Assembly (NCBI RefSeq): GCF_023556315.2
Contig: NZ_CP116221.1
Span: 3,920,001-3,984,000 of the forward strand
Origin: Psychroserpens ponticola
GTDB taxonomy: Bacteria > Bacteroidota > Bacteroidia > Flavobacteriales > Flavobacteriaceae
DNA: 64,000 bases
Direction of reading: 5' to 3'
The notes below the pieces were generated by a model that saw only the letters and a program-made list of their open reading frames with translations, made no database searches and was not told the origin of the DNA. The position numbers were made by a program, and so were the translations under genes. This document shows, in pieces, positions 1-64,000 of this stretch. How positions within the stretch are numbered: position 1 is the stretch's first letter; each line of letters opens with the position of its first letter.

Positions 1-90
1 TACCATTTTAAAGAAAGATTTTCATAGCTCTAGCTTACCAGTTTTGGTATTGTCTGGTTTGAAATAATTTTGGAACTAAAGCTCGCTTAT

Positions 91-627
91 TTATATTTTT
101 CTATTCCTTAAAATTATCATAGTTACAACATAAATGCTAACAATGGAAAAAGGGATGACTACAAATCGATGATCTGGAAAGGCATACCAAAGGCATAGTA
201 TAAGAATTGTTCGTAGAGTTGCATGAAACAATCCAACCCAATGCTTAATAATCCAAGAAAAAGGCAGCCACATCGTACCTGTTAAGATTCCTACTGATAG
301 TGGTAATGAAGTATGGTCTAAGACAAAAAATGGGATAGCAATTGCATATATCAAAATTGATTGAGCTACAGTATAGAGGAATAATTTATCAAATACATTT
401 TTAGGTTTAGTTTTATCTAGGAAATTCTCTCCAGTAAATTTAGAAATGAATAAGGCTAAATACACAATGCTTCCTGTTGCAATAAATAAAACCCAAACAG
501 TAATTCTATCTGGGAACAACAATCCTGAAATACCAACTAATAACCATGCTATCATTCCAGAAAGAGGAGTTGCTAAAAATTTTCGATTTGAAAATTCTAT
601 TTGTTGAGATTCTAGTGGTTTTTCCAT
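91..627 (-). CDS. Hypothetical multi-pass inner-membrane protein (178 aa)
   Basis: I do not recognise this family with certainty. The protein has a short charged N-terminus (about 15 residues) followed by about five hydrophobic segments: roughly residues 20-40, 43-62, 83-103, 107-127 and 133-173. The charged loop near residue 65-80 is Lys-rich. There is no signal peptidase site or catalytic motif. It may belong to one of the small DUF membrane families (DUF7010-like), but that is a guess. It is the last gene of the minus-strand run that starts with the AraC regulator at 6334, 37 nt downstream of another small membrane protein, so cotranscription is plausible. Confidence 0.75.
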   Translation of the reverse strand: MEKPLESQQIEFSNRKFLATPLSGMIAWLLVGISGLLFPDRITVWVLFIATGSIVYLALFISKFTGENFLDKTKPKNVFDKLFLYTVAQSILIYAIAIPFFVLDHTSLPLSVGILTGTMWLPFSWIIKHWVGLFHATLRTILILCLWYAFPDHRFVVIPFSIVSIYVVTMIILRNRKI

Positions 628-664
628 AGTTATTTAATTGTAATGTCTTTTCAAACTTTCGAGT

Positions 665-1081
665 TTATTTGCTTTGTACTTTAGCAGTTGATTTTAAGTT
701 AAATAGTAAACCGATAAAGGCTAATCCAAACCCAATAATTCCAATATTAATTCCGAACAGTGTTTTTTCACTTCCATCTAAATATGTCATTGAGCCTCCA
801 TAAAATTCTTGTAATAAAAATGCTAATAAAAACCCACCAACAATTAATAGACTAAGTACTGTACTCATTTTAATTTCTTTTTTAACCCAAACCAACCATA
901 GGCAAAATAGTCCAATACTCGAATTTGTAATGAGTTGCCAAACCTCATGAATCCTAACATGCGGAGTCCAATTAGGATTAAAAACATGTGACGTATTTAT
1001 TTCGAGAAAAGGAACCACAACTGCGTATAGAATGACACTAAATGTTAGTATTGCTTTTTTAATTATTCCTTGGTTGAACAT
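665..1081 (-). CDS. Hypothetical small membrane protein (138 aa)
   Basis: A four-helix membrane protein with hydrophobic segments at about residues 10-28, 52-66, 73-92 and 106-128. The stretch FNPNWTPHVRIHEVWQL after helix 1 resembles the motif of small DUF membrane proteins that carry a conserved His-containing loop between helices 1 and 2; I cannot name the family securely. Its ATG overlaps the TAA stop of the upstream serine hydrolase by one base (TAATG, minus strand), which is direct evidence for translational coupling to that gene. Confidence 0.75.
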   Translation of the reverse strand: MFNQGIIKKAILTFSVILYAVVVPFLEINTSHVFNPNWTPHVRIHEVWQLITNSSIGLFCLWLVWVKKEIKMSTVLSLLIVGGFLLAFLLQEFYGGSMTYLDGSEKTLFGINIGIIGFGLAFIGLLFNLKSTAKVQSK

Positions 1082-2580
1082 TATTGACCTTTAAGTTGTT
1101 TTAGCTTATTTTGAGAGTTCTCACACCAATGACAGTTATTTTTATTTGCCAATTTTAGTGCTTTTTTATAGGCTTTTATTGCATTTTCTTTCTGGTTATA
1201 TTTAAGATATGCATCACCAAGAGAATCCCATAGATTTCCATCATCTGGAAATAATTGAACGTTTATTTTTAAAAGTTCAAGACCCCAATTTGGGTTGTTT
1301 TCTTTTTTTGACAATTTTAATCCTATTCTGTTAAGCACTCCTTTATCGCTAAATTTTCTCTGAAGATTCTTTTCTAGAAAACTAGATATCATTTTTGCAT
1401 TTTCTAATTTGTTTATTCTTATAAAATCAAAGACAAGTTCGTAAACCGATTTAGTAATAGGTTTTGCATTATATTTTTCATCAAAAACCATTTTGCCTAT
1501 TCTCCAAGCAACAGTCTCACTTTCTTCTCCTAAAATAGCATTTGACAACTCAATAATAACGACGTCATCTTCAATATATCTGATGAAATTCGCAAAATAA
1601 ATTCCATTACTGCCATTATGAGTTACGATTTTAGTATCACGTTTGCTTTTATATATTGCCCATCCATAACCATAATGAGAGGTTCCTTCTTCATTTTCTG
1701 TTACATAAGGAGTTTCAAGCATTTCTCTTGATTTAGAACTTAACACTTTATTGCTTTGTAAAGCTAAATGCCATTTATAAAGATCTTCTACTGTAGAATG
1801 GATATCACCTTTGCCAATGCTATACCAATGCTTGTCATTAAATGGTAAGTGATCTTGAGTTGTTCCCCAATCTTTCCAAACACCATCAGTGTAATTGAAA
1901 TAATATCCGTGAGCAATTTGTTCGCTATTGAAGGGGATGTTTTTATAGTCAGTGTTATTCATTTTTAATGGCTTCCAGAAATTTTCTTGTAAAAAAGTAG
2001 TGTAATCTTGCCCAGATGAAATTTCTATAATAGAGGAAAGCATAATATAGTTTGCATTGGCATACCTGTGTTTTGTTCCCGGTTTTGATAGTAGTTTTGC
2101 TTCAAAGAATTCTTTTAAAAACTGCTCTTTACTCGCTTCATCATATCTAAAACCACCTGTTATTGGTGATACACCAGATGTATGTGTTAGCAACTGATGA
2201 ATAGTGATGTTTCTTTTATCAACAGGAATATCTTTAAAAAATAGGCTAATTTTGTCAGATGTTTTAATTTTTCCGTGTTCAATCAATTTTAAAATAGCAG
2301 CAGCAGTAAACTGTTTCGTAACCGAACCAATATTGAAAATCGATGAAGGCGTATTATTAATTTTATTCTTTCTGTTAGACCAACCATAACCATTGGATAT
2401 TATGACCTTTCCTTTTTGAGCTACTAGAACAGATCCAGAGTAGCCATTTGATACACTATTGTTTAAATAGATTTCAATTTTAGACTTAAGCTTATTATTA
2501 TGTGTTTCCTGTCCTATTAAGGTATTTGCTCCAAATATGAATTGAATTAAAGTGAGACTAATTAATAGATGCTTTTTCAT
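1081..2580 (-). CDS. Serine hydrolase, beta-lactamase/PBP-like, with C-terminal TPR
   Basis: A secreted class C beta-lactamase-fold hydrolase (499 aa). An N-terminal signal peptide covers about residues 1-23. The catalytic triad motifs are all visible: SVTK (Ser86, Lys89), YAN (Tyr173) and HNG near residue 320. A C-terminal tail (about 375-499) contains a TPR-like repeat ending in a Trp/Cys-rich segment, a common arrangement in Bacteroidota. Likely substrates are D-Ala peptides or esters rather than beta-lactams; the sequence cannot decide. It lies 4 nt downstream of a second serine hydrolase and overlaps the next gene by one base, so it is part of one transcription unit. The catalytic family is secure, the substrate is not. 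Confidence 0.88.
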   Translation of the reverse strand: MKKHLLISLTLIQFIFGANTLIGQETHNNKLKSKIEIYLNNSVSNGYSGSVLVAQKGKVIISNGYGWSNRKNKINNTPSSIFNIGSVTKQFTAAAILKLIEHGKIKTSDKISLFFKDIPVDKRNITIHQLLTHTSGVSPITGGFRYDEASKEQFLKEFFEAKLLSKPGTKHRYANANYIMLSSIIEISSGQDYTTFLQENFWKPLKMNNTDYKNIPFNSEQIAHGYYFNYTDGVWKDWGTTQDHLPFNDKHWYSIGKGDIHSTVEDLYKWHLALQSNKVLSSKSREMLETPYVTENEEGTSHYGYGWAIYKSKRDTKIVTHNGSNGIYFANFIRYIEDDVVIIELSNAILGEESETVAWRIGKMVFDEKYNAKPITKSVYELVFDFIRINKLENAKMISSFLEKNLQRKFSDKGVLNRIGLKLSKKENNPNWGLELLKINVQLFPDDGNLWDSLGDAYLKYNQKENAIKAYKKALKLANKNNCHWCENSQNKLKQLKGQ

Positions 2581-2584
2581 AATT

Positions 2585-3688
2585 TTATTTTGCTCCTAAT
2601 ATTATATTAGCAATTTGCGAATTAATTTGATTTGGTCTAATGACCCAGTTAAAAGCTCCATTAGTTAGTAAGACAATCGTGACGTTTTCATTTGTTTTCT
2701 CATTCCAATAATGTTGTAAGGATGAAATTCCAGCTCCTCCATGTCCAACCATTCTGTAATTGTCTTGTAGTCTATATGCTTCCCATCCCAATCCAAAGTA
2801 ACCGTCTTTTCCATTGTTTAATTTTACTGGAGCCCAAATTTTTTCAAACTGATTTTTGGTTAAAATTTGTTTTTTTTGGATTTCTTGAAACCACTTTGTT
2901 AAATCGTTAATCGTAATATTAAGTCCTGCTCCAGCATACATTGGAGACGAATAATTTAGCGGAAATAGTTCTAGTGTATTATCAATATTTTGATAACAAG
3001 TTACCCTGTTTGGAATAACTTTTTTAAATCCACCATATTTAGCCGAACTCAACCCTAATTTATCGAAGTACTGTTTCTGCATATATGATTCAAAATCTTG
3101 GTTCGCTAATTTTTCTATGATTATACGAATTAGTAAAAAGCCAGTAGCGTTGTATTTTGATTCTGTTCCTGGTTTTGAACTAAAGGGTTTGTTTTTTAAG
3201 GCATCAATAACAGATTTTTCACTTTTAGGTGCTAGGTAGATTTGATAATCTATTTGGTCTGGAATTCCAGATGTATGGGATAACAATTGTTTTAAAGTTA
3301 ATTTTTTCCATGATGTAGGTAAATCTTTTCTATTAGGAATAAATTCTTCTATGGTTTCATTAACATTCCGATTATGGATACTTAGCAGATCATGTAGAGC
3401 GATAGAACTAAATAATTTTGAAATGGATGCTACTGGAAATGAATTATCCATTGTCATCGGAACTTGAAGTTGAACATTGGATAATCCAAAAGATTTTCCG
3501 TGAACAACCTTATTGTCAATTAATACCATATAGTTTAGTCCAACAATTTTTAAGCTATCAATCATTGATTCCACATATTCATCTACCTCACTAAAAATCT
3601 TTTTGTCAACAGGTGTTAATTGTTCTTTACTATATGATTTTGTAAACAAGATGCTTGTAAATAGTACTGTTATCATTAGTTTTTTCAT
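2585..3688 (-). CDS. Serine hydrolase, beta-lactamase/PBP-like (367 aa)
   Basis: A second exported beta-lactamase-fold protein, with a signal peptide of about 20 residues. SISK (Ser88, Lys91) gives the nucleophile and general base, and GHGG near residue 318 supplies the KTG-equivalent box. The second motif is odd: the tripeptide that is normally Y-x-N reads Y-N-A (Tyr179-Asn180-Ala181), so the usual Asn is replaced or shifted by one. This may narrow substrate range without abolishing esterase-type catalysis. There is no TPR tail, unlike its neighbour. It lies four bases upstream of the TPR-containing paralogue, suggesting an old tandem duplication followed by divergence. Confidence 0.87.
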   Translation of the reverse strand: MKKLMITVLFTSILFTKSYSKEQLTPVDKKIFSEVDEYVESMIDSLKIVGLNYMVLIDNKVVHGKSFGLSNVQLQVPMTMDNSFPVASISKLFSSIALHDLLSIHNRNVNETIEEFIPNRKDLPTSWKKLTLKQLLSHTSGIPDQIDYQIYLAPKSEKSVIDALKNKPFSSKPGTESKYNATGFLLIRIIIEKLANQDFESYMQKQYFDKLGLSSAKYGGFKKVIPNRVTCYQNIDNTLELFPLNYSSPMYAGAGLNITINDLTKWFQEIQKKQILTKNQFEKIWAPVKLNNGKDGYFGLGWEAYRLQDNYRMVGHGGAGISSLQHYWNEKTNENVTIVLLTNGAFNWVIRPNQINSQIANIILGAK

Positions 3689-3724
3689 GATGTAAAATTT
3701 TTGCCTAATTCTTCATTTTAAGTT

Positions 3725-4069
3725 TTAAGCCATAGATTTATTGCAATAGGTTGCTTTTTCAAAATCTCTAATATTGATAGAAATAATAGGTGTTTTTGGA
3801 AATATTGTTTTAAGCTCAGTTATTATTGATTTAGAAAGCTTTGCTTTTTGTAACACAGTGCGTCCTTCCATAATATTGGCGAAAATGTGTATGAAATTAT
3901 CATCTGTATTTCCGTTATTATAATATTTATAAGGCTTAATTCTCACCTTAATATCTCCTTTTTTAAAAAGGGAACTGTTCTCAGCTGCATTATAAATCTT
4001 TTGCATAATTTCCTTTGGAGATTTTAAATTTAAGAGGTGTTCTGAGCAGTCAATTATAAAATGTGGCAT
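3725..4069 (-). CDS. 5-carboxymethyl-2-hydroxymuconate isomerase family (tautomerase superfamily)
   Basis: A 114-residue protein of the CHMI branch of the tautomerase superfamily. The start Met is followed directly by Pro, which becomes the catalytic N-terminal proline after Met removal; this fixes the start. The central block HIFANIMEGRT contains the Arg expected in the active site, and the C-terminal block IRDFEKATYCNK is typical of the family. No other homoprotocatechuate pathway genes lie nearby, so a role in that pathway is doubtful; a general enol-keto isomerase is more likely. It sits in the middle of the AraC-linked minus-strand run. Confidence 0.8.
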   Translation of the reverse strand: MPHFIIDCSEHLLNLKSPKEIMQKIYNAAENSSLFKKGDIKVRIKPYKYYNNGNTDDNFIHIFANIMEGRTVLQKAKLSKSIITELKTIFPKTPIISINIRDFEKATYCNKSMA

Positions 4070-4114
4070 CCTAGTGTTATATTTATTAAGGTTCGTTTTT
4101 TGATTGATGAGTTA

Positions 4115-4945
4115 TTAATTATTCCAAATACCAGTTAATGCAGTTTCCTGTACATATTGATTGAAGTCTTTGGCTTTTCTTCCAAGTACTTTTTCAACAT
4201 CATTTGTTATTTCAGAATTTTTCATATCTCCTAGTACTTCAGAAAACAGATACTCAATAAGCCAAATATAATCTGCAGGTACGTCTTGTTGTTTCATAAC
4301 ATTTGTATACGCAGATAATGCAATTGGTGTAAAAGCGATAGGTTTTCCTGTAGCTTCTGAAATTTCCTGAATTACGTCTTTAAAAGTAAGGAGTCTCGGA
4401 CCCGTTAATTGATATATTTTTCCATTATGTTCATTATTTAAAAGCGCTTCAACAGCTACATCTGAAATATCGTCTGTATCAACATAAGGTACTTTTGCTT
4501 CAGCTTGTGGTAATGCAACAAATCCTTCACGTATTGGATCTAAAAAGAAGCTTTCACTAAAATTTTGATTGAACCAACTTGCTCGTATTATGGTGTAATC
4601 GATTTCAGAGTGGATGATAACTTGTTCACATAATTCAGCTTCTCGTTCACCTTTTCCAGATAAAAGCACTAATTTTTTAATGTTGCTTTTTTTAGCTTGA
4701 CGTGTTAATTCTTCAATAGCATCTAAAGCACCAGGAACAGCTAAGTCTGGTTGGAAAGTAATATATACTTTATCCATACCATTTAATACATTAGCCCAAT
4801 TTTCTGGCTTTTGCCAATCAAAAGAAGGTGAGACATTCCGAGAACCAATTCTTACGTTCTGATTTTCTTTTTTTAATTTATTTACAACTTTACGACCGGT
4901 TTTACCAGTTCCACCGATTACTAAAATATTAGTCTTGTTTTTCAT
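4115..4945 (-). CDS. NAD(P)-binding NmrA/SDR-like protein
   Basis: An atypical short-chain dehydrogenase of the NmrA type (276 aa). The Rossmann nucleotide-binding motif is intact at residues about 9-14 (GGTGKTG). The region around residues 88-100 (KLVLLSGKG) and the following RASWFNQNFSE block match the NAD(P)H:quinone oxidoreductase-like and NmrA families. The canonical YxxxK is not evident, which fits redox sensing or an oxidoreductase that works without it. It is cotranscribed with the DUF5367-like membrane protein upstream and the tautomerase downstream. Family assignment is good; activity is unknown. Confidence 0.83.
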   Translation of the reverse strand: MKNKTNILVIGGTGKTGRKVVNKLKKENQNVRIGSRNVSPSFDWQKPENWANVLNGMDKVYITFQPDLAVPGALDAIEELTRQAKKSNIKKLVLLSGKGEREAELCEQVIIHSEIDYTIIRASWFNQNFSESFFLDPIREGFVALPQAEAKVPYVDTDDISDVAVEALLNNEHNGKIYQLTGPRLLTFKDVIQEISEATGKPIAFTPIALSAYTNVMKQQDVPADYIWLIEYLFSEVLGDMKNSEITNDVEKVLGRKAKDFNQYVQETALTGIWNN

Positions 4946-4991
4946 TTTTATTATATTTATTTGATGTTTATTATAATCAGAATGATCAATT

Positions 4992-5387
4992 TTATTTATT
5001 GTTAGCTTTTATATACACATTAGAATACCAGTATAAAGTAGCTACTAAAACAAACTCAAATGCTATAATCCAAAAGCTAGGAGTTGTAAAAAAACTATAA
5101 TGATTTCCACCATTTGGAATTTCAAATAATGGTACTGTTATTAAAGCATCTAAAGCAACACTCGTTAACAGCATTGTTTGTCCAACTTTAATTCCATGAG
5201 TTTGTTTGTCTTTTTTGTAGTAGTGTTTGCAACCGTACCAAACAAGTGGCATTACAACTATAAAAAGCGTAATGTTTGCTTGTGTAATTGAATCTTCTAA
5301 AATTGAAACATAGAAGGAAATCGCATATAGAAGAACAGCTATTATCCAAATCACTATGCCTGTTAAAATTGCACGTTTAATTTTCAT
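4992..5387 (-). CDS. DUF5367-like membrane protein (131 aa)
   Basis: Four predicted transmembrane helices, at about residues 7-25, 38-52, 70-88 and 100-122, with a basic loop (CKHYYKKDKQTHG) between helices 2 and 3. The order and the THGxKVG motif fit the DUF5367 family as I remember it. It lies 92 nt downstream of the AraC regulator and 46 nt upstream of the NmrA-like gene. No function is known; proximity suggests that it is part of the regulator's target operon. Confidence 0.72.
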   Translation of the reverse strand: MKIKRAILTGIVIWIIAVLLYAISFYVSILEDSITQANITLFIVVMPLVWYGCKHYYKKDKQTHGIKVGQTMLLTSVALDALITVPLFEIPNGGNHYSFFTTPSFWIIAFEFVLVATLYWYSNVYIKANNK

Positions 5388-5479
5388 GTCTGTATAAGTT
5401 TTTAATTATAAGACAAATGTATTGCAGCTCTCAAGGAAGAACTTATTTGAAAAGAATTATGATTTGTTCGAAAAGGAGC

Positions 5480-6334
5480 TTACTTGATTTGACTAGGCCG
5501 ATAACCAAACTTTTTTTCAAAGGCATTTGAAAAGGAACTAAGGCTTTCATAACCTACATGCCATGCGGCTTCTTGAACTGTAGATTCTTGATTTCGAATC
5601 ATTTTATGAGCCAAAGTAAGTCGCTCATTTTGAAGGTATTTAAAAACGGGAACACCAAATAGTTCCTTGAAATTCTTTTTTAATTTGAAAGTGTTCAAAC
5701 CGATTTGTCTAGAAATTTCACTAAGAGAAGGAGGGTTATCAATGTTTTTGAGTAAAATATCTCTTGCCAGATTTAATTTCTCACGTTCAGGCGATTTTAT
5801 TTTTTCTGTTTTTAAACTTGCTAATTCCCCAAAAAAGTGAGACAAAAGTGTTGTTATCTGACTTCTAAAAAACATCATTTTAGTCTTGCCTTCATACTTA
5901 ATATTGAATAACGAATCAATAATAGATTGCATTTCTGGAGTCATTATGAAACTAGGACCTTCAACGTAATGATCTGAAGGATTCATTAATTGGTTAAGCA
6001 TTTCTCCAAACAATTCACCTTCATGATTAGGTAGTTGATCTATTGTAGCTGTTGAGGTTGCTATTACAATGCATTCTAATGGTTTTGTGGAAGATACTGA
6101 ATGTATAAATTCTACATTTTCATCAGCATAAAATGATAGTGCTAAACCTTTAGTGTAGTTAAATGCTTTCTTTTTATTTCCGAATTGGACTGTTAAATCA
6201 ACATTTCCAGATCCATAAAAAGCTACAGCAATTATTGGTTCATCAAAAAAACATGAATCAATAGTCAGTTGATTGACTTTAGCTTCTTCAACTAAAATGG
6301 TAAAATCATTTATATCAATAATATCTCTTGTCAT
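5480..6334 (-). CDS. AraC-family transcriptional regulator
   Basis: A 284-residue regulator. The C-terminal hundred residues hold the two helix-turn-helix motifs of AraC/XylS proteins: the first around PSLSEISRQIGLNTFKLKK, the second in STVQEAAWHVGYESLSSFSNAF, ending with the signature KKFGYRPSQ. The N-terminal part is not a clear cupin. It is the first gene of the minus-strand run that continues through 91, so it probably controls or autoregulates that group (membrane proteins, NmrA-like protein, tautomerase, two serine hydrolases). The inducer is unknown. The upstream gap of about 100 bases holds no perfect TAnnTTTG box. Confidence 0.9.
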   Translation of the reverse strand: MTRDIIDINDFTILVEEAKVNQLTIDSCFFDEPIIAVAFYGSGNVDLTVQFGNKKKAFNYTKGLALSFYADENVEFIHSVSSTKPLECIVIATSTATIDQLPNHEGELFGEMLNQLMNPSDHYVEGPSFIMTPEMQSIIDSLFNIKYEGKTKMMFFRSQITTLLSHFFGELASLKTEKIKSPEREKLNLARDILLKNIDNPPSLSEISRQIGLNTFKLKKNFKELFGVPVFKYLQNERLTLAHKMIRNQESTVQEAAWHVGYESLSSFSNAFEKKFGYRPSQIK

Positions 6335-6436
6335 ATTTTAGTATGAATACATCATAGTTCTTTAAAACTACAAATTATTTGTGTTTTTGCGAAAGAGATA
6401 TCGTAAATAGGATTTAATTTTCATTTAAATAACTCC

Positions 6437-7294
6437 TCAAGAACATGTGTTTTTTATAAAATGAATACTTTTTTCTACCACAAGATTTAAGGTTTCTGGA
6501 AGCTTATCTTTTTCCCATGGATGAGAGGCATCAAAAACATGGTTTGAGTTTTCAATTTTGAAAAGTTTGCTATTAGAATTCCATGAATGTAGATTTTCAG
6601 CCTCCATATATTTAACTGAAGGATCCTCTACTGCATGAATAATTAAAAATGGGATATTCAATTTTCTTGTTGCATTTTGGATGTTAAGACGTTTTTGGTT
6701 GGCTTCATAATCTTCAAAAAATTGATAGTTATGAGGCATTTGTTGTTTTGTTCTGCCATTTAAAACATACTTTACACCATTTTTATACCATTCGTTTTTC
6801 TCATCATTTGAGCCAAAACGTGATTCATAATCACTTACACTAGCCCAAGTGATTAGTTTTGTAATTCTTTTATCTTCTGAAGCTTTTATAATGGAAATTC
6901 CACCACCTCTAGAATGACCTATAAGCGTAATATTTGTGATATCAATCTCATTTTTAAACTGAAAGTTTTCAGAAAGAATAAAATTGAGCACATCCTCTAA
7001 ATCAGTAAGTTCTTTAGTGTAGTTGTTTTCGGCAAACGCTTCTAAATCTGGAAAATCTATTGGGTCTTCAATGGTTCCTCCATTGTGTGAAAAATTAAAC
7101 TTAATAAAAAAAAGGTTCTGATTACTAAAGGCTTCAGCTACCATATTCCAACTTCCCCAATCTTTAAAGCCTTTGTAGCCATGACAAAAGATAACGAGAG
7201 GTTTTTTTTCTCTATCAGATTTGAAAAAGGCATCCCAAACAATAGATTTGTTATTTACTCGACAACGAATTTGATTTTTTATAACGGTTATCAA
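6437..7294 (-). CDS. Alpha/beta hydrolase (TTG start)
   Basis: A cytoplasmic alpha/beta hydrolase of 285 aa. The oxyanion-hole HG motif is in FCHGYKGFKDWG near residue 38, the nucleophile elbow is GHSRGG near residue 127, the acid is probably Asp in HAVEDPS and the His is in NSNHVFD. The start is TTG at 7294-7292. The frame has a stop seven codons further upstream and no ATG until residue 52, so TTG is the only sensible start. It overlaps the TGA stop of the AddB-like gene (TTGA), implying translational coupling. The substrate is unknown. Confidence 0.83.
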   Translation of the reverse strand: MITVIKNQIRCRVNNKSIVWDAFFKSDREKKPLVIFCHGYKGFKDWGSWNMVAEAFSNQNLFFIKFNFSHNGGTIEDPIDFPDLEAFAENNYTKELTDLEDVLNFILSENFQFKNEIDITNITLIGHSRGGGISIIKASEDKRITKLITWASVSDYESRFGSNDEKNEWYKNGVKYVLNGRTKQQMPHNYQFFEDYEANQKRLNIQNATRKLNIPFLIIHAVEDPSVKYMEAENLHSWNSNSKLFKIENSNHVFDASHPWEKDKLPETLNLVVEKSIHFIKNTCS

Positions 7295-10053
7295 ACGTCT
7301 TTCTCTATAAAATTAATATTAGGGTCACAGATTTCGGAGATGAGTTTTTTTAATTCTATTTCAAAGGCAATTAATGTTTCTTCAGTTATTATGTTGTCTT
7401 TAGTTCTTGTGCCTTTGGATGCTTTTTTTCCGAATTTGATAAAACCTGAACTTAATTTTTTAAATGATATAATACCTGCTTCAACTGGTAAAACAATCTT
7501 TTTCTGTTTATACATCATATAAGCATACATTAATATTTGAAAACTTTTACTGTATTTATCATAATCTGAGCTAATGTCTTCCCAATTTACAATTTCGACT
7601 TTGTTTTGTTCTACGCGTCCGCTTTTATAATCAATAATTCTTGTGATACCATTATAGATATCTACACGATCGACTTTACCAGTTAAAATAATTGGAAATT
7701 CTAAGCCATCAATGTCTATTGGTACTTCATTTTTGGTTTCAATAGCTAAGATTTTAATTGTATTTCCTTCTTTTATGTCTTTACTTTCAAGTTTTAAGAA
7801 ATTCAATATATAGTGTTTGGCTATTTTATAAATAATAAGATTTTTACCTTTAGTGATATCACCTTGTTTGTATTCTGTTTTAAAATGGTGACTTACTGTA
7901 TCGTCTATTTTTGACACCATTTCGGAAATAATTTCTAGTGTTAAGATTTGCCCTTCAATTGGTTTATAGAAGTCTTCTAAAGTATTATGAATTATTGTTC
8001 CTAGAGTATTTAAAGCAACACTTTCTTCAACATCTTCATATTGCTTTATTCCTAGTATTTTTTCATAATAAAATGCAAGAGGATTCCTTATGTAATTTGT
8101 AAGAGCTGATGGTGAAAATCCGGATTTTGAATAGCGTTTCAATTCGTCAATAATTTCAGACGATTTTGATATCTCAATAAGATTACATTCTGTTATTGGT
8201 ACTTTTGGCGAGACTAAATTGTGCTTAATGTTATGCGTTTTATCAATTTCTAATTGTGTAATAAACCGACTTTTTTCGCCTCCATTTAAAACATCTGGTT
8301 CTGTATTATAAATGATGTGTATGTCTTTTGCTCGTTGTAGCAATCTATAAAAATGATAAGTGTACACTGCATCTTTTTCTTTATAAGTTGGCATACTGTT
8401 TTCAAGCTTTACATCAAAAGGAATAAACGAACTGTTACTTTTACCTGCTGGTAGGATCCCTTCATTTACTGATGTAAGAATAACAGTTTCAAAATCAAGA
8501 ACTCTTGATTCTAACATACCCATAATTTGTAAACCTTTTAGAGGTTCACCTTTAAAATCTAAGGTTTCGTTCTTTAAAATCTCTTTATATAGCCCAAAAA
8601 GTACTGAAATGTTGTTTATATATGAATAGGTGTTATTTAATGTATTTAGCTCATTAAAAACAACATTAAAGCGGTATAAGTATTCTAAAGCTAATAAATT
8701 GTTTTGCTTGTTTTGGTCCAATACATTTTTTAATTCTAATATTAATTTAGCACATTGTTCTAATGCTATTTTAGAATTGTTTTGCCATGTCTCAAACAGC
8801 AATTTTATTATTTCTGACTTGGTGCCAGCGAGGGTTTTTAAATGATCAATAGTTAAATAACTAATATTGTTTTGTTGAATTTCACTATTAATGTAATCTG
8901 AAATATTATCATTTTCTGTATTGAAAAGGGGTTTAATAAATTGATTAGATAAAATTGTAATAACATCTTTATGGTAAAATTTAGTAGTGCTTGATTTATG
9001 TAACCTGAATAGGCTTTCAAATAGTGAAGCCATTGGAATACTACTTAAAGGTAAACCCATTGTGATGTTTATAGGCCCAATGTTTTTAGGAATAGAATTT
9101 AGTAATGGAATAAGTAAAGATTCATCTCCTAATACAATTGCTGTATTTTCTAAAGTAGCATTTTGTTGTTTTAAATCAGATAATAATTCACCAACATATT
9201 TGATTTGACCAATGTTTTTGGGTGCACCAATACAGTTTATTTTTTTTTCTGAATTATAATAATTCGATAACCAATTAAAGTCCTCATTATTAAAATAATG
9301 CCATTGTGATTTGTGAGCTCTAATAAATAAGCCTGCATCATGTATTTGATCCTTTACAAAGCTAGCGTCAATGTCCCAATATATACTAGCTATGTTTTGT
9401 TGAAGAAGTTCTTGTATAATTATTTCTTCCGCTTTGTTAAGTGCATTAAAACCAATAAATACATATGTTTCATTGTCTTGCGTATCTATAAACTGTTCAA
9501 GATTTTCAATAGCTTCTTTATATACAAGTCCTTGATATCCCTTTTTATTTTTAATAAGTTGATTGCTGAATTCTGTATAAAATAATTTTAAACGATTCCA
9601 GAATGAGAGGTAATTTTTTACATAAGGGGTTTGGTTTTCTTCAAGAGACCAGTGTTGATGTTCAATCTCCTTAATAGCATTCAAGTAATCAAAGATGTGA
9701 TTTGGAGAAACTAGGTAACGATCAATTTCATTAAAATCTTGTAGAAGCATTTGAGCCCATTTTGAAAACGTATCAAAGGGTTCAATTTGATCTTTTGGTG
9801 TGTGTGATAAGTATACTTTATAAAACTCAAACAGTAACTCTGTATTGTTAGCGTATTTGAGATCAGAAAGGGTTTCTATAAACTCCTCAATAGATAAAAT
9901 TTTTGGAGCAAAAATTGTTTTGTTAAGATGATTTGAGATTTGATTCTTAAGAAATACTCCTGCTCTTTTACTTGGTAAAACAAATGTTAATTGCGAAAAA
10001 TCAGCATTCTTTTTTTGTAGATCAACAATAACATCATTTAAAAAACTTACCAT
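7291..10053 (-). CDS. AddB-like PD-(D/E)XK nuclease protein of double-strand break repair
   Basis: A 920-residue protein with the architecture of AddB subunits: an N-terminal inactive helicase-like part (LPSKRAG replaces a real Walker A) and a C-terminal RecB-type nuclease (IIHNTLEDFY, then GKVDRVD and IIDYKSG, which hold the metal and catalytic residues). It likely partners the AddA-like protein at 12833-16018 in end resection for recombination. The four cysteines that hold the Fe-S cluster in Bacillus AddB are absent: only one Cys (ISEICD) lies in the last part. The short intergenic space upstream is filled by the ompA terminator, so its promoter must be very close to the start or expression is by read-through. 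Confidence 0.85.
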   Translation of the reverse strand: MVSFLNDVIVDLQKKNADFSQLTFVLPSKRAGVFLKNQISNHLNKTIFAPKILSIEEFIETLSDLKYANNTELLFEFYKVYLSHTPKDQIEPFDTFSKWAQMLLQDFNEIDRYLVSPNHIFDYLNAIKEIEHQHWSLEENQTPYVKNYLSFWNRLKLFYTEFSNQLIKNKKGYQGLVYKEAIENLEQFIDTQDNETYVFIGFNALNKAEEIIIQELLQQNIASIYWDIDASFVKDQIHDAGLFIRAHKSQWHYFNNEDFNWLSNYYNSEKKINCIGAPKNIGQIKYVGELLSDLKQQNATLENTAIVLGDESLLIPLLNSIPKNIGPINITMGLPLSSIPMASLFESLFRLHKSSTTKFYHKDVITILSNQFIKPLFNTENDNISDYINSEIQQNNISYLTIDHLKTLAGTKSEIIKLLFETWQNNSKIALEQCAKLILELKNVLDQNKQNNLLALEYLYRFNVVFNELNTLNNTYSYINNISVLFGLYKEILKNETLDFKGEPLKGLQIMGMLESRVLDFETVILTSVNEGILPAGKSNSSFIPFDVKLENSMPTYKEKDAVYTYHFYRLLQRAKDIHIIYNTEPDVLNGGEKSRFITQLEIDKTHNIKHNLVSPKVPITECNLIEISKSSEIIDELKRYSKSGFSPSALTNYIRNPLAFYYEKILGIKQYEDVEESVALNTLGTIIHNTLEDFYKPIEGQILTLEIISEMVSKIDDTVSHHFKTEYKQGDITKGKNLIIYKIAKHYILNFLKLESKDIKEGNTIKILAIETKNEVPIDIDGLEFPIILTGKVDRVDIYNGITRIIDYKSGRVEQNKVEIVNWEDISSDYDKYSKSFQILMYAYMMYKQKKIVLPVEAGIISFKKLSSGFIKFGKKASKGTRTKDNIITEETLIAFEIELKKLISEICDPNINFIEKDV

Positions 10054-10064
10054 GTTATAAAAAT

Positions 10065-10096
10065 AAAAAACGCTCCGAATTTCGGAGCGTTTTTTA
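10065..10096 (-). terminator. Intrinsic terminator of ompA
   Basis: A strong hairpin (AACGCTCCGAA pairing with TTCGGAGCGTT, nearly no loop) flanked by A and T runs on both sides, so it could act in both directions. It lies 28 nt downstream of the ompA stop on the minus strand. Confidence 0.85.
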
Positions 10097-10123
10097 AAAT
10101 TTATTTACAATATTTAATAAAAC

Positions 10124-11485
10124 TTATTTTTTAAGTTTTACTTCAACACGTCTGTTATTTGCTTTTCCAGCTCTAGTTTTGTTTGAATCGATTGGGTAAT
10201 CTTCTCCAAAACCTGTAGAAGTTAATCTGTCAGCATTGATACCATTAGCAATTAAGTAATCTCTAACAGCACTTGCTCTTCTTTCAGATAATAACTGGTT
10301 AGATGATTTTGCACCATCACTATCAGTATGACCTTCAATTGAGAAGTTAGCTTTTGGATATTCTTTGAAGATAGCAGACATTGCTTGTAAAACTGCATCA
10401 GTTTCACTCTTGAAAGAAGACTTACCTGAGTTAAATAAGATTGTTCTAGCATAGCTATTTAATTCTTCCATTACTTCTGCAGTAGGAAGAACTTCTGGAC
10501 AACCATTGTTTGCAACAGTTCCAACTTCGCTAGGACATTTATCATCTTTATCTAAAACACCATCACCATCAGTATCAGCCCAAGGACATCCTTTGTTTGC
10601 AGATGGACCAGCTTCGTTAGGACAATCATCAGCATTATCAGCTACACCATCGTTATCAGCATCTGGACAACCATTAAGAGCTGCAAGACCTGCTACAGTA
10701 GGGCAATCATCATTTTTATCAGCTACACCATCTCCATCAGAATCAGGGCAACCATTAAACTCAGCTAAACCAGCTTCGTTAGGACAATCATCTTTAGCAT
10801 CTTCGATACCATCATTATCAGAATCTGGACAACCATTGAAAGCTTCTAAACCAGGAACATCTGGACAAGCATCATTTTTGTCGTAGATACCATCAGAATC
10901 AGTGTCTTTTCCACCAAATTTAACTGATATACCCATTGAATGTTGGAAATGATCTACTAAGTAATCTTCAAAAGAACTCTTATATGAAGTTTGTGCTGTT
11001 AAAGCTAAGTTATCACTAAACCAATAGTTGATACCTACTGTACCGTTGAAAGTACCAGCTCCAATTTCATTAACCCAAGTGTAACCACCACCAACACCTA
11101 AATAAGGGTCAACGCTGTTAGACTTAATAAGATTCATTAAACTGTAAGAAACTGTACCATCTAAAGCATAGTATGATAAATTGTTCACTTTTGAATCACC
11201 AAATTTTTCTATTTCGTTAATAGAACCTGTTGCAGAAAAACTAAAACCTTTATTTATATATCTAGAAACAGATACTGTAGATAAAGATGGAAGTATATTC
11301 CAGTGGTCTTGTAAGTTAAAAAATTCATCTAAGAATTCTCCTCTTGGAGCATCTTCTCCAACTGGATACATGTCAACTGCATTTACACCAATGCTAATTT
11401 TCCAAGGGTTGTTTTCATCTTGTGCACCAGCATTGAAGCTTAAAGCAAGCAACAAAACAAAAAATAATCTGCTAAGATTTTTCAT
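10124..11485 (-). CDS. OmpA-family outer membrane protein with thrombospondin type-3 repeats
   Basis: A 453-residue outer-membrane protein. Signal peptide about 1-21 (ending FNAGAQ); an eight-strand-like beta-barrel domain to about residue 190; then five Ca2+-binding TSP type-3 repeats (pattern DxDxDGxxDxxDxCP, each ending NGCPD) at about 195-335; then a C-terminal OmpA peptidoglycan-binding domain (SIEGHTDSDG, LSERRASAVRDYL, GFGEDYP). It probably anchors the outer membrane to the wall. It has its own strong promoter at 11531-11560 and a terminator at 10065-10096, so it is monocistronic. The repeat block is also repetitive at the DNA level (about 75 nt per unit). Confidence 0.93.
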   Translation of the reverse strand: MKNLSRLFFVLLLALSFNAGAQDENNPWKISIGVNAVDMYPVGEDAPRGEFLDEFFNLQDHWNILPSLSTVSVSRYINKGFSFSATGSINEIEKFGDSKVNNLSYYALDGTVSYSLMNLIKSNSVDPYLGVGGGYTWVNEIGAGTFNGTVGINYWFSDNLALTAQTSYKSSFEDYLVDHFQHSMGISVKFGGKDTDSDGIYDKNDACPDVPGLEAFNGCPDSDNDGIEDAKDDCPNEAGLAEFNGCPDSDGDGVADKNDDCPTVAGLAALNGCPDADNDGVADNADDCPNEAGPSANKGCPWADTDGDGVLDKDDKCPSEVGTVANNGCPEVLPTAEVMEELNSYARTILFNSGKSSFKSETDAVLQAMSAIFKEYPKANFSIEGHTDSDGAKSSNQLLSERRASAVRDYLIANGINADRLTSTGFGEDYPIDSNKTRAGKANNRRVEVKLKK

Positions 11486-11530
11486 ATTCTAATAATTTTA
11501 ATTTTAAGTGTTATAAGTGTTAATTCTAAG

Positions 11531-11560
11531 CAAAAGTAAGTTGTTAAATTTTATTAACAA
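11531..11560 (-). promoter_or_regulatory. Promoter of ompA (TTG-N19-TACTTTTG)
   Basis: On the minus strand TTG (11560-11558) is followed after exactly 19 nt by TACTTTTG (11538-11531). This matches the Bacteroidota consensus TTG-N17-23-TAnnTTTG with no mismatch. The start codon lies about 45 nt downstream of the -7 box. Confidence 0.75.
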
Positions 11561-11618
11561 AGACAAATATATAAAAATATTGATTAGTTGCATTAAATTT
11601 AGGGAGTTTGGACTCAAT

Positions 11619-12812
11619 TTAAATAATATTTAGTTGTTTTCCTACTTTAACAAAAGCTTCAATTGCTTTGTCTAGATGTGCTTTTGTATGTGCAGCCGAT
11701 AATTGAACACGAATTCTTGCTTTTTCTTTTGGCACTACAGGGAAGAAGAAACCAATGACGTAAATCCCTTCGTCTAATAATAGTTTCGCCATTGTTTGCG
11801 ACAACTTTGCATCGTAAAGCATTACAGGAACTATAGCTGAATCACCATCAATAATATTAAAATTAGCGTCTTTAAGACCTTTTTTGAAATATGCTGTATT
11901 TTCTTCTAAGGTATCTCTTAGTGTTGTATCATTAGAAAGCATATCAAAAACCTTTATTGATGCGCCTACTATTGCTGGAGCTAAAGAATTTGAGAATAAA
12001 TACGGTCTAGATCGTTGCCTTAATATTTCGATAATTTCTTTCTTGCCTGTCGTATATCCTCCCATGGCGCCACCAAGTGCTTTTCCTAAAGTTCCTGTAA
12101 TAATATCTATGCGACCCATAACTCCTTTTTCTTCAAGTGTTCCTCGACCTGTTTCGCCAATAAAGCCAGTAGCATGACATTCGTCAATCATAATCATTGC
12201 GTCATATTTCTCTGCTAAATCAGAAATTTGATCTAAAGGAGCAACTAAGCCATCCATAGAAAAGACACCATCAGTTACTATAATTTTAAAACGTGCTCCA
12301 TTTTCATTTGCTAAAATGAGTTGTTGCTCCAAATCGCTCATGTCATTATTTTTATATCGATATCTAGCAGCTTTACACAAACGAACGCCATCAATTATTG
12401 AAGCATGGTTTAATGAATCTGAAATTATTGCATCCTCTTTCCCTAGTAAAGGCTCAAAAACACCTCCATTTGCGTCAAAAGCTGCTGCATATAATATGGT
12501 GTCTTCGGTACCATAAAATTCAGCAATTTTAGCTTCTAATGTTTTGTGAATATCTTGAGTACCACAAATAAAACGAACAGATGACATTCCGAAGCCATGA
12601 GTATCCATAACATCTTTAGCAGCTTGAATTACATCTGGATGTGATGACAGTCCTAAATAATTGTTAGCACAAAAATTCAATACACTTTGACCAGTGTTTA
12701 AAGTAATCTCTGCACCTTGAGCAGAAGTGATAATACGTTCTTCTTTAAAAAGTCCGTCCTCTTTTAAATGTTGTAATTCAGATTGTAAATGTTCTTGAAT
12801 TTTTCCGTACAT
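11619..12812 (-). CDS. kbl: Glycine C-acetyltransferase (2-amino-3-ketobutyrate CoA ligase)
   Basis: A PLP-dependent alpha-oxoamine synthase (397 aa, the usual length). It cleaves 2-amino-3-ketobutyrate with CoA to glycine and acetyl-CoA in threonine breakdown. Visible motifs: [14 protein letters not shown] at the N-terminus, the PLP-stacking His in [11 protein letters not shown], the cofactor Asp and His in [10 protein letters not shown], and the Schiff-base Lys in [10 protein letters not shown]. The N-terminal half resembles Kbl more than 8-amino-7-oxononanoate synthase, but the two families are close. No threonine dehydrogenase gene is adjacent. It lies 20 nt downstream of the AddA-like gene and may be cotranscribed with it. 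Confidence 0.9.
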
Positions 12813-12832
12813 GGTTCCTTTTTTTTATAAAT

Positions 12833-15800
12833 TTAAAATTCTTTTATTGTTATTACATCATTAATATATATTAGAATTTTTTTAATGACTTTAAAATTCA
12901 TGTCTTCTAATACCAATTGGTAATCGTAAAGTTGCTCTTGATGTATAGGATTTGTTAAACCTGTTTTATAATCGATTATTACAGCTTCGTTTTTAGCATT
13001 TATTACAACGCGATCTGGCCTTAGAAGATATCCTTCTTTAGTCATGATATCTTGTTCATTATATATCGTGTGTTCAGAGTTAAAATAAGGTTGTAACTGA
13101 CTGTGATTTATAATATCATAAACAGTTACTTTTAATTCATCATATTGTAACGTATTTACTTTTCCTAAATTTTCAAAACCTTTTAATACATGTTCAACAT
13201 CATCAATTGTTTTAATTTCAGACATAATATCATGAATTAGGTTTCCTTTTTCTATGGCTTTTTCTTGAAGTGTATTCCATAAGTATCCTGAACTTGTAAC
13301 AATATTTAAGTTATGTTCTTCTTTAGCTGTTGAAATAAATTCATTTTGATAGATGGTATTATGTGTCTCTTTTTGTTTTTCTGAAGTTTTTATTGGATTC
13401 CCAAAGCTGTAAGTCAGCGTATTGTCGTTCCAATGATTAGTGGTTTTTAAATAATTAATAAATAATCCTGAATAATGCTTTAGTTTTTCGGTTTGAGTTT
13501 TCTTGTCAAGATCTAATTCTGAAATAATATATAAGTGTTCAATAGCTCTTGTTAAAACAACATAAAGCAAATTAATACTATCTAATTCAAGTTCAGATTG
13601 GTAGTCATTATATATGGTGTTACTTGTTTCATTATAATCTTTGAGATCTTTATTTTGATTTAAATACAAATGAGAAAAGCCATTAAAATTGTCTTTTTCA
13701 ACTGGAATCCAAACTTTTGGGTTTAAATCAAAATAAATATTTTGATTCGCATAAGGAAAAATAACCACAGGAAACTCTAGTCCTTTTGACTTATGAATCG
13801 TCATAATTTGAACCGCATTTTCACCTTGAGGAGACACAATGCTTAAAGACTCTTTTTTTCGATCCCAAAATTCTAAAAAGCCAGAAAGACTTGTGTTGTA
13901 TTTCTGAGAATAATCTAAAACTTCGTCTAAGAAAAACTGAATATAAGCATTTGAGGATGCGTTGAGATTAAATTGTCTTATGATACTTTCTATAGCCTCA
14001 TAAATAGGCAATTGTAAAAACCGATTAAAATCAAATGTGTAACCAAAATCTTTGAGTGCTTTGAATAGGTTAAAAATATCATTATGAATTAATTGACTAA
14101 AAAAAGCATGCTTATCATCTAGTGATAATTTATATTCTGCCAAATAACTTAAGAGTTCAATCTTAATTTCATCGTTTTTAGGTTGTATTGCAAGAGTTAA
14201 TAGGTGGACTATAAAATTAACTTCTGGAGAGTTTTTAAGCATCAATGTTTCGGAAGAAATTATTGAATAGTGTTTGCTACTTAAATATTCGGCAATAGCA
14301 ATGCCTTCTTTTTTTCGCCTAACAATGATGCAAATATCTTTGAGTGCAAACCCATTTTGTTGCGCTTTTTCAATCCTATTTAAAACGGCATCGCATTGTA
14401 ATTCGTTTTTATCTTCATCATCGATATTTAAAAAAGACAATTCTACATAACCTTCATTTTCAAATACTAATTCTTGATGTGCATTTTTATAAATATGCTG
14501 ATGTTGTTCATTTGAAAACGCAAAACTTGAAATGTGACTAAAAAACGTATTATTGAATTCAACTATACGTTTATAACTCCTATAATTAGATGGAAGGTTC
14601 TCCACTGTTTTATCTATATGAAATGGATTGCCTTCAGAGTATAAATCAATAAACTGTTCAGCTCGTCCACCACGCCATCTATAAATGGCTTGTTTGGCAT
14701 CACCTACAATCATTGCCGTTCCTGTTTCACCTTTTAAGTTTTGACCTGTAATGGCACTATCAACTAACGGAATTAAATTCTCCCATTGTAACTCTGAAGT
14801 GTCTTGAAATTCATCAATAAAATAATGTTTAAATTTCTCTCCAATTCGTTCATATATAAATGGCGTCGGTTGTTCGCGAATTTCATTATTAATAATAGCA
14901 TTGAACTCAGAAATTAATAAGAGATTATCTTCTAATTTTAGTTCGTCTAATGTTTTTTTAATGGCGCCTAAAACTGACAAAGGTGTAATGTTATTTAATG
15001 CGTTTTTTAAAAATTTAATCTGAAAGACTGCGTTTTTAGTTTCATGAAATGCATCTATAAGTTGCTGACGAATACCTTCAATAGTCTCACCAACATCATC
15101 TGAAACTTTTTTTGGATAAATTGGAAAGCCCTCTAAAAGATCATTTTGCCATTTAGGAGCAAACGACACATTAAAATTTCCATCAGCGAGTTTAATAAAA
15201 TGTTTAGGTAAGTAACTGCTAGAAAAATCTGCATGTTCTATTTGTGACTGACTTATTAATTCAAGAGTTTTTTTTGCCACCTCTACTACTTGGTCAGAAT
15301 GAGTTCTGTATTGCTTTTGTAAATTGGTTTTAAGGGCATTAAAATCATTAAGAGTTTTGTCTTTAAGTTGATCGATGTACGGAATTTCATTTTCATTAAT
15401 TAATAATTCAGCAATCGTATTAAAATCATAAGAAATGTCCCAACTTTTATCATCATCCGTTTTTTCTATGGCGAAATCAACTAATACTTTTGTGAGCTCC
15501 TTATCACTTCCTGCTTTTTCAATAAGTTTGTCAACGGCTTTGCCCAACATGTTTTTTGTATCGAGTTCAACTTCAAAGTCTACTGGAAGTTTTAAGTCAT
15601 GAGCAAACGTGCGAATGAGTTTGTGATTAAACTTATCTATAGTTGAGATATCAAATGCTGCATAGTTATGAACCATGGTGTGCAAAAGCAGTTTAGATTT
15701 TTCGTGTAATCCTTTAGGCTCTAAATTTAAATCTTTTGCAATGGTTTCAAACATACTGTTTGAGCTACTTAAAATGGAGGCATCTGAAAATGTTTTTAAT

Positions 15801-16018
15801 GTGTCGATAATACGCTCCTTCATTTCTCCAACAGCTTTGTTTGTAAATGTGAGCGCTAAAATGTTTCTAAAAGTCAAAAGACTATTTGAAGTAAAGAGAA
15901 TCTTTAAATAATCTTGAACTAAGGTATAGGTTTTTCCACTTCCAGCGGAAGCGTTATAAATTGTAAAAGGAGTTTGCTTTTGCACGCTTAAAATTATAAA
16001 AACTATCAATGAGTTCAT
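12833..16018 (-). CDS. AddA-like UvrD/REP helicase-nuclease
   Basis: A large SF1A helicase with a C-terminal RecB nuclease (1061 aa). Helicase motifs in order: Walker A ASAGSGKT (about 24-31), TNKAVGEMK, Walker B DEFQDTSELQ, GDAKQAIYRWRGG, LPSNYRS, TIHKSKGLEFP and VVLTRAIEHLY. The nuclease block is GNLIHDIM, then LRPDRVV and IIDYKTG. It is the natural partner of the AddB-like protein at 7291. A GTG at 15985 (VQKQTPFTIY) would give an N-terminus like that of its homologues, so the first 11 residues (MNSLIVFIILS) may not be translated; the start is uncertain. Confidence 0.9.
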   Translation of the reverse strand: MNSLIVFIILSVQKQTPFTIYNASAGSGKTYTLVQDYLKILFTSNSLLTFRNILALTFTNKAVGEMKERIIDTLKTFSDASILSSSNSMFETIAKDLNLEPKGLHEKSKLLLHTMVHNYAAFDISTIDKFNHKLIRTFAHDLKLPVDFEVELDTKNMLGKAVDKLIEKAGSDKELTKVLVDFAIEKTDDDKSWDISYDFNTIAELLINENEIPYIDQLKDKTLNDFNALKTNLQKQYRTHSDQVVEVAKKTLELISQSQIEHADFSSSYLPKHFIKLADGNFNVSFAPKWQNDLLEGFPIYPKKVSDDVGETIEGIRQQLIDAFHETKNAVFQIKFLKNALNNITPLSVLGAIKKTLDELKLEDNLLLISEFNAIINNEIREQPTPFIYERIGEKFKHYFIDEFQDTSELQWENLIPLVDSAITGQNLKGETGTAMIVGDAKQAIYRWRGGRAEQFIDLYSEGNPFHIDKTVENLPSNYRSYKRIVEFNNTFFSHISSFAFSNEQHQHIYKNAHQELVFENEGYVELSFLNIDDEDKNELQCDAVLNRIEKAQQNGFALKDICIIVRRKKEGIAIAEYLSSKHYSIISSETLMLKNSPEVNFIVHLLTLAIQPKNDEIKIELLSYLAEYKLSLDDKHAFFSQLIHNDIFNLFKALKDFGYTFDFNRFLQLPIYEAIESIIRQFNLNASSNAYIQFFLDEVLDYSQKYNTSLSGFLEFWDRKKESLSIVSPQGENAVQIMTIHKSKGLEFPVVIFPYANQNIYFDLNPKVWIPVEKDNFNGFSHLYLNQNKDLKDYNETSNTIYNDYQSELELDSINLLYVVLTRAIEHLYIISELDLDKKTQTEKLKHYSGLFINYLKTTNHWNDNTLTYSFGNPIKTSEKQKETHNTIYQNEFISTAKEEHNLNIVTSSGYLWNTLQEKAIEKGNLIHDIMSEIKTIDDVEHVLKGFENLGKVNTLQYDELKVTVYDIINHSQLQPYFNSEHTIYNEQDIMTKEGYLLRPDRVVINAKNEAVIIDYKTGLTNPIHQEQLYDYQLVLEDMNFKVIKKILIYINDVITIKEF

Positions 16019-16054
16019 AGCTATTTATTATTTTTAATTGCGCTGTTTTATATG

Positions 16055-16062
16055 TAAATTTG
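16055..16062 (+). promoter_or_regulatory. -7 box of the sodA promoter
   Basis: TAAATTTG matches TAnnTTTG perfectly, 35 nt before the sodA start. The nearest TTG (16038-16040) is only 14 nt upstream, shorter than usual, so the -33 element is uncertain. Confidence 0.5.
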
Positions 16063-16097
16063 GTATCATTAGATATTAACTTAAAAAACATAATATT

Positions 16098-16706
16098 ATG
16101 GCTTTCGAATTACCGAAATTAAAATACGCATACGATGCTTTAGAACCACACATTGATGCTCGTACAATGGAAATACATCACTCAAAACATCATAATGGTT
16201 ATACTACTAAACTTAATGCTGCAATTGCAGGTTCAGATTTAGAAGGTAAATCTATAGGAGAGATTTTAACAAATCTTGATATGAATAATGCTGGTGTTAG
16301 AAATAATGGAGGAGGTTTTTATAATCATTCGTTATTTTGGGACGTTATGAATCCAGATGACAAAGGCTATTTGTCTGGAGATTTAAAAGATGCTATCGAA
16401 GCAGAATTTGGATCTAAAGATGCTTTTGTTGAAGCATTTAGTAAGGCAGCAGCAACTCAGTTTGGATCAGGTTGGGCATGGTTATGTGTTCATAAAGGCG
16501 GAAAGGTTGAAGTGTGTTCAACACCAAATCAAGATAATCCATTAATGCCTGGTGTGAGTTGCGGAGGAACTCCAATTTTAGGTTTAGACGTTTGGGAACA
16601 CGCGTACTATTTAAACTATCAAAACAGAAGACCAGATTATATTGATGCTTTTTTTAAAGTTGTAAACTGGAATGAAGTTGAAAGACGTTACGCAGAAGCA
16701 AAGTAA
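16098..16706 (+). CDS. sodA: Superoxide dismutase (Fe/Mn family)
   Basis: A cytosolic 202-residue superoxide dismutase that converts superoxide to oxygen and hydrogen peroxide. All four metal ligands are visible: His27 in [12 protein letters not shown], His in FYNHSLFWD (about 77), Asp in [10 protein letters not shown] and the His of the same block. The motif [15 protein letters not shown] is diagnostic. Discrimination between Fe and Mn is not possible by eye. It is a single-gene unit, with a TAnnTTTG box upstream and a terminator at 16765-16795. It is divergent from the AddA-like gene. Confidence 0.96.
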
Positions 16707-16715
16707 CGATTTCTT

Positions 16716-16742
16716 CCTGCAAGGTTTTTAAAACCTTGTAGG
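16716..16742. repeat. Palindromic interspersed repeat
   Basis: A near-perfect palindrome with 13-nt arms, CCTGCAAGGTTTT and AAAACCTTGTAGG, with one mismatch, just after the sodA stop. The core (CAAGGTTTT / AAAACCTTG) is of the kind dispersed in many copies in flavobacterial genomes; only one copy is in this window. Confidence 0.55.
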
Positions 16743-16764
16743 TCTAATAGAAAAGTAATTTATG

Positions 16765-16795
16765 AAAGCAAGCTCATTTGAGTTTGCTTTTTTTA
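16765..16795 (+). terminator. Intrinsic terminator of sodA
   Basis: Hairpin AAGCAAGCTC / GAGTTTGCTT with an ATTT loop and one G-T pair, followed by a run of T. It ends the sodA transcript before the small-RNA region. Confidence 0.8.
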
Positions 16796-16842
16796 TGCTT
16801 CGGAAATAGAAGAGAATTTAATTTTGGTCTGAACTTAAAATG

Positions 16843-16911
16843 AAAAAGGTGAACTTACGTTCACCTTTTTGCCCCAAATCTACCATAAACTTAACCTACT
16901 TATGTTATGGT
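16843..16911 (-). ncRNA. Putative small RNA, copy 1
   Basis: Read on the minus strand from about 16911: a stem ACCATAA/TTATGGT closing a 16-nt loop (CATAAGTAGGTTAAGT), then AGATTTGGGGC, then a terminator hairpin GGTGAAC-GTAA-GTTCACC followed by TTTTT. A perfect TATATTTG box (16923-16916) lies four bases before the first stem. A second copy with identical loop and linker lies 250 bp away at 17095-17167. No start codon with a useful frame is present. The region is bounded by the sodA terminator and the purF stop. The structure, promoter and terminator support an independent transcript of about 70 nt; expression is not shown. Compare with Rfam Flavo-1 and known Flavobacterium sRNAs. Confidence 0.65.
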
Positions 16912-16915
16912 GAAA

Positions 16916-16923
16916 CAAATATA
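16916..16923 (-). promoter_or_regulatory. -7 box for small RNA copy 1
   Basis: TATATTTG on the minus strand, a perfect TAnnTTTG, ends four bases before the ACCATAA stem. No clear TTG is present at the -33 position. Confidence 0.55.
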
Positions 16924-17094
16924 AGCGCACTTCTTTCTAATAGTTAAATTTTTTAGACTAACGACAAATAAATTGGCTTAAACGGGGAAAACTACAATTT
17001 TAGCTGTTTATAAGTGATAATAAAGAAATGCTTTAGATGGTAATGAAAAGAAATTGAAAAACAAGATGTTATAAGGTTGTAAACATATGTTAAT

Positions 17095-17167
17095 AAAAAA
17101 AGGTGAACAGAAGTTCACCTTTTTTTGCCCCAAATCTACCATGAACTTAACCTACTTATGTTATGGT
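17095..17167 (-). ncRNA. Putative small RNA, copy 2
   Basis: Second copy of the element at 16843-16911, same strand. The 16-nt loop and the GATTTGGGGC stretch are identical. The terminator stem (GGTGAAC/GTTCACC) is identical, but its loop differs (TTCT versus GTAA) and its T run is longer (seven). The 3' arm of the first stem has one change that gives an A-C mismatch next to the loop when read on the minus strand (a G-U pair if read on plus), the only observation that does not favour the minus orientation. This conservation of loop and stem, with drift elsewhere, is the pattern expected of a structured RNA. Confidence 0.65.
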
Positions 17168-17171
17168 GATA

Positions 17172-17179
17172 CCAATGTA
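17172..17179 (-). promoter_or_regulatory. -7-like box for small RNA copy 2
   Basis: TACATTGG on the minus strand matches TAnnTTTG with one mismatch and sits at exactly the same four-base distance from the first stem as the perfect box of copy 1. Confidence 0.45.
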
Positions 17180-17280
17180 TGCGTATTTTGTTTAACCTTA
17201 AACAAATATTAGATGAAATACATTTTTATCGGATAAACAACGCTTTTTTTCGGGTAAAATGCTAAAATTGAGTATTTTAT

Positions 17281-19179
17281 CTAGTAAGCCCTTTCTTTGT
17301 TTCCTTCATAGAAATTAATAAAAGCTCTGTTAACTACACGGTTACCACCAACGGTTGGATAGTTTCCTGTGAAGTACCAATCTCCTAAATTCTTAGGGCA
17401 AGCTTTGTGTAAATTCTCGATGGGTTGAAAAATAGTTTTCACTTTCGTTTTTACTGTATCATCAGATATTAATTCTGCAATCTTATCAGAAATCTGGTTT
17501 GCAGTAAATTCGTTGTATAAATCTTTTACGAAGTTTTTGACCTCCTTGTCCTTTAATTCAAGCTGTGCTTTACATTTGTGATACACGTCTTCAATCATAT
17601 GATATTTATCGTTTTCTTTTAATAGTTCTAGCATAGCTCTAAAAGCGATTAAACTTTCAAGATTCGCCATGTCAATTCCGTAGCAATCTGGATAACGAAT
17701 TTGAGGAGCAGATGAAACCACAACAATTTGTTTTGGGTTTAAACGATCCATCATTTTAATGATACTCATTTTAAGCGTTGTGCCTCTCACAATACTATCA
17801 TCAATAATCACCAAATTGTCAGTAGGTTGAATAACACCATAAGTGACATCATAGACATGAGCTACTAAATCGTCACGACTGCTATCTTCAGTAATAAAAG
17901 TTCTAAGTTTTACATCTTTGATGGCGATTTTTTCAATTCGAGGTCTTTCAGAAAGTATTTCGGTCACTTTCTCTGCGGAAAGTTTTCCGTTACCATCTAA
18001 TATGGCTTGTGTTTTTCGTTCGTTGAGATGTTGTTCAACAGTTTCTATCATTCCGAAGAATGACGTTTCAGCAGTATTTGGTATGTATGAAAACACCGAA
18101 TTCTTAGTATCTCCTTCAATGGCTTCTAAAACTTTAGGCATTAATAACTTTCCTAATTTTTTACGCTCTTGATAAATTTCGGCATCACTTCCACGAGAAA
18201 AATAGATGCGTTCAAATGAACAAGCTTTTCGTTCTAAAGGCTCAAGAATTTGTTCAATAAATACTTCACCAGATTTCTTTGTAATGATTGCATGTCCAGG
18301 TTCTAATTCTTTTACATCTTCAAAATCAACATTAAATACTGTTTGAATTACAGGACGCTCAGAAGCTACAGCAACGATTTCATCATCTTCATAATAATAG
18401 GTTGGCCTAATTCCTGCAGGATCTCTTAAAACAAAGGAATCTCCATGACCTAATAATCCAGCCATTGCATAACCACCATCCCAGTTTTTAGCTGCTTTTT
18501 TCAATATTTTAGTAACATTCAAGCGCTCAGCAATTAAAGGTGAACATTCACTTTTACTATAGCCTTCTTTTTTTAGTTTTTTATAAATTTTACTAACTGC
18601 ATCATCTAGAAAGTGGCCGATTTTTTCCATAATAGTGATGGTATCCGCTTTTTCTTTGGGATGCTGACCAAGTTCAACTAAACCATCAAACAATTCGTTT
18701 ACATTGGTCATGTTAAAATTCCCAGCAACAATAAGATTTCTGTGCATCCAATTGTTTTGTCTTAAAAATGGATGAACGCTTTCAACACTGTTTTTTCCGA
18801 AAGTACCATACCGAACATGACCTAATAGTAATTCACCTATATATGGAATGTGCTTCTTTTGAAGCGCGACATTATCTTGGTATTCTGGATGCTCATTTAA
18901 CTCATCATTAATGCGTTCATTAATTTGAGCAAAAATATCTTGTATAGGTTGTTGAGCTATAGAACGTACGCGACTTATGTATCGTTCTCCAGGATTAGTA
19001 TCTAATTTGATACTCGCAAAACCAGCTCCATCTTGACCACGATTGTGCTGCTTCTCCATCATGAGATACATTTTATTTACACCGTAAAATGCACTTCCGT
19101 ACTTTTCCTTGTAATACTCTAATGGTTTTTTTAGTCTTATGAGTGCAATTCCGCATTCATGTTTTAAAGCATCGCTCAT
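17281..19179 (-). CDS. purF: Amidophosphoribosyltransferase (long form)
   Basis: First enzyme of purine synthesis: PRPP plus glutamine to phosphoribosylamine. Cys9 (KHECGIALIRL) is the N-terminal nucleophile after removal of an eight-residue propeptide, and RGQDGAG and HVRYGTFG belong to the class II glutaminase. The phosphoribosyltransferase PRPP loop is VIIDDSIVRGTTL. At 632 aa it is longer than the usual 470-500 aa, with an inserted region around residues 300-410 and a long C-terminal tail; similar long forms are usual in Bacteroidota as far as I recall. It follows purN-rnhA-pfkB on the same strand but is separated from them by a terminator. Confidence 0.9.
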   Translation of the reverse strand: MSDALKHECGIALIRLKKPLEYYKEKYGSAFYGVNKMYLMMEKQHNRGQDGAGFASIKLDTNPGERYISRVRSIAQQPIQDIFAQINERINDELNEHPEYQDNVALQKKHIPYIGELLLGHVRYGTFGKNSVESVHPFLRQNNWMHRNLIVAGNFNMTNVNELFDGLVELGQHPKEKADTITIMEKIGHFLDDAVSKIYKKLKKEGYSKSECSPLIAERLNVTKILKKAAKNWDGGYAMAGLLGHGDSFVLRDPAGIRPTYYYEDDEIVAVASERPVIQTVFNVDFEDVKELEPGHAIITKKSGEVFIEQILEPLERKACSFERIYFSRGSDAEIYQERKKLGKLLMPKVLEAIEGDTKNSVFSYIPNTAETSFFGMIETVEQHLNERKTQAILDGNGKLSAEKVTEILSERPRIEKIAIKDVKLRTFITEDSSRDDLVAHVYDVTYGVIQPTDNLVIIDDSIVRGTTLKMSIIKMMDRLNPKQIVVVSSAPQIRYPDCYGIDMANLESLIAFRAMLELLKENDKYHMIEDVYHKCKAQLELKDKEVKNFVKDLYNEFTANQISDKIAELISDDTVKTKVKTIFQPIENLHKACPKNLGDWYFTGNYPTVGGNRVVNRAFINFYEGNKERAY

Positions 19180-19205
19180 TGTTGTATTCTTGTTATTAGG
19201 TTTAC

Positions 19206-19213
19206 CAAAATTA
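19206..19213 (-). promoter_or_regulatory. -7 box of the purF promoter
   Basis: TAATTTTG on the minus strand, perfect TAnnTTTG, 26 nt before the purF start and just downstream of the terminator of the preceding unit. No TTG was found at -33. No purine riboswitch-like structure is visible in the short leader. Confidence 0.5.
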
Positions 19214-19236
19214 TTAATTTTGGATTTAGTGTTTAA

Positions 19237-19266
19237 TAAAAAACGCGCTCAATTGTGAGCGCGTTG
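19237..19266 (-). terminator. Intrinsic terminator after the PfkB kinase gene
   Basis: Hairpin AACGCGCTCA / TGAGCGCGTT with a four-base loop, followed on the minus strand by six T. It separates the purN unit from purF. Confidence 0.85.
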
Positions 19267-19268
19267 GT

Positions 19269-20195
19269 TTATGATAATTCAATATTAAATTGAGTGAGTT
19301 GTTTGAACTCTTTCAGTCTATAGCCAATTTCATCTTTAGTTAAATTTTGCATGCGCTCTGTTCCAAATTTTTCAACACAAAAGGAAGCTAAATTTGAGCC
19401 AAATATAACTGCGTTTTTCATATTCTCAAACGAATAGTCTTCTGTGCTTGCAAGATAACCAGCAAAACCACCAGCAAAAGTGTCGCCAGCTCCTGTAGGA
19501 TCAAATACTTCTTCTAGAGGTAAAGCTGGAGCATAAAACATATGATCATCATGAAACAATAAAGCGCCATGTTCTCCTTTTTTAATCACTACATACTTAG
19601 GACCCATTTCATGAATCTTTCGAGCAGCAACTACTAATGAGTATTCTCCAGTTAGTTGTCTCGCCTCTTCATCATTAATTGTAATAACATCGACATTTTT
19701 TATAACGGCATGTAAATCGTCAAGAGCTATGTCCATCCAGAAATTCATGGTATCTAAAATAGCCAATTTTGGTTTTTTAGTCATTTGGTCTAATACGCCT
19801 TGTTGTACCATTGGATGTAAGTTTCCAAGCATTACAACTTCTGCATCCTTATAAGCTTCAGGTACGATAGGATTAAAATGTTCTAAAACATTTAATTCTG
19901 TTACTAACGTATCGCGAGAATTCATATCATTATGATACTTACCACTCCAGAAGAATGTTTTTCCTTCTTTTATAATTTCAATACCATCAATATTAACGTT
20001 TCTGTCTGATAATAAGTCTAAATATTCTTGTGGAAAATCACCACCAACTACAGATACTGCAGCAGAATCTACATTAAATTGTGATGCTGCTAATCCAATA
20101 AAGGTTGCTGCACCACCAAGTATTTTATCTGTTTTTCCGAAAGGGGTTTCAATAGCGTCAAAAGCTACTGTACCAACTATAACTAATTTGCTCAT
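19269..20195 (-). CDS. PfkB-family sugar/nucleoside kinase
   Basis: A ribokinase-like kinase of 308 aa. The first glycine motif is KILGGAATFIG and the second PfkB signature is DPTGAGDTFAGG near the C-terminus, with the catalytic Asp. The start chosen is MSKLVIVG at 20195: the frame is open further upstream, but the extra residues are Phe/Lys-rich without family similarity and would overlap the RNase H stop. The substrate (ribose, adenosine or other) cannot be told. It lies 55 nt downstream of the viroplasmin-RNase H gene in the purN unit, so a nucleoside substrate is attractive but unproven. Confidence 0.88.
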   Translation of the reverse strand: MSKLVIVGTVAFDAIETPFGKTDKILGGAATFIGLAASQFNVDSAAVSVVGGDFPQEYLDLLSDRNVNIDGIEIIKEGKTFFWSGKYHNDMNSRDTLVTELNVLEHFNPIVPEAYKDAEVVMLGNLHPMVQQGVLDQMTKKPKLAILDTMNFWMDIALDDLHAVIKNVDVITINDEEARQLTGEYSLVVAARKIHEMGPKYVVIKKGEHGALLFHDDHMFYAPALPLEEVFDPTGAGDTFAGGFAGYLASTEDYSFENMKNAVIFGSNLASFCVEKFGTERMQNLTKDEIGYRLKEFKQLTQFNIELS

Positions 20196-20250
20196 AAAGT
20201 GTTTTAAAATTTGCTGCAAATATACGGTTTTTGAAAACTTAAAAAAGAAT

Positions 20251-20892
20251 TTATTTTCGACCAAAATCTGCAGGAATTTCTCCCCAAGCTTTTGTTTCCC
20301 ATTTTACAATGGTTGTCTTATATTCATTGTCTTTAAGCCATTGTACTGCACGATCTACTAAATCGTAAACGGGTTTGTTTTTTGTATTGCGTTCTAACTT
20401 TGAATTGCAGGTTTTTTTACGCACCCAACTCATTGCAGTTCTTGAGTCAGTATATAAAATGCAATCACTATTGTGCTTTTTTAGAAATCCCAGTCCATGA
20501 ACTAATGCTAAAAACTCCCCTAAATTATTGGTGCCTTGAGCAAAAGGACCTTGAATAAAAAGCTGTTTTTTAGATTTGGTTTCAACACCACGATATTCCA
20601 TAATACCAGGATTACCAGATGATGCAGCATCTACCGAAATCGAATTATAATTAGGCAAGCCAATTTGTTTAAGTTGCTCTGCAGTAAGTTCGCTTTTAAA
20701 CGATTTGTTTTTTCCTATATAATCAAAATAATTTCCTTTTAAAGCTTTTTTTGCGGCATCAAAAGTTGAGAATGATTTGTATTGAGCACCTTGAAAGTCT
20801 TTAATTTGCGCTTTACAATCATTCCAAGATTCAAAAACACCTGTGTGATGTCCTTTCCAAACGGTGTAATATTTCTTTTTCTTTTTACTCAT
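20251..20892 (-). CDS. Ribonuclease H with N-terminal viroplasmin domain
   Basis: A 213-residue protein of two domains. Residues about 5-52 (YYTVWKGHHTGVFESW...) form the caulimovirus viroplasmin-like nucleic-acid-binding domain seen in eukaryotic RNase H1. From about residue 80 comes RNase HI: the catalytic acids are in SVDAASSGNPG, NNLGEFLAL, YTDSRTA and the C-terminal PADFG. It removes RNA from RNA-DNA hybrids. The first codons overlap the purN stop by eight bases, so it is translationally coupled to purN. Confidence 0.9.
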   Translation of the reverse strand: MSKKKKKYYTVWKGHHTGVFESWNDCKAQIKDFQGAQYKSFSTFDAAKKALKGNYFDYIGKNKSFKSELTAEQLKQIGLPNYNSISVDAASSGNPGIMEYRGVETKSKKQLFIQGPFAQGTNNLGEFLALVHGLGFLKKHNSDCILYTDSRTAMSWVRKKTCNSKLERNTKNKPVYDLVDRAVQWLKDNEYKTTIVKWETKAWGEIPADFGRK

Positions 20893-21451
20893 TTAAAAGT
20901 TTTTCGACCACCTTAGGAAAGTGTTCCATTTCCAATTTATGAATTTTGTTGGCTACATCTTGAGCAGAATCAGAAACATTTACTTTACATTTAGCCTGAA
21001 AAATAATTGCACCTTCATCATAGTGTTCATTTACAAAATGAATAGTGATGCCTGTTTCTTTTTCATTATTCTTAACAATGGCTTCATGAACATACATTCC
21101 GTACATGCCTTTTCCTCCATATTTTGGTAGAAGCGCAGGATGAATATTAATCACTTTATTAGGAAATTTTTCTAAAATATGCTTCGGAAACTTCCAAAGA
21201 AAGCCAGCTAATACAATTAAATCTGGTTGTATTGATTTTAGAGCATTTAATATGTCATTAGTTTCAGTAAATGCTATTTTATTGAAAGACAATGCGCTAA
21301 CTTTAAGTTTTTTGGCTCTATCTAAAACTTTGGCATGAGGATTGTTAGTAAATACTTGAATAACAGAAATATTTTCTCTGTTGTGAAAAAACTTAATTAA
21401 ATTTTCAGCATTAGTGCCACTTCCGGACGCAAAGATTACAATACGTTTCAT
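20885..21451 (-). CDS. purN: Phosphoribosylglycinamide formyltransferase
   Basis: GAR transformylase 1 (188 aa), which uses 10-formyl-tetrahydrofolate. The N-terminal IFASGSGTNAENLI is the phosphate-binding start; INIHPALLPKYGGKG holds the catalytic Asn and His; TGITIHFVNEHYDEGAIIFQ holds the catalytic Asp. It is the first gene of the purN-rnh-pfkB unit and is divergent from acpP. The upstream 185 bases contain TATCTTTTG, which is one base too long to be a perfect -7 box. Confidence 0.95.
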   Translation of the reverse strand: MKRIVIFASGSGTNAENLIKFFHNRENISVIQVFTNNPHAKVLDRAKKLKVSALSFNKIAFTETNDILNALKSIQPDLIVLAGFLWKFPKHILEKFPNKVINIHPALLPKYGGKGMYGMYVHEAIVKNNEKETGITIHFVNEHYDEGAIIFQAKCKVNVSDSAQDVANKIHKLEMEHFPKVVEKLLNE

Positions 21452-21580
21452 TTACAGACAATCAGTTACTATTATTCAGAACAAAAAAAAGAATAATAAT
21501 TAACAATTAGAGCGCAAAAGATAAAATCTTCAAAGTTATTTTAGTAAATTACAGACACATTTTTAAACTAAAGGTGTGTA

Positions 21581-21605
21581 TTGAAATAAAGTTTTTTTAT
21601 TTTTG
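21581..21605 (+). promoter_or_regulatory. Probable promoter of acpP-fabF-rnc
   Basis: TATTTTTG (21598-21605) is a perfect TAnnTTTG box 31 nt before acpP. TTG at 21581-21583 is only 14 nt upstream of it, so the -33 box is weak. Confidence 0.5.
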
Positions 21606-21636
21606 CGACCTAATTAAAACTTAAAATTAAAAAATT

Positions 21637-21870
21637 ATGTCAGACATTGCATCAAGAGTAAAAGCGATTATCGTAGACAAATTAGGAGTTGATGAAAACG
21701 AAGTTGTTATAGAAGCTAGCTTTACTAACGATTTAGGAGCAGATTCATTAGACACTGTTGAGTTAATCATGGAATTTGAAAAAGAATTCGATATTCAAAT
21801 CCCAGACGATCAAGCTGAAAATATTGCTACAGTTGGTCAAGCTATCTCTTATATAGAAGAAGCAAAATAA
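21637..21870 (+). CDS. acpP: Acyl carrier protein
   Basis: The 77-residue acyl carrier of fatty acid synthesis. The phosphopantetheine attachment Ser is in [17 protein letters not shown] (Ser39). It is acidic throughout and of the usual length. It is followed after 14 nt by fabF and then rnc, the common acpP-fabF-rnc arrangement. Confidence 0.98.
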
Positions 21871-21884
21871 TCCAATAAATTTTT

Positions 21885-23135
21885 ATGGAATTAAAGCGAG
21901 TAGTAGTTACCGGTTTAGGAGCGCTTACACCTATAGGCAATACCAAAGATGAATATTGGGATGCACTTATAAGTGGGAAAAGTGGTGCTGCACCTATAAC
22001 ATATTTTGATACTGAAAAGTTCAAAACAAAGTTCGCTTGTGAATTAAAAAACTTTAACGCTACCGATTTTCTAGAAAGAAAAGAGGCTCGTAAAATGGAT
22101 AGATTTACCCAGTATGCTATGGTGGCTTCAGATGAAGCAATTATAGATGCTAAGTTAGATCTAGAAAAAGTAAATAAATTACGAGTAGGTGTTATTTGGG
22201 GAGCAGGAATTGGAGGCTTGGAAACATTTCAAAATGAAGTATTAAATTTCGCTGAAGGAGATGGTACACCAAGATTTAATCCGTTCTTTATTCCTAAAAT
22301 GATTGCAGATATTGCGCCAGGAAACATATCTATAAAACATGGATTTATGGGACCTAATTATACAACTGTATCTGCATGTGCATCGTCTGCCAACGCAATG
22401 ATTGATGCCTTAAACTACATTCGTTTAGGACATTGTGACATCATTGTAACTGGTGGGAGTGAAGCAGCTGTAACCATTGCCGGAATGGGTGGTTTTAATG
22501 CGATGCATGCGTTATCAACAAGAAATGAAAGTCCAGAAACAGCCTCAAGACCTTTTGATGGAACCAGAGATGGTTTTGTGTTAGGCGAAGGAGCAGGAGC
22601 GATTATTCTTGAAGATTATGAGCACGCTAAAGCTAGAGGAGCTAAAATTTATGCTGAAGTACTAGGAGGTGGTTTATCTTCTGATGCTCACCATATGACA
22701 GCACCTCACCCAGAAGGGATTGGTGTTATTGCTGTAATGAAAAATTGTTTAGAAAATGCTGGTGTTAAACCTGAAGAAGTTGATCATATCAACACGCATG
22801 GAACATCAACACCTCTTGGAGATGTTGCTGAACTTAAAGCGATTTCTGAAGTGTTTGGAGAGCATGCAAAAAATATCAATATAAATTCAACCAAGTCCAT
22901 GACTGGACATTTATTAGGTGCTGCAGGTGCTATTGAATCTATTGCTTCAATTTTAGCAATGGAACATGGTATTGTACCTCCAACTATAAATCACGAAGTT
23001 GTTGATGAAAATATTGATCCTAAACTTAATTTAACATTAAATAAAGCACAAAAAAGAGACGTTAAAGTTGCGATGAGTAATACGTTTGGATTTGGCGGTC
23101 ACAACGCTTGTGTATTATTCAAAAAATTAGATTAA
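21885..23135 (+). CDS. fabF: Beta-ketoacyl-ACP synthase II
   Basis: Condensing enzyme that elongates acyl-ACP with malonyl-ACP (416 aa). The catalytic triad is visible: Cys in VSACASSANA (about 165), His in NTHGTSTPLGD (about 305) and His in KSMTGHLLGAAG (about 342). The GFGGHNA block at the C-terminus is typical of the family. It lies between acpP and rnc. Confidence 0.97.
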   Translation: MELKRVVVTGLGALTPIGNTKDEYWDALISGKSGAAPITYFDTEKFKTKFACELKNFNATDFLERKEARKMDRFTQYAMVASDEAIIDAKLDLEKVNKLRVGVIWGAGIGGLETFQNEVLNFAEGDGTPRFNPFFIPKMIADIAPGNISIKHGFMGPNYTTVSACASSANAMIDALNYIRLGHCDIIVTGGSEAAVTIAGMGGFNAMHALSTRNESPETASRPFDGTRDGFVLGEGAGAIILEDYEHAKARGAKIYAEVLGGGLSSDAHHMTAPHPEGIGVIAVMKNCLENAGVKPEEVDHINTHGTSTPLGDVAELKAISEVFGEHAKNININSTKSMTGHLLGAAGAIESIASILAMEHGIVPPTINHEVVDENIDPKLNLTLNKAQKRDVKVAMSNTFGFGGHNACVLFKKLD

Positions 23136-23141
23136 ATACGA

Positions 23142-23882
23142 ATGAATATCATTCGTAACATATTAAATTCCCGTTCTAGTAAAGACGGGAATTTTTTTTT
23201 GGAACTCTCCAAAATACTGGATTATAAGCCTAAAAACAAAGAACTTTACATAAAAGCATTTACACATAGATCTTTAAATTTAAAAGATGATAAAGGCAAC
23301 GCTCTTAATTATGAGCGACTAGAGTTTGTTGGTGATGCTATGTTAAGCGCAGTTATCGCTTCTTATTTATTTGAAAAAGTACCTCATGGAGATGAAGGCT
23401 ACTTAACTAAGATGCGTTCAAAAGTTGTGAGTAGAGAACACTTAAATGAGTTAGGAAAAGAACTGAAACTTATTGATTTAGTTGTAAGCAAAATACCGAC
23501 TTCAAATTTCGGAAACAATATACATGGTAATCTTTTTGAGTCGCTAGTAGGTGCTATTTTCTTGGATAAAGGTTATAAGAAATGCGATAAATTTATCTTT
23601 AAAAAGGTAATCAAACCTCATGTTGATATTGAGACTTTAGAAGGTAAGGTAATTAGCTACAAGAGCTTGCTTATTGAATGGTGTCAAAAAGAAAAAAAAT
23701 CGTTCGATTATAATGTTTATGAAGACACTGGAAATGATGATTTAAAACATTTCTCTGTTAAATTATCCATTAACGATAAGGTTATTTCTAAAGCGAGAGC
23801 AACTTCTAAGAAAAAAGCCGAAGAAAAAGCATCCAGACGCGCGTTTTTTGTATTTCAAAATGAGATTACCAAAGTATTTTAA
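23142..23882 (+). CDS. rnc: Ribonuclease III
   Basis: A double-strand-specific endoribonuclease for rRNA and mRNA processing (246 aa). The catalytic signature is NYERLEFVGDAMLSAV with the metal-binding Glu and Asp; the second acidic pair is in HGNLFESLVGAIFLDKGY. The C-terminal double-stranded RNA-binding domain covers about 170-240 (KARATSKKKAEEKASRRAF). It starts 6 nt after the fabF stop. Confidence 0.96.
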   Translation: MNIIRNILNSRSSKDGNFFLELSKILDYKPKNKELYIKAFTHRSLNLKDDKGNALNYERLEFVGDAMLSAVIASYLFEKVPHGDEGYLTKMRSKVVSREHLNELGKELKLIDLVVSKIPTSNFGNNIHGNLFESLVGAIFLDKGYKKCDKFIFKKVIKPHVDIETLEGKVISYKSLLIEWCQKEKKSFDYNVYEDTGNDDLKHFSVKLSINDKVISKARATSKKKAEEKASRRAFFVFQNEITKVF

Positions 23883-23995
23883 TACCTTATTTTATATTCT
23901 TAAAAAAATAGTTGCAGTACTATAACGTTTTCGAAGCCCAAGGCTGTTAAGATTAATAAAAACTTAATCTTAAACTAGTCATAATGTTCTATATT

Positions 23996-24003
23996 TACAT
24001 TTG
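23996..24003 (+). promoter_or_regulatory. -7 box upstream of the IPExxxVDY-pyk unit
   Basis: TACATTTG, a perfect TAnnTTTG, ends 14 nt before the start codon at 24018, so the leader would be only about 8-10 nt. No TTG is present at the right distance upstream. Confidence 0.4.
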
Positions 24004-24017
24004 ATAGCGATTAAATT

Positions 24018-24500
24018 ATGGCTTTACATAAGTTATTTGTAGACGATTTTTACGACACTTCTTTTGTGCTTTTAGCAATACATTGTAGACTAGAAGACTA
24101 TAGATTAGCCTATTTTCTTAATAAATATTTAGATCTAAATTTAAAACGTAAGCCTCAAGATTTAGATTATAATTATTTTGCTGCGTCATATGCAATTTAT
24201 GAGTGGGATAATATAACCATGGATACAACTTGGAATTTAGTTTCTAATGTTTGTAAAAAGGAGGAAGCTGCATTGCAGAGTTCTGGTTCTTTATTTGATA
24301 ATCAAAATTTGATTATGAAAACTTATAATTTATTACCAGAGTTTAAAAATGTAGATTATTTAATTAAAGTCACTAACGAAAATCAAAATTTTAATGAGAA
24401 GAGTATTCTCAATAAAATACAATCTATACCACAAGTAATTACATCTTATAATATAGATGTAGATCAGATAAAATCAAAAGATCATTTAATTTTTAATTAA
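24018..24500 (+). CDS. IPExxxVDY family protein
   Basis: A 160-residue soluble protein of unknown function that is typical of Bacteroidota and often precedes pyruvate kinase. The signature near the C-terminus reads IPQVITSYNID here, a variant of IPExxxVDY. The N-terminal part (CRLEDYRLAYFLNKYLDLNL) is well conserved in the family. Its TAA stop overlaps the pyk ATG by one base, so the two are translationally coupled, which hints at a role linked to glycolysis. Confidence 0.85.
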   Translation: MALHKLFVDDFYDTSFVLLAIHCRLEDYRLAYFLNKYLDLNLKRKPQDLDYNYFAASYAIYEWDNITMDTTWNLVSNVCKKEEAALQSSGSLFDNQNLIMKTYNLLPEFKNVDYLIKVTNENQNFNEKSILNKIQSIPQVITSYNIDVDQIKSKDHLIFN

Positions 24501-25942
24501 TGTTACGAAAAAAGAAAACTAAAATTGTTGCTACTTTAGGACCAGCTACAAGTAGTAAAGAAGTCCTAAAAAGAATGCTTGAAGAAGGCGCAAATGTGTT
24601 CAGAATCAATTTTTCTCATGCCGATTATGAAGATGTTAAAGAACGTGTCACAATGATTCGAGAACTCAATGCAGAGTTTGGTTATAACGCTGCAATATTA
24701 GGTGATTTACAAGGGCCGAAATTGAGAGTCGGCGTCATGAAAGGCGAAGTCGTTGTTAATGAAGGCGATGAAATTATTTTTGCAACAGGAGAACGTTTCG
24801 AAGGCACAAAAGAGCGTGTTTACATGACCTATGATAAATTTCCTCAGGATGCCAAACCAGGAGAACGTATTCTTTTAGATGATGGAAAATTAATTTTTGA
24901 AGTTGTATCTACAGATAAAAAATCTGAAGTTAAAGCCAAAGTCATTCAAGGTGGTCCATTGCGTTCTAAGAAAGGTGTAAACCTTCCAAACACAAATATT
25001 TCGCAACCAGCTCTTACAGAAAAAGATATTGAAGATGCCATATTTGCATGTAGTTTACAAGTTGATTGGATGGCATTATCATTTGTTCGTCATGCAGAGG
25101 ATTTAATAGAACTTGAGTCATTAATTAAAGAACATAGTGATCATAAAATTCCAATAATAGCCAAAATTGAAAAGCCTGAAGCTGTAGAAAATATAGATAA
25201 GATTGTTGCCTATTGTGACGGATTAATGGTTGCTCGTGGAGATTTAGGTGTTGAAATTCCAGCTGAAGAAGTGCCTCTCATCCAGAAACAATTAGTATTA
25301 CGTGCAAAACGCGCAAGAATACCAGTAATTATTGCTACCCAAATGATGGAAACAATGATTACAAGTTTAACACCAACACGTGCTGAGGTAAATGATGTTG
25401 CTAACTCTGTAATGGATGGCGCTGATGCTGTGATGTTGTCAGGAGAAACTTCAGTTGGAAATTATCCAGTACAAGTTATTAAGCAAATGGCAAGTATTGT
25501 TAGAAGTGTTGAAGATTCAGATTTAATTCAGGTGCCTCAATCACCACCACATATTCGCACCAATCGTTACATTACAAAATCTATTTGTTATCATGCGGCT
25601 AATATGGCTAACGAAATTAATGCTAAAGCTATTTCAACACTAACAAATAGTGGATATACCGCTTTTCAAATTTCGGCATGGAGACCAAGTGCATATATTT
25701 TAGTATTTACGTCAAACAAACGAATTCTAACTCAATTAAGTTTACTTTGGGGAGTTGAATCATTTTACTATGATAAGTTTGTAACTACAGACGAAACGAT
25801 AGAAGATGTTAATGCCATTGCCTGTAAAAAAGGCTATCTTGAAGTTGGTGATATGCTCATTAGTTTAGCAGCAATGCCTATTAAAGAAAAAGGAATGGTG
25901 AATACTTTAAGAGTTAAAGAAATAGAGAGTTGTAGTTTTTAA
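24500..25942 (+). CDS. pyk: Pyruvate kinase
   Basis: Last enzyme of glycolysis: phosphoenolpyruvate plus ADP to pyruvate plus ATP (480 aa). N-terminal KKTKIVATLGPATSS and FRINFSHA (catalytic Arg, Asn), IIAKIEKPEAVENID (active-site Lys and Glu), VARGDLGVEIP and IIATQMMETM are all present. The C-terminal alpha/beta domain (about 360-475) is shorter than in allosteric enzymes with extra PEP-utilizer domains. It is followed by a dispersed repeat and a terminator shared with dinB. Confidence 0.97.
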   Translation: MLRKKKTKIVATLGPATSSKEVLKRMLEEGANVFRINFSHADYEDVKERVTMIRELNAEFGYNAAILGDLQGPKLRVGVMKGEVVVNEGDEIIFATGERFEGTKERVYMTYDKFPQDAKPGERILLDDGKLIFEVVSTDKKSEVKAKVIQGGPLRSKKGVNLPNTNISQPALTEKDIEDAIFACSLQVDWMALSFVRHAEDLIELESLIKEHSDHKIPIIAKIEKPEAVENIDKIVAYCDGLMVARGDLGVEIPAEEVPLIQKQLVLRAKRARIPVIIATQMMETMITSLTPTRAEVNDVANSVMDGADAVMLSGETSVGNYPVQVIKQMASIVRSVEDSDLIQVPQSPPHIRTNRYITKSICYHAANMANEINAKAISTLTNSGYTAFQISAWRPSAYILVFTSNKRILTQLSLLWGVESFYYDKFVTTDETIEDVNAIACKKGYLEVGDMLISLAAMPIKEKGMVNTLRVKEIESCSF

Positions 25943-25947
25943 AATTT

Positions 25948-26050
25948 GGGCGTTACCACAAGGGTCGCGCTTTCACTACTCGCTCTCTTCGAGGAGCTTA
26001 AACAATTAGCCTGCGTTGAGCGCAGTCTAAACGTTCTATCGCTAACGCAA
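25948..26050. repeat. Interspersed GC-rich repeat remnant
   Basis: The stretch begins GGGCGTTACCACAAGGGTCG and continues through CGCTTTCACTACTCGC. It is clearly richer in GC than its surroundings and resembles the GGGCGT...GGGTCGGGCTTTCCGCTGC repeat that I remember from many Flavobacterium intergenic regions. It has no open frame. It lies between pyk and its terminator. Confidence 0.5.
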
Positions 26051-26090
26051 AAAACAACCTCATTAAATATAATATAGTGAGGTTATTTTT
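26050..26090. terminator. Bidirectional terminator between pyk and dinB
   Basis: Stem AACCTCA / TGAGGTT with a 15-nt AT-rich loop, A run before and T run after. It serves the plus-strand pyk and abuts the dinB stop codon on the minus strand. Confidence 0.65.
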
Positions 26091-27199
26091 TAAAACTCAA
26101 ACTTCAATTGAACACTAATTGGTTTTTCAATCGTTTTAACTTTTTTAGTTTTTGAAGTTTCAGTATTTAAGTTAGATAATGAAATGCCTAATAAACGTAC
26201 AGAATTATTAAGTCTTTCTTGATACAATAAATCTTTCGCAGTATCGAGTATGATGTTTTTATCATTTATAAAATAAGGCAAAGTTTTGCTTCGTGTTTGG
26301 AGCGTAAAATCACTGTACTTAATTTTAAGTGTTATCGTTTTTCCTGCAACATTACTTTTGTTTAGTCGTTTTGAAACTTCTTCAGCTATATGATCAAGCT
26401 TCTCAAGCATAAAAACTTCAGAAGATAAGTTTTTACTAAATGTACGTTCGGCAGCCAGAGATTTTCTAATGCGATTTGGTTTCACTTCGCTATTATGAAT
26501 TCCTCGAACCACATGATAATAATAGCGTCCAGATTTTCCGAAGTTATCATCAAGATATTCTAGAGATTTAGATTTTAAATCTGCGCCTGTAAAAATGCCT
26601 TTTTGATACATTTTTTCGGATGTAACCTTACCAACACCATAAAATTTTCTGATATCTAGGACTTCTAAAAACTGAAGCACTTCTTCTGGATTTACAGTTT
26701 TTTGTCCGTTAGGCTTATTATAATCACTAGCGACTTTGGCAATAAATTTATTGATTGAAATTCCTGCAGAAGCAGTTAAACCAACCTCATTAAAAATTCG
26801 AGTTCGGATCTCTTCAGCAATTAATGATGCACTCGGATTTCCTTTTTTGTTTTCGGTGACATCAAGATAGGCTTCGTCGAGGGATAGAGGCTCTACTAAA
26901 TCTGTATAATCATAAAAGATGCGTCGTACGTGTTTAGAAATTTCTGTATAGCGTGCAAAATCGGTTCTTACAAAGATTAATTCCGGACACAATTTAATTG
27001 CTAACCTGCCAGACATCGCACTTTTTACACCAAATGTTCTAGCCTCATAACTTGCTGCGCTAATCACACCTCGAATACCTCCACCACCAACAGCAATCGC
27101 TTTACCTTTAAGTTCAGGATTATCCATTTGCGCTACAGAAGCATAAAAAGCATCCATATCGACGTGAATAATTTTTCTTATTGGTAAGGTGTTCATCAT
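26090..27199 (-). CDS. dinB: DNA polymerase IV
   Basis: A Y-family translesion polymerase (369 aa). The catalytic acids are in HVDMDAFYASV and SLDEAYLDVT; AASYEARTFGVKSAM is the family finger motif; two helix-hairpin-helix-like segments follow (KFIAKVASDYNKP, KFYGVGKVT). The C-terminus ends SVQLKFEF, which looks like a beta-clamp binding peptide. It is divergent from the YjdF-like gene, with both -7 boxes within 20 bp. No LexA-like operator was recognised. Confidence 0.95.
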   Translation of the reverse strand: MMNTLPIRKIIHVDMDAFYASVAQMDNPELKGKAIAVGGGGIRGVISAASYEARTFGVKSAMSGRLAIKLCPELIFVRTDFARYTEISKHVRRIFYDYTDLVEPLSLDEAYLDVTENKKGNPSASLIAEEIRTRIFNEVGLTASAGISINKFIAKVASDYNKPNGQKTVNPEEVLQFLEVLDIRKFYGVGKVTSEKMYQKGIFTGADLKSKSLEYLDDNFGKSGRYYYHVVRGIHNSEVKPNRIRKSLAAERTFSKNLSSEVFMLEKLDHIAEEVSKRLNKSNVAGKTITLKIKYSDFTLQTRSKTLPYFINDKNIILDTAKDLLYQERLNNSVRLLGISLSNLNTETSKTKKVKTIEKPISVQLKFEF

Positions 27200-27203
27200 A
27201 AAA

Positions 27204-27211
27204 CAAATTTA
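27204..27211 (-). promoter_or_regulatory. -7 box of dinB, 4 nt before ATG
   Basis: TAAATTTG on the minus strand ends at 27204; the dinB ATG begins at 27199, only four bases later. A transcript from this box would start at or near the A of ATG. Confidence 0.5.
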
Positions 27212-27214
27212 TGA

Positions 27215-27222
27215 TATCTTTG
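27215..27222 (+). promoter_or_regulatory. -7 box of the YjdF-like gene
   Basis: TATCTTTG, perfect TAnnTTTG, ends eight bases before the ATG at 27231. It rules out the in-frame upstream ATG at 27189 and overlaps the divergent dinB promoter region. Confidence 0.5.
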
Positions 27223-27230
27223 ATTCATTT

Positions 27231-27827
27231 ATGAAACTTATATATACACTTTTAGGAGTATTACTTTTATTATTTGTTTGGTCAGCTATAAAACCTTTCG
27301 AATATTTTACTTGGTTCTTAGAAGTTTTGCCTGCTATACTTGGGGTTTTTGTTCTCATTATAACATTCAGAAAGTTTAGATTTACAAACTTTATCTACAT
27401 CCTTATTTTTTTTCATTGTGTAATTTTAATTATTGGTGGTCATTATACATATGCTGAAGTGCCATTATTTGATTGGATTCAGGAGACTTTTAATCACACC
27501 AGAAATAATTACGATAAAGTTGGTCATTTTGCTCAAGGGTTTGTTCCTGCTATGATTGCAAGAGAATTGTTAATTCGAAAACATGTAGTTAATTCAAATA
27601 ATTGGTTAAACTTTATTATCGTATGTATTGCAATGGCAATTAGCGTTACTTATGAATTTATTGAATGGGCAGTTTCTTTAGGAACTGGAGAAGGAGGAGA
27701 TTCCTTTTTAGGTACTCAAGGCTATATTTGGGATACTCAATCGGATATGCTTTATGCTTCTATTGGAGCAATTTTAAGTTTGGTTCTTTTTGGTAAATAT
27801 CATTCAATTCAAATTAGAAAATTATAA
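27231..27827 (+). CDS. YjdF-like (DUF2238) inner-membrane protein
   Basis: A 198-residue membrane protein with about six hydrophobic segments. The motif NYDKVGHFAQGFVPAMIARE, followed by a conserved Glu in YEFIEWAVSL and WDTQSDMLYASIGA, is diagnostic of the DUF2238/YjdF family. Its function is unknown. I use the ATG at 27231, because an earlier in-frame ATG at 27189 would overlap the divergent dinB start and lie upstream of the -7 box at 27215. A CYTH gene follows after 20 nt. Confidence 0.83.
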   Translation: MKLIYTLLGVLLLLFVWSAIKPFEYFTWFLEVLPAILGVFVLIITFRKFRFTNFIYILIFFHCVILIIGGHYTYAEVPLFDWIQETFNHTRNNYDKVGHFAQGFVPAMIARELLIRKHVVNSNNWLNFIIVCIAMAISVTYEFIEWAVSLGTGEGGDSFLGTQGYIWDTQSDMLYASIGAILSLVLFGKYHSIQIRKL

Positions 27828-27847
27828 CACGACTGTTAATAATAGAC

Positions 27848-28315
27848 ATGATTGAAATAGAACGCAAATTTTTAGTGATTTCAGAAGATTTTAAAACAGA
27901 ATCTTTCAAACACACACGAATTATTCAAGGGTTTTTAAATACTGACCCTAATCGTACTGTTCGTGTTAGGCTTAAGGGAGAAATAGGATACTTGACAGTA
28001 AAAGGCAAGTCAACTAATGATGGTTTGAAGCGTTTTGAGTGGGAAAAAGAAATTTCGAAAAGTGATGCTAAAGCACTTTTAAATTTATGCGAAGAAGGCA
28101 TTATTGATAAAATGCGATACGAAGTTAAAGCTGGAAAACATGTCTTTGAAATCGATGAATTTTTTGTAGATAATGAAGGTTTGATTGTTGCAGAAGTTGA
28201 GCTTGAACATGAAAACGAAAAGTTTGAATTACCGGATTGGTTAGGAAAAGAAGTCACTGGTGATATTAAATATTATAATTCTCAATTAAGTCTAATGCCA
28301 TATAAAACATGGTAG
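27848..28315 (+). CDS. CYTH-domain (class IV adenylate cyclase/triphosphatase-like) protein
   Basis: A 155-residue CYTH protein. It begins with the diagnostic EIERKFLV and keeps the charged strands of the triphosphate tunnel: VRVRLKG, LTVKGKS, FEWEKEIS, and EIDEF plus VAEVELEHENE. It is expected to bind or hydrolyse inorganic triphosphate or a nucleoside triphosphate with Mg2+. There is no CHAD domain. It follows the YjdF-like gene in a likely operon. Confidence 0.9.
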   Translation: MIEIERKFLVISEDFKTESFKHTRIIQGFLNTDPNRTVRVRLKGEIGYLTVKGKSTNDGLKRFEWEKEISKSDAKALLNLCEEGIIDKMRYEVKAGKHVFEIDEFFVDNEGLIVAEVELEHENEKFELPDWLGKEVTGDIKYYNSQLSLMPYKTW

Positions 28316-28329
28316 AAAACATATAAATA

Positions 28330-28851
28330 ATGAATAAAATTCTAGTTACACTTTGTCTCGTTTTAGTTTGTTCGGCTTGTAAAGAAAATACTATATCATC
28401 GGTTGAACTAATTAACAATGATATTAAAGAAGTTGTTGAAACAAAAGATGTTGAAGATAAAAAATCAGTTAGAGAACTTAAAAAAGAACTCACATCAAAA
28501 GGCTTTCAAATCTTTGATTATGTTGATGAAAAAACTCAAGACACTATTATTATGCAGCAGTATTTTATTGCATTTTTAAAGCGTGGATCAGTTCGTAATC
28601 AAAATGAAGAAGAAGCGACTCAGCTTCAGACGGCACATTTAGCCCATTTAGGTAAGATGTATGAATTGGGTTATGCAGATATATCAGGTCCTTTTGGAGA
28701 TGATGGTGATATTCGTGGCATTACAATTTATAATGTTCCGAATCAAAAAATGGCAGATAGTTTAGCTAATTCTGATCCAATGGTTAAAGCTGGTCGTCTC
28801 CAAATTGAAATTCATCCATGGTGGGCAGCAAAGGGTTTTTCGTTACGATAA
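28330..28851 (+). CDS. YciI-like domain lipoprotein
   Basis: A 173-residue lipoprotein. The lipobox LVCSAC gives lipidated Cys17. After a charged linker (about 20-70), the C-terminal part (about 75-173) looks like a YciI/YCII-related ferredoxin-like domain: FIAFLKRG, LQTAHLAHLGKMYELGYADISGP and DIRGITIYNV. His in TAHLAHL fits the conserved catalytic-type His of that family. Its function is unknown. It is the last gene before a bidirectional terminator. Confidence 0.75.
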   Translation: MNKILVTLCLVLVCSACKENTISSVELINNDIKEVVETKDVEDKKSVRELKKELTSKGFQIFDYVDEKTQDTIIMQQYFIAFLKRGSVRNQNEEEATQLQTAHLAHLGKMYELGYADISGPFGDDGDIRGITIYNVPNQKMADSLANSDPMVKAGRLQIEIHPWWAAKGFSLR

Positions 28852-28856
28852 GACAT

Positions 28857-28890
28857 AAAAAAAGCCACTCTATTGAATGGCTTTTTTTAT
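28857..28890. terminator. Bidirectional terminator
   Basis: Stem AAAAAAAGCCA / TGGCTTTTTTT, with a partly paired interior, between convergent genes at 28851 and 28907. Confidence 0.8.
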
Positions 28891-28906
28891 ACTGTTATAA
28901 AGTGTT

Positions 28907-29422
28907 TTAGGCTTTCTTAGCACAACACGCTTCTTTGCAATCTTTAGCACAAGCCATTTTTTCAGCTTTTGTCTTATTTGCACAAGATGCTTTGTCACAT
29001 TTTCCTGAACATTCATGCTTTTCAGAAGAGAAAGACTTAACGGTTTTCATGTCTTTTACTTTGTAAGTACCTCCTGCTTTTGCGACTGCTTCTTCTAAAG
29101 AATTAGTGGTTACTTTAGCTTCATCATATTCTACCATTGCGATTTCTTTTTCAAAATCAACTTTAGCAGATTTAACACCATCCATTTTAGCAATTTTCTT
29201 CTCTATGGTTTTTGCACATCCCATTGCACAAGTCATTCCTTCAATACCAAATTCTGCTTTTGCATATGTGGCATTAGGATCTAATTGCTTTGCTTCATTT
29301 GTATTGATTTCTGAAGCAACTTCAGTTTCAATAGTTTTAACCTCAGGTTTTGCATCATTTTTACAAGCTATAACGCTTACAGATATTAAAGCAACAACTA
29401 ATATGTTTTTTAATGTATTCAT
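28907..29422 (-). CDS. Lipoprotein with heavy-metal-associated domain and Cys-rich tail
   Basis: A 171-residue lipoprotein. The lipobox VSVIAC places the lipidated Cys at about 20. One HMA domain covers about 53-125; its metal loop reads GMTCAMGC, that is CxxxC instead of the usual CxxC. The last 35 residues hold nine cysteines (CSGKC...SC...AC...DC...ACC) and many Lys, which looks like a second metal-binding segment. It is probably a periplasm-facing copper or other soft-metal binder. The start is MNTLKN at 29422; the frame is open upstream, but a -7 box (29447-29454) lies there. Confidence 0.82.
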   Translation of the reverse strand: MNTLKNILVVALISVSVIACKNDAKPEVKTIETEVASEINTNEAKQLDPNATYAKAEFGIEGMTCAMGCAKTIEKKIAKMDGVKSAKVDFEKEIAMVEYDEAKVTTNSLEEAVAKAGGTYKVKDMKTVKSFSSEKHECSGKCDKASCANKTKAEKMACAKDCKEACCAKKA

Positions 29423-29446
29423 AGTTTTTAAATATTGTATTTGTAA

Positions 29447-29454
29447 CAAACTTA
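29447..29454 (-). promoter_or_regulatory. -7 box of the HMA lipoprotein gene
   Basis: TAAGTTTG on the minus strand, perfect TAnnTTTG, 24 nt before the ATG at 29422. It overlaps an upstream in-frame ATG (29449) and so supports the later start. Confidence 0.5.
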
Positions 29455-29516
29455 ATAAATATTGATGTTCCTTGCATGAAAATTAACGAATTTTGTGACC
29501 TGGTTAAAAGATTGTT

Positions 29517-30395
29517 ATGAAAAACACTAATAGTAAGTGGTTGTATTTAATTGTTTTAGCTTTAATTTGGGGAAGCTCTTTTATTTTAATAAAGAAGGCA
29601 CTTTTAGGATTGTCTCCCTATCAATTAGGTGCTTTGCGAACAATTATAACAGGAGTTTTTCTTTTCATTGTTGGTTTTAAGAGCATTAAATCTATTAAAA
29701 ATAACGAATGGAAATGGGTGATACTATCAGGATTTTTAGGATCATTTTTTCCAGCATTTTTATTTGCTGTCGCAGAAACAGAAATTGATAGTGCTGTCAC
29801 TTCAATTTTAAACTCTTTAGTTCCCTTGAATACAGTATTATTCGGCTTTTCAATCTTTAAAATTGCATCTACAAGACGACAAGTTTTAGGTGTAATTATT
29901 GGTTTTATAGGAACTAGTATTTTGATTTTGAAAGGTGCCGAACTCAATCCTAATCAAAATTATTTATTTTCTGGATATATTATTATTGCCACATGTATGT
30001 ATGCACTTAATGTGAATATTATTAAAAAACATTTACAACATGTAAAGCCTTTGAGTATTGCAACTGGAAATTATATTGCGATTATAATACCAGCTATTAT
30101 TGTCCTTTGTTTTACTGATTTTTTCAATGAGAATACTTATACACATCCTGATTTTAAAATGTCACTAGTATATATTGTTATTTTATCCCTTTTTGGAACT
30201 GCTTTAGCTAAGGTTTTGTTTAATACTTTGGTACAAATTTCAACGCCAGTTTTTGCATCTTCTGTAACTTACTTAATGCCTTTGGTTGCTTTAGTTTGGG
30301 GCTTACTAGATGGCGAAGGTTTTAGTTCAACACAAGCTTTAGGAAGTTTCATTATCTTAGTTGGAGTCTATCTTTCGCATAAACGAAAGCGATAA
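29517..30395 (+). CDS. EamA/DMT-family transporter
   Basis: A ten-helix inner-membrane exporter of 292 aa built from two EamA repeats. The first begins LALIWGSSFILIKKAL, the second about residue 150. GTALAKVLFNTLVQISTPVFASSVTYLMPLVALVWG is the conserved region of the second repeat. It probably exports small metabolites such as amino acids or drugs; the substrate is unknown. It has its own transcription unit with a terminator at 30394-30430. Confidence 0.9.
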   Translation: MKNTNSKWLYLIVLALIWGSSFILIKKALLGLSPYQLGALRTIITGVFLFIVGFKSIKSIKNNEWKWVILSGFLGSFFPAFLFAVAETEIDSAVTSILNSLVPLNTVLFGFSIFKIASTRRQVLGVIIGFIGTSILILKGAELNPNQNYLFSGYIIIATCMYALNVNIIKKHLQHVKPLSIATGNYIAIIIPAIIVLCFTDFFNENTYTHPDFKMSLVYIVILSLFGTALAKVLFNTLVQISTPVFASSVTYLMPLVALVWGLLDGEGFSSTQALGSFIILVGVYLSHKRKR

Positions 30396-30430
30396 AAAAA
30401 TCCGAAACATTTCTGCTTCGGATTTTTTAA
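30394..30430. terminator. Bidirectional terminator
   Basis: Stem AAATCCGAA / TTCGGATTT with A and T runs on either side, between the convergent EamA and M16 genes. Confidence 0.8.
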
Positions 30431-30449
30431 TTAGTTATTCTAATCTTTA

Positions 30450-32549
30450 TTAATTAAAATCGGCATCAGTAACGCCTTCATTAAACTTAACCTCTGTTGA
30501 GTTTAAAATAATAACTTGTGGTCCTGCGGTTATTTTCTGAGTATGAGGTATCATTACTCCATTAATATCTTGGTAATCAGAAAAATCAAAAGTAGTAGTG
30601 ATGCTTTGGCCTTGTTGTTCGCTAGTTGATTCTGTGCGAACTAAGTAACCCGTTTCTACATCATAGTATCTACTTGACACATCGTCTCCTTTAGTCACTA
30701 TAATCTTATAAGCATCTTTACCTTCAACAGTTGAAATCGTCTCCAATTTCATATTAGCAACATCAAGGTATAATTCTGTAAATAAACCTTTTTCAGCTTT
30801 CTTGTTTGAAAGTTCATCTTCAGTCATTGGTATTTTCATTCCTTGTTGTTCTTTGTAACCAGTTGCACCATCAAACTTTTCTTTCATAACTGTTCCCATA
30901 CCTTCTATAATCATTTCCATAGATTCCTTATTAGGAGCCATAGCTTTTATAACAGCTTTAGGTTTGTAAGGAGCACCAACAATAGTTACATCTGCATTAT
31001 TTAATAATGTTTTGATGTTTTGTAATTTGTCTTTTCCTCCAACTGCGCTTAAGTAACTAGCAATAACAGTTTCAGCTGTTACTCCAGAAGGGATTGGCTT
31101 AGAGAATACTGGCTTATCAACAGCATTTGCATATTTATCGTAATATTTAATAGGAATTCCTGTTTTTTCAAGGTTTTCTAAAACTTCACTTCCTTTACCT
31201 ATAACTACGATTCTAGCATTTTCAGCTTTCATGTATTTGTTTGCTACACGTTTTACATCGTCTGCAGTAACTGCATTAATTTTTTGTAAATATGTCGTAT
31301 AGAAATTTTTCGGCAAGTTATTTAACTTAATATTTAAAGCATAACGTGCTACGGTTTGTGGATCTTCTAATCCCATGATAAAATTACCAACGTATTTTGC
31401 TTTTGCATCTTTAAGCGTTTGAGATTCTACAGTCTCAGTCTTAATACGGTTAATTTCTTTCATGGTTTCAACTACAGCACTGTCTGTAACCATGTTTCTC
31501 ACTTTTGCACCTGCACTAAAACTTCCAGCACCATATCTATTAGCTCTTAATCTTGAATAAGCACCATAAGTATATCCTTTGTCTTCACGTAAGTTTTTAA
31601 ACAAATAACCAGAAAAACCAGATCCTAAAATGTCATTTGTAATAAGTGCTGCATGAAAATCTTCATCATTCATTTTTAAATCAACACTATTCTTAACTGA
31701 AATACTTGATTGAGATGCATTTGGTAAATCCACAAAATTAATTTGGGTGTATTGGGCATTTGGATTAACTGCAGGAACTGTAGTTGACACATCGATAGAC
31801 TTTTCCCAATCACTAAAATATTTCTTAACCTGTTTTCTAACAGTACTTAAATCAACATCTCCAATAATTACTAAATAAGCATTATTAGGGTTGAAGTGTT
31901 TTTCATAAAATGCAACGGCATCACCAAAAGTGACATTATTAATTGTTTCTTCAGTAACAAATTCTCCATAAGGATGTTTTGCACCATATAATAAAGCATC
32001 ACCAACACGATCACCAATAGCATCGATATCTTTTTCTTCAGTTTTTAAACCTTCAATAAATCTTTCTTTTTCCTTGTTAAATTCTTCTTCAGTTAACAAA
32101 GGATTGATAGCAGCATCTGCCATTAATTCTAATATTCTTTCCGAATATTTTGAAAGTGATCTCGCAAAACCACCATTAATACCTAGGTTTAAATTGGCAC
32201 CTAAAAAATCTATTTCTTCATTAAAATCGTCCTTAGTAATAGTTGTAGTTCCATTTCCTAACATCGATCCTATAAGACTTTCAATACCAGCTTTTGCTCC
32301 TGTCGAAAATGGCTTGTTATCAATATTTAAAGAATACGTAACTCTTGGCAGTTTATGGTTTTCAACAACAAGAACTTTTAATCCATTTTTTAGTTCAAAT
32401 TCACTAGGGACTTCTAAAGTAATTGACGGTTCTGGTCCTGGTTTTGGCTGAATTGATCTATCTAACTGTGCATTTACACTAACTACTGACATTAAGAACA
32501 GTAAAATAAATGCTGATAATTTCGTTTTCATATTATATATAGTTTTCAT
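30450..32549 (-). CDS. M16-family peptidase-like subunit, catalytically inactive, with extra C-terminal domain
   Basis: An exported protein of about 699 aa. Signal peptide ends near SVNAQ. Two M16 domains follow (to about 490), but the zinc motif HxxEH is absent; the matching segment reads IESLIGSMLGNG, so it is an inactive partner. The block NLREDKGYTYGAYSRL is the typical substrate-binding R/Y motif. A C-terminal beta-rich domain (about 500-699) resembles LolA-like lipoprotein-binding folds. It begins just after the stop of the active M16 gene (start taken at 32549; 32531 is also possible), so they likely form a heterodimer. Confidence 0.88.
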   Translation of the reverse strand: MKTIYNMKTKLSAFILLFLMSVVSVNAQLDRSIQPKPGPEPSITLEVPSEFELKNGLKVLVVENHKLPRVTYSLNIDNKPFSTGAKAGIESLIGSMLGNGTTTITKDDFNEEIDFLGANLNLGINGGFARSLSKYSERILELMADAAINPLLTEEEFNKEKERFIEGLKTEEKDIDAIGDRVGDALLYGAKHPYGEFVTEETINNVTFGDAVAFYEKHFNPNNAYLVIIGDVDLSTVRKQVKKYFSDWEKSIDVSTTVPAVNPNAQYTQINFVDLPNASQSSISVKNSVDLKMNDEDFHAALITNDILGSGFSGYLFKNLREDKGYTYGAYSRLRANRYGAGSFSAGAKVRNMVTDSAVVETMKEINRIKTETVESQTLKDAKAKYVGNFIMGLEDPQTVARYALNIKLNNLPKNFYTTYLQKINAVTADDVKRVANKYMKAENARIVVIGKGSEVLENLEKTGIPIKYYDKYANAVDKPVFSKPIPSGVTAETVIASYLSAVGGKDKLQNIKTLLNNADVTIVGAPYKPKAVIKAMAPNKESMEMIIEGMGTVMKEKFDGATGYKEQQGMKIPMTEDELSNKKAEKGLFTELYLDVANMKLETISTVEGKDAYKIIVTKGDDVSSRYYDVETGYLVRTESTSEQQGQSITTTFDFSDYQDINGVMIPHTQKITAGPQVIILNSTEVKFNEGVTDADFN

Positions 32550-32550
32550 C

Positions 32551-33879
32551 TTATTGTTCATCTGTTTGAGGTAAGTATTCAATTTCAACACGTTGATTTG
32601 GACTTAAATATTTTTTAGCAGCAGCCTGAATGTCTTCTCTTGTAATAGATCTGTATATTTCAATTTCTTTATTGATTAAATTTACATCACCATATAAAAG
32701 GTAGTACTTTGCGAGTGATTCTGCAATACCTTCAATACCAGAGTTTGCATTTACAAATTGATTTTCAAATTGATTGATTAGTTTTTGGTGATCACGTTCA
32801 GTAATTAATTCGGTTTGCATTTTAGTTACCTCTTCATCAATTTCAGTTAATAAAGTCTCTAAACCAACTTCACCTAATGGAAGTGCAAACATGGCAAATA
32901 TGTTATAATCCATTTGTGGAATATTTACGGCCTGAACAGCTAATGCTTGTTTTTGGTTATCAACTAATTTCTTATAAAGTACAGAGCTTTTCCCTCCACT
33001 TAAATATGAAGAAATCATATCTAAAATATAAGCATCTCTTGTTCCAAATCCAGGTGTTCTGTAAGCTGCAAGTATCGCTGGAATTTGAATGTTTTTATCG
33101 TAAGCCTTCGCTTTTTCTGTAACAGTAATTGGTTGCTCTTTACTGAAATTTCTAACCACTTCAGATCCTCTTTTAACTTCATTAAAGTATTTCTTTACTA
33201 AGTCTTTAGTTTCACCAGAATCAATATCACCAGCTACTATTAAAACAGCATTATTTGGACTGTAATAATCTTTAAAATAGGTGTTAAATTCCTCTAGAGT
33301 AGAAGCGTCTAAGTCTTCCATAAAGCCAATATTTGGGTTTTTATAAGGGTGTACTTTAAAAAGATTCTTTCCTAAAGTTTCAAAGATTTTACCGTAAGGT
33401 GATTCATAACGTTGTCGCTTTTCTTCTTTAACAACTTCGTTTTGTGTATCAACACCAACTTGATCAATTACAGGATGTAACATACGTTCAGATTCTAACC
33501 AAAGCCCTAATTCTAATTTATTAGAAGGAAAGATGTCATAATAATAGGTTCTGTCTTGTGACGTGTTTGCATTTAATCTTCCGCCATTTGCTAGAACTAT
33601 GTTTGCAAATTCTCCACGTCCAATATTTTCTGTTCCTTCAAATAAAAGGTGCTCAAAAAAGTGAGCAAATCCTGTTCGAGGTGCTTCAGCAGTTCCTCCT
33701 GCATCTTTTCCTCCAACATTATACATAACGGATGTGATAACTACTGGAGCAGTGTTATCTTGATGAAGAATAACATGTAATCCATTGTCTAGATCAAATT
33801 CTTCAAATTTAACTTCTTGTGCAGATGTAGCAAATATTGCAAGTACAAAAGCAGCTAAAGTAAATAAGCCTTTTTTCAT
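32551..33879 (-). CDS. M16-family zinc peptidase, active subunit
   Basis: An exported insulinase-like peptidase (442 aa) with a signal peptide of about 20 residues. The zinc site HFFEHLLFEGT (HxxEH) is intact near residue 68, and the third ligand is probably the Glu in NEVVKEEKRQ. Its partner is the inactive paralogue immediately downstream. Such pairs degrade peptides in the periplasm or outer membrane in Bacteroidota. The leader is about 60 nt from a perfect -7 box. Confidence 0.92.
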   Translation of the reverse strand: MKKGLFTLAAFVLAIFATSAQEVKFEEFDLDNGLHVILHQDNTAPVVITSVMYNVGGKDAGGTAEAPRTGFAHFFEHLLFEGTENIGRGEFANIVLANGGRLNANTSQDRTYYYDIFPSNKLELGLWLESERMLHPVIDQVGVDTQNEVVKEEKRQRYESPYGKIFETLGKNLFKVHPYKNPNIGFMEDLDASTLEEFNTYFKDYYSPNNAVLIVAGDIDSGETKDLVKKYFNEVKRGSEVVRNFSKEQPITVTEKAKAYDKNIQIPAILAAYRTPGFGTRDAYILDMISSYLSGGKSSVLYKKLVDNQKQALAVQAVNIPQMDYNIFAMFALPLGEVGLETLLTEIDEEVTKMQTELITERDHQKLINQFENQFVNANSGIEGIAESLAKYYLLYGDVNLINKEIEIYRSITREDIQAAAKKYLSPNQRVEIEYLPQTDEQ

Positions 33880-33949
33880 TGTGAGTTTGTTTTAAATTAG
33901 TTTTACGAGTTGTAAGTGTTCTTATAACGTGAAATGTTACAATGTTTTA

Positions 33950-33957
33950 CAAAAATA
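33950..33957 (-). promoter_or_regulatory. -7 box of the M16 peptidase operon
   Basis: TATTTTTG on the minus strand, perfect TAnnTTTG, about 70 nt before the start at 33879. With the rplU promoter it accounts for the two functions visible in the 304-base gap 33880-34184; I see nothing else in the gap. Confidence 0.5.
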
Positions 33958-34091
33958 ATGATTAACTATTCTTTTTTAGTGGTTCTGATTCTAAAAAAAT
34001 CTTAAAATTCATATAATAGTCATTTTTTTTATGAATTTTTAATGGCTTCAATTCAAATAAACTATAATATTCCTCAATTTGTTTAAATCGT

Positions 34092-34122
34092 TTGTAAATT
34101 AATTAATTAGGATGTATATTTG
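34092..34122 (+). promoter_or_regulatory. Promoter of rplU-rpmA (TTG-N20-TATATTTG)
   Basis: TTG at 34092-34094, 20 nt spacer, TATATTTG at 34115-34122: a full match to the Bacteroidota consensus. The leader is about 55-60 nt; it could hold an autoregulatory site for L21, but I see no clear structure. Confidence 0.75.
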
Positions 34123-34184
34123 CACCCGCTTTCTGAAGAGAAAGTACACATTTTGAATAAAATAATTAATAAAAACGTTACGCT

Positions 34185-34868
34185 ATGTACGCAATTGTAG
34201 AGATAGCAGGGCATCAATTTAAAGTTGAAAAAGACCAAAAAGTTTTTGTTAACCGTTTAGCAACAGAAGAAGGTAAGAAAGTTTCTTTCGATAATGTTCT
34301 TTTAATAGGCGATGGTAACAATGTAACTTTAGGCGCCCCAGCTATAGACGGAGCACAAGTAAGTGCAAAAGTCTTAAAGCACCTTAAAGGTGATAAAGTA
34401 ATAGTCTTCAAAAAGAAAAGAAGAAAAGGTTACCGTGTTAAAAATGGACACAGACAATCTTTATCTGAAATCGTAATTGAAAGTATTGTTGCTTCAGGAG
34501 CAAAAAAAGCAACTCCAGCAAAAGCTGAGAAAGCTGCTCCGAAAAAAGAAACTAAAAAAGCTGAACCAAAAGTAGAAGCAAAAGCTGCTGCTCCAAAAAC
34601 TGAAGCTAAGAAATCAACTGGAAAAGCTGACGATTTAAAGAAAATCGAAGGTATTGGACCAAAGATTGCATCAACATTAGTTGAAGCAGGAATCGCAACT
34701 TATGCGGATTTAGCTAAAGCAGATTCTGCAAAAATTTCAGAAATCATCGCAGATGTTCGTGGAAACCACGTAACAGATACTTGGCCAGCACAAGCTCAAT
34801 TAGCTGCTGATGGTAAGTGGGATGAGTTAAAGAAATGGCAAGACGAATTAGACGGTGGAAAAGCGTAA
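34185..34868 (+). CDS. rplU: 50S ribosomal protein L21 with C-terminal extension
   Basis: The first 103 or so residues are a standard bL21 (MYAIVEIAGHQFKVEKDQ, then KRRKGYRVKNGHRQ). The normal protein stops here, but this one runs to 227 aa: an Ala/Lys/Pro-rich linker (about 105-148) leads to a small domain with a helix-hairpin-helix-like start (LKKIEGIGPKIASTLVEAGI) and WPAQAQLAADGKWDELKKWQ near the end. Such HhH tails occur on ribosomal proteins of Bacteroidota and may bind rRNA or DNA. It is cotranscribed with rpmA, 39 nt apart. Confidence 0.95.
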   Translation: MYAIVEIAGHQFKVEKDQKVFVNRLATEEGKKVSFDNVLLIGDGNNVTLGAPAIDGAQVSAKVLKHLKGDKVIVFKKKRRKGYRVKNGHRQSLSEIVIESIVASGAKKATPAKAEKAAPKKETKKAEPKVEAKAAAPKTEAKKSTGKADDLKKIEGIGPKIASTLVEAGIATYADLAKADSAKISEIIADVRGNHVTDTWPAQAQLAADGKWDELKKWQDELDGGKA

Positions 34869-34907
34869 GCTAACCACTTAAGTATAACAATATAAAACCT
34901 TAATACA

Positions 34908-35168
34908 ATGGCTCATAAAAAAGGAGTAGGTAGTTCTAAAAATGGTAGAGAATCAGAATCGAAACGCTTAGGTGTTAAGATATTTGGTGGTCAAGCTGCA
35001 TTAGCTGGTAACATCATCGTTAGACAAAGAGGTAATACACATCATCCTGGTGAAAATGTGTATGGTGGAAAAGATCACACTTTACATGCTAAAGTTGATG
35101 GTTTAGTGAAATTCACAAAGAAAAGAGACAATAAGTCTTACGTTTCTATTGAGCCTTTTGAAGCTTAA
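34908..35168 (+). CDS. rpmA: 50S ribosomal protein L27
   Basis: Standard bL27 of 86 aa. The N-terminus [20 protein letters not shown] begins directly with the mature sequence, without the cleavable extension found in Firmicutes. [16 protein letters not shown] is the family signature. A terminator follows at 35191-35224. Confidence 0.98.
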
Positions 35169-35190
35169 TTGAGTTTTATCTCACAATATT

Positions 35191-35224
35191 AAAAACCCAT
35201 TCTAATTTAGAATGGGTTTTTTTG
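35191..35224 (+). terminator. Intrinsic terminator of rplU-rpmA
   Basis: Stem AAACCCATTCTAA / TTAGAATGGGTTT with almost no loop, followed by a T run. Confidence 0.85.
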
Positions 35225-35287
35225 TTTTATTCAATAAATTAAAAATGTCTATTGTCATTCAGAAGGCTTTGAATGATATCTAGACTA

Positions 35288-37057
35288 TTATATTATCTCC
35301 ATCTTCTTTAACAGAAAGCTCGCATTCATATTTTGGCAAATTCCTTTTTTGAATTTATAATCAAAGTAGAGCTCGTCGTTTACAATTTCAGCATTAAAAT
35401 AATAGTTTTCTACATCGTCTAATTCTTCAGAAATTTTACATAGACTTAAATCATGTGTGGCAATAATTCCAGTCGCGTTTCCTGCAACTAATTTTTCGAC
35501 AAACTTTCTTGAGCCAATGGCTTTATCAGTGCTGTTAGTGCCTTTTAAAATTTCATCTAGAATGATAAAATAAGGTTCTTTTTCAATGGCATCAACAATG
35601 AATTTTAAGCGTGTTAATTCTGAAAAGAAATAACTACTATCATCGGTTAATGAATCGCTTGTACGCATGCTTGTAATGAGTTTCACAGGAGAATAAGAAC
35701 TTGATGTAGCACAAACAGGTAATCCTACATTTGCCATCATAATATGTAAAGAAATTGTTCTTAGAAATGTGCTTTTACCAGCCATATTTGCTCCAGTCAC
35801 AATAAAGAATTGCTGATTTTTGATAGAGACATCACTATTGATGCGTTTGGTTTTATCTAGTAATGGATGGCCTAAATTTTTTGAATTTATGGTTATTTGA
35901 TTTTTTGAAATTTTTGGAAATACATGATCTTGATGATTGAAAGCATAATTCCCTAAACTATTATAAGCATCGAAAAAGGAAACCACTTCAAACCAATCTT
36001 CAACTTTGTGTCCATACTTAGAAATCCATTGCTCCACCTTATAAGCGTTTTTAATATCTGAAAGCAAATAACCGTTTCCGAAAATTGCTCCAATAAGATT
36101 GTTGCGATTGTCTAAAGCATCTAAGTGTTTTGAAAATTCAGAAAAAATTGCTGACGCTTTTTTGCCTTCAGATTGAATTTGTTTTTGCTTTTCCTGAAGA
36201 AGTTTTGATGTAAAACGTTCATTTTCTATTTGAAGTAATAAAGACGCATATTGTCTAAAGGTGTCTTTAGCTTTATCTGAATTTACAGCTAAAACATTAA
36301 TTTTTTTCAAATATAACCCTGTCAATCCTAATCCAACAAACAACCAATACCCAAAGTATGTAATATCTAAGATGTTAAGGATCGATAAGATTAATAAGGT
36401 TACTGAGATTATTGTAAATAGCCATGGTAACAATTTCATGTATTTTGGAATGAAACCTTTATGGTTTTTTAACCAATTGATAATTTTTAATGCTGGAGTT
36501 TCAGTTTTTATTAAGCTTCCTGTAGCTGAATACAATTGCGTCCATTCTGTTTTTTCAGATAACTCCTTAATTGCGTCTTGTCGTTCTTCAATGTTAGAGG
36601 TATTATTTGTTTTTAGGGCATTTGAAAGTTCGTGTTGACCTTCCGAAGAAATTGTTCTATTAATAAATTGAAAAAAAGATCCTTTTCCAAAGAGATCAAT
36701 ATCTAAACTGTAAAAGTGTTTTGGATCTTGAAATTGTAAGCCTGTATCTCTATGATGAAAATCACCAGAAGCAATTTTTAATTCTTCAGCATTGATATGA
36801 ACCAATGCTTTATGGAGTTCGCGTTTTGCTTTTATGTTTGTATACTTTGAAAGTAAATATATAAAACTTGTTAAACCTAACACTCCAATAGCTAATGCTA
36901 ATTGCCAGTTGGAAAAGGTAACATATATTGCTATTCCAGTAAGTGCAAATATTAATATACGCAATGAACTGAGTATTAAAAGGCTTTTTTTATGTGAAGC
37001 GACTTCTGTTTTATATGTCTCTAGTTCTTGGTTATAGAATGTTATGGGATCAATCAT
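35288..37057 (-). CDS. Membrane-anchored MutS-family ATPase
   Basis: A 589-residue MutS-related protein without the mismatch-recognition domain. The N-terminal part has a double hydrophobic segment (about 25-70), and a second pair lies near 205-250, so it seems to sit in the inner membrane. The core and ATPase domains follow: Walker A TGANMAGKSTFLRT, a signature region SYFFSELTRLKFI, and Walker B ILDEILKGTNSTDK. The start is MIDPITF at 37057; an upstream ATG adds only an unlikely hydrophobic stretch. Its role is unknown; being membrane-bound, it is unlikely to act in ordinary mismatch repair. Confidence 0.87.
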   Translation of the reverse strand: MIDPITFYNQELETYKTEVASHKKSLLILSSLRILIFALTGIAIYVTFSNWQLALAIGVLGLTSFIYLLSKYTNIKAKRELHKALVHINAEELKIASGDFHHRDTGLQFQDPKHFYSLDIDLFGKGSFFQFINRTISSEGQHELSNALKTNNTSNIEERQDAIKELSEKTEWTQLYSATGSLIKTETPALKIINWLKNHKGFIPKYMKLLPWLFTIISVTLLILSILNILDITYFGYWLFVGLGLTGLYLKKINVLAVNSDKAKDTFRQYASLLLQIENERFTSKLLQEKQKQIQSEGKKASAIFSEFSKHLDALDNRNNLIGAIFGNGYLLSDIKNAYKVEQWISKYGHKVEDWFEVVSFFDAYNSLGNYAFNHQDHVFPKISKNQITINSKNLGHPLLDKTKRINSDVSIKNQQFFIVTGANMAGKSTFLRTISLHIMMANVGLPVCATSSSYSPVKLITSMRTSDSLTDDSSYFFSELTRLKFIVDAIEKEPYFIILDEILKGTNSTDKAIGSRKFVEKLVAGNATGIIATHDLSLCKISEELDDVENYYFNAEIVNDELYFDYKFKKGICQNMNASFLLKKMEII

Positions 37058-37082
37058 GATTAATTTTATGTAGTAAAGAAAC

Positions 37083-37113
37083 AAAAAATCTCAAGATTGC
37101 TCTTGAGATTTCG
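37083..37113 (-). terminator. Intrinsic terminator of sdhCAB
   Basis: On the minus strand AAATCTCAAGA-GCAA-TCTTGAGATTT runs into a T-rich tail, about 35 nt after the sdhB stop. Confidence 0.8.
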
Positions 37114-37147
37114 TTTGTATATAATTTGAGTTTTAAACTATTTTAGA

Positions 37148-37900
37148 TTATCCCTTTAGACTTGCTTTTAAATATTCTCTATTCATACGAGCAATATTTT
37201 CAAGAGAAATGCCTTTAGGACATTCTACTTCGCAAGCTCCAGTATTAGTACAGTTCCCAAACCCTTCTTCGTCCATTTGTTTTACCATGTTTAACACACG
37301 ATCTGTAGCTTCAACTTGTCCTTGTGGTAATAATGCAAATTGAGATACTTTCGCACCAACAAATAACATTGCAGATGAGTTTTTACAACTCGCAACACAA
37401 GCACCACAACCAATACAAGTTGCAGCTTCAAACGCTGTATCTGCGTCGTGTTTGTTAATCGGAATTGCATTCGCATCAATCGTGTTTCCAGAGGTGTTCA
37501 CAGAAATAAATCCTCCAGCATGTTGAATACGATCAAAAGAAGTTCTATCGACAATTAAATCTTTTATTACAGGAAATGCAGTTGCTCTAAATGGCTCAAT
37601 CGTAATCGTATCACCATCTTTAAACATACGCATGTGTAATTGACAAGTCGTTATTCCTCTATCTGGACCATGTGCTTCACCGTTAATGTATAAAGAACAC
37701 ATGCCGCAAATACCTTCACGACAATCATGATCAAAAGCAACTGGCTCTTCATCTTTATTTACGAGTTGTTCGTTTAGTACGTCTAACATTTCAAGAAAAG
37801 ACATATCTGGCGAAATATCACTGACTTTATAATCAACCATACTTCCTTTATCACTTGCGTTTTTTTGACGCCAAATTTTAAGTGTTAAATTCATATTCAT
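37148..37900 (-). CDS. sdhB: Succinate dehydrogenase/fumarate reductase iron-sulfur subunit
   Basis: The electron-transfer subunit of complex II (250 aa). Its three clusters are visible: 2Fe-2S in [15 protein letters not shown] plus TCQLHM, 4Fe-4S in [13 protein letters not shown], and 3Fe-4S in [15 protein letters not shown]. It links the flavoprotein to the membrane quinone site. It is the last gene of sdhCAB, 8 nt after sdhA. Confidence 0.97.
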
Positions 37901-37908
37901 AGCTTTCC

Positions 37909-39921
37909 TTATTTATAACTTCTTTGTTTCAATTCAATATCTTTAAACTCTAACTGCTCTTTGTGCAACACAGCATCACTAGGTTCACCTTTATATTCCC
38001 AAGCAGAAACATAAGCAAAGTTTTCATCGTCACGTTTTGCTTCTCCTTTTTGTTCACCATCTAATTCTACAGCATCTTCTCTAAAGTGTCCACCACAAGA
38101 TTCTTCTCTATCTAAAGCATCTTTTGCGAATAGTTCTCCTAATTCTAAGAAATCTGCAACACGACCAGCTTTTGCTAATTCTTCGTTGTATTCTTCATTA
38201 GTTCCAGGAACTTTAACATCTTTCCAGAATTCTGCCCGAAGTTCTTTAATTTCAGAAATAGCTTCGGTTAAACCTTTAACGTTACGAGCCATTCCGACTT
38301 TATTCCACATGATTTTTCCTAATTTCTTATGGAAATAATCTACAGAGTGTTTTCCTTCATTAGTAACGAAGAAATTTAAAGTCTTTCTAACTTCATTTTC
38401 AGCATCTTCAAACTCTTTAGAATCTGTTGGAATTGTACCTGTACGAATATCATCAGATAAATAATCTCCAATGGTATAAGGTAATACAAAATAACCATCT
38501 GCCAATCCTTGCATTAAAGCCGAAGCTCCAAGTCTGTTTGCACCATGATCAGAAAAATTAGCTTCACCAATACAGTATAAACCAGGAACCGTTGTCATTA
38601 AATTATAATCTACCCAAATTCCACCCATTGTATAGTGAACAGCTGGATAAATCATCATTGGAGTATTGTATGGATCTTGATCTACAATCTTCTCATACAT
38701 TTGGAATAAGTTTCCGTATTTATTTTTGATAACTTCTTGTCCTAATGTCTTAACAAGAGCTGCGTCATTTTCATCTAAACCTTTTACATGTGCAGTTTCT
38801 TTTCCATAACGTTGAATTGCAGAAGCAAAATCTAAGAATACAGCTTCACCAGTTGCATTTACACCAAAACCAGCATCACAACGTTCTTTTGCAGCACGAG
38901 AAGCAACATCACGAGGCACTAAGTTTCCGAAGGCTGGATAACGACGTTCTAAATAGTAATCGCGATCAGCTTCAGCTAAATCTTTAGGCATTAAAGTTCT
39001 ATTACGAATAGCCTCAACGTCTTTCATGTGTTTTGGCACCCAAATTCGTCCATCATTACGTAGAGACTCAGACATCAATGTTAATTTAGACTGATGATCT
39101 CCAGAAACAGGAATACAAGTTGGGTGAATTTGTGTGTAACAAGGATTTGCAAAGTAAGCACCACGTTTGTGAGCTTTCCAAGCAGCTGTTACATTAGATC
39201 CCATTGCATTAGTTGATAAAAAGAAGACGTTACCATAACCACCAGTTCCTAAAATCACAGCATGTGCTGAATGTCTTTCAATTTCTCCAGTGATTAAATT
39301 ACGCGTTATGATTCCACGAGCTTTTCCACCAACTTTAACAACGTCTAACATTTCGTGACGGTTGTACATTTTGATTTTTCCACGACCAATCTGGCGATTC
39401 ATTGCAGAATATGCTCCTAATAATAATTGTTGACCAGTTTGTCCTGCAGCATAAAATGTTCTTGATACAAGAACACCACCAAACGAACGGTTATCTAATA
39501 ACCCACCATATTCACGAGCAAAAGGAACACCTTGAGCAACACATTGGTCAATAATATTTGCTGAAACTTCAGCTAAGCGATATACGTTAGCTTCACGAGA
39601 ACGATAATCACCACCTTTTACAGTGTCGTAAAATAATCTATAAGTTGAATCGCCATCACCTTGGTAGTTTTTTGCTGCATTGATTCCACCTTGAGCTGCA
39701 ATTGAATGTGCTCGTCTTGGCGAATCTTGAAAACAAAATGCTTTTACATTGTAGCCAAGTTCTGCTAAAGTAGCAGCAGCAGAACCACCAGCTAAACCAG
39801 TACCAACAACAATAACATCAATGTTACGCTTGTTAGCAGGATTTACTAAGTCGATGTGATTTTTATAATTTGTCCACTTATCCGCAATTGGACCTTGTGG
39901 TATTTTAGAATCTAAAGCCAT
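37909..39921 (-). CDS. sdhA: Succinate dehydrogenase/fumarate reductase flavoprotein subunit
   Basis: Catalytic subunit of complex II (670 aa). FAD is bound at [15 protein letters not shown] and attached to the His in [28 protein letters not shown] and [16 protein letters not shown] (active-site Arg) bind the dicarboxylate; [22 protein letters not shown] is the C-terminal FAD block. The length and sequence fit the B-type enzymes of Bacteroidota, which can run in either direction. It lies 12 nt after sdhC. Confidence 0.97.
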
Positions 39922-39933
39922 ACAAGCTGTTTT

Positions 39934-40608
39934 TTAGTGTCCTGTTAAATGATGAAATAATGCAATGAAAATGAATCCTAATGGAATACCTATTGCAAAA
40001 ATCTTACTGAACGTTTTTAATCCTTTAGTGTATTTATTATTTGCTCCAACAGATTGAAATGCTGAATTAAAACCATGTAATAAATGTAATGCTAAGAATA
40101 CGAATGCGATAATGTAAGCTCCTACACGAAGCGGACTATGAAATTTTTCTACTAATTCATGAAAATATCTGTATTCACCATTGTGCAAACCAGACATGTC
40201 GCCAACGATGTATTTTGTGTTGATTTCTGGAATCCAAAAATCAATAAAGTGAAGCACTATAAAGGCTAAAATTGCTAAACCACTCCAAATCATATTTCTA
40301 CTCATCCAAGAGGAGTTCGCAGCTCCATTATTTTTAGCATAATTAATTTGTCTTGCTTTGTTGTTTTTAATTTCGAGAACAAAACCCATTACGAAGTGAA
40401 AAATCACGCCAAAAATCAATACAGGTTGTAGGATGTACTGAATGGCCCAAAACGTTCCCATAAAGTGAGATACCTCATTAAAAGCATTTGCACTAAACAC
40501 AGAAAGAATATTGATTGCAAAGTGTTGAAGTAAGAAAAACATAAGGAAGAGTGCCGAAAGTGCCATGGCAAATTTTCTTCCAATCGACGAATTTAAAATT
40601 CCGCTCAT
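39934..40608 (-). CDS. sdhC: Succinate dehydrogenase cytochrome b subunit
   Basis: The single membrane anchor of a type B complex II (224 aa) with five predicted helices. His ligands for two haems are likely among FLLQHFAINI, FHFVMGFV, IVLHFIDFW and LHLLHGFNSAF. No separate sdhD exists here, as expected of this type. It is first in the operon, with a perfect promoter 30-60 nt upstream. Confidence 0.94.
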   Translation of the reverse strand: MSGILNSSIGRKFAMALSALFLMFFLLQHFAINILSVFSANAFNEVSHFMGTFWAIQYILQPVLIFGVIFHFVMGFVLEIKNNKARQINYAKNNGAANSSWMSRNMIWSGLAILAFIVLHFIDFWIPEINTKYIVGDMSGLHNGEYRYFHELVEKFHSPLRVGAYIIAFVFLALHLLHGFNSAFQSVGANNKYTKGLKTFSKIFAIGIPLGFIFIALFHHLTGH

Positions 40609-40636
40609 TATAATTGTAGTTAATTATTTGTCTAAC

Positions 40637-40664
40637 AAAGATAAGATTCATTGTGTTGTACAAC
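40637..40664 (-). promoter_or_regulatory. Promoter of sdhCAB (TTG-N17-TATCTTTG)
   Basis: On the minus strand TTG (40664-40662), 17 nt, TATCTTTG (40644-40637), a full consensus match. The -33 element lies within the palindrome TGTTGTACAACA, a possible operator. Confidence 0.75.
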
Positions 40665-40700
40665 AAATTTTAGCTACAATTTTGATAATTTAGAATGGGT

Positions 40701-41576
40701 TTAATTAGAAACCATTGGAATTAAACCACGAAGTCCCATGTCTACAACTTGTTCTCCCGCTTCTGGTTCATATTTTCCATCTGCATTTACTTCGGTCCAT
40801 TCAAAACTATTATTGATTGAAAATGATAATGTTACAGTAATATCTTGTGTTTCATTTCCAGTGATGGCTAATCCGTTTTCAAATTCACCAGTTACAATAC
40901 ATGATCCTTGCGGAATTGGAGATGAGTTAAATAGTGGATTTGGAACTGTTGTAGCACCTGCTGGAGCTTGTCCTTGTGTGGTGATTTCTTGAGATTCAAA
41001 AGCCCAAAAGCCTTGTACTTTATTGTTATTAATATCAAAAGTGCTTCCGTTGAGATCAAAAGAAGTGATATAAGAATTGTAACCAACAAAGCTAGCTAAG
41101 GTTCCAGTATAATCTTGTCCATTTACCAATAGATCAATATTACCTTCTTGATATGCTAAAGAGACTCTAACCCATTCGTAGTTTCCTGTAGCAATTTCAC
41201 TTAACGGAATCGTTAAAAATGTTTCATTATCTCCTGCGAAAACAGCATTTTGAAAATCGATAGCAAGAGCTCCTCCAGCAGTTGTTTCATCGCCTTCAAA
41301 AATAATTTCACCAGTTCCTAAAGCAGTTGTTTCCATTTGAGCAAATTCAATATAATTGGCACTCATGCGATTAATACTAGGTGATTGTGCGGCATTTCCA
41401 GTAACAACAGAAACAGGTTGACCAAGATTACCTAAACGTTCTTGATTAGGGTCAAATTTTAGTTTAATAACCAAGTTAGGTTCTGTTGGGTCAAGTCTTA
41501 AGTTGTCATCATTGTCTTCACTGCATGACATCACTAATCCACAGATTAAAAGGATGCTAAGTTTAATGTATTTCAT
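40701..41576 (-). CDS. Hypothetical lipoprotein (291 aa)
   Basis: I do not recognise this family. The lipobox LVMSC gives a lipidated Cys at about 18, followed by an acidic SEDNDD stretch, typical of surface-exposed Bacteroidota lipoproteins. The rest is beta-rich, with blocks MSANYIEFAQMETTALGTGE and EWVRVSLAYQEGNIDLLVNG and few cysteines. It lies 38 nt downstream of the Asp-box propeller gene on the same strand, so a joint extracellular role is possible. Confidence 0.75.
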   Translation of the reverse strand: MKYIKLSILLICGLVMSCSEDNDDNLRLDPTEPNLVIKLKFDPNQERLGNLGQPVSVVTGNAAQSPSINRMSANYIEFAQMETTALGTGEIIFEGDETTAGGALAIDFQNAVFAGDNETFLTIPLSEIATGNYEWVRVSLAYQEGNIDLLVNGQDYTGTLASFVGYNSYITSFDLNGSTFDINNNKVQGFWAFESQEITTQGQAPAGATTVPNPLFNSSPIPQGSCIVTGEFENGLAITGNETQDITVTLSFSINNSFEWTEVNADGKYEPEAGEQVVDMGLRGLIPMVSN

Positions 41577-41614
41577 TGATTTAGAGTTTTTAGTATAACT
41601 TTAAAGTATTAGCT

Positions 41615-44458
41615 TTATTTTATTTCAAAGTTAGTTTTTACATTGTTGATTTGAAATGTATATATGCCTTTAGGTAAATAATACAGATCATTTTTAGCTT
41701 TTTCTATTTCTATGGATGTATTTTCTTTAAGTAAAGCTTTTCGTCCTTTTTCGGTTAATGATAAATTATAATTTACATAATTAAATCCTTTGTCAGCAGT
41801 TACTTTCAACTCATTGAGAAGCGTTCCTTTTTCAGATAAAACTTTTACCGTTTTTTCTTCTGAAGTATTAGCATAAAAAGCCAATTCAATTTCAGGTTCA
41901 TTGGTGTCGTACCATTTTCCCCAAGAACTTCCCCATCGCGAAGAATGTCTTACATCATCTACTTTAAAAAGTGTAATTTCATCTGATAATATATTAGAAT
42001 TCATTAATTGAAGTGCTGAAATATCAGTTTTATAAATACTTCTTCCGTGAGTTCCTAATAAAAGATCTTTAGCTTCTGGTTGTATTACAATATCATGAAT
42101 TGCAACATTTGGCAATCCCTTACTGAAAACTTCCCAATTTTTTCCTTGATTAAAAGAGATGTAAGCGCCATTATCTGTTCCTAGATAAAGGATATTTTCA
42201 TTTTCAGTATCTTCTTTAACCACATTTACTGGAGACGCAGGAATGTTAGCGCTAATGTCTTTCCAAGTTTGCCCATAATCATTACTCATATAGATATAGA
42301 CTTTAAAATCATCTGAACGATACCCATTTAAACTTACGTAAACACGTTCTTTTTTATGTTTTGATGCGATGACGCGACTCACCCAAAGGTTTTTTGGTAA
42401 ATTATTAGAAATGTTAGTCCAATGGCTACCTGAATTCTTAGTAACATGAATTAATCCGTCATCACTTCCTGTATAAATCAATCCAAACTGAAAAGGAGAT
42501 TCACTTATTGAAGTTAAGGTTCCGTAAGCCACATTTCCTTTTTTTCCACCATTGGTTAAATCCTCACTAATGGCTTCCCAATCATCACCTTGATTCATGG
42601 AGCGCATGAGTTTATTTCCACCTAAATATAAAATATCTTGATTGTGAGGTGATAAAAAAATGGGTGTTTGCCAATTAAAACGATATGGATTTTCACCTAA
42701 CTCATGTTTAGGTTGAATGTATGCGTCTTCTTCAGTTTCGAGATTAAGTCGGTAATAATTTCCAAATTGATAGCCTGTATACACAATGTTATGATCTCTA
42801 TTGTCAATTTGAATTTGCATGCCATCACCTCCCATTATACCTTTCCATGGGTATTGACCTCTTTGGTGCCAGCTTTTATCTTCTCTTGCGTTATTAGCGC
42901 CAACCCAAACACCATTGTCTTGTAAACCACCATACACATTATATGGCTTTTCATTATCAACGTTAATCGCATAAAATTGACCAACAGAAGGTGAATTGTT
43001 TTTGATCCAATTTTCACCATCATCATAACTAATGTTTACACCTCCATCATTTCCATTGATGAGGTGGTTTGGGTTTTTAGGGTTGATCCAAAGTGCATGA
43101 TGATCTGCATGAACATTTTCAGCACTAATAGAAGTGAACGTTTTCCCACCATCTTTAGATTTCACAATAGGAACGCCATAAATGTAAATATGATCTTCAT
43201 TATTTGGAGCGACATAAATATGACCAAAATAATAGCCATAACTATAGTAAATATCGTCTAGATAATCATCGTGTGTTTTCTTCCATGTTGTTCCTCCATC
43301 TGTGCTTTTATAAACTTCTGTTCCAATAACAGGTGTGTCAAACAATATAGAATTTGCATTTTCAATATATTTAGCAAGGTCAATCGGTTTTACATTTCCG
43401 CTACGTACCATTTGCTTTACATTTTCAGATCTATATTTTTCCTGAAAGCCATTTGTTTTTAAATAGTCGTTCAGTTTTTTATCATCTAAAGCTAAGAATG
43501 CTTTAGTCGTCATACTTTTAAAATCATTTTTTGTTAACCTATTTGAGGTTTCCTTATTGTCTTCGGAAGGTCTACGAAATTGACTATCATGTACAGCATA
43601 AACGATATCATCATTATAAATGGCTAAGCCAATTCTGCCAACACCATTTCCAGTTGGAAAGCCGCTTTTTTCAGTAGATACTTTAATCCAAGTATTTCCA
43701 GCATCAGTACTTTTGTATATGGCAGAATTATTTCCACTTCCGCTAAAATTCCAAGCTTTTCGATCTTTAGTCCAAGACGATGCAAACATGAGATTGAAAT
43801 TATTAGGATTGGTTTGCACATCAATAATACCACTCATATCATCTATAAATAATTTTTGCGACCATGTTTTTCCGCCATCCATTGTTTTGTAAATGCCTCG
43901 TTCTTGGTTTGGAGAATATAAATGTCCAGTAACTCCAATGACAACTTCATCAGGATTGTTTGGATTGATAAGAATTCGGCCAATATGATGAGAATCTACT
44001 AAGCCCATATTTTGCCAATTTTTTCCGTTATCAGTAGATTTTAAAATTCCAATTCCAGCATAACTCGATCTTGAACTGTTATTTTCACCTGTACCAACCC
44101 AAATGGTTCTACTTTTCCAATCGACTGCTATGTCGCCAACATTTTGTGTGTTTGACGTATCAAGAATAGGTGTAAAGGTTGTTCCGTTATTTATAGTATG
44201 CCAAACACCTCCAGAAGCATATCCAACATAAAACTCTGTTGGGTTTTCTGGATTTACAGCGAGATCAACAACACGACCACTCATAATTGTTGGTCCAATA
44301 TTTTCAAAGAAAACATTTTTTACCAGTGACGTTTTGGAGAGGTTTTCTTTTTGATCTAGTATTTTAATAATAGGATCAGATGATGTAGATGTTTGTTGTG
44401 CTGTAGAAATAAAAACACAGATAAGTGCAATGATTGATAAAAATTTAGAATACGACAT
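41615..44458 (-). CDS. Secreted VPS10/sortilin-like Asp-box beta-propeller protein
   Basis: A 947-residue exported protein (signal peptide about 1-20). I count ten Asp-box (BNR) motifs of the form S-x-D-x-G-x-x-W, for example STDNGKNW, STDGGTTW and SNDYGQTW, spread over the first 760 residues. This fits the two-propeller VPS10/glycosyl-hydrolase-like family. No catalytic sialidase residues are evident. The tail (about 800-947) is beta-rich but is not a clear type IX sorting domain. An inverted repeat (AATTACTG/CAGTAATT) lies 26-56 nt upstream of the start. Confidence 0.87.
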   Translation of the reverse strand: MSYSKFLSIIALICVFISTAQQTSTSSDPIIKILDQKENLSKTSLVKNVFFENIGPTIMSGRVVDLAVNPENPTEFYVGYASGGVWHTINNGTTFTPILDTSNTQNVGDIAVDWKSRTIWVGTGENNSSRSSYAGIGILKSTDNGKNWQNMGLVDSHHIGRILINPNNPDEVVIGVTGHLYSPNQERGIYKTMDGGKTWSQKLFIDDMSGIIDVQTNPNNFNLMFASSWTKDRKAWNFSGSGNNSAIYKSTDAGNTWIKVSTEKSGFPTGNGVGRIGLAIYNDDIVYAVHDSQFRRPSEDNKETSNRLTKNDFKSMTTKAFLALDDKKLNDYLKTNGFQEKYRSENVKQMVRSGNVKPIDLAKYIENANSILFDTPVIGTEVYKSTDGGTTWKKTHDDYLDDIYYSYGYYFGHIYVAPNNEDHIYIYGVPIVKSKDGGKTFTSISAENVHADHHALWINPKNPNHLINGNDGGVNISYDDGENWIKNNSPSVGQFYAINVDNEKPYNVYGGLQDNGVWVGANNAREDKSWHQRGQYPWKGIMGGDGMQIQIDNRDHNIVYTGYQFGNYYRLNLETEEDAYIQPKHELGENPYRFNWQTPIFLSPHNQDILYLGGNKLMRSMNQGDDWEAISEDLTNGGKKGNVAYGTLTSISESPFQFGLIYTGSDDGLIHVTKNSGSHWTNISNNLPKNLWVSRVIASKHKKERVYVSLNGYRSDDFKVYIYMSNDYGQTWKDISANIPASPVNVVKEDTENENILYLGTDNGAYISFNQGKNWEVFSKGLPNVAIHDIVIQPEAKDLLLGTHGRSIYKTDISALQLMNSNILSDEITLFKVDDVRHSSRWGSSWGKWYDTNEPEIELAFYANTSEEKTVKVLSEKGTLLNELKVTADKGFNYVNYNLSLTEKGRKALLKENTSIEIEKAKNDLYYLPKGIYTFQINNVKTNFEIK

Positions 44459-44562
44459 GTTGGTTAGAATTTTTGAGCTATGAAATTACTGCTTTTTTGA
44501 ATAAAACAGTAATTCCTAGTTGTATTTAACGCTTTACAAATAGGTATGAGGCACTTACAATT

Positions 44563-44597
44563 AAAAAAGGCATTCAATATAATTTGAACGCCTTTTT
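44563..44597 (-). terminator. Intrinsic terminator of the metzincin gene
   Basis: Stem AAAAAGGCATTCAA / TTGAACGCCTTTTT with one mismatch, between the stop at 44616 and the next gene's start at 44458. Confidence 0.75.
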
Positions 44598-44615
44598 AGA
44601 TTATTTGTTTTGTGA

Positions 44616-46391
44616 TTATTCTACAATAAATTTCTTAGTTAATGTATTTCCATCAGTGTCGTCAATCCTTATGAAATAAATTCCTGAATGAAGTTGACTC
44701 GTATTAATTGATGTGGTATTGCTAAGGTCAAGGGTTGAAATTAATCGCCCTCTTACGTCATATAATATGGCTGTATCTAAGCGAATAGTTCCGGAATGCT
44801 TAATATTAAGCAAATCTTTTGCTGGATTAGGATAAATAGATATATTCTCAGCAAATCCTTGGTCACTTACACTTAAAGTTGAGCAATCAAAATCAATCAT
44901 AACTGGAGCTCCACAAGGAGTAAGGGTTGTGCTTCTTGATTGTATATCATTACCGCCAGAAATATCACTAGCACTTAATGAGCGATTATTGGTGCCACCA
45001 CCAATGGCGAAGTGCATTATTTTGTTTGTGTCAATCACATGAGTTAATTGATGTCCATGTCCTAATTCGTGCACAGCAACTGTTTCAAAATCTATTTGAG
45101 AGTTATTCGCATTTGCTGGTCCAAATTGCCAATTAGTAGTATCGTTAAAAACAATATCAAGTTCGGTCGCCAACCATTGCATTTCGGTTGTTGGTTGTGC
45201 TTGTGTATAACAACCTCCAAAGCGGGAAGTACATACTCCTAAAGTTCCAGAAGCCATCTCAGATCCATCATCAAATCTAATGACATTTATATCATCATCA
45301 GCAATAACATCTGTAGCAGTTACAGCTCCAATAGTCCAATTTATACCAGTTTCACACCTCCAAGTATCAAAGGCTCTAGTGAAAGATTCGTTAGCAGCTG
45401 TATTGTTATTGAAATCGGTTTCCATTTGCCAAATGTATCCACCACTACCATCATTATTAATATGTTGAGTTGGGTAGGCAAAGTTCCCATTTCCATCAGG
45501 ATCAAAAACAGCATTTATTTCAGCATAAGTGATATCCAAATTTCCTGATTGTGCTATTACAGCTGTTGCAGCAGAGTTAATTAATGCAAAAGGACCTGAG
45601 CCACCTTGAGAAGGTATTTGTACGGTCACTTGATTATCTGTCCATGTTAAAATCTGTGATTCTAATGCTAAAGTAAAAGTAGCACCACCATCATTTGCAT
45701 TAGCAAATCCAACGTTTTGTTTCGTTGTTCCAAAACCAGAACCATTAATTGTTAAAACCGTTTGTGTTCCAGCAGTAGCTATTGCTGGATCAAATGATGT
45801 GATATTAATTACCCCTCTATTTGCTTCATTTAAACTTATGATATCAGTTATGCTAAAGTTTCCAATACTAGTGTACGCGTTATTCGTTAGGCCTTCAATT
45901 TCATTATAAAAATTGTTGATGCCTTGTTTTATTTTAAAAGGGTTTGCTGCTACATTAGAAAGCGTATTATATTTGTAAAAGCCTTGAGCTTCACTATATG
46001 GCTGAAATGTAGAAGTTGAGTTATTCGTAATATTAGTGTTGTTATCGTGTAATGTGAATATTCCAATATCATAAAGACCCAGTTGTAGACTAGGAGTAAC
46101 AATTTCAGCTTCTAATTCAACGGTACCACCTCTTGTAATAATTTCAATAGTTGATATAGATTCGCCTTTAAATACTTTATAAACTTCTACAATATTTGAA
46201 GTGTAAATATTTTCGCGATTGATATCCCAAAACGAATTTTTTGAAACAACTTTCCCTTCAACTATTTGTGTAGATGCTTGAATTTGCTCAGTTAAAGGTA
46301 CTTCAAACATGAGTTCTTGTGCTGACATGTTTACAATCATACACAGCATTAAAACTGCTGCAAACAAATTTTTAAAAGTAGTTTTTTTCAT
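44616..46391 (-). CDS. Secreted zinc metalloprotease (metzincin) with IPT/TIG and T9SS sorting domain
   Basis: A 591-residue secreted protease. Signal peptide about 1-24. An IPT/TIG Ig-like domain lies near 200-285 (GTQTVLTINGSGFGTT). The zinc motif VHELGHGHQLTH (HExxHxxxxxH) near 440 with a following Met (KIMHF) is the matrixin-type metzincin centre. The last 80 residues are a type A type IX secretion domain (ISIYPNPAKDLLNIK, ending GNTLTKKFIVE), which marks the protein for export across the outer membrane. It is monocistronic with its own terminator. Confidence 0.92.
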   Translation of the reverse strand: MKKTTFKNLFAAVLMLCMIVNMSAQELMFEVPLTEQIQASTQIVEGKVVSKNSFWDINRENIYTSNIVEVYKVFKGESISTIEIITRGGTVELEAEIVTPSLQLGLYDIGIFTLHDNNTNITNNSTSTFQPYSEAQGFYKYNTLSNVAANPFKIKQGINNFYNEIEGLTNNAYTSIGNFSITDIISLNEANRGVINITSFDPAIATAGTQTVLTINGSGFGTTKQNVGFANANDGGATFTLALESQILTWTDNQVTVQIPSQGGSGPFALINSAATAVIAQSGNLDITYAEINAVFDPDGNGNFAYPTQHINNDGSGGYIWQMETDFNNNTAANESFTRAFDTWRCETGINWTIGAVTATDVIADDDINVIRFDDGSEMASGTLGVCTSRFGGCYTQAQPTTEMQWLATELDIVFNDTTNWQFGPANANNSQIDFETVAVHELGHGHQLTHVIDTNKIMHFAIGGGTNNRSLSASDISGGNDIQSRSTTLTPCGAPVMIDFDCSTLSVSDQGFAENISIYPNPAKDLLNIKHSGTIRLDTAILYDVRGRLISTLDLSNTTSINTSQLHSGIYFIRIDDTDGNTLTKKFIVE

Positions 46392-46460
46392 ATTGGTTAG
46401 TTGTCGGTTAATGTTTTAATTATTGTATTTCATCGGTAAATATAGCGATTTATCGATAAG

Positions 46461-46491
46461 TTGCGATACTTACTTAAACTATTTACCTTTA
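46461..46491 (+). promoter_or_regulatory. Probable promoter of pepP
   Basis: TTG (46461-46463), 20 nt, TACCTTTA (46484-46491): one mismatch to TAnnTTTG, 20 nt before the start codon. Confidence 0.5.
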
Positions 46492-46511
46492 CCATATTAA
46501 AACAATAAACC

Positions 46512-47804
46512 ATGAAATATCACTTAATAGATAGAACTCTTTTTATAAAAAATCGAAAAAATTTTGCTGCTAAACTGAAACCTAGCAGCTTAGCAGTTTT
46601 CAACTCTAACGATATCTACCCAGTTAGCGCAGATAGTACATTGCCTTTTGAGCAGCATCGAGATATTTTCTATTTGAGCGGTGTTGATCAAGAGGAAAGC
46701 ATTTTAATAATGTTTCCTGATTGCCCAAATGAAAAGCATCGTGAAATTTTATTTTTAAAAGAAACGAATGAACATATTGCAGTTTGGGAAGGTGAAAAAT
46801 TAACTAAAGAAGCAGCTTTTAAAACTAGTGGAATTAAAACGGTCTATTGGCTTCAAGACATGGAGAAAATCATGTTTGAGCTGATGACACAATGTGACAC
46901 GGTTTTTATCAATACGAATGAACATTACAGATCGAATGTAGAAACAGAAACTCGTGAAGATCGTTTTACAAAATGGCTTAAAGATAAATATCCAGCACAT
47001 GCTGTGGCTAAGAGTAATCCAATTTTACAACGCTTACGTTCTGTAAAAAATGCTATTGAATTAGATGTGATGCAAAAAGCCAGTGATATTACCGAAAAAG
47101 GATTACGTCGTGTATTAAACTTTGTTAGACCTGATGTTTGGGAGTTCAATATTGAAGCTGAATTTATGCATGAGTTTTTAAATAATCGCTCTAAAGGATT
47201 TGCTTACACACCAATTATTGCTTCTGGAAATAATGCCAATGTATTACATTATATAGAGAATAACCAACAGTGTAAAGCTGGTGATTTGATTTTAATGGAT
47301 GTTGGAGCAGAATATGCGAACTACTCAAGTGATATGACAAGAACTATTCCTGTTTCTGGTCGGTTTTCTGAGCGACAAAAGCAAGTTTATAATGCTGTGA
47401 ATCGCGTTAAAAATGAAGCTACAAAAATGCTTACACCAGGAACAATTTGGGCAGATTATCATGTTGAAGTAGGGAAATTAATGACTTCTGAATTATTAGG
47501 TTTGGGCTTATTAGATAAGGCTGATGTTCAAAATGAAAATAAAGATTGGCCAGCTTACAAAAAATATTTCATGCATGGTACGAGTCATAATATTGGATTA
47601 GATACGCATGATTACGGAATTTTAACTGAACCTATGCAAGCCAATATGGTGTTTACTGTAGAACCAGGTATCTATATTCCTGATGAAGGTTTCGGAATAC
47701 GTTTAGAAGATGATTTGGTAATCCAAGAAAATGGAGAGCCTTTTAATTTGATGCGTAATATTCCTATTGAAGCTGAAGAGATTGAGGAAATTATGAATTC
47801 ATAA
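46512..47804 (+). CDS. pepP: Xaa-Pro aminopeptidase (M24B)
   Basis: A di-metal aminopeptidase P (430 aa) that removes N-terminal residues before proline. It has an N-terminal creatinase-like domain (about 1-170) and the C-terminal pita-bread fold. Metal ligands: Asp in LMDVGAEYANYSSDMTRT (two Asp), His in HGTSHNIGLDTHD, Glu in VEPGIYIP and Glu in FGIRLEDD. The next gene starts one base after its stop. Confidence 0.95.
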   Translation: MKYHLIDRTLFIKNRKNFAAKLKPSSLAVFNSNDIYPVSADSTLPFEQHRDIFYLSGVDQEESILIMFPDCPNEKHREILFLKETNEHIAVWEGEKLTKEAAFKTSGIKTVYWLQDMEKIMFELMTQCDTVFINTNEHYRSNVETETREDRFTKWLKDKYPAHAVAKSNPILQRLRSVKNAIELDVMQKASDITEKGLRRVLNFVRPDVWEFNIEAEFMHEFLNNRSKGFAYTPIIASGNNANVLHYIENNQQCKAGDLILMDVGAEYANYSSDMTRTIPVSGRFSERQKQVYNAVNRVKNEATKMLTPGTIWADYHVEVGKLMTSELLGLGLLDKADVQNENKDWPAYKKYFMHGTSHNIGLDTHDYGILTEPMQANMVFTVEPGIYIPDEGFGIRLEDDLVIQENGEPFNLMRNIPIEAEEIEEIMNS

Positions 47805-47805
47805 A

Positions 47806-48582
47806 ATGATTTTAGAATACAAAGGAAGCTCTGTTTTTTATACAGATGAAGGGCAAGGAAATCCTGTTGTTTTATTACATGGTTTTCTAGAAAATAGTAC
47901 AATGTGGAAATCTCTTGTTCCATATTTTGTCGATTCCAATAGAGTGGTTTGTATTGATTTATTAGGTCATGGAAATACAGGTTGCATTGGATATATTCAT
48001 TCTATGGATGATATGGCAGATGCAGTAAAAGCAGTTTTTGATGAATTAAAAATTAAGACATGCACGCTCATTGGTCATTCAATGGGTGGATATGTTGCTT
48101 TGGCTTTGGCCGAAAAACACCCAAGTTTCATTAGTGGCTTATGTTTGATGAACTCTTCTGCTTTAGACGACAATGCAGAGCGAAAAATAAATAGAGATAG
48201 AGCCATACAAGCCGTAAAGAAAAATCATAAAACATTTATTAGCATGTCGATTGCAAATCTTTTTGCATCAGATAATAGAGAGCGATTTTCTAAAGAGATA
48301 GAATTTATAAAACAAGAGGCGCTTAAAATGCCAATTCAAGGAATTATTGCTGCTTTGGAAGGTATGAAAGTTAGGCTAAATAGAGAATCTATTTTTCAAA
48401 AAGCTAATTTTAATACAATGATGATTATTGGACGTAAAGACCCTGTTTTAGAATACAATACTCTTATCAATCTTGTTCATAATTCAACTACTAAAATAGT
48501 TGAATTTCCAGATGGTCACATGAGTCATATTGAAAATAAGAAAGAATTAACTTACAAATTATTGCATTTCATCGAAAAATAA
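47806..48582 (+). CDS. Alpha/beta hydrolase
   Basis: A 258-residue hydrolase with all catalytic elements: oxyanion loop LLHGFLENSTMW, nucleophile GHSMGGYVAL (Ser about 96), acid in GRKDPVLEY and His in DGHMSHIENK. It resembles small esterases and the MenH/BioH-like group. It is translationally coupled to pepP (one-base gap). Substrate unknown. Confidence 0.9.
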   Translation: MILEYKGSSVFYTDEGQGNPVVLLHGFLENSTMWKSLVPYFVDSNRVVCIDLLGHGNTGCIGYIHSMDDMADAVKAVFDELKIKTCTLIGHSMGGYVALALAEKHPSFISGLCLMNSSALDDNAERKINRDRAIQAVKKNHKTFISMSIANLFASDNRERFSKEIEFIKQEALKMPIQGIIAALEGMKVRLNRESIFQKANFNTMMIIGRKDPVLEYNTLINLVHNSTTKIVEFPDGHMSHIENKKELTYKLLHFIEK

Positions 48583-48628
48583 AGCTCTTAATCGTTTGTT
48601 ATTGATATTTTTTTCTATGTTAGTGGTT

Positions 48629-48636
48629 CCCAAATC
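48629..48636 (+). promoter_or_regulatory. Possible small-RNA pairing site in the leader of the 48645 gene
   Basis: CCCAAATC, eight nt before the ATG of the first zinc-ribbon gene, is complementary to GATTTGGG of the linker of the small RNA at 16843/17095. Eight bases is short and could be chance; it gains weight only with the longer match at 50452. Confidence 0.3.
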
Positions 48637-48644
48637 ATTAAGAC

Positions 48645-48908
48645 ATGAAAAAAACTACAAATGCTATAGCTCCGATGAGGATTTACTGCGACCTTTTTGG
48701 GCACAATTATGAAATGACTAAAAAGGTAACTAAACATGTAAAGGAATATACATGTAAGTGTTGTAAACGTCAATTAACAACAAATGGTAATGGAAAACTT
48801 ACCGAATTAACACCTAAGTTTCAAGAAATTAATAGCATTCTTGAAGAGATTTATACACGTAGAATGATACGTTTGAAGAATAAAACACTCACTTCATCGA
48901 TTTATTAA
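48645..48908 (+). CDS. Small zinc-ribbon-like protein, paralogue 1 (87 aa)
   Basis: A short basic protein of unknown function. It has two metal-ligand-like clusters, YCDLFGHNYE near residue 14 and YTCKCCKRQLTTNG near residue 37, so Cys, His, Cys and Cys could bind one zinc. The tail LTPKFQEINSILEEIYTRRMIRL is helical. The same layout occurs in 48989 and 50460. The CxxFGH pattern resembles small prophage-type DUF1660 proteins, but I see no phage genes. It may bind nucleic acid or protein. Confidence 0.7.
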   Translation: MKKTTNAIAPMRIYCDLFGHNYEMTKKVTKHVKEYTCKCCKRQLTTNGNGKLTELTPKFQEINSILEEIYTRRMIRLKNKTLTSSIY

Positions 48909-48988
48909 GGAAAAAACGCACGTTAATATTTGGTTTTCAATATATTTAGATTAATCCATCTAAAGTAATAACTAAATTTAACTGTATA

Positions 48989-49267
48989 ATGAAAAGTATC
49001 TACTGCTCATTTTTTGGACACCAATATGAGGTCTCTAAAAAAATCACCTATCACGTTAAAGAATATAAGTGTACACATTGTAGTACGCAGATGACCACAA
49101 ATGGAAAAGGTGGCATATCTCCACTTACGCCTAAATTCAAAGAAATTAATTCGGTGTTAGAACGTATTCATAATAAACGAATGTCTAGATTAGGACTTAA
49201 AAAAGAAAAAACATTTCATGTTAAGAATGAAAAAAATCTGATAAATTTCACACCTCATTTTTCATAG
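48989..49267 (+). CDS. Small zinc-ribbon-like protein, paralogue 2 (92 aa)
   Basis: Close paralogue of the 48645 gene: YCSFFGHQYEVSKKITYHVKEY, CTHCSTQMTTNGKG, and LTPKFKEINSVLERIHNKRM are shared almost word for word, which marks a tandem duplication. The C-terminus has a short unshared extension. Its stop region overlaps the thiL stop tail to tail by 20 bp. No function known. Confidence 0.7.
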   Translation: MKSIYCSFFGHQYEVSKKITYHVKEYKCTHCSTQMTTNGKGGISPLTPKFKEINSVLERIHNKRMSRLGLKKEKTFHVKNEKNLINFTPHFS

Positions 49268-50300
49268 CATTCCACCCTTTTGCAATAATTGGTATAGCTT
49301 GCTCTCCTCTTGTTATCAAGTGCATACCTCTTGACTTTTCGGTAATATAACCAATTACTGTAAGGTTTGGGTTTCCTTTTATCTTCGGAAAATCTTCTTG
49401 TGAAATTGTCATTAATAATTCGTAGTCTTCACCACCATTTAAAGCTATAGTTGTACTGTCAATATTAAATTCTTCACAAGTAGAAATCACTTGAGGATCT
49501 AATGGGATTTTATTTTCATAGAGTTCAACACCAACATCACTGTTTTTACACAAGTGAATAATTTCAGATGACAAACCATCACTAATATCAATCATGGAAG
49601 TTGGTTTTACGTCTAAACTTTTTAGCAATTCAATAACATCTTTTCTAGCTTCAGGCTTTAATTGACGTTCAATAATATAAGAGTACATACTTAAATCTGG
49701 CTGGTTTTGAGGATTTACCTTAAACACTTCCTTTTCACGCTCTAATACTTGTAAACCCATATATGAAGCTCCAATATCTCCTGTTACAACAACTAAATCA
49801 TTAGCTTTTGCTCCAGACCTAAGCACCACATTTTTTTCATCAACCGCTCCTATTGCAGTTACAGAAATAATAAGTCCTGTAGTTGAAGATGTCGTATCTC
49901 CACCAATAACATCAATGTTATAGATTTTTGCAGCAGCTTCAATACCAGCATACAAATCTTCAAGTGCTTCAAGTGGGAAACGATTTGAGACTGCTATAGA
50001 AACTGTAATTTGTGTAGCATTAGCATTCATGGCATACACATCAGAGAGGTTTACAACTACAGCTTTATAACCCAAATGCTTTAAGGGTACATAGCTTAAA
50101 TCAAAATGTACATTTTCAATAAGTAAATCTGTAGTAACTACAATTTGATTAGTCTTGAACTCTAAAACAGCAGCATCATCTCCAATACTTTTAATAGTTG
50201 ACTTGTGCTTAATATCAAAGTTTTTTGTCAAGTGCTCAATGAGTCCAAATTCACCTAAATTCTCTAAAGATGTACGTTGTTGGTTTTTATCTTCAATCAT
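49248..50300 (-). CDS. thiL: Thiamine-monophosphate kinase
   Basis: The last step of thiamine diphosphate synthesis (350 aa, usual length). Family motifs: IGDDAAVLEF (metal and ATP), TTDLLIENVHFDL, VIGGDTTSS (phosphate-binding), TGDIGASYMGLQ, and MIDISDGLSSEI and NGGEDYELLM in the C-terminal half. No TPP riboswitch is visible: the -7 box sits only four bases before the ATG. No other thiamine genes are nearby. Confidence 0.95.
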   Translation of the reverse strand: MIEDKNQQRTSLENLGEFGLIEHLTKNFDIKHKSTIKSIGDDAAVLEFKTNQIVVTTDLLIENVHFDLSYVPLKHLGYKAVVVNLSDVYAMNANATQITVSIAVSNRFPLEALEDLYAGIEAAAKIYNIDVIGGDTTSSTTGLIISVTAIGAVDEKNVVLRSGAKANDLVVVTGDIGASYMGLQVLEREKEVFKVNPQNQPDLSMYSYIIERQLKPEARKDVIELLKSLDVKPTSMIDISDGLSSEIIHLCKNSDVGVELYENKIPLDPQVISTCEEFNIDSTTIALNGGEDYELLMTISQEDFPKIKGNPNLTVIGYITEKSRGMHLITRGEQAIPIIAKGWNAMKNEV

Positions 50301-50304
50301 AGTG

Positions 50305-50312
50305 CAAAAATA
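50305..50312 (-). promoter_or_regulatory. -7 box of thiL, 4 nt before ATG
   Basis: TATTTTTG on the minus strand ends at 50305, and the thiL ATG begins at 50300. It predicts a leaderless or nearly leaderless mRNA. Confidence 0.5.
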
Positions 50313-50451
50313 GTATGTTTTTTTTGAAGACTTTACATTTCTAGGCCTTTTTCAAAACGTAAAACAAGAATATGAATGCATTTCATCGAAAAAATACGTG
50401 GTTAGTCTAAGTTATTAAACAATTTCACTAAGTTTCTAATCCCTAAAGAAT

Positions 50452-50462
50452 ACCTACTTATG
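50452..50462 (+). promoter_or_regulatory. Possible small-RNA pairing site covering the start codon of the 50460 gene
   Basis: ACCTACTTATG, ending in the ATG of the 76-aa gene, is perfectly complementary over 11 nt to CATAAGTAGGT in the loop of both small RNA copies at 16843-17167. Pairing would cover the start codon and should repress translation. The match is seen directly; the interaction is inference. Confidence 0.45.
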
Positions 50463-50690
50463 AAAACTACTACTACTAATGATTTGTCGTGCTCCGTTTT
50501 TGGGCATAATCTAGAACGTATATCTAAAGATTCTCATGAATTGACATGTAAGACATGTAAATCAAAAATTGTTATAGAAGATTCGGATACATTTGATGCA
50601 CTTCCATTTAAAAATCAAAACATCAAAACGGCGTTAAGACAATTATATCTTCTGCAAAACAGGTATTCACCTCAAAAACTTTCTGCTTAA
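50460..50690 (+). CDS. Small zinc-ribbon-like protein, paralogue 3 (76 aa)
   Basis: A more diverged member of the 48645/48989 family: SCSVFGHNLE near residue 10, TCKTCKSKIV near residue 30, and a helical tail LPFKNQNIKTALRQLYLLQNRY. The Cys/His spacing is kept although the linker is shorter. It is on the other side of thiL from its paralogues. The 11 nt ending in its ATG are complementary to the loop of the putative small RNA. Confidence 0.7.
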   Translation: MKTTTTNDLSCSVFGHNLERISKDSHELTCKTCKSKIVIEDSDTFDALPFKNQNIKTALRQLYLLQNRYSPQKLSA

Positions 50691-50790
50691 ATACAGGTAC
50701 TTCATCTGATTTTTTATTCTGAATCTGAGATTTCTCACAATTCATAGCCTATTTCTATGCAATTATTTGCTAATATAATGTTAGGAAATG

Positions 50791-50820
50791 TGGATAAAAC
50801 CTACTTATACATTATATTTG
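50791..50820 (+). promoter_or_regulatory. Promoter of the suf operon
   Basis: TATATTTG (50813-50820) is a perfect -7 box; TGG (50791-50793), 19 nt upstream, is a one-mismatch -33 box. The spacer contains AACCTACTTAT, the same 11-mer as in the small-RNA elements. No clear IscR or Fur box is seen. Confidence 0.65.
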
Positions 50821-50850
50821 CAATCTATTTAGACAAAATCTATATAAGAA

Positions 50851-51180
50851 ATGATTAAAGTATCAGAAACAGCTAAAAAGAAAGTCATCGAACTCATGGT
50901 TGATGATGGTTTTAATAGCGCTACAGATTTTGTTCGTGTAGGTGTTAAGAGTGGCGGTTGCTCTGGATTATCATACGATTTGAAGTTTGATAAAGAACAA
51001 AAAGAAGAGGATAAAGTTTTTGAAGATAATGGTGTGAAAATTATTGTTGACAAAAAGAGTTTTTTATACCTCATTGGCACTACATTAGAATATTCGGGAG
51101 GACTTAATGGAGCAGGATTTGTATTTAATAATCCAAATGCCAACCGAACCTGTGGTTGTGGAGAATCATTTTCATTGTAA
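50851..51180 (+). CDS. sufA: Iron-sulfur assembly scaffold/carrier SufA-like (A-type)
   Basis: An A-type Fe-S carrier (109 aa). The three conserved cysteines are seen: GVKSGGCSGLSYDL (first) and NRTCGCGESF (second and third). It accepts clusters from SufBCD and delivers them to apoproteins. First gene of the SUF locus; sufB follows after 20 nt. Confidence 0.93.
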   Translation: MIKVSETAKKKVIELMVDDGFNSATDFVRVGVKSGGCSGLSYDLKFDKEQKEEDKVFEDNGVKIIVDKKSFLYLIGTTLEYSGGLNGAGFVFNNPNANRTCGCGESFSL

Positions 51181-51200
51181 AATAAACAGAAAGACAAACT

Positions 51201-52649
51201 ATGTCAAAGTATACAGAGGATGACCTTAGGGAAGAATTAAAAACCAAAGAATACGAATATGGTTTTTTTACAGATATAGAATCTGAAACTTTTCCAATTG
51301 GTTTAAATGAAGATATCGTTCGTGCTATTTCTAAAAAGAAAGAAGAGCCAGAATGGATGACTGAATGGAGACTTGAAGCCTTCAAAGTCTGGAAAGAAAT
51401 GACAGAGCCAGATTGGGCCAATGTTAATTATAAAAAACCAGATTTTCAATCCATTGCTTATTATTCTGCACCAGTTGCTGTAGATCCTAATAAAACATTA
51501 GATGATGTTGATCCTGATCTTTTAGCCATGTATAAAAAGCTAGGAATTTCAGTAGATGAACAGAAAAAAATGAACAATATCGCTATGGATATTGTTGTAG
51601 ATTCAGTCTCTGTTGCAACAACTTTTAAAAAGACATTGTCTGAAAAAGGCATTATTTTTATGAGTATTTCTGAAGCGATCAAAGAGCATCCAGAACTTGT
51701 AAAAAAATATATTGGCACTATCGTTCCAACAAAAGACAACTTTTACGCAGCTTTAAATTCAGCTGTTTTTAGTGATGGAAGTTTCTGCTATATTCCTAAA
51801 GGTGTAAGATGTCCAATGGAATTGTCAACTTACTTTAGGATTAATCAAGGAGGAACAGGACAATTTGAAAGAACCTTGCTTATTGCTGATGAAGGTAGTT
51901 ATGTGAGTTATTTAGAAGGTTGTACAGCGCCAAGTAGAGACGAAAACCAATTACATGCAGCAGTTGTTGAATTAATTGCTTTAGATGATGCTGAAATAAA
52001 ATACTCTACAGTCCAAAACTGGTATCCAGGAAATGCTGAAGGGAAAGGTGGTGTTTACAATTTTGTAACTAAAAGAGGACTTTGTGAGAAAAACGCAAAA
52101 ATATCTTGGACTCAAGTTGAAACGGGTTCTGCTGTGACATGGAAATATCCTAGTTGTATTTTAAAAGGAGACAATTCCGTTGGTGAGTTTTATTCAATTG
52201 CAGTTACTAACAATTACCAGCAAGCAGATACTGGAACAAAAATGATTCACTTAGGGAAAAATACCAAATCCACTATTATCTCCAAAGGAATTTCAGCTGG
52301 AAAATCTCAAAATTCATATAGAGGATTAGTTCAAATTAGTTCTCGAGCAGATCATGCTCGTAATTTCTCTCAATGTGATAGTTTATTAATGGGTAACGAA
52401 TGTGGAGCTCATACATTTCCATATATCGAAGCAAAAAACAAATCGGCTCAAATTGAGCATGAAGCAACAACGAGTAAAATAGGTGAAGACCAAATTTTTT
52501 ATTGTAACCAAAGAGGTATTTCAACAGAAAAAGCAATTGCACTTATCGTCAATGGTTTTAGTAAAGAAGTTTTAAATAAATTACCGATGGAGTTTGCTGT
52601 TGAAGCTCAGAAACTTTTAGAAATTAGTTTAGAAGGTTCAGTAGGATAA
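51201..52649 (+). CDS. sufB: Fe-S cluster assembly protein SufB
   Basis: Scaffold subunit of SufBC2D (482 aa). Family blocks: [42 protein letters not shown] with the conserved Cys, [18 protein letters not shown], and [26 protein letters not shown] (the His-Glu of the SufB/D core). It works with SufC ATPase and SufD in building clusters with sulfur from SufS-SufE. Confidence 0.97.
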
Positions 52650-52674
52650 ACATTAATACAAGCAAAATTTTAAA

Positions 52675-53106
52675 ATGAAAAAATTATTGACACTCTTATT
52701 AGTCGCTATTATTTTTATAGGTTGTAAAAATGATGTGAAAACAGAAACTGTTTCAGATGAAATTGGAACTGAAGTAGATTCTAAAAATGAAAAAATGGCC
52801 AATCATAACGATGGGTTAAAAACGCTAGTTGGGCAATTCATTTATTATGGAGATGCCGCTGTTTTGCAAACTCGTAATGATATTTACGGAGTAGTGATTA
52901 ATGATAAAATGCACGAATTAAATAAAAAGGCAGCAGCTTATAAAAGTGACCCTACGGATTATGTGACAGTACAGATAAGAGGGAAATTAATTCCAAAACC
53001 AGAAGGTGAAGAAGGTTGGCCTTTCAAAATTGATATCAAACAGATTGATAATGTGAAAAAACACGAAACCAAAGAGAATGATGTCATTAAACTAGGTGAT
53101 AGTTAG
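52675..53106 (+). CDS. Lipoprotein inserted in the suf operon (143 aa)
   Basis: A small lipoprotein (lipobox IIFIGC, Cys at about 17). After an acidic linker comes a compact beta-rich domain (about 50-130: [48 protein letters not shown]) that looks like a small OB-fold. I do not know its function. It lies 25 nt after sufB and 23 nt before sufC in the same direction, so it must be cotranscribed, yet it is predicted to face the periplasm. Confidence 0.8.
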
Positions 53107-53129
53107 ACAGAATAATTGAAAATTATACT

Positions 53130-53882
53130 ATGTTAAAAATAAATGATTTACACGCAAGTGTTGAAGATAAAGCCATTTTAAGAGGAATTAACTTAGAAGT
53201 TAAACCTGGTGAAATTCATGCTATTATGGGACCAAATGGTTCTGGTAAAAGTACATTGGCTTCAGTTATTGCTGGAAAAGAAGAATACGAAGTTGAGCAA
53301 GGAGAAATTCTTTTAGAAGGAGAAAATATCGATGAGTTAGCTGCTGAAGAACGCGCTCATAAAGGAATTTTCTTATCGTTTCAATATCCAGTTGAGATTC
53401 CAGGCGTATCTGTAACTAATTTCATGAAAACGGCAATTAATGAAACAAGAAAAGCAAAAGGTTTAGACGATATGCCAGCTAATGAAATGCTTAAAATGAT
53501 TCGTGAAAAATCTGAAATGCTTGAAATAGATCGTAAGTTCTTATCACGTTCTCTTAATGAAGGGTTTTCTGGAGGAGAGAAAAAACGTAATGAGATTTTT
53601 CAAATGGCAATGTTAGAGCCAAAATTGGCGATTTTAGATGAGACAGATTCTGGTTTAGATATTGATGCTTTACGAATTGTTGCTAATGGTGTAAATAAAT
53701 TGAAAAGTAAAGATAATGCTGTAATCGTTATTACACATTACCAACGTTTGTTAGATTATATCGTTCCAGATTTTGTTCATGTATTGCACAATGGACGTAT
53801 CGTAAAATCGGGAACTAAAGAATTAGCTCACGAATTGGAAGAAAAAGGTTACGATTGGATTAAGGAAGAGGTAGGAGCTTAA
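53130..53882 (+). CDS. sufC: Fe-S cluster assembly ATPase SufC
   Basis: ABC-type ATPase of SufBC2D (250 aa). Walker [14 protein letters not shown]-loop [11 protein letters not shown], signature [15 protein letters not shown], Walker [13 protein letters not shown], and H-loop [16 protein letters not shown] in place of the usual EPTSGLD is characteristic of SufC. Confidence 0.98.
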
Positions 53883-53885
53883 TTG

Positions 53886-53958
53886 TCATTCCGCGAAAGC
53901 AGGAATCCAAATAAAACCAATATTTTAAATTAAAAGATTCTTGCCTTTGCAGGAATGA
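53886..53958. repeat. REP-like inverted repeat between sufC and sufD
   Basis: Two arms of 22-23 nt, TCATTCCGCGAAAGCAGGAATC and the reverse complement of GATTCTTGCCTTTGCAGGAATGA, match at most positions around a 28-nt AT-rich centre. Each arm also contains ATTCC/GGAAT internally. It is of the TCATTCCTGCGAAAGCAGGAATC type found dispersed in many bacteria. It fills almost all of the 85-nt sufC-sufD gap and may stabilise or attenuate the mRNA. Confidence 0.65.
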
Positions 53959-53967
53959 TAGAAAGAA

Positions 53968-55281
53968 ATGGATTTAAAAGATAAATTAGTGTCGTCATTT
54001 ATGGCATTCGAGAACATGGTAGATATAGATGCTCCGGTTCATGATGTTCGTAGTGAAGCAATACGAGTATTTGAAAATAAAGGTTTTCCTACTAAACGTG
54101 ATGAAGCTTGGAAATATACATCTCTTAATAGTGTATTAAAACATGATTATAGTGTGTTTCCAAAAAAGGAAAATGAATTAGAGCATCGCGATATAAAAAA
54201 GTATTTTATTCACGATATAGATAGCTATAAGATTGTTTTTATCGATGGAAAATATGCATCACACTTGTCACAAACAACACATGATGGTATTGATGTATGT
54301 TTAATGTCTGCTGCTTTATCAAAACCAAAATATAGAATTCTTATTGAAAATTATTTCAATAAAGCTGCGACAAAAGATAGTTTATCTTCATTAAACACTG
54401 CGTTTTCTCAAGAAGGCGCTTACATTCATATTCCAAAGAATAAAATAGTTGAAAAACCAATTCAAATTTTGCATTTTTCTACTGGAAATGAATCGGCTTT
54501 AATGTTGCAACCTCGTAACTTAATTGTTGTTGATGAAAATGCACATGTTCAAATAATTGAACGCCATCAAAGTTTAACAGATAATCCTGTGTTAACTAAC
54601 AGTGTCACAGAAATTTTTGCAAATAAACGTGCTATAGTTGATTATTATAAAATTCAGAACGATAAGAAAAGTGCTTCACTTATTGATAATACATTCGTAA
54701 AACAAAAACGAGAAAGCCATGCCTCTGTGCATACATTTTCTTTTGGTGGAAAATTAACACGAAATAATCTTAACTTTTATCAAGAAGGTGAACGTATTGA
54801 TTCTACATTAAATGGTGTTACGATTATTGGTGATAAACAACATGTAGATCATAATACATTAGTGCATCATATTGAACCTAACTGTGAAAGTCATCAAGAT
54901 TATAAAGGTATTTTTTCAGATAAATCAACTGGTGTTTTTAATGGAAAAGTCTATGTAAATAAAGAAGCACAGAAGACAAACGCCTTTCAATCTAATAACA
55001 ATATTTTGTTGAGTGATCAAGCGTCAATAAATACAAAACCTCAGTTGGAAATTTTTGCAGATGATGTAAAATGCTCTCATGGTTGTACTATTGGTCAGTT
55101 AGACGAAAGTGCAATGTTTTATATGCGTTCTAGAGGAATTCCAGAAAAAGAAGCGAAAGCATTACTTATGTTTGCATTTAGTAATAATGTTTTAAATTCG
55201 GTTAAAATACCTGAAATCAAAAAGCGTATTACTAAGATTATAGCTAATAAGTTAGGTGTTAATTTAGGGTTTGATCTTTAA
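53968..55281 (+). CDS. sufD: Fe-S cluster assembly protein SufD
   Basis: SufB paralogue of SufBC2D (437 aa). Motifs: TKRDEAWKYTSL near the N-terminus, VDHNTLVHHIEPNCESHQDYKGIF, NAFQSNNNILLS, and VKCSHGCTIGQLDESAMFYMRSRGIP (conserved Cys and His). It helps SufB to hold the nascent cluster and take up iron. Its stop is overlapped tail to tail by a reverse-strand gene over 23 bp. Confidence 0.96.
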   Translation: MDLKDKLVSSFMAFENMVDIDAPVHDVRSEAIRVFENKGFPTKRDEAWKYTSLNSVLKHDYSVFPKKENELEHRDIKKYFIHDIDSYKIVFIDGKYASHLSQTTHDGIDVCLMSAALSKPKYRILIENYFNKAATKDSLSSLNTAFSQEGAYIHIPKNKIVEKPIQILHFSTGNESALMLQPRNLIVVDENAHVQIIERHQSLTDNPVLTNSVTEIFANKRAIVDYYKIQNDKKSASLIDNTFVKQKRESHASVHTFSFGGKLTRNNLNFYQEGERIDSTLNGVTIIGDKQHVDHNTLVHHIEPNCESHQDYKGIFSDKSTGVFNGKVYVNKEAQKTNAFQSNNNILLSDQASINTKPQLEIFADDVKCSHGCTIGQLDESAMFYMRSRGIPEKEAKALLMFAFSNNVLNSVKIPEIKKRITKIIANKLGVNLGFDL

Positions 55282-55462
55282 GTTTAGTTTGCTCTTGCTG
55301 ATACTTTTGATAAAAATATGCAGGAATCAATCCGAAATTTAAAAACAGAAAGCCAACAAAAACAATAATTCCTCTGTAAGGCCAAGATAAAAATTCAAAC
55401 ATGGCTCCAATACCTAATGTAAAGAAGCTTAAAAAGCCTAAAATGTAAAATGATTTTTTCAT
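55259..55462 (-). CDS. Small two-helix membrane protein of the PadR cassette (67 aa)
   Basis: Two hydrophobic helices (about 5-25 and 30-50) joined by FLSWPYRG; the second ends in LIPAYFYQKY. The same pattern (NWPYANAW...ILPIHFYAKY) forms the C-terminal membrane part of the gene 12 nt upstream, so the two are related. The helix-WPY-helix pattern also resembles the hairpin of GldL-like proteins. Unknown function; it overlaps the end of sufD by 23 bp. Confidence 0.6.
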   Translation of the reverse strand: MKKSFYILGFLSFFTLGIGAMFEFLSWPYRGIIVFVGFLFLNFGLIPAYFYQKYQQEQTKLKDQTLN

Positions 55463-55473
55463 GTGAAATTGTA

Positions 55474-55902
55474 TTAAGAAAATTTATGGATTGATTTTTT
55501 GTATTTAGCATAAAAATGAATGGGAAGTATCGCCAAAACGGTAACTAATATCGCACAAAGCAACCATGCATTAGCATAAGGCCAATTCATCATTTGAAAC
55601 ACTAAACTCGTGACTAAAAATAAAATGACTAAAAACCCGAAGGAAAATTTTAATTTGTTAATCGTAATTATTTGTTTAGCAAATTTTTGATAATTGGTTT
55701 CTAATTGAAGATTTTGAAAACTAGCATAACCTCCAAACTTTTGAAGCGCTTCTTGAAATAAGGAATCAAAATCACCAGAACCCTTTGATTCAATATAAGT
55801 ACATATGTGATCTAATAAGTCTTCTCTCAAATCTTCAGATTTCACACCATAAAGCTTTAAATTTCTTTCTATGAATTCAATTTGTTTGTCAGATAATATC
55901 AT
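55474..55902 (-). CDS. PadR-associated membrane protein with HAAS-like N-terminus (142 aa)
   Basis: The N-terminal 60 residues (KQIEFIERNLKLYGV, REDLLDHICTYIE, EALQKFGG) look like the helical HAAS/DUF1700-type domain that commonly accompanies PadR regulators. The C-terminal half has two membrane helices with NWPYANAW between them. It overlaps the PadR stop by four bases (ATGA), so the two are translationally coupled; it may sense the membrane or envelope and signal to the regulator. Confidence 0.75.
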   Translation of the reverse strand: MILSDKQIEFIERNLKLYGVKSEDLREDLLDHICTYIESKGSGDFDSLFQEALQKFGGYASFQNLQLETNYQKFAKQIITINKLKFSFGFLVILFLVTSLVFQMMNWPYANAWLLCAILVTVLAILPIHFYAKYKKSIHKFS

Positions 55903-56237
55903 AATTTTTGGATTTCAGAATTAAAAATTATTTGAAGTGTATCTATAAAATCGTTTATTTCTTTAGTAACATCAGTAACCATTTGTTTCCCTTCTCTGGT
56001 CACTTTATAATACTTTCTTACACGCTTGCCTATAAAAACTTTTTCAGTGTCTAAAACACCTTTGGCTTCTAACTTATGTAGTATTGGATATAAAGCACCT
56101 TCAGAGATATCAATTTTGCCAGAGGTCAATTTTTTTACCTCTTGTGTAATTTCATAACCATACATTTTGTCTCTGCTATTAATAAGTTTTAAAATGATAG
56201 GTTGTAATGTTCCTTTTGTGAGTTCTTTGCTATACAT
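55899..56237 (-). CDS. PadR-family transcriptional regulator
   Basis: A 112-residue winged-helix regulator. The core DKMYGYEITQEVKKLTSGKIDISEGALYPILHKLEAKG shows the winged HTH, and VRKYYKVTREGK is the wing. The start used is MYSKELTKGT at 56237, four bases after a perfect -7 box; an upstream ATG would lie inside the promoter. An inverted repeat over its promoter (56247-56267) is a probable autoregulatory operator. The cassette stands in reverse orientation between sufD and sufS. Confidence 0.9.
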   Translation of the reverse strand: MYSKELTKGTLQPIILKLINSRDKMYGYEITQEVKKLTSGKIDISEGALYPILHKLEAKGVLDTEKVFIGKRVRKYYKVTREGKQMVTDVTKEINDFIDTLQIIFNSEIQKL

Positions 56238-56241
56238 TTTA

Positions 56242-56249
56242 CAAATATA
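56242..56249 (-). promoter_or_regulatory. -7 box of padR, 4 nt before ATG
   Basis: TATATTTG on the minus strand ends at 56242; the ATG begins at 56237. It overlaps the first arm of the operator-like palindrome. Confidence 0.5.
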
Positions 56250-56267
56250 CATTTTATTTAAATGTAT
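56247..56267. promoter_or_regulatory. Probable PadR operator
   Basis: ATACATTT-TATTT-AAATGTAT: perfect eight-base arms around a five-base centre, overlapping the padR promoter. The left half ATACATTTTA is repeated directly at 56232. The AT-rich ATAC/ATGT arms fit PadR-type sites. It is about 70 bp from the sufS promoter, so sufS control is also possible. Confidence 0.55.
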
Positions 56268-56332
56268 TGGAATAAAATATTAAAAAAAATATAAGTTTCG
56301 TTTTCTGAATACCTTTTTAACCAAACATCTCG

Positions 56333-56340
56333 TAACTTTG
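56333..56340 (+). promoter_or_regulatory. -7 box of sufS, 5 nt before ATG
   Basis: TAACTTTG, perfect TAnnTTTG, ends at 56340; the sufS ATG begins at 56346. It suggests a separate, leaderless transcript for sufS onward. Confidence 0.5.
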
Positions 56341-56345
56341 CATCT

Positions 56346-57560
56346 ATGTTAAACGTCGATAAAATAAGAGGAGATTTTCCAATTTTAAACCGAAAGGTTA
56401 ATGGGAAACCTTTGGTCTATTTTGATAATGCTGCAACGTCGCAAACACCACAACAAGTGATTGATGCTATTGTAGATTATTATTCTAATTATAACGCTAA
56501 TATTCATAGAGGTGTTCATACTTTAAGTCAGGAAGCAACAGATTTATATGAACAAGCACGTATTAAAATCCAAAAACATTTTAATGCAAAATACAGTTAT
56601 GAAATCATCATGACGTCTGGAACAACACATAGTATCAATCTGGTCGCAAATGGGTTTTCGTCGTTATTAAAAAAAGGTGACGAAATCATAGTTTCTGCAT
56701 TAGAGCATCATAGTAATATTGTGCCTTGGCAAATGTTATGTGAGCGAACAGGAGCTATCTTAAAAGTCATTCCTATGAATGAAGATGGCGAATTAATCCT
56801 AAGTGAGTATGAAACTTTATTGTCTGAAAAAACAAAGCTAGTTTTCGTTAATCATATTTCAAATGCATTAGGCACCATAAATCCTATTAAAACTATTATT
56901 GATAAAGCGCATCAAGTTGGCGCAGCTGTTTTAGTTGATGGTGCGCAAGCTTGTCCGCATTTAGTGCCAGATGTTCAAGCTTTAGATGTCGATTTTTATG
57001 TGGCTTCTGCTCATAAAATTTGTGGGCCAACAGGCGTTGGAATGTTATATGGAAAAGAAGAATGGTTAAACAAATTACCACCTTATCAAGGAGGAGGTGA
57101 AATGATTGCTGAGGTCACTTTTGAAAAAACAACTTATGCCAATTTGCCTCATAAGTTTGAAGCTGGAACACCAAATATTTGTGGAGGCATTGCGTTTGGA
57201 ACTGCTCTAGATTATATGAATGCCATTGGTTTTGATTCCATTGAAGCTTATGAAAAAGAGCTTTTAGAGTATGGAACACAAGAACTTTTAAAGATTGAAG
57301 GCTTAAAAATTTATGGAACTTCAGTACAGAAAACCTCAGTAATCTCTTTTAATATTGAAGGTATACATCCATACGATATTGGAACAATATTAGATAAAAT
57401 GGGAATTGCAGTTCGTACAGGACATCATTGTGCACAACCCATTATGGATTTCTATAACATTCCAGGAACAGTAAGAGCATCCTTTGCATTTTATAATACT
57501 AAAGCCGAAATAGATGCTTTAGTTTCGGGTGTGAAAAAGGCAAAAATGATGCTGGCTTAA
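56346..57560 (+). CDS. sufS: Cysteine desulfurase SufS
   Basis: A PLP enzyme that takes sulfur from cysteine for Fe-S assembly (404 aa). YFDNAATSQTPQ at the start, EHHSNIVPW with the PLP-stacking His, DGAQACPH, the Schiff-base Lys in ASAHKICGPTGVGMLYG, and the persulfide Cys in RTGHHCAQPIM. It works with the SufE encoded two genes further on. It is separated from sufD by the reverse PadR cassette. Confidence 0.97.
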   Translation: MLNVDKIRGDFPILNRKVNGKPLVYFDNAATSQTPQQVIDAIVDYYSNYNANIHRGVHTLSQEATDLYEQARIKIQKHFNAKYSYEIIMTSGTTHSINLVANGFSSLLKKGDEIIVSALEHHSNIVPWQMLCERTGAILKVIPMNEDGELILSEYETLLSEKTKLVFVNHISNALGTINPIKTIIDKAHQVGAAVLVDGAQACPHLVPDVQALDVDFYVASAHKICGPTGVGMLYGKEEWLNKLPPYQGGGEMIAEVTFEKTTYANLPHKFEAGTPNICGGIAFGTALDYMNAIGFDSIEAYEKELLEYGTQELLKIEGLKIYGTSVQKTSVISFNIEGIHPYDIGTILDKMGIAVRTGHHCAQPIMDFYNIPGTVRASFAFYNTKAEIDALVSGVKKAKMMLA

Positions 57561-57612
57561 AGTTTGGCTTCTTTTTTGTATTATTATAAGTAAACTATAA
57601 AACTTTAAAGCC

Positions 57613-58431
57613 ATGAAACATTTAGCAATATTAATAAGTCTTATTATATTAAAGTCTTGCGGAAGCTCAAATGATATCGCAAGTTTAAATAAGTCAACAG
57701 ACATGATTACCAACGAAATAATTAAAGGCACCTATGTTTTAGAGCAATTGGATACTATTGAAGTTACTAATGATAAACTCACTTTAGAGTTCGATTCTAA
57801 AACAAATAGAGTTTCAGGTTTTGCAGGTTGTAATCGATTTTTTGGAACTTATACAACAAATGGCAATACTATTTCTTTTTCTGAATTAGGAGCTACTAGA
57901 ATGATATGTCAGGAAGAAGTGAATAAAAAGGAACATTTGTTTTTTCAAACAATGACTAAAGTGAATGCGTTTGAATTATCAAACGGAGAATTAAGTCTTA
58001 AAAAGAATGAAACGGTCTTGATAAGCGCGACTAAAAATAAGACGTCTCAATTGCGACAAGCTGAGACAAAAATTAACATCTTATATAGAGCATCAACCAG
58101 AGGTTTTTTCGAAGCTATATGGATTGAAGGCAATGTGCTGAAATATACAAAGGATAGAAATTTGAAAGAAACTAGTATATACAAATTGTCTGATGAACAA
58201 CTTTCAGACCTTATGTCTCTTTATAACGATTTAGATGTTGAGTCAATACCTTCAATAGAGCCACCATCAAAAACGTTTCAGTATGATGCAGCAGCAATGG
58301 CAACCTTAACGATTGTATTAAATGAAAAAGAGTATGTTTCAAATGGATTTGACCATGGGAATCCGCCTAAACCTTTTGCATTGTTTGTTGGTAAACTATT
58401 ATCTGTAAAGGAAACAATGGTTAAACAATAG
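57613..58431 (+). CDS. META-domain lipoprotein (272 aa)
   Basis: A lipoprotein (lipobox LKSCGSS, Cys at about 16) with one META domain at about 37-130, including GFAGCNRFFGTY and ATRMICQEE. The C-terminal half (about 150-272) has no clear family. META proteins are linked to heat-shock or antibiotic response but without known mechanism. It lies between sufS and sufE, 52 nt from each, so it joins the second half of the SUF locus. Confidence 0.83.
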   Translation: MKHLAILISLIILKSCGSSNDIASLNKSTDMITNEIIKGTYVLEQLDTIEVTNDKLTLEFDSKTNRVSGFAGCNRFFGTYTTNGNTISFSELGATRMICQEEVNKKEHLFFQTMTKVNAFELSNGELSLKKNETVLISATKNKTSQLRQAETKINILYRASTRGFFEAIWIEGNVLKYTKDRNLKETSIYKLSDEQLSDLMSLYNDLDVESIPSIEPPSKTFQYDAAAMATLTIVLNEKEYVSNGFDHGNPPKPFALFVGKLLSVKETMVKQ

Positions 58432-58483
58432 AGATATTGTATTTTTGTAATACGGTTTCTTAAAGCTTAATTAAAGAAGAAAA

Positions 58484-58906
58484 ATGACGATTACAGAGAT
58501 AAAAGATGAAATCATTGAGGAGTTTGCAATGTTTGAAGATTGGGAAGAGCGTTACCAATATATGATTGATCTTGGTAAAACCTTACCATTAATTGATGAG
58601 CAGTATAAAACAGAAGACAACATCATAAAAGGATGCCAAAGTAAAGTTTGGGTACATGCCGATTTGAAGGACAATAAAATAGCATTCACAGCAGATAGTG
58701 ATGCGATTATTACCAAAGGTATCATCGCTATTTTAATTCGAGTATTTTCTAATCAGCATCCAAAAGATATTATTGAGGCAGATACTAGTTTTATAGATCA
58801 AATAGGATTAAAAGAGCATTTATCACCTACAAGAGCGAATGGTTTAGTTAGTATGATAAAGCAAATCAAAATGTATGCAATTGCATACCAAACACAATTA
58901 AATTAG
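58484..58906 (+). CDS. sufE: SufE-like sulfur acceptor
   Basis: A 140-residue SufE protein. It takes the persulfide from SufS via the Cys in IIKGCQSKVWVHAD (about 50). Other family blocks are WEERYQYMIDLGKTLP and ISPTRANG-like LSPTRANGLVSMI. The next gene starts 6 nt after its stop. Confidence 0.95.
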   Translation: MTITEIKDEIIEEFAMFEDWEERYQYMIDLGKTLPLIDEQYKTEDNIIKGCQSKVWVHADLKDNKIAFTADSDAIITKGIIAILIRVFSNQHPKDIIEADTSFIDQIGLKEHLSPTRANGLVSMIKQIKMYAIAYQTQLN

Positions 58907-58912
58907 TTCAAG

Positions 58913-59239
58913 ATGAGCGAAACAACAATAGACACGAATCTCTTAGGTGAAAAAATAGTAAGAGTATTAAAAACGATTTTCGATCCAGAAATTCCTGTAG
59001 ATATATATGAGTTAGGACTTATTTACGACGTATTCGTTAATGAAGATTATGAAGTTAAAATTTTAATGACCTTAACAACACCAAATTGTCCAGTTGCAGA
59101 AACACTTCCATTAGAAGTTGAAGAAAAAGTAAAATCTTTAAATGATGTGAAAACTGCTGAAGTTGAAATCACTTTTGATCCACCTTGGACTCAAGATTTA
59201 ATGAGTGAAGAAGCAAAACTAGAATTAGGAATGCTATAA
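58913..59239 (+). CDS. SUF-associated DUF59 protein (SufT/MIP18-like)
   Basis: A 108-residue MIP18/DUF59 protein. DPEIPVDIYELGLIYDV and the Cys in LTTPNCPVAETLP are family hallmarks. In other bacteria, SufT-like members help to load Fe-S clusters on target proteins. The position between sufE and DUF2480 supports that role. Confidence 0.9.
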   Translation: MSETTIDTNLLGEKIVRVLKTIFDPEIPVDIYELGLIYDVFVNEDYEVKILMTLTTPNCPVAETLPLEVEEKVKSLNDVKTAEVEITFDPPWTQDLMSEEAKLELGML

Positions 59240-59251
59240 GCTAATTACAAA

Positions 59252-59761
59252 ATGGCAGACGAGATCATAAATAGAGTTGCACAAAGCAAACTTGTTGTTA
59301 TTGATTTAGAAGATTTTTATCCTCAAGGAGAACGTGTGTTATTTGATATTAAAGATTGGCTTTATGAAGGATTTGTGCTTCGTGAAAAAGACTTTAGACA
59401 TCATGTTAAGGAGCATGACTGGTCGCAATATAAAAATCAATATGTCGCACTAATTTGTTCCACTGATGCTATTATTCCAGCTTGGGCTTATATGTTAATT
59501 ACTATTGAGTTAGCTTCGTATTCTAAAAAGACGATAATTGGTGATTTAAACACTCTAGAGACTTCGATTTATCAAAGTATTATTAATGGTTTAGACCTAG
59601 ATTCTTATCAAGAAAAACCCATTATTATCAAAGGCTGTTCTAACAAGCCTGTACCAGAAAATGCCTATATTTTACTTACTGAAGTATTACAACCAATAGC
59701 AAAGTCTATTATGTATGGAGAAGCCTGCTCTTCTGTTCCTCTTTTTAAAAAGAAAAAATAA
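59252..59761 (+). CDS. DUF2480 family protein (169 aa)
   Basis: A soluble protein of a Bacteroidota-specific family without known function. Recognised by VVIDLEDFYPQGERVLFDIK and IPAWAYMLI. It has three well-spaced Cys (ICSTDAI, KGCSNKPVP, GEACSSVP). Last gene of the SUF locus, 12 nt after the DUF59 gene; its constant place here suggests a part in Fe-S metabolism. Confidence 0.88.
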   Translation: MADEIINRVAQSKLVVIDLEDFYPQGERVLFDIKDWLYEGFVLREKDFRHHVKEHDWSQYKNQYVALICSTDAIIPAWAYMLITIELASYSKKTIIGDLNTLETSIYQSIINGLDLDSYQEKPIIIKGCSNKPVPENAYILLTEVLQPIAKSIMYGEACSSVPLFKKKK

Positions 59762-59835
59762 TTCTGAATAACTGTGACCCATTAAATTAAAATGTGTCAA
59801 AGACTATATAAAAATATGCTAATTTGTATAATTTG

Positions 59836-59867
59836 TTGGTGTTCAATTTTCTAATAAATTATATTTG
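59836..59867 (+). promoter_or_regulatory. Promoter of the DUF3078 gene (TTG-N21-TATATTTG)
   Basis: TTG at 59836-59838, 21 nt, TATATTTG at 59860-59867. An in-frame ATG at 59865 falls inside the -7 box, so the real start is the ATG at 59898. Confidence 0.7.
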
Positions 59868-59897
59868 CATTTAATAATAAATTTTAAAATTAAAAAA

Positions 59898-60806
59898 ATG
59901 ACTAAAAGATTACTTTTAACTTCTGTTTTGATGTTATCAATGGTGTTTAGTTTTTCTCAAACTAAGGAAGAACTACAAACTCAAAAAGCAGAAAAACAAG
60001 CAGTAGCTGATGCCGCTCAAGCTGAAGCAGATGCGTTGCAAGCACAAATCGATGCGTTGCCAGGATGGAGAATAGGTGCATTTGGTACTATTGGTGGAAG
60101 TTTATCAAATTTCAATAATTGGTATTCTCAAGGAGCTCCTAATAATGCTTCTGGAAATATTGGTATAACAGTTAATGGTTATGCCAATTTAATTGAAGAG
60201 AAACATTTCTGGAGAAACTCTTTAACTGCAAATTTAAACTGGGTAAAGTTAGATAATAAAGACACAGATTTAGATGATGGTGATTTCAATCCAACAACAG
60301 ATGTTTTCAGTATTTCTTCTTTATATGGTAGAAATTTAAGCGAAAAATTAGCAGTTTCTACATTAATGGAATACAGAACTACATTATTAGATAACTTTAA
60401 CGATCCAGGATATTTAGATGTTGGTGTTGGTTTTACATGGTTACCAATTGAAAATTTAATTGTAGTAGTTCATCCATTAAACTACAACTTTGTATTTGCT
60501 GATAATGACAATATTTTTGAATCGTCTTTAGGAGCTAAAATTGTTGCAGATTATACAAGACAAATAGGAGCTGTAAATTTTAAATCTAATTTATCTGCTT
60601 TCCAAAGTTATAAAAGTGGAGACTTATCTAACTGGACATGGTCAAACTCTTTCGGTTATACGCTTTGGAAAATGATTGGTGTAGGTTTTGACTTTGGCTT
60701 AAGAAGTAACCAACAAGAAGCAGCAAGCTTTCAAGGTGTTGCTTTAGAAGATGCTGATAATAAATTACAATCATTTTACACTGTTGGTTTGAGCTATAAA
60801 TTTTAA
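59898..60806 (+). CDS. DUF3078 outer-membrane beta-barrel protein
   Basis: An exported protein of 302 aa. Signal peptide about 1-20 (ending FSFSQ), a short Ala/Gln-rich coiled-coil (about 22-52: KEELQTQKAEKQAVADAAQ), then a DUF3078 domain beginning GWRIGAFGTIGGSLSNFNNW. The rest alternates aromatic and polar residues and ends in F (YTVGLSYKF), typical of outer-membrane barrels. The function is unknown; it has a strong promoter and its own terminator, so it is probably abundant. Confidence 0.9.
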   Translation: MTKRLLLTSVLMLSMVFSFSQTKEELQTQKAEKQAVADAAQAEADALQAQIDALPGWRIGAFGTIGGSLSNFNNWYSQGAPNNASGNIGITVNGYANLIEEKHFWRNSLTANLNWVKLDNKDTDLDDGDFNPTTDVFSISSLYGRNLSEKLAVSTLMEYRTTLLDNFNDPGYLDVGVGFTWLPIENLIVVVHPLNYNFVFADNDNIFESSLGAKIVADYTRQIGAVNFKSNLSAFQSYKSGDLSNWTWSNSFGYTLWKMIGVGFDFGLRSNQQEAASFQGVALEDADNKLQSFYTVGLSYKF

Positions 60807-60822
60807 CCCAACTTAAACTCAT

Positions 60823-60859
60823 AAAAAAAGCCTTTTGTAATCTACAAAAGGCTTTTTTT
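60823..60859. terminator. Bidirectional terminator
   Basis: Stem AAAAGCCTTTTGTA / TACAAAAGGCTTTT with a three-base loop and A/T runs on both sides, between convergent genes. Confidence 0.85.
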
Positions 60860-60874
60860 ATAATATAGATATTG

Positions 60875-61567
60875 TTATTCTTTCTTAGGCGTTTTTAATG
60901 CTACTAAAGCATCTTTACTTATTTGTGCTAAATTAAAGTTTGCATCTATAGCAATAGCTTCATCTAATAAACCAATGGCTTGATCAATGTTATCGACTTT
61001 ATTAATATTAAATAAAATAATGGCTTTTAAATAAGTTAAAGCACCTTTCATAGATACCTCATAAGGTTGTTGAGTTTCATAAAACACTTTCTTCATGTCT
61101 GCCTTTACATTAACTAATCCGTAATCAACACTAGCTTTTGCTCCAGCTAAATCTTGTATTTGTGTTTTTAGATCCGCAATTTCATAGGCTAAGTATGAAT
61201 TAGGTTCTTTTTGAAACAATACTTCGTAAAAAACTACAGCGCGTTTAGGCTGGTTTAACGCTTTTAAAGCAAGAGCTTTTACTTCTGTGCTAATAGCTGA
61301 ATCTGTTGCGTTATTGTCAATGCCAACAGTATTTAAAGCCTCTATGTTTCTGCCTTCTGAAACATAAATATAAGCTAAAGTATCTAATCGTTGCTGACTT
61401 GGTTGCAACACATTAAGGTGAGTCATAGCATTAATTACGCCTTGTATATCACCTTGTTCTTTCATTTGTTTATAATAGCTTTCAAAGTGTTTTAGTAATT
61501 CGGATTTTGTTTGCGCTGTCAAGCTCATTGAAGTCATTATCACAACTAGGCAAAGTATTTTTTTCAT
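60875..61567 (-). CDS. Exported TPR-like protein (230 aa)
   Basis: Signal peptide about 1-19 (SMSLTAQ). The rest is alpha-helical with TPR-like pairs: YIYVSEGRNIEALNTV, ALALKALNQPKRAVVFYEVL and AIGLLDEAIAIDANFNLAQ. Probably a periplasmic scaffold; partner unknown. It precedes the Rossmann protein gene by 62 nt on the same strand order. Confidence 0.75.
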   Translation of the reverse strand: MKKILCLVVIMTSMSLTAQTKSELLKHFESYYKQMKEQGDIQGVINAMTHLNVLQPSQQRLDTLAYIYVSEGRNIEALNTVGIDNNATDSAISTEVKALALKALNQPKRAVVFYEVLFQKEPNSYLAYEIADLKTQIQDLAGAKASVDYGLVNVKADMKKVFYETQQPYEVSMKGALTYLKAIILFNINKVDNIDQAIGLLDEAIAIDANFNLAQISKDALVALKTPKKE

Positions 61568-61629
61568 CTTCTTAATTATTTAATGTGTCAAAACTAAAAA
61601 AATAAACAAAACAGTGTCTTAAAAAGATG

Positions 61630-62445
61630 CTAATGTTCTAGTTTAATTTTAAATGTATAACCCAAAACTTGTACCAACTTTGTAGAGTCTATGATTTTAC
61701 CTAAGCTTTTTTGAGAGTAATTGTATGTTGGAAGGGTTAAGTTTTGAGCTTTACAAGCAGCAGTATAGTACGTTTGTTTTTTAGGGTGTGGCGTCGTAGA
61801 TGCATTAAAGACCTCATTCCAAACACGTCGTTCTATAATTTTTTCGATGATGGCAATACAATCACTTTTATGAATTAAATTTACAGGAGCCTCAGGATTT
61901 TTTAGATGTTTTCTTCCAGATAAAAATTTTGCAGGATGTTTATCTTCATCAAATAATCCAGAAAAGCGAAGTATCGTCGTTTTAAAATTTATATTATTCT
62001 GAAATAGTTTTTCAACAGCCAATAGTTGTTTAGCTGTATTTGATGTCGTAGATGTGTCACTAGTTTCAGAAATTATTGGAAACGATTCATGATCATCATA
62101 TACAGAAGTTGAACTCACAAATAGAACATTTTTAATAGAAGATGATTCCACATAAGGAATAAGCTGTTGCATCTGCTTGACATAATTTGCTTCAGGGTTT
62201 TTTCGTAATCCAGGTGGAATATTAAGAACTAAAGTTTCACAATCTGCCAGACAATTTTCAATAGCACCAATAATGCCTTCCGAAGATAATTGCACCAAAA
62301 AACCTTCAATATTATTTGATTTTAAAACACTAATTTTTTCAGAAGTAGTTGTTGATCCATTGACCATGTAGTTGTTTTTCACTAAAGATTTCGCTAGAGT
62401 AAAGCCCAACCATCCACAACCTAAAACACAAATTCTTTGTTTCAA
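61630..62445 (-). CDS. NAD(P)-binding epimerase-like protein (YeeZ-type)
   Basis: A 271-residue Rossmann protein. VLGCGWLGFTLAKSL is the nucleotide-binding motif; NVLFVSSTSVYDDHE holds the catalytic-type Ser/Tyr of extended SDRs, but the typical YxxxK is changed (the region reads SNTAKQLLAVEKLF). TILRFSGLFDEDKHP is conserved in the YeeZ group. Enzyme activity is unproven. Confidence 0.82.
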   Translation of the reverse strand: MKQRICVLGCGWLGFTLAKSLVKNNYMVNGSTTTSEKISVLKSNNIEGFLVQLSSEGIIGAIENCLADCETLVLNIPPGLRKNPEANYVKQMQQLIPYVESSSIKNVLFVSSTSVYDDHESFPIISETSDTSTTSNTAKQLLAVEKLFQNNINFKTTILRFSGLFDEDKHPAKFLSGRKHLKNPEAPVNLIHKSDCIAIIEKIIERRVWNEVFNASTTPHPKKQTYYTAACKAQNLTLPTYNYSQKSLGKIIDSTKLVQVLGYTFKIKLEH

Positions 62446-62554
62446 TGCTTCTTATTTAAGAGATTTGAAATGTACAAATTATTAGCTGGAATTTAGCTTT
62501 AGCATAATTCACTTATTTTCAGTAACTTTAAATTCAACACAAAAAATAATTGGT

Positions 62555-63022
62555 ATGGGTATTAAAAGTTTTCAAGGGGCAAGAAAGCAACAACAGAATA
62601 TTACAGAAGTTGCGGCATTAAAAGTAAGTGATTATATGTCACGTGAATTAATCACTTTTAGACCTGAACAAACGGTTGAAGAAGTCATACAAACTCTTAT
62701 TAGATATAAAATATCTGGAGGTCCAGTGGTTAATAGTAATAATGAACTCGTTGGTATTATTTCTGAAGGCGATTGTCTTAAAGATATTAGTGAAAGTCGT
62801 TATTACAATATGCCAATGGAACAGCATAAGGTTGAAAACAGAATGGTAAAACATGTTGAAACCATTGATGGTAACATGAATATTTTTGACGCAGCCAATA
62901 AGTTTTTAGAATCTAAAATACGTCGTTTTCCAATTGTTGAAAATGGAAAATTAGCTGGACAAATTAGTCAGAAAGATGTTTTGAAAGCAGCCATTGAATT
63001 AAAAGGTCAGAATTGGAAATAA
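62555..63022 (+). CDS. CBS-domain pair protein (155 aa)
   Basis: Two CBS domains (about 25-85 and 90-150): VSDYMSRELITFRPEQTVEEV, GGPVVNSNNELVGIISEGD; then VENRMVKHVETIDGN and RFPIVENGKLAGQISQKDVL. A stand-alone CBS pair usually binds adenosine nucleotides and senses energy state. No fused effector domain. The downstream gene runs the other way with only one base between stops. Confidence 0.9.
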   Translation: MGIKSFQGARKQQQNITEVAALKVSDYMSRELITFRPEQTVEEVIQTLIRYKISGGPVVNSNNELVGIISEGDCLKDISESRYYNMPMEQHKVENRMVKHVETIDGNMNIFDAANKFLESKIRRFPIVENGKLAGQISQKDVLKAAIELKGQNWK

Positions 63023-63023
63023 T

Positions 63024-63707
63024 TTAACGTTTGTTTTTGTGTACTTCAGGCAAATCTGTAATGATAATTTTTTGTTTATCTGTGCTTTCTAGAGTTGCTA
63101 TTTTCGAATATGGATATTCTGGAATAGGTTCGCTTAGTGTTTTCCATTTAGCAATTCCAGCGACCGTAATTTCTTCACCAATTGCTATAATTCCTTCTTT
63201 ATAACGTAATCGTTTATTGAATCCGAAAAAGGTTTGAGGGTCTATATTATATCGCTTTAATAATGATTCGAATTGAGGTGTAGGATCATTAAATGCACCA
63301 GATGATTGATCTTTATCTTTTACCAAATGACAGCTATAATTTTTAGGGTGCTCTTGAGGTTTTATAATTACAAATTCAGTTTTGGTTTGAACAAAAAACT
63401 CTTGAAACCGCTCTTCTTTGATTAAGGTTTTCCAACTAGAACTTTTACCAGTACTTACTTTTTGTTCAATAATAATTTGATAAAACACGCATTTTCTAAT
63501 TGAAAATGGAGCTGTTAATGGTTCCTTTACGTGAAGCGCTTTGCCTGTAACTTTTGACAGTTCATTAGTTTTTAAACTTGAAGCTGGTTTGTTAGGGATT
63601 TTTGCAAGTGTTCTAATGATTACATTTTTTTTACTGAAATAATAGCTGCAAAACACAATTATTCCGAAAACGGTTAAAACTATTGCTATAATAATTGGTT
63701 CACTCAT
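63024..63707 (-). CDS. GIDE/MUL1 BAM-like membrane protein (227 aa)
   Basis: One N-terminal membrane helix (about 4-24), then a cytoplasmic domain whose blocks KVTGKALHVKEPLTAPFSIRKCVFYQ and a late EITVAGIAKWK match the GIDE-type domain known from the mitochondrial E3 ligase MUL1, without any RING finger. Bacterial members are uncharacterised. The C-terminus is basic. It is the last minus-strand gene before the window edge partial. Confidence 0.7.
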   Translation of the reverse strand: MSEPIIIAIVLTVFGIIVFCSYYFSKKNVIIRTLAKIPNKPASSLKTNELSKVTGKALHVKEPLTAPFSIRKCVFYQIIIEQKVSTGKSSSWKTLIKEERFQEFFVQTKTEFVIIKPQEHPKNYSCHLVKDKDQSSGAFNDPTPQFESLLKRYNIDPQTFFGFNKRLRYKEGIIAIGEEITVAGIAKWKTLSEPIPEYPYSKIATLESTDKQKIIITDLPEVHKNKR

Positions 63708-63757
63708 CTAATTCGATTTATACTTTATTAGTATGGAATAGTCATAAATAGTTACAA

Positions 63758-64000
63758 TTAACGCTCACGTTTCACCAAAGCATAATAATCACCTTCAAGC
63801 GGTAAATAGCCTTGATCATACACAAAATAATAAACGGTTCCGGCTTTGGTTGTGTAAATACTTGTGAAGTAATTAAAATCAAATCCTTTTTCAATTAATT
63901 TGGCTCTTGAGACTTTCGTTTTTTGATTCGGATTTAAGGCTTCAAGAACACGATAGTTTTTACGCAACCAATTGTTCGTGTTTCTAATTAAATTTTTATT
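63758..64000 (-). CDS. Partial hypothetical protein (C-terminal 80 residues)
   Basis: The frame is open to the window edge, so the protein's N-terminus lies beyond 64000 or just at it. The visible part is small and basic (NQKTKVSRAKLIEKGFDF, VYYFVYDQGYLPLEGDYYALVKRE) with no recognised motif. A TTG at 63967 could be mistaken for a start, but upstream in-frame codons (NLIRNTNNWL) read as protein. Function unknown. Confidence 0.6.
   Translation of the reverse strand, partial: NKNLIRNTNNWLRKNYRVLEALNPNQKTKVSRAKLIEKGFDFNYFTSIYTTKAGTVYYFVYDQGYLPLEGDYYALVKRER

Follow-up and report, generated by a model that had tools for sequence, protein, structure and literature searches.

A tandem family of candidate small RNAs between purF and sodA in Flavobacteriaceae and its predicted partners among secreted and surface-protein messages

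An intriguing question is what occupies the gap between sodA and purF in Psychroserpens ponticola, where two similar short elements lie one behind the other. The gap belongs to a window of 64,000 nucleotides (the whole stretch of DNA analysed; contig NZ_CP116221.1, positions 3,920,001 to 3,984,000), and the original prediction was that it holds two tandem minus-strand elements, each with a box four nucleotides upstream and a terminator, that encode a small RNA, called R here. Direct reading of the sequence confirms this arrangement. The copy on the sodA side (copy 1) extends from a predicted +1 at 16911 to 16843 (minus strand, about 69 nt; covariance-model hit at 16842-16911), and the copy on the purF side (copy 2) from a predicted +1 at 17167 to 17095 (minus strand, about 73 nt; covariance-model hit at 17096-17167), so that the starts are 256 bp apart. 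Each unit is ordered as a TAnnTT(T/G)G box, four bases, a 41-nt body, an A run, a hairpin and a T run. The promoter-like box is TATATTTG in copy 1 (16923-16916, minus strand), where it is kept in relatives, and TACATTGG in copy 2 (17179-17172, minus strand). The two bodies read ACCATAACATAAGTAGGTTAAGTT(T/C)ATGGTAGATTTGGGGC and differ in one base, and the predicted pairing region, or seed, GGTAGATTTGGG lies on the minus strand at 16873..16884 in copy 1, where seed search and duplex analysis both point to it, and at 17129..17140 in copy 2, where the seed search does. The minus-strand intrinsic terminators have GGTGAAC/GTTCACC stems in both copies, with unlike loops and A/T arms; that of copy 1 (16843..16870) was found by a terminator scan and its stem covaries in relatives, and that of copy 2 (17095..17126), absent from the scan list, was read by eye and aligned with relatives. 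The convergent neighbour, sodA (16098..16706, plus strand), encodes Sod_Fe_N and Sod_Fe_C domains. The upstream neighbour, on the strand of R, is a frame at 17281..19179 (minus strand, stop at 17281) whose Pfam matches are limited to GATase_6 and GATase_7 and whose purF name comes from the first reading of the sequence.

Other kinds of gene were considered and rejected. No tRNA or tmRNA was found in the 64-kb window. The body contains an ATG, and a small peptide was considered and rejected because an extra A in one clade and the variable A run shift the frame; the four translations that were made diverge. It is also possible that the units are a passive repeat or a bidirectional terminator with no RNA function, given that terminator stems can act on both strands, but we regard this as very improbable. 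A terminator-like site detected by the scan 3' of sodA on the plus strand (16764-16791) means that the R units are not needed to terminate sodA. Moreover, each of the 23 genus genomes has two copies and all 46 of them keep the body while the flanks drift; thus the units are not a chance occurrence. The original prediction would have yielded to a repeat without conserved box and terminator; genome comparisons found the box conserved and the terminator covarying. The variable base of the body is C in all 23 first copies (in transcription order; the purF side in the window) and T in all 23 second copies, a uniform split indicating that the two copies are old paralogues. Terminator loops and stems vary among the 46 copies.

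Anatomy, conservation and synteny can be read from the genomes themselves, and they point well beyond the genus. Among the matches listed, purF and/or sodA flank R in 114 of 118 named pieces, in all 114 with purF upstream on the strand of R and sodA convergent, a single orientation that also argues against a passive repeat; the other four pieces show neither gene. Copy number among these matches is one in 53 pieces, two in 29, three in 18, four in 12, five in 5 and six in 1, with some pieces cut so that arrays may be incomplete. R was matched at E<=0.01 in 313 of 397 family genomes and 193 of 237 genera, with 84 genomes lacking a match; the first figure takes in a few weak matches, one of which (G037) has no recognisable R. 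The genus Flavobacterium is represented by F. swingsii and F. aciduliphilum. In other genera the 5' arm has ACCAUAGC or ACCAGAAC, an extra A occurs (GGUAAGAUUUGGG), and arrays have as many as six copies. A covariance-model search, which the original prediction had proposed for the family, was run on 296 genomes of the phylum with stricter filters than the 397-genome search, both samples being even draws. Thirty genomes matched at E<=0.01. The strong matches (26 genomes, best E 6.6e-10 or lower) were confined to Flavobacteriaceae. The other four matched marginally (0.002-0.007), and three of these are from outside the family and one from inside it. No match was found in at least three family genomes of this sample.

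Is it the structure or the sequence of R that is conserved? The original prediction placed an A-C mismatch in the 5' stem of copy 2 and saw in the preserved stems a sign of selection on structure. The mismatch is real, but it is no obstacle once a pyrimidine is bulged and AAC pairs with GUU. In this bulged register RNAfold gives -5.2 kcal/mol for the hairpins of both copies, and in a 20-sequence alignment the register pairs 95.0% of helix cells, compared with 86.3% for the register proposed originally. Selection on structure is borne out for the terminator, where 8 of 10 stem pairs show two-sided changes in the same alignment, but not for the 5' stem, where the 20 sequences show no two-sided change: two pairs are invariant, three have changes on a single side, and in the other three the sole departures are unpaired cells. 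The energy of the 5' hairpin is weakly better than that of mononucleotide shuffles (p 0.055 and 0.078), and the 5' helix is plausible rather than proven. Constraint on R appears to act mainly on sequence, in the near-invariant loop and GAUUUGGGG stretch, as expected for a base-pairing RNA.

An alternative to independent genes is that R is released by processing from the 3' end of the purF mRNA and lacks a promoter of its own. Where purF is present in the pieces listed, R indeed lies behind it on the same strand, mostly at about 90-160 nt. Such an origin is quite unlikely, however, because 201 of the 214 non-redundant regions upstream of R have a promoter-like box (TAnnTT type, five variants accepted, counted without a shuffle control) at a fixed distance. 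The strict form TAnnTTTG accounts for 93 of the 214. Across these regions the box at -12 to -5 is strong and a weaker pattern occupies -70 to -40 (T-rich, with C near -64 and -44), TCTAA being found upstream of R in 71; no position from -39 to -17 is conserved. The weak distal pattern, together with the absence of conservation between it and the box, suggests an activator-dependent promoter. From these signals we infer that R is transcribed, and apparently from its own promoter to an intrinsic terminator, as would be expected of a trans-acting base-pairing sRNA. Box, covarying terminator and fixed synteny together support the small-RNA gene on the minus strand that was originally proposed.

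The kind of RNA that R would represent, a tandem base-pairing sRNA with possible sponges, is already known. SroC and GcvB exemplify a small RNA titrated by another RNA, and the Qrr RNAs are several near-identical sRNAs in tandem; these systems belong to other phyla than R and are Hfq-linked, and they are likened to it by arrangement only. Whether R itself is new is a separate matter. No Rfam family matched the 64-kb window at gathering thresholds, and seven related loci gave no match besides a separate Flavo-1 (at 5116-5193 of locus L204, apart from R). Flavo-1 (RF01705) is a flavobacterial RNA motif like R, and the original prediction had called for the comparison. R does not reach its gathering score: the window has no match at gathering, and the vicinity of the locus has none up to E 10.

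Another parallel is FopS/GibS of Bacteroides (RF04319), a multicopy sRNA family of the same phylum with a seed ahead of the terminator, like R, of which GibS binds translation initiation regions (PMC11697453). FopS differs in that the R copies form one syntenic array. The identification of R as FopS was rejected, as R scores 22.6 bits against a gathering score of 56, and FopS was not among the matches in a further comparison. A FopS-like core, UUCAUGGUA..AGAUUU, can be read in R, but R shuffles give p 0.45, 0.07 and 0.014 for three forms of it, and reversed R scores 21-27 compared with 18-25 for R, so a shared core is not convincing.

The literature contained no earlier description of the R family that we could find, with one reservation concerning the Rfp sRNAs of F. 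psychrophilum. One of them, Rfp18, is a conserved sRNA predicted to target metalloproteases and a secreted adhesin; deleting it lowers two metalloprotease mRNAs (PMC9723704). It resembles R in being flavobacterial and conserved, and its metalloprotease and adhesin theme strikingly recalls the 5'UTR of an M14 peptidase and the 3'UTR of a type IX secretion (T9SS) protein predicted for R below, a concordance that does not prove identity. Its pairing region is described as a third stem-loop, whereas a single R unit has two hairpins, and the text consulted does not mention tandem copies, a purF-sodA locus or a family-wide range (PMC9723704). Rfp18 may be R, a comparison made by description rather than by sequence or coordinates. 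Thus, the original claim that the element is new holds in so far as no Rfam family fits it, and is qualified by the conserved F. psychrophilum sRNAs, Rfp18 included, which may include R (PMC9723704).

If R acts by base pairing, with what would it pair? An exact search of 23 genus genomes for the seed complement CCCAAATCTACC returned 35 sites outside the R copies, compared with 7 for the reversed pattern; five of the 23 genomes had no exact site outside R. Twenty of the loci were examined. In ten the site immediately follows the stop codon of a gene for a T9SS-tailed protein, and in one it is in a 5'UTR; eight are inside coding sequence and look like chance, and one lies behind an ABC-transporter gene in the R sense. 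Six further T9SS-protein sites are known beyond those ten. Near matches included, the T9SS 3'UTR site is present in 20 of 23 genomes: 19 (four with one letter changed) plus G011; G007 and G017 gave no result in this survey and G022 has no site. The surface protein of P. ponticola has domains including Laminin_G_3, GEVED, MAM and Por_Secre_tail (two pieces, one 3274-aa frame), and the site sits between its stop codon and the terminator. We rejected the idea that the site is part of the hisS transcript: a terminator-like hairpin of hisS precedes it, and in G005 and G020, where hisS was not found in its usual place beside it, the T9SS gene still has the site. The genus-typical HisS was not found in these two genomes either; they yielded only a HisS-like protein with 36-37% identity.

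Because a search for the seed complement is what first revealed the G000 partners, the T9SS sites and the antisense RNA described below, their seed match itself is not independent evidence. Complementarity that extends past the seed is apparent in the sequences. Duplexes of 19 T9SS sites from related species with R reach -28.8 to -40.0 kcal/mol, compared with shuffle means of -11 to -14, in energies that ignore the folding of either RNA, and in 17 of the 19 the bases beyond the searched seed also pair with R, at p<=0.014. Behind the 12-mer, NTGATCTTAACTTA or TTAAACTTAACTTA, or a close variant, extends the pairing into the loop of R. Variable target position 1 is A or G, both of which pair with U, in 14 of the 19 sites, and position 3 in all 19; position 5 is mismatched in 14.

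The protein whose gene has the 5'UTR site is 816 aa long and combines Peptidase_M14, Ig_7 and Por_Secre_tail domains; a TATATTTG box precedes the gene. This M14 gene, found by the seed, ranks 1 of 670 gene starts (taken as longest open frames) for duplex energy with R, and 2 of 135 in a smaller background, which takes in unannotated frames as well as related genes whose loci had been selected on other grounds. M14 orthologues occur in 6 of 23 genomes at 65-100% identity, the gene being split in G011. The five other orthologues, found by protein rather than by pairing, rank 1, 3, 4, 6 and 10 of the same 135 starts. Most of their sites change letters (CCCAAATCT, CCAAATTT, CCAGATTT) yet keep Watson-Crick or G-U pairs; the site in G009 is weak (-20.7). 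Five of seven M14 paralogues have CCCCAAAT ahead of the start codon, with ordinary duplexes of -12 to -20. In G000, G004, G006, G009 and G014, the surface-protein gene (2187-3274 aa) comes next after the M14 gene on the same strand, at a distance of 175-184 nt. The 3' site follows the stop codon of the surface-protein gene at 1-4 nt, so that the predicted sites bracket the gene pair.

No wide regulon is evident: over the sampled gene ends, and with the top gene set aside, R does little better than reversed R. Among 670 gene starts, 8 duplexes with R fall below -24 compared with 3 for reversed R, and 19 compared with 13 fall below -22; among 668 gene stops, a set from which the T9SS 3' end itself is missing because its frame ran off the piece, the counts are 7 compared with 2 and 14 compared with 13. 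In genus g127 (Flavobacterium by inference), 30 seed-complement loci were examined, 10 of which are not R, the R copies having been set aside by eye. One of these 10 has its site in a 5'UTR, and the gene concerned encodes an M28 peptidase, with an exact seed complement just upstream of the start codon (L409, 1501-1522).

In another clade the candidate partner is a separate RNA. The 17 genomes whose R has the extra A contain CCCAAATCTTACC at 16 loci outside R, with zero control hits; five of these loci lie between a promoter-like box and a terminator, five carry a mobile-element-like hairpin, and the remainder fall within or close to genes. When the promoter spacing was included, a search of the family, again an even draw, found 31 places in 28 of 397 genomes, compared with 7 control places. 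Fifteen of the 31, in 13 of 397 genomes, have the exact TTTG-N3-TCCCAAATCTTACC, in every case ahead of a hairpin and a T-rich run and mostly preceded by a TTGACAACT-like element; of the remaining 16, most are inside reading frames. In the best cases the sequence is TCCCAAATCTTACCAAACTAAACCTACTTAATGCTA, which is antisense to nearly all of R (-45.6 kcal/mol); the pairing stretch is at the 5' end of the antisense RNA. Outside the seed, pairing with R reaches p<=0.02 in 8 of 17 copies and lies above this value in 9, in a test that used one consensus R for all genomes. In the five genomes in which both were observed (G023, G054, G096, G173 and G236), R has the extra A and the partner the extra T. 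What we take to be a YidC-like C-terminus lies near the antisense RNA in 8 of 13 genomes. At one locus (L340, 1501 to about 1990) the antisense RNA occurs three times in tandem, about 200 nt apart, mirroring the R array. Separately, seven mobile-element-like loci (L289, L306, L318, L319, L291, L329 and L354) start with CCCAAATCT(T)ACC, the complement of the R seed, with a TGCG motif shortly after it and, at most of these loci, a long hairpin; none of the six searched matched Rfam.

These partners bear on two further explanations, both of which we consider unlikely. One is that R is a protein-binding RNA (CsrB- or 6S-like), in which the repeated GGUAGAUUUGGGG is the binding site and additional copies raise titration capacity. 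The near-invariance of loop and linker across the family, the one to six copies per locus among the matches listed and the repeats of the motif, in the same sense, that follow a peptide ABC transporter gene are consistent with this model, but opposite-strand partners with long complementarity to loop and linker would be unexpected for a pure protein site. The second, of similar standing, is that R is mainly the regulated party, with the antisense RNA and the T9SS 3'UTR acting as sponges and the targets of R lying elsewhere. In its favor, the antisense RNA comes with a promoter-like box, a terminator and a 5' pairing stretch of its own, and the T9SS site is placed between stop codon and terminator, but the pairing at the 5'UTRs of the M14 orthologues suggests that R has ordinary mRNA targets too. 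As for the transporter, its gene (peptide-type ABC, oligo_HPY) is followed in 14 of 23 genus genomes by R-like units in the R sense (GGTAGATTTGGGGC and variants), often two of them about 40 nt apart (e.g., G000:C1:3689060-3689113 at L059, and L034 5050-5123); they are candidates for an R mimic, a decoy or a shared protein site.

The reading that we favor, and hold with good though not full confidence, is that R is an independently transcribed, trans-acting base-pairing sRNA of about 70 nt, encoded in Flavobacteriaceae by an array of one to six copies between purF and sodA. Its mirror fit to peptidase and surface-protein messages makes it probably a base-pairing regulator, and the conserved complementarity to RNAs of other loci, as predicted here, is what such an sRNA should display. 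Under this proposal each unit between purF and sodA would be transcribed independently, and the GGUA(A)GAUUUGGGG stretch and the loop UAAGUAGGUUAAG would pair with matching RNA. At the 5'UTR of the T9SS-secreted M14 carboxypeptidase, the proximity of the site to the start codon suggests translational control as the probable outcome. Behind the stop codon of the giant T9SS surface protein, pairing might control mRNA decay, or the site may serve as a sponge. In the other clade the partner would be the separate small antisense RNA. Both it and the T9SS 3'UTR may be targets, sponges that titrate R, or both; the direction of regulation and the role of R in secreted proteolysis and surface proteins are what we infer from this pattern of pairing. 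A bolder version, which we offer tentatively and consider somewhat less likely true than false, is that R is a family-wide core sRNA governing secreted peptidases and T9SS surface proteins, gripping the gene pair at both ends and accompanied by lineage-specific, co-evolving antisense titrators, namely the surface-protein 3'UTR in this genus and a free-standing antisense sRNA, tripled in one species, in the other clade.

Flavobacteriaceae are major polymer degraders in the sea, soil and fresh water, and their post-transcriptional control has, to our knowledge, been little explored. Near-invariant, at one fixed locus in most of the genera sampled, outside any Rfam family and with concrete predicted partners, R would give access across the family to the tuning of secreted peptidases and surface proteins, and its changing partners would offer a natural series in which to study how RNA-RNA partnerships change.
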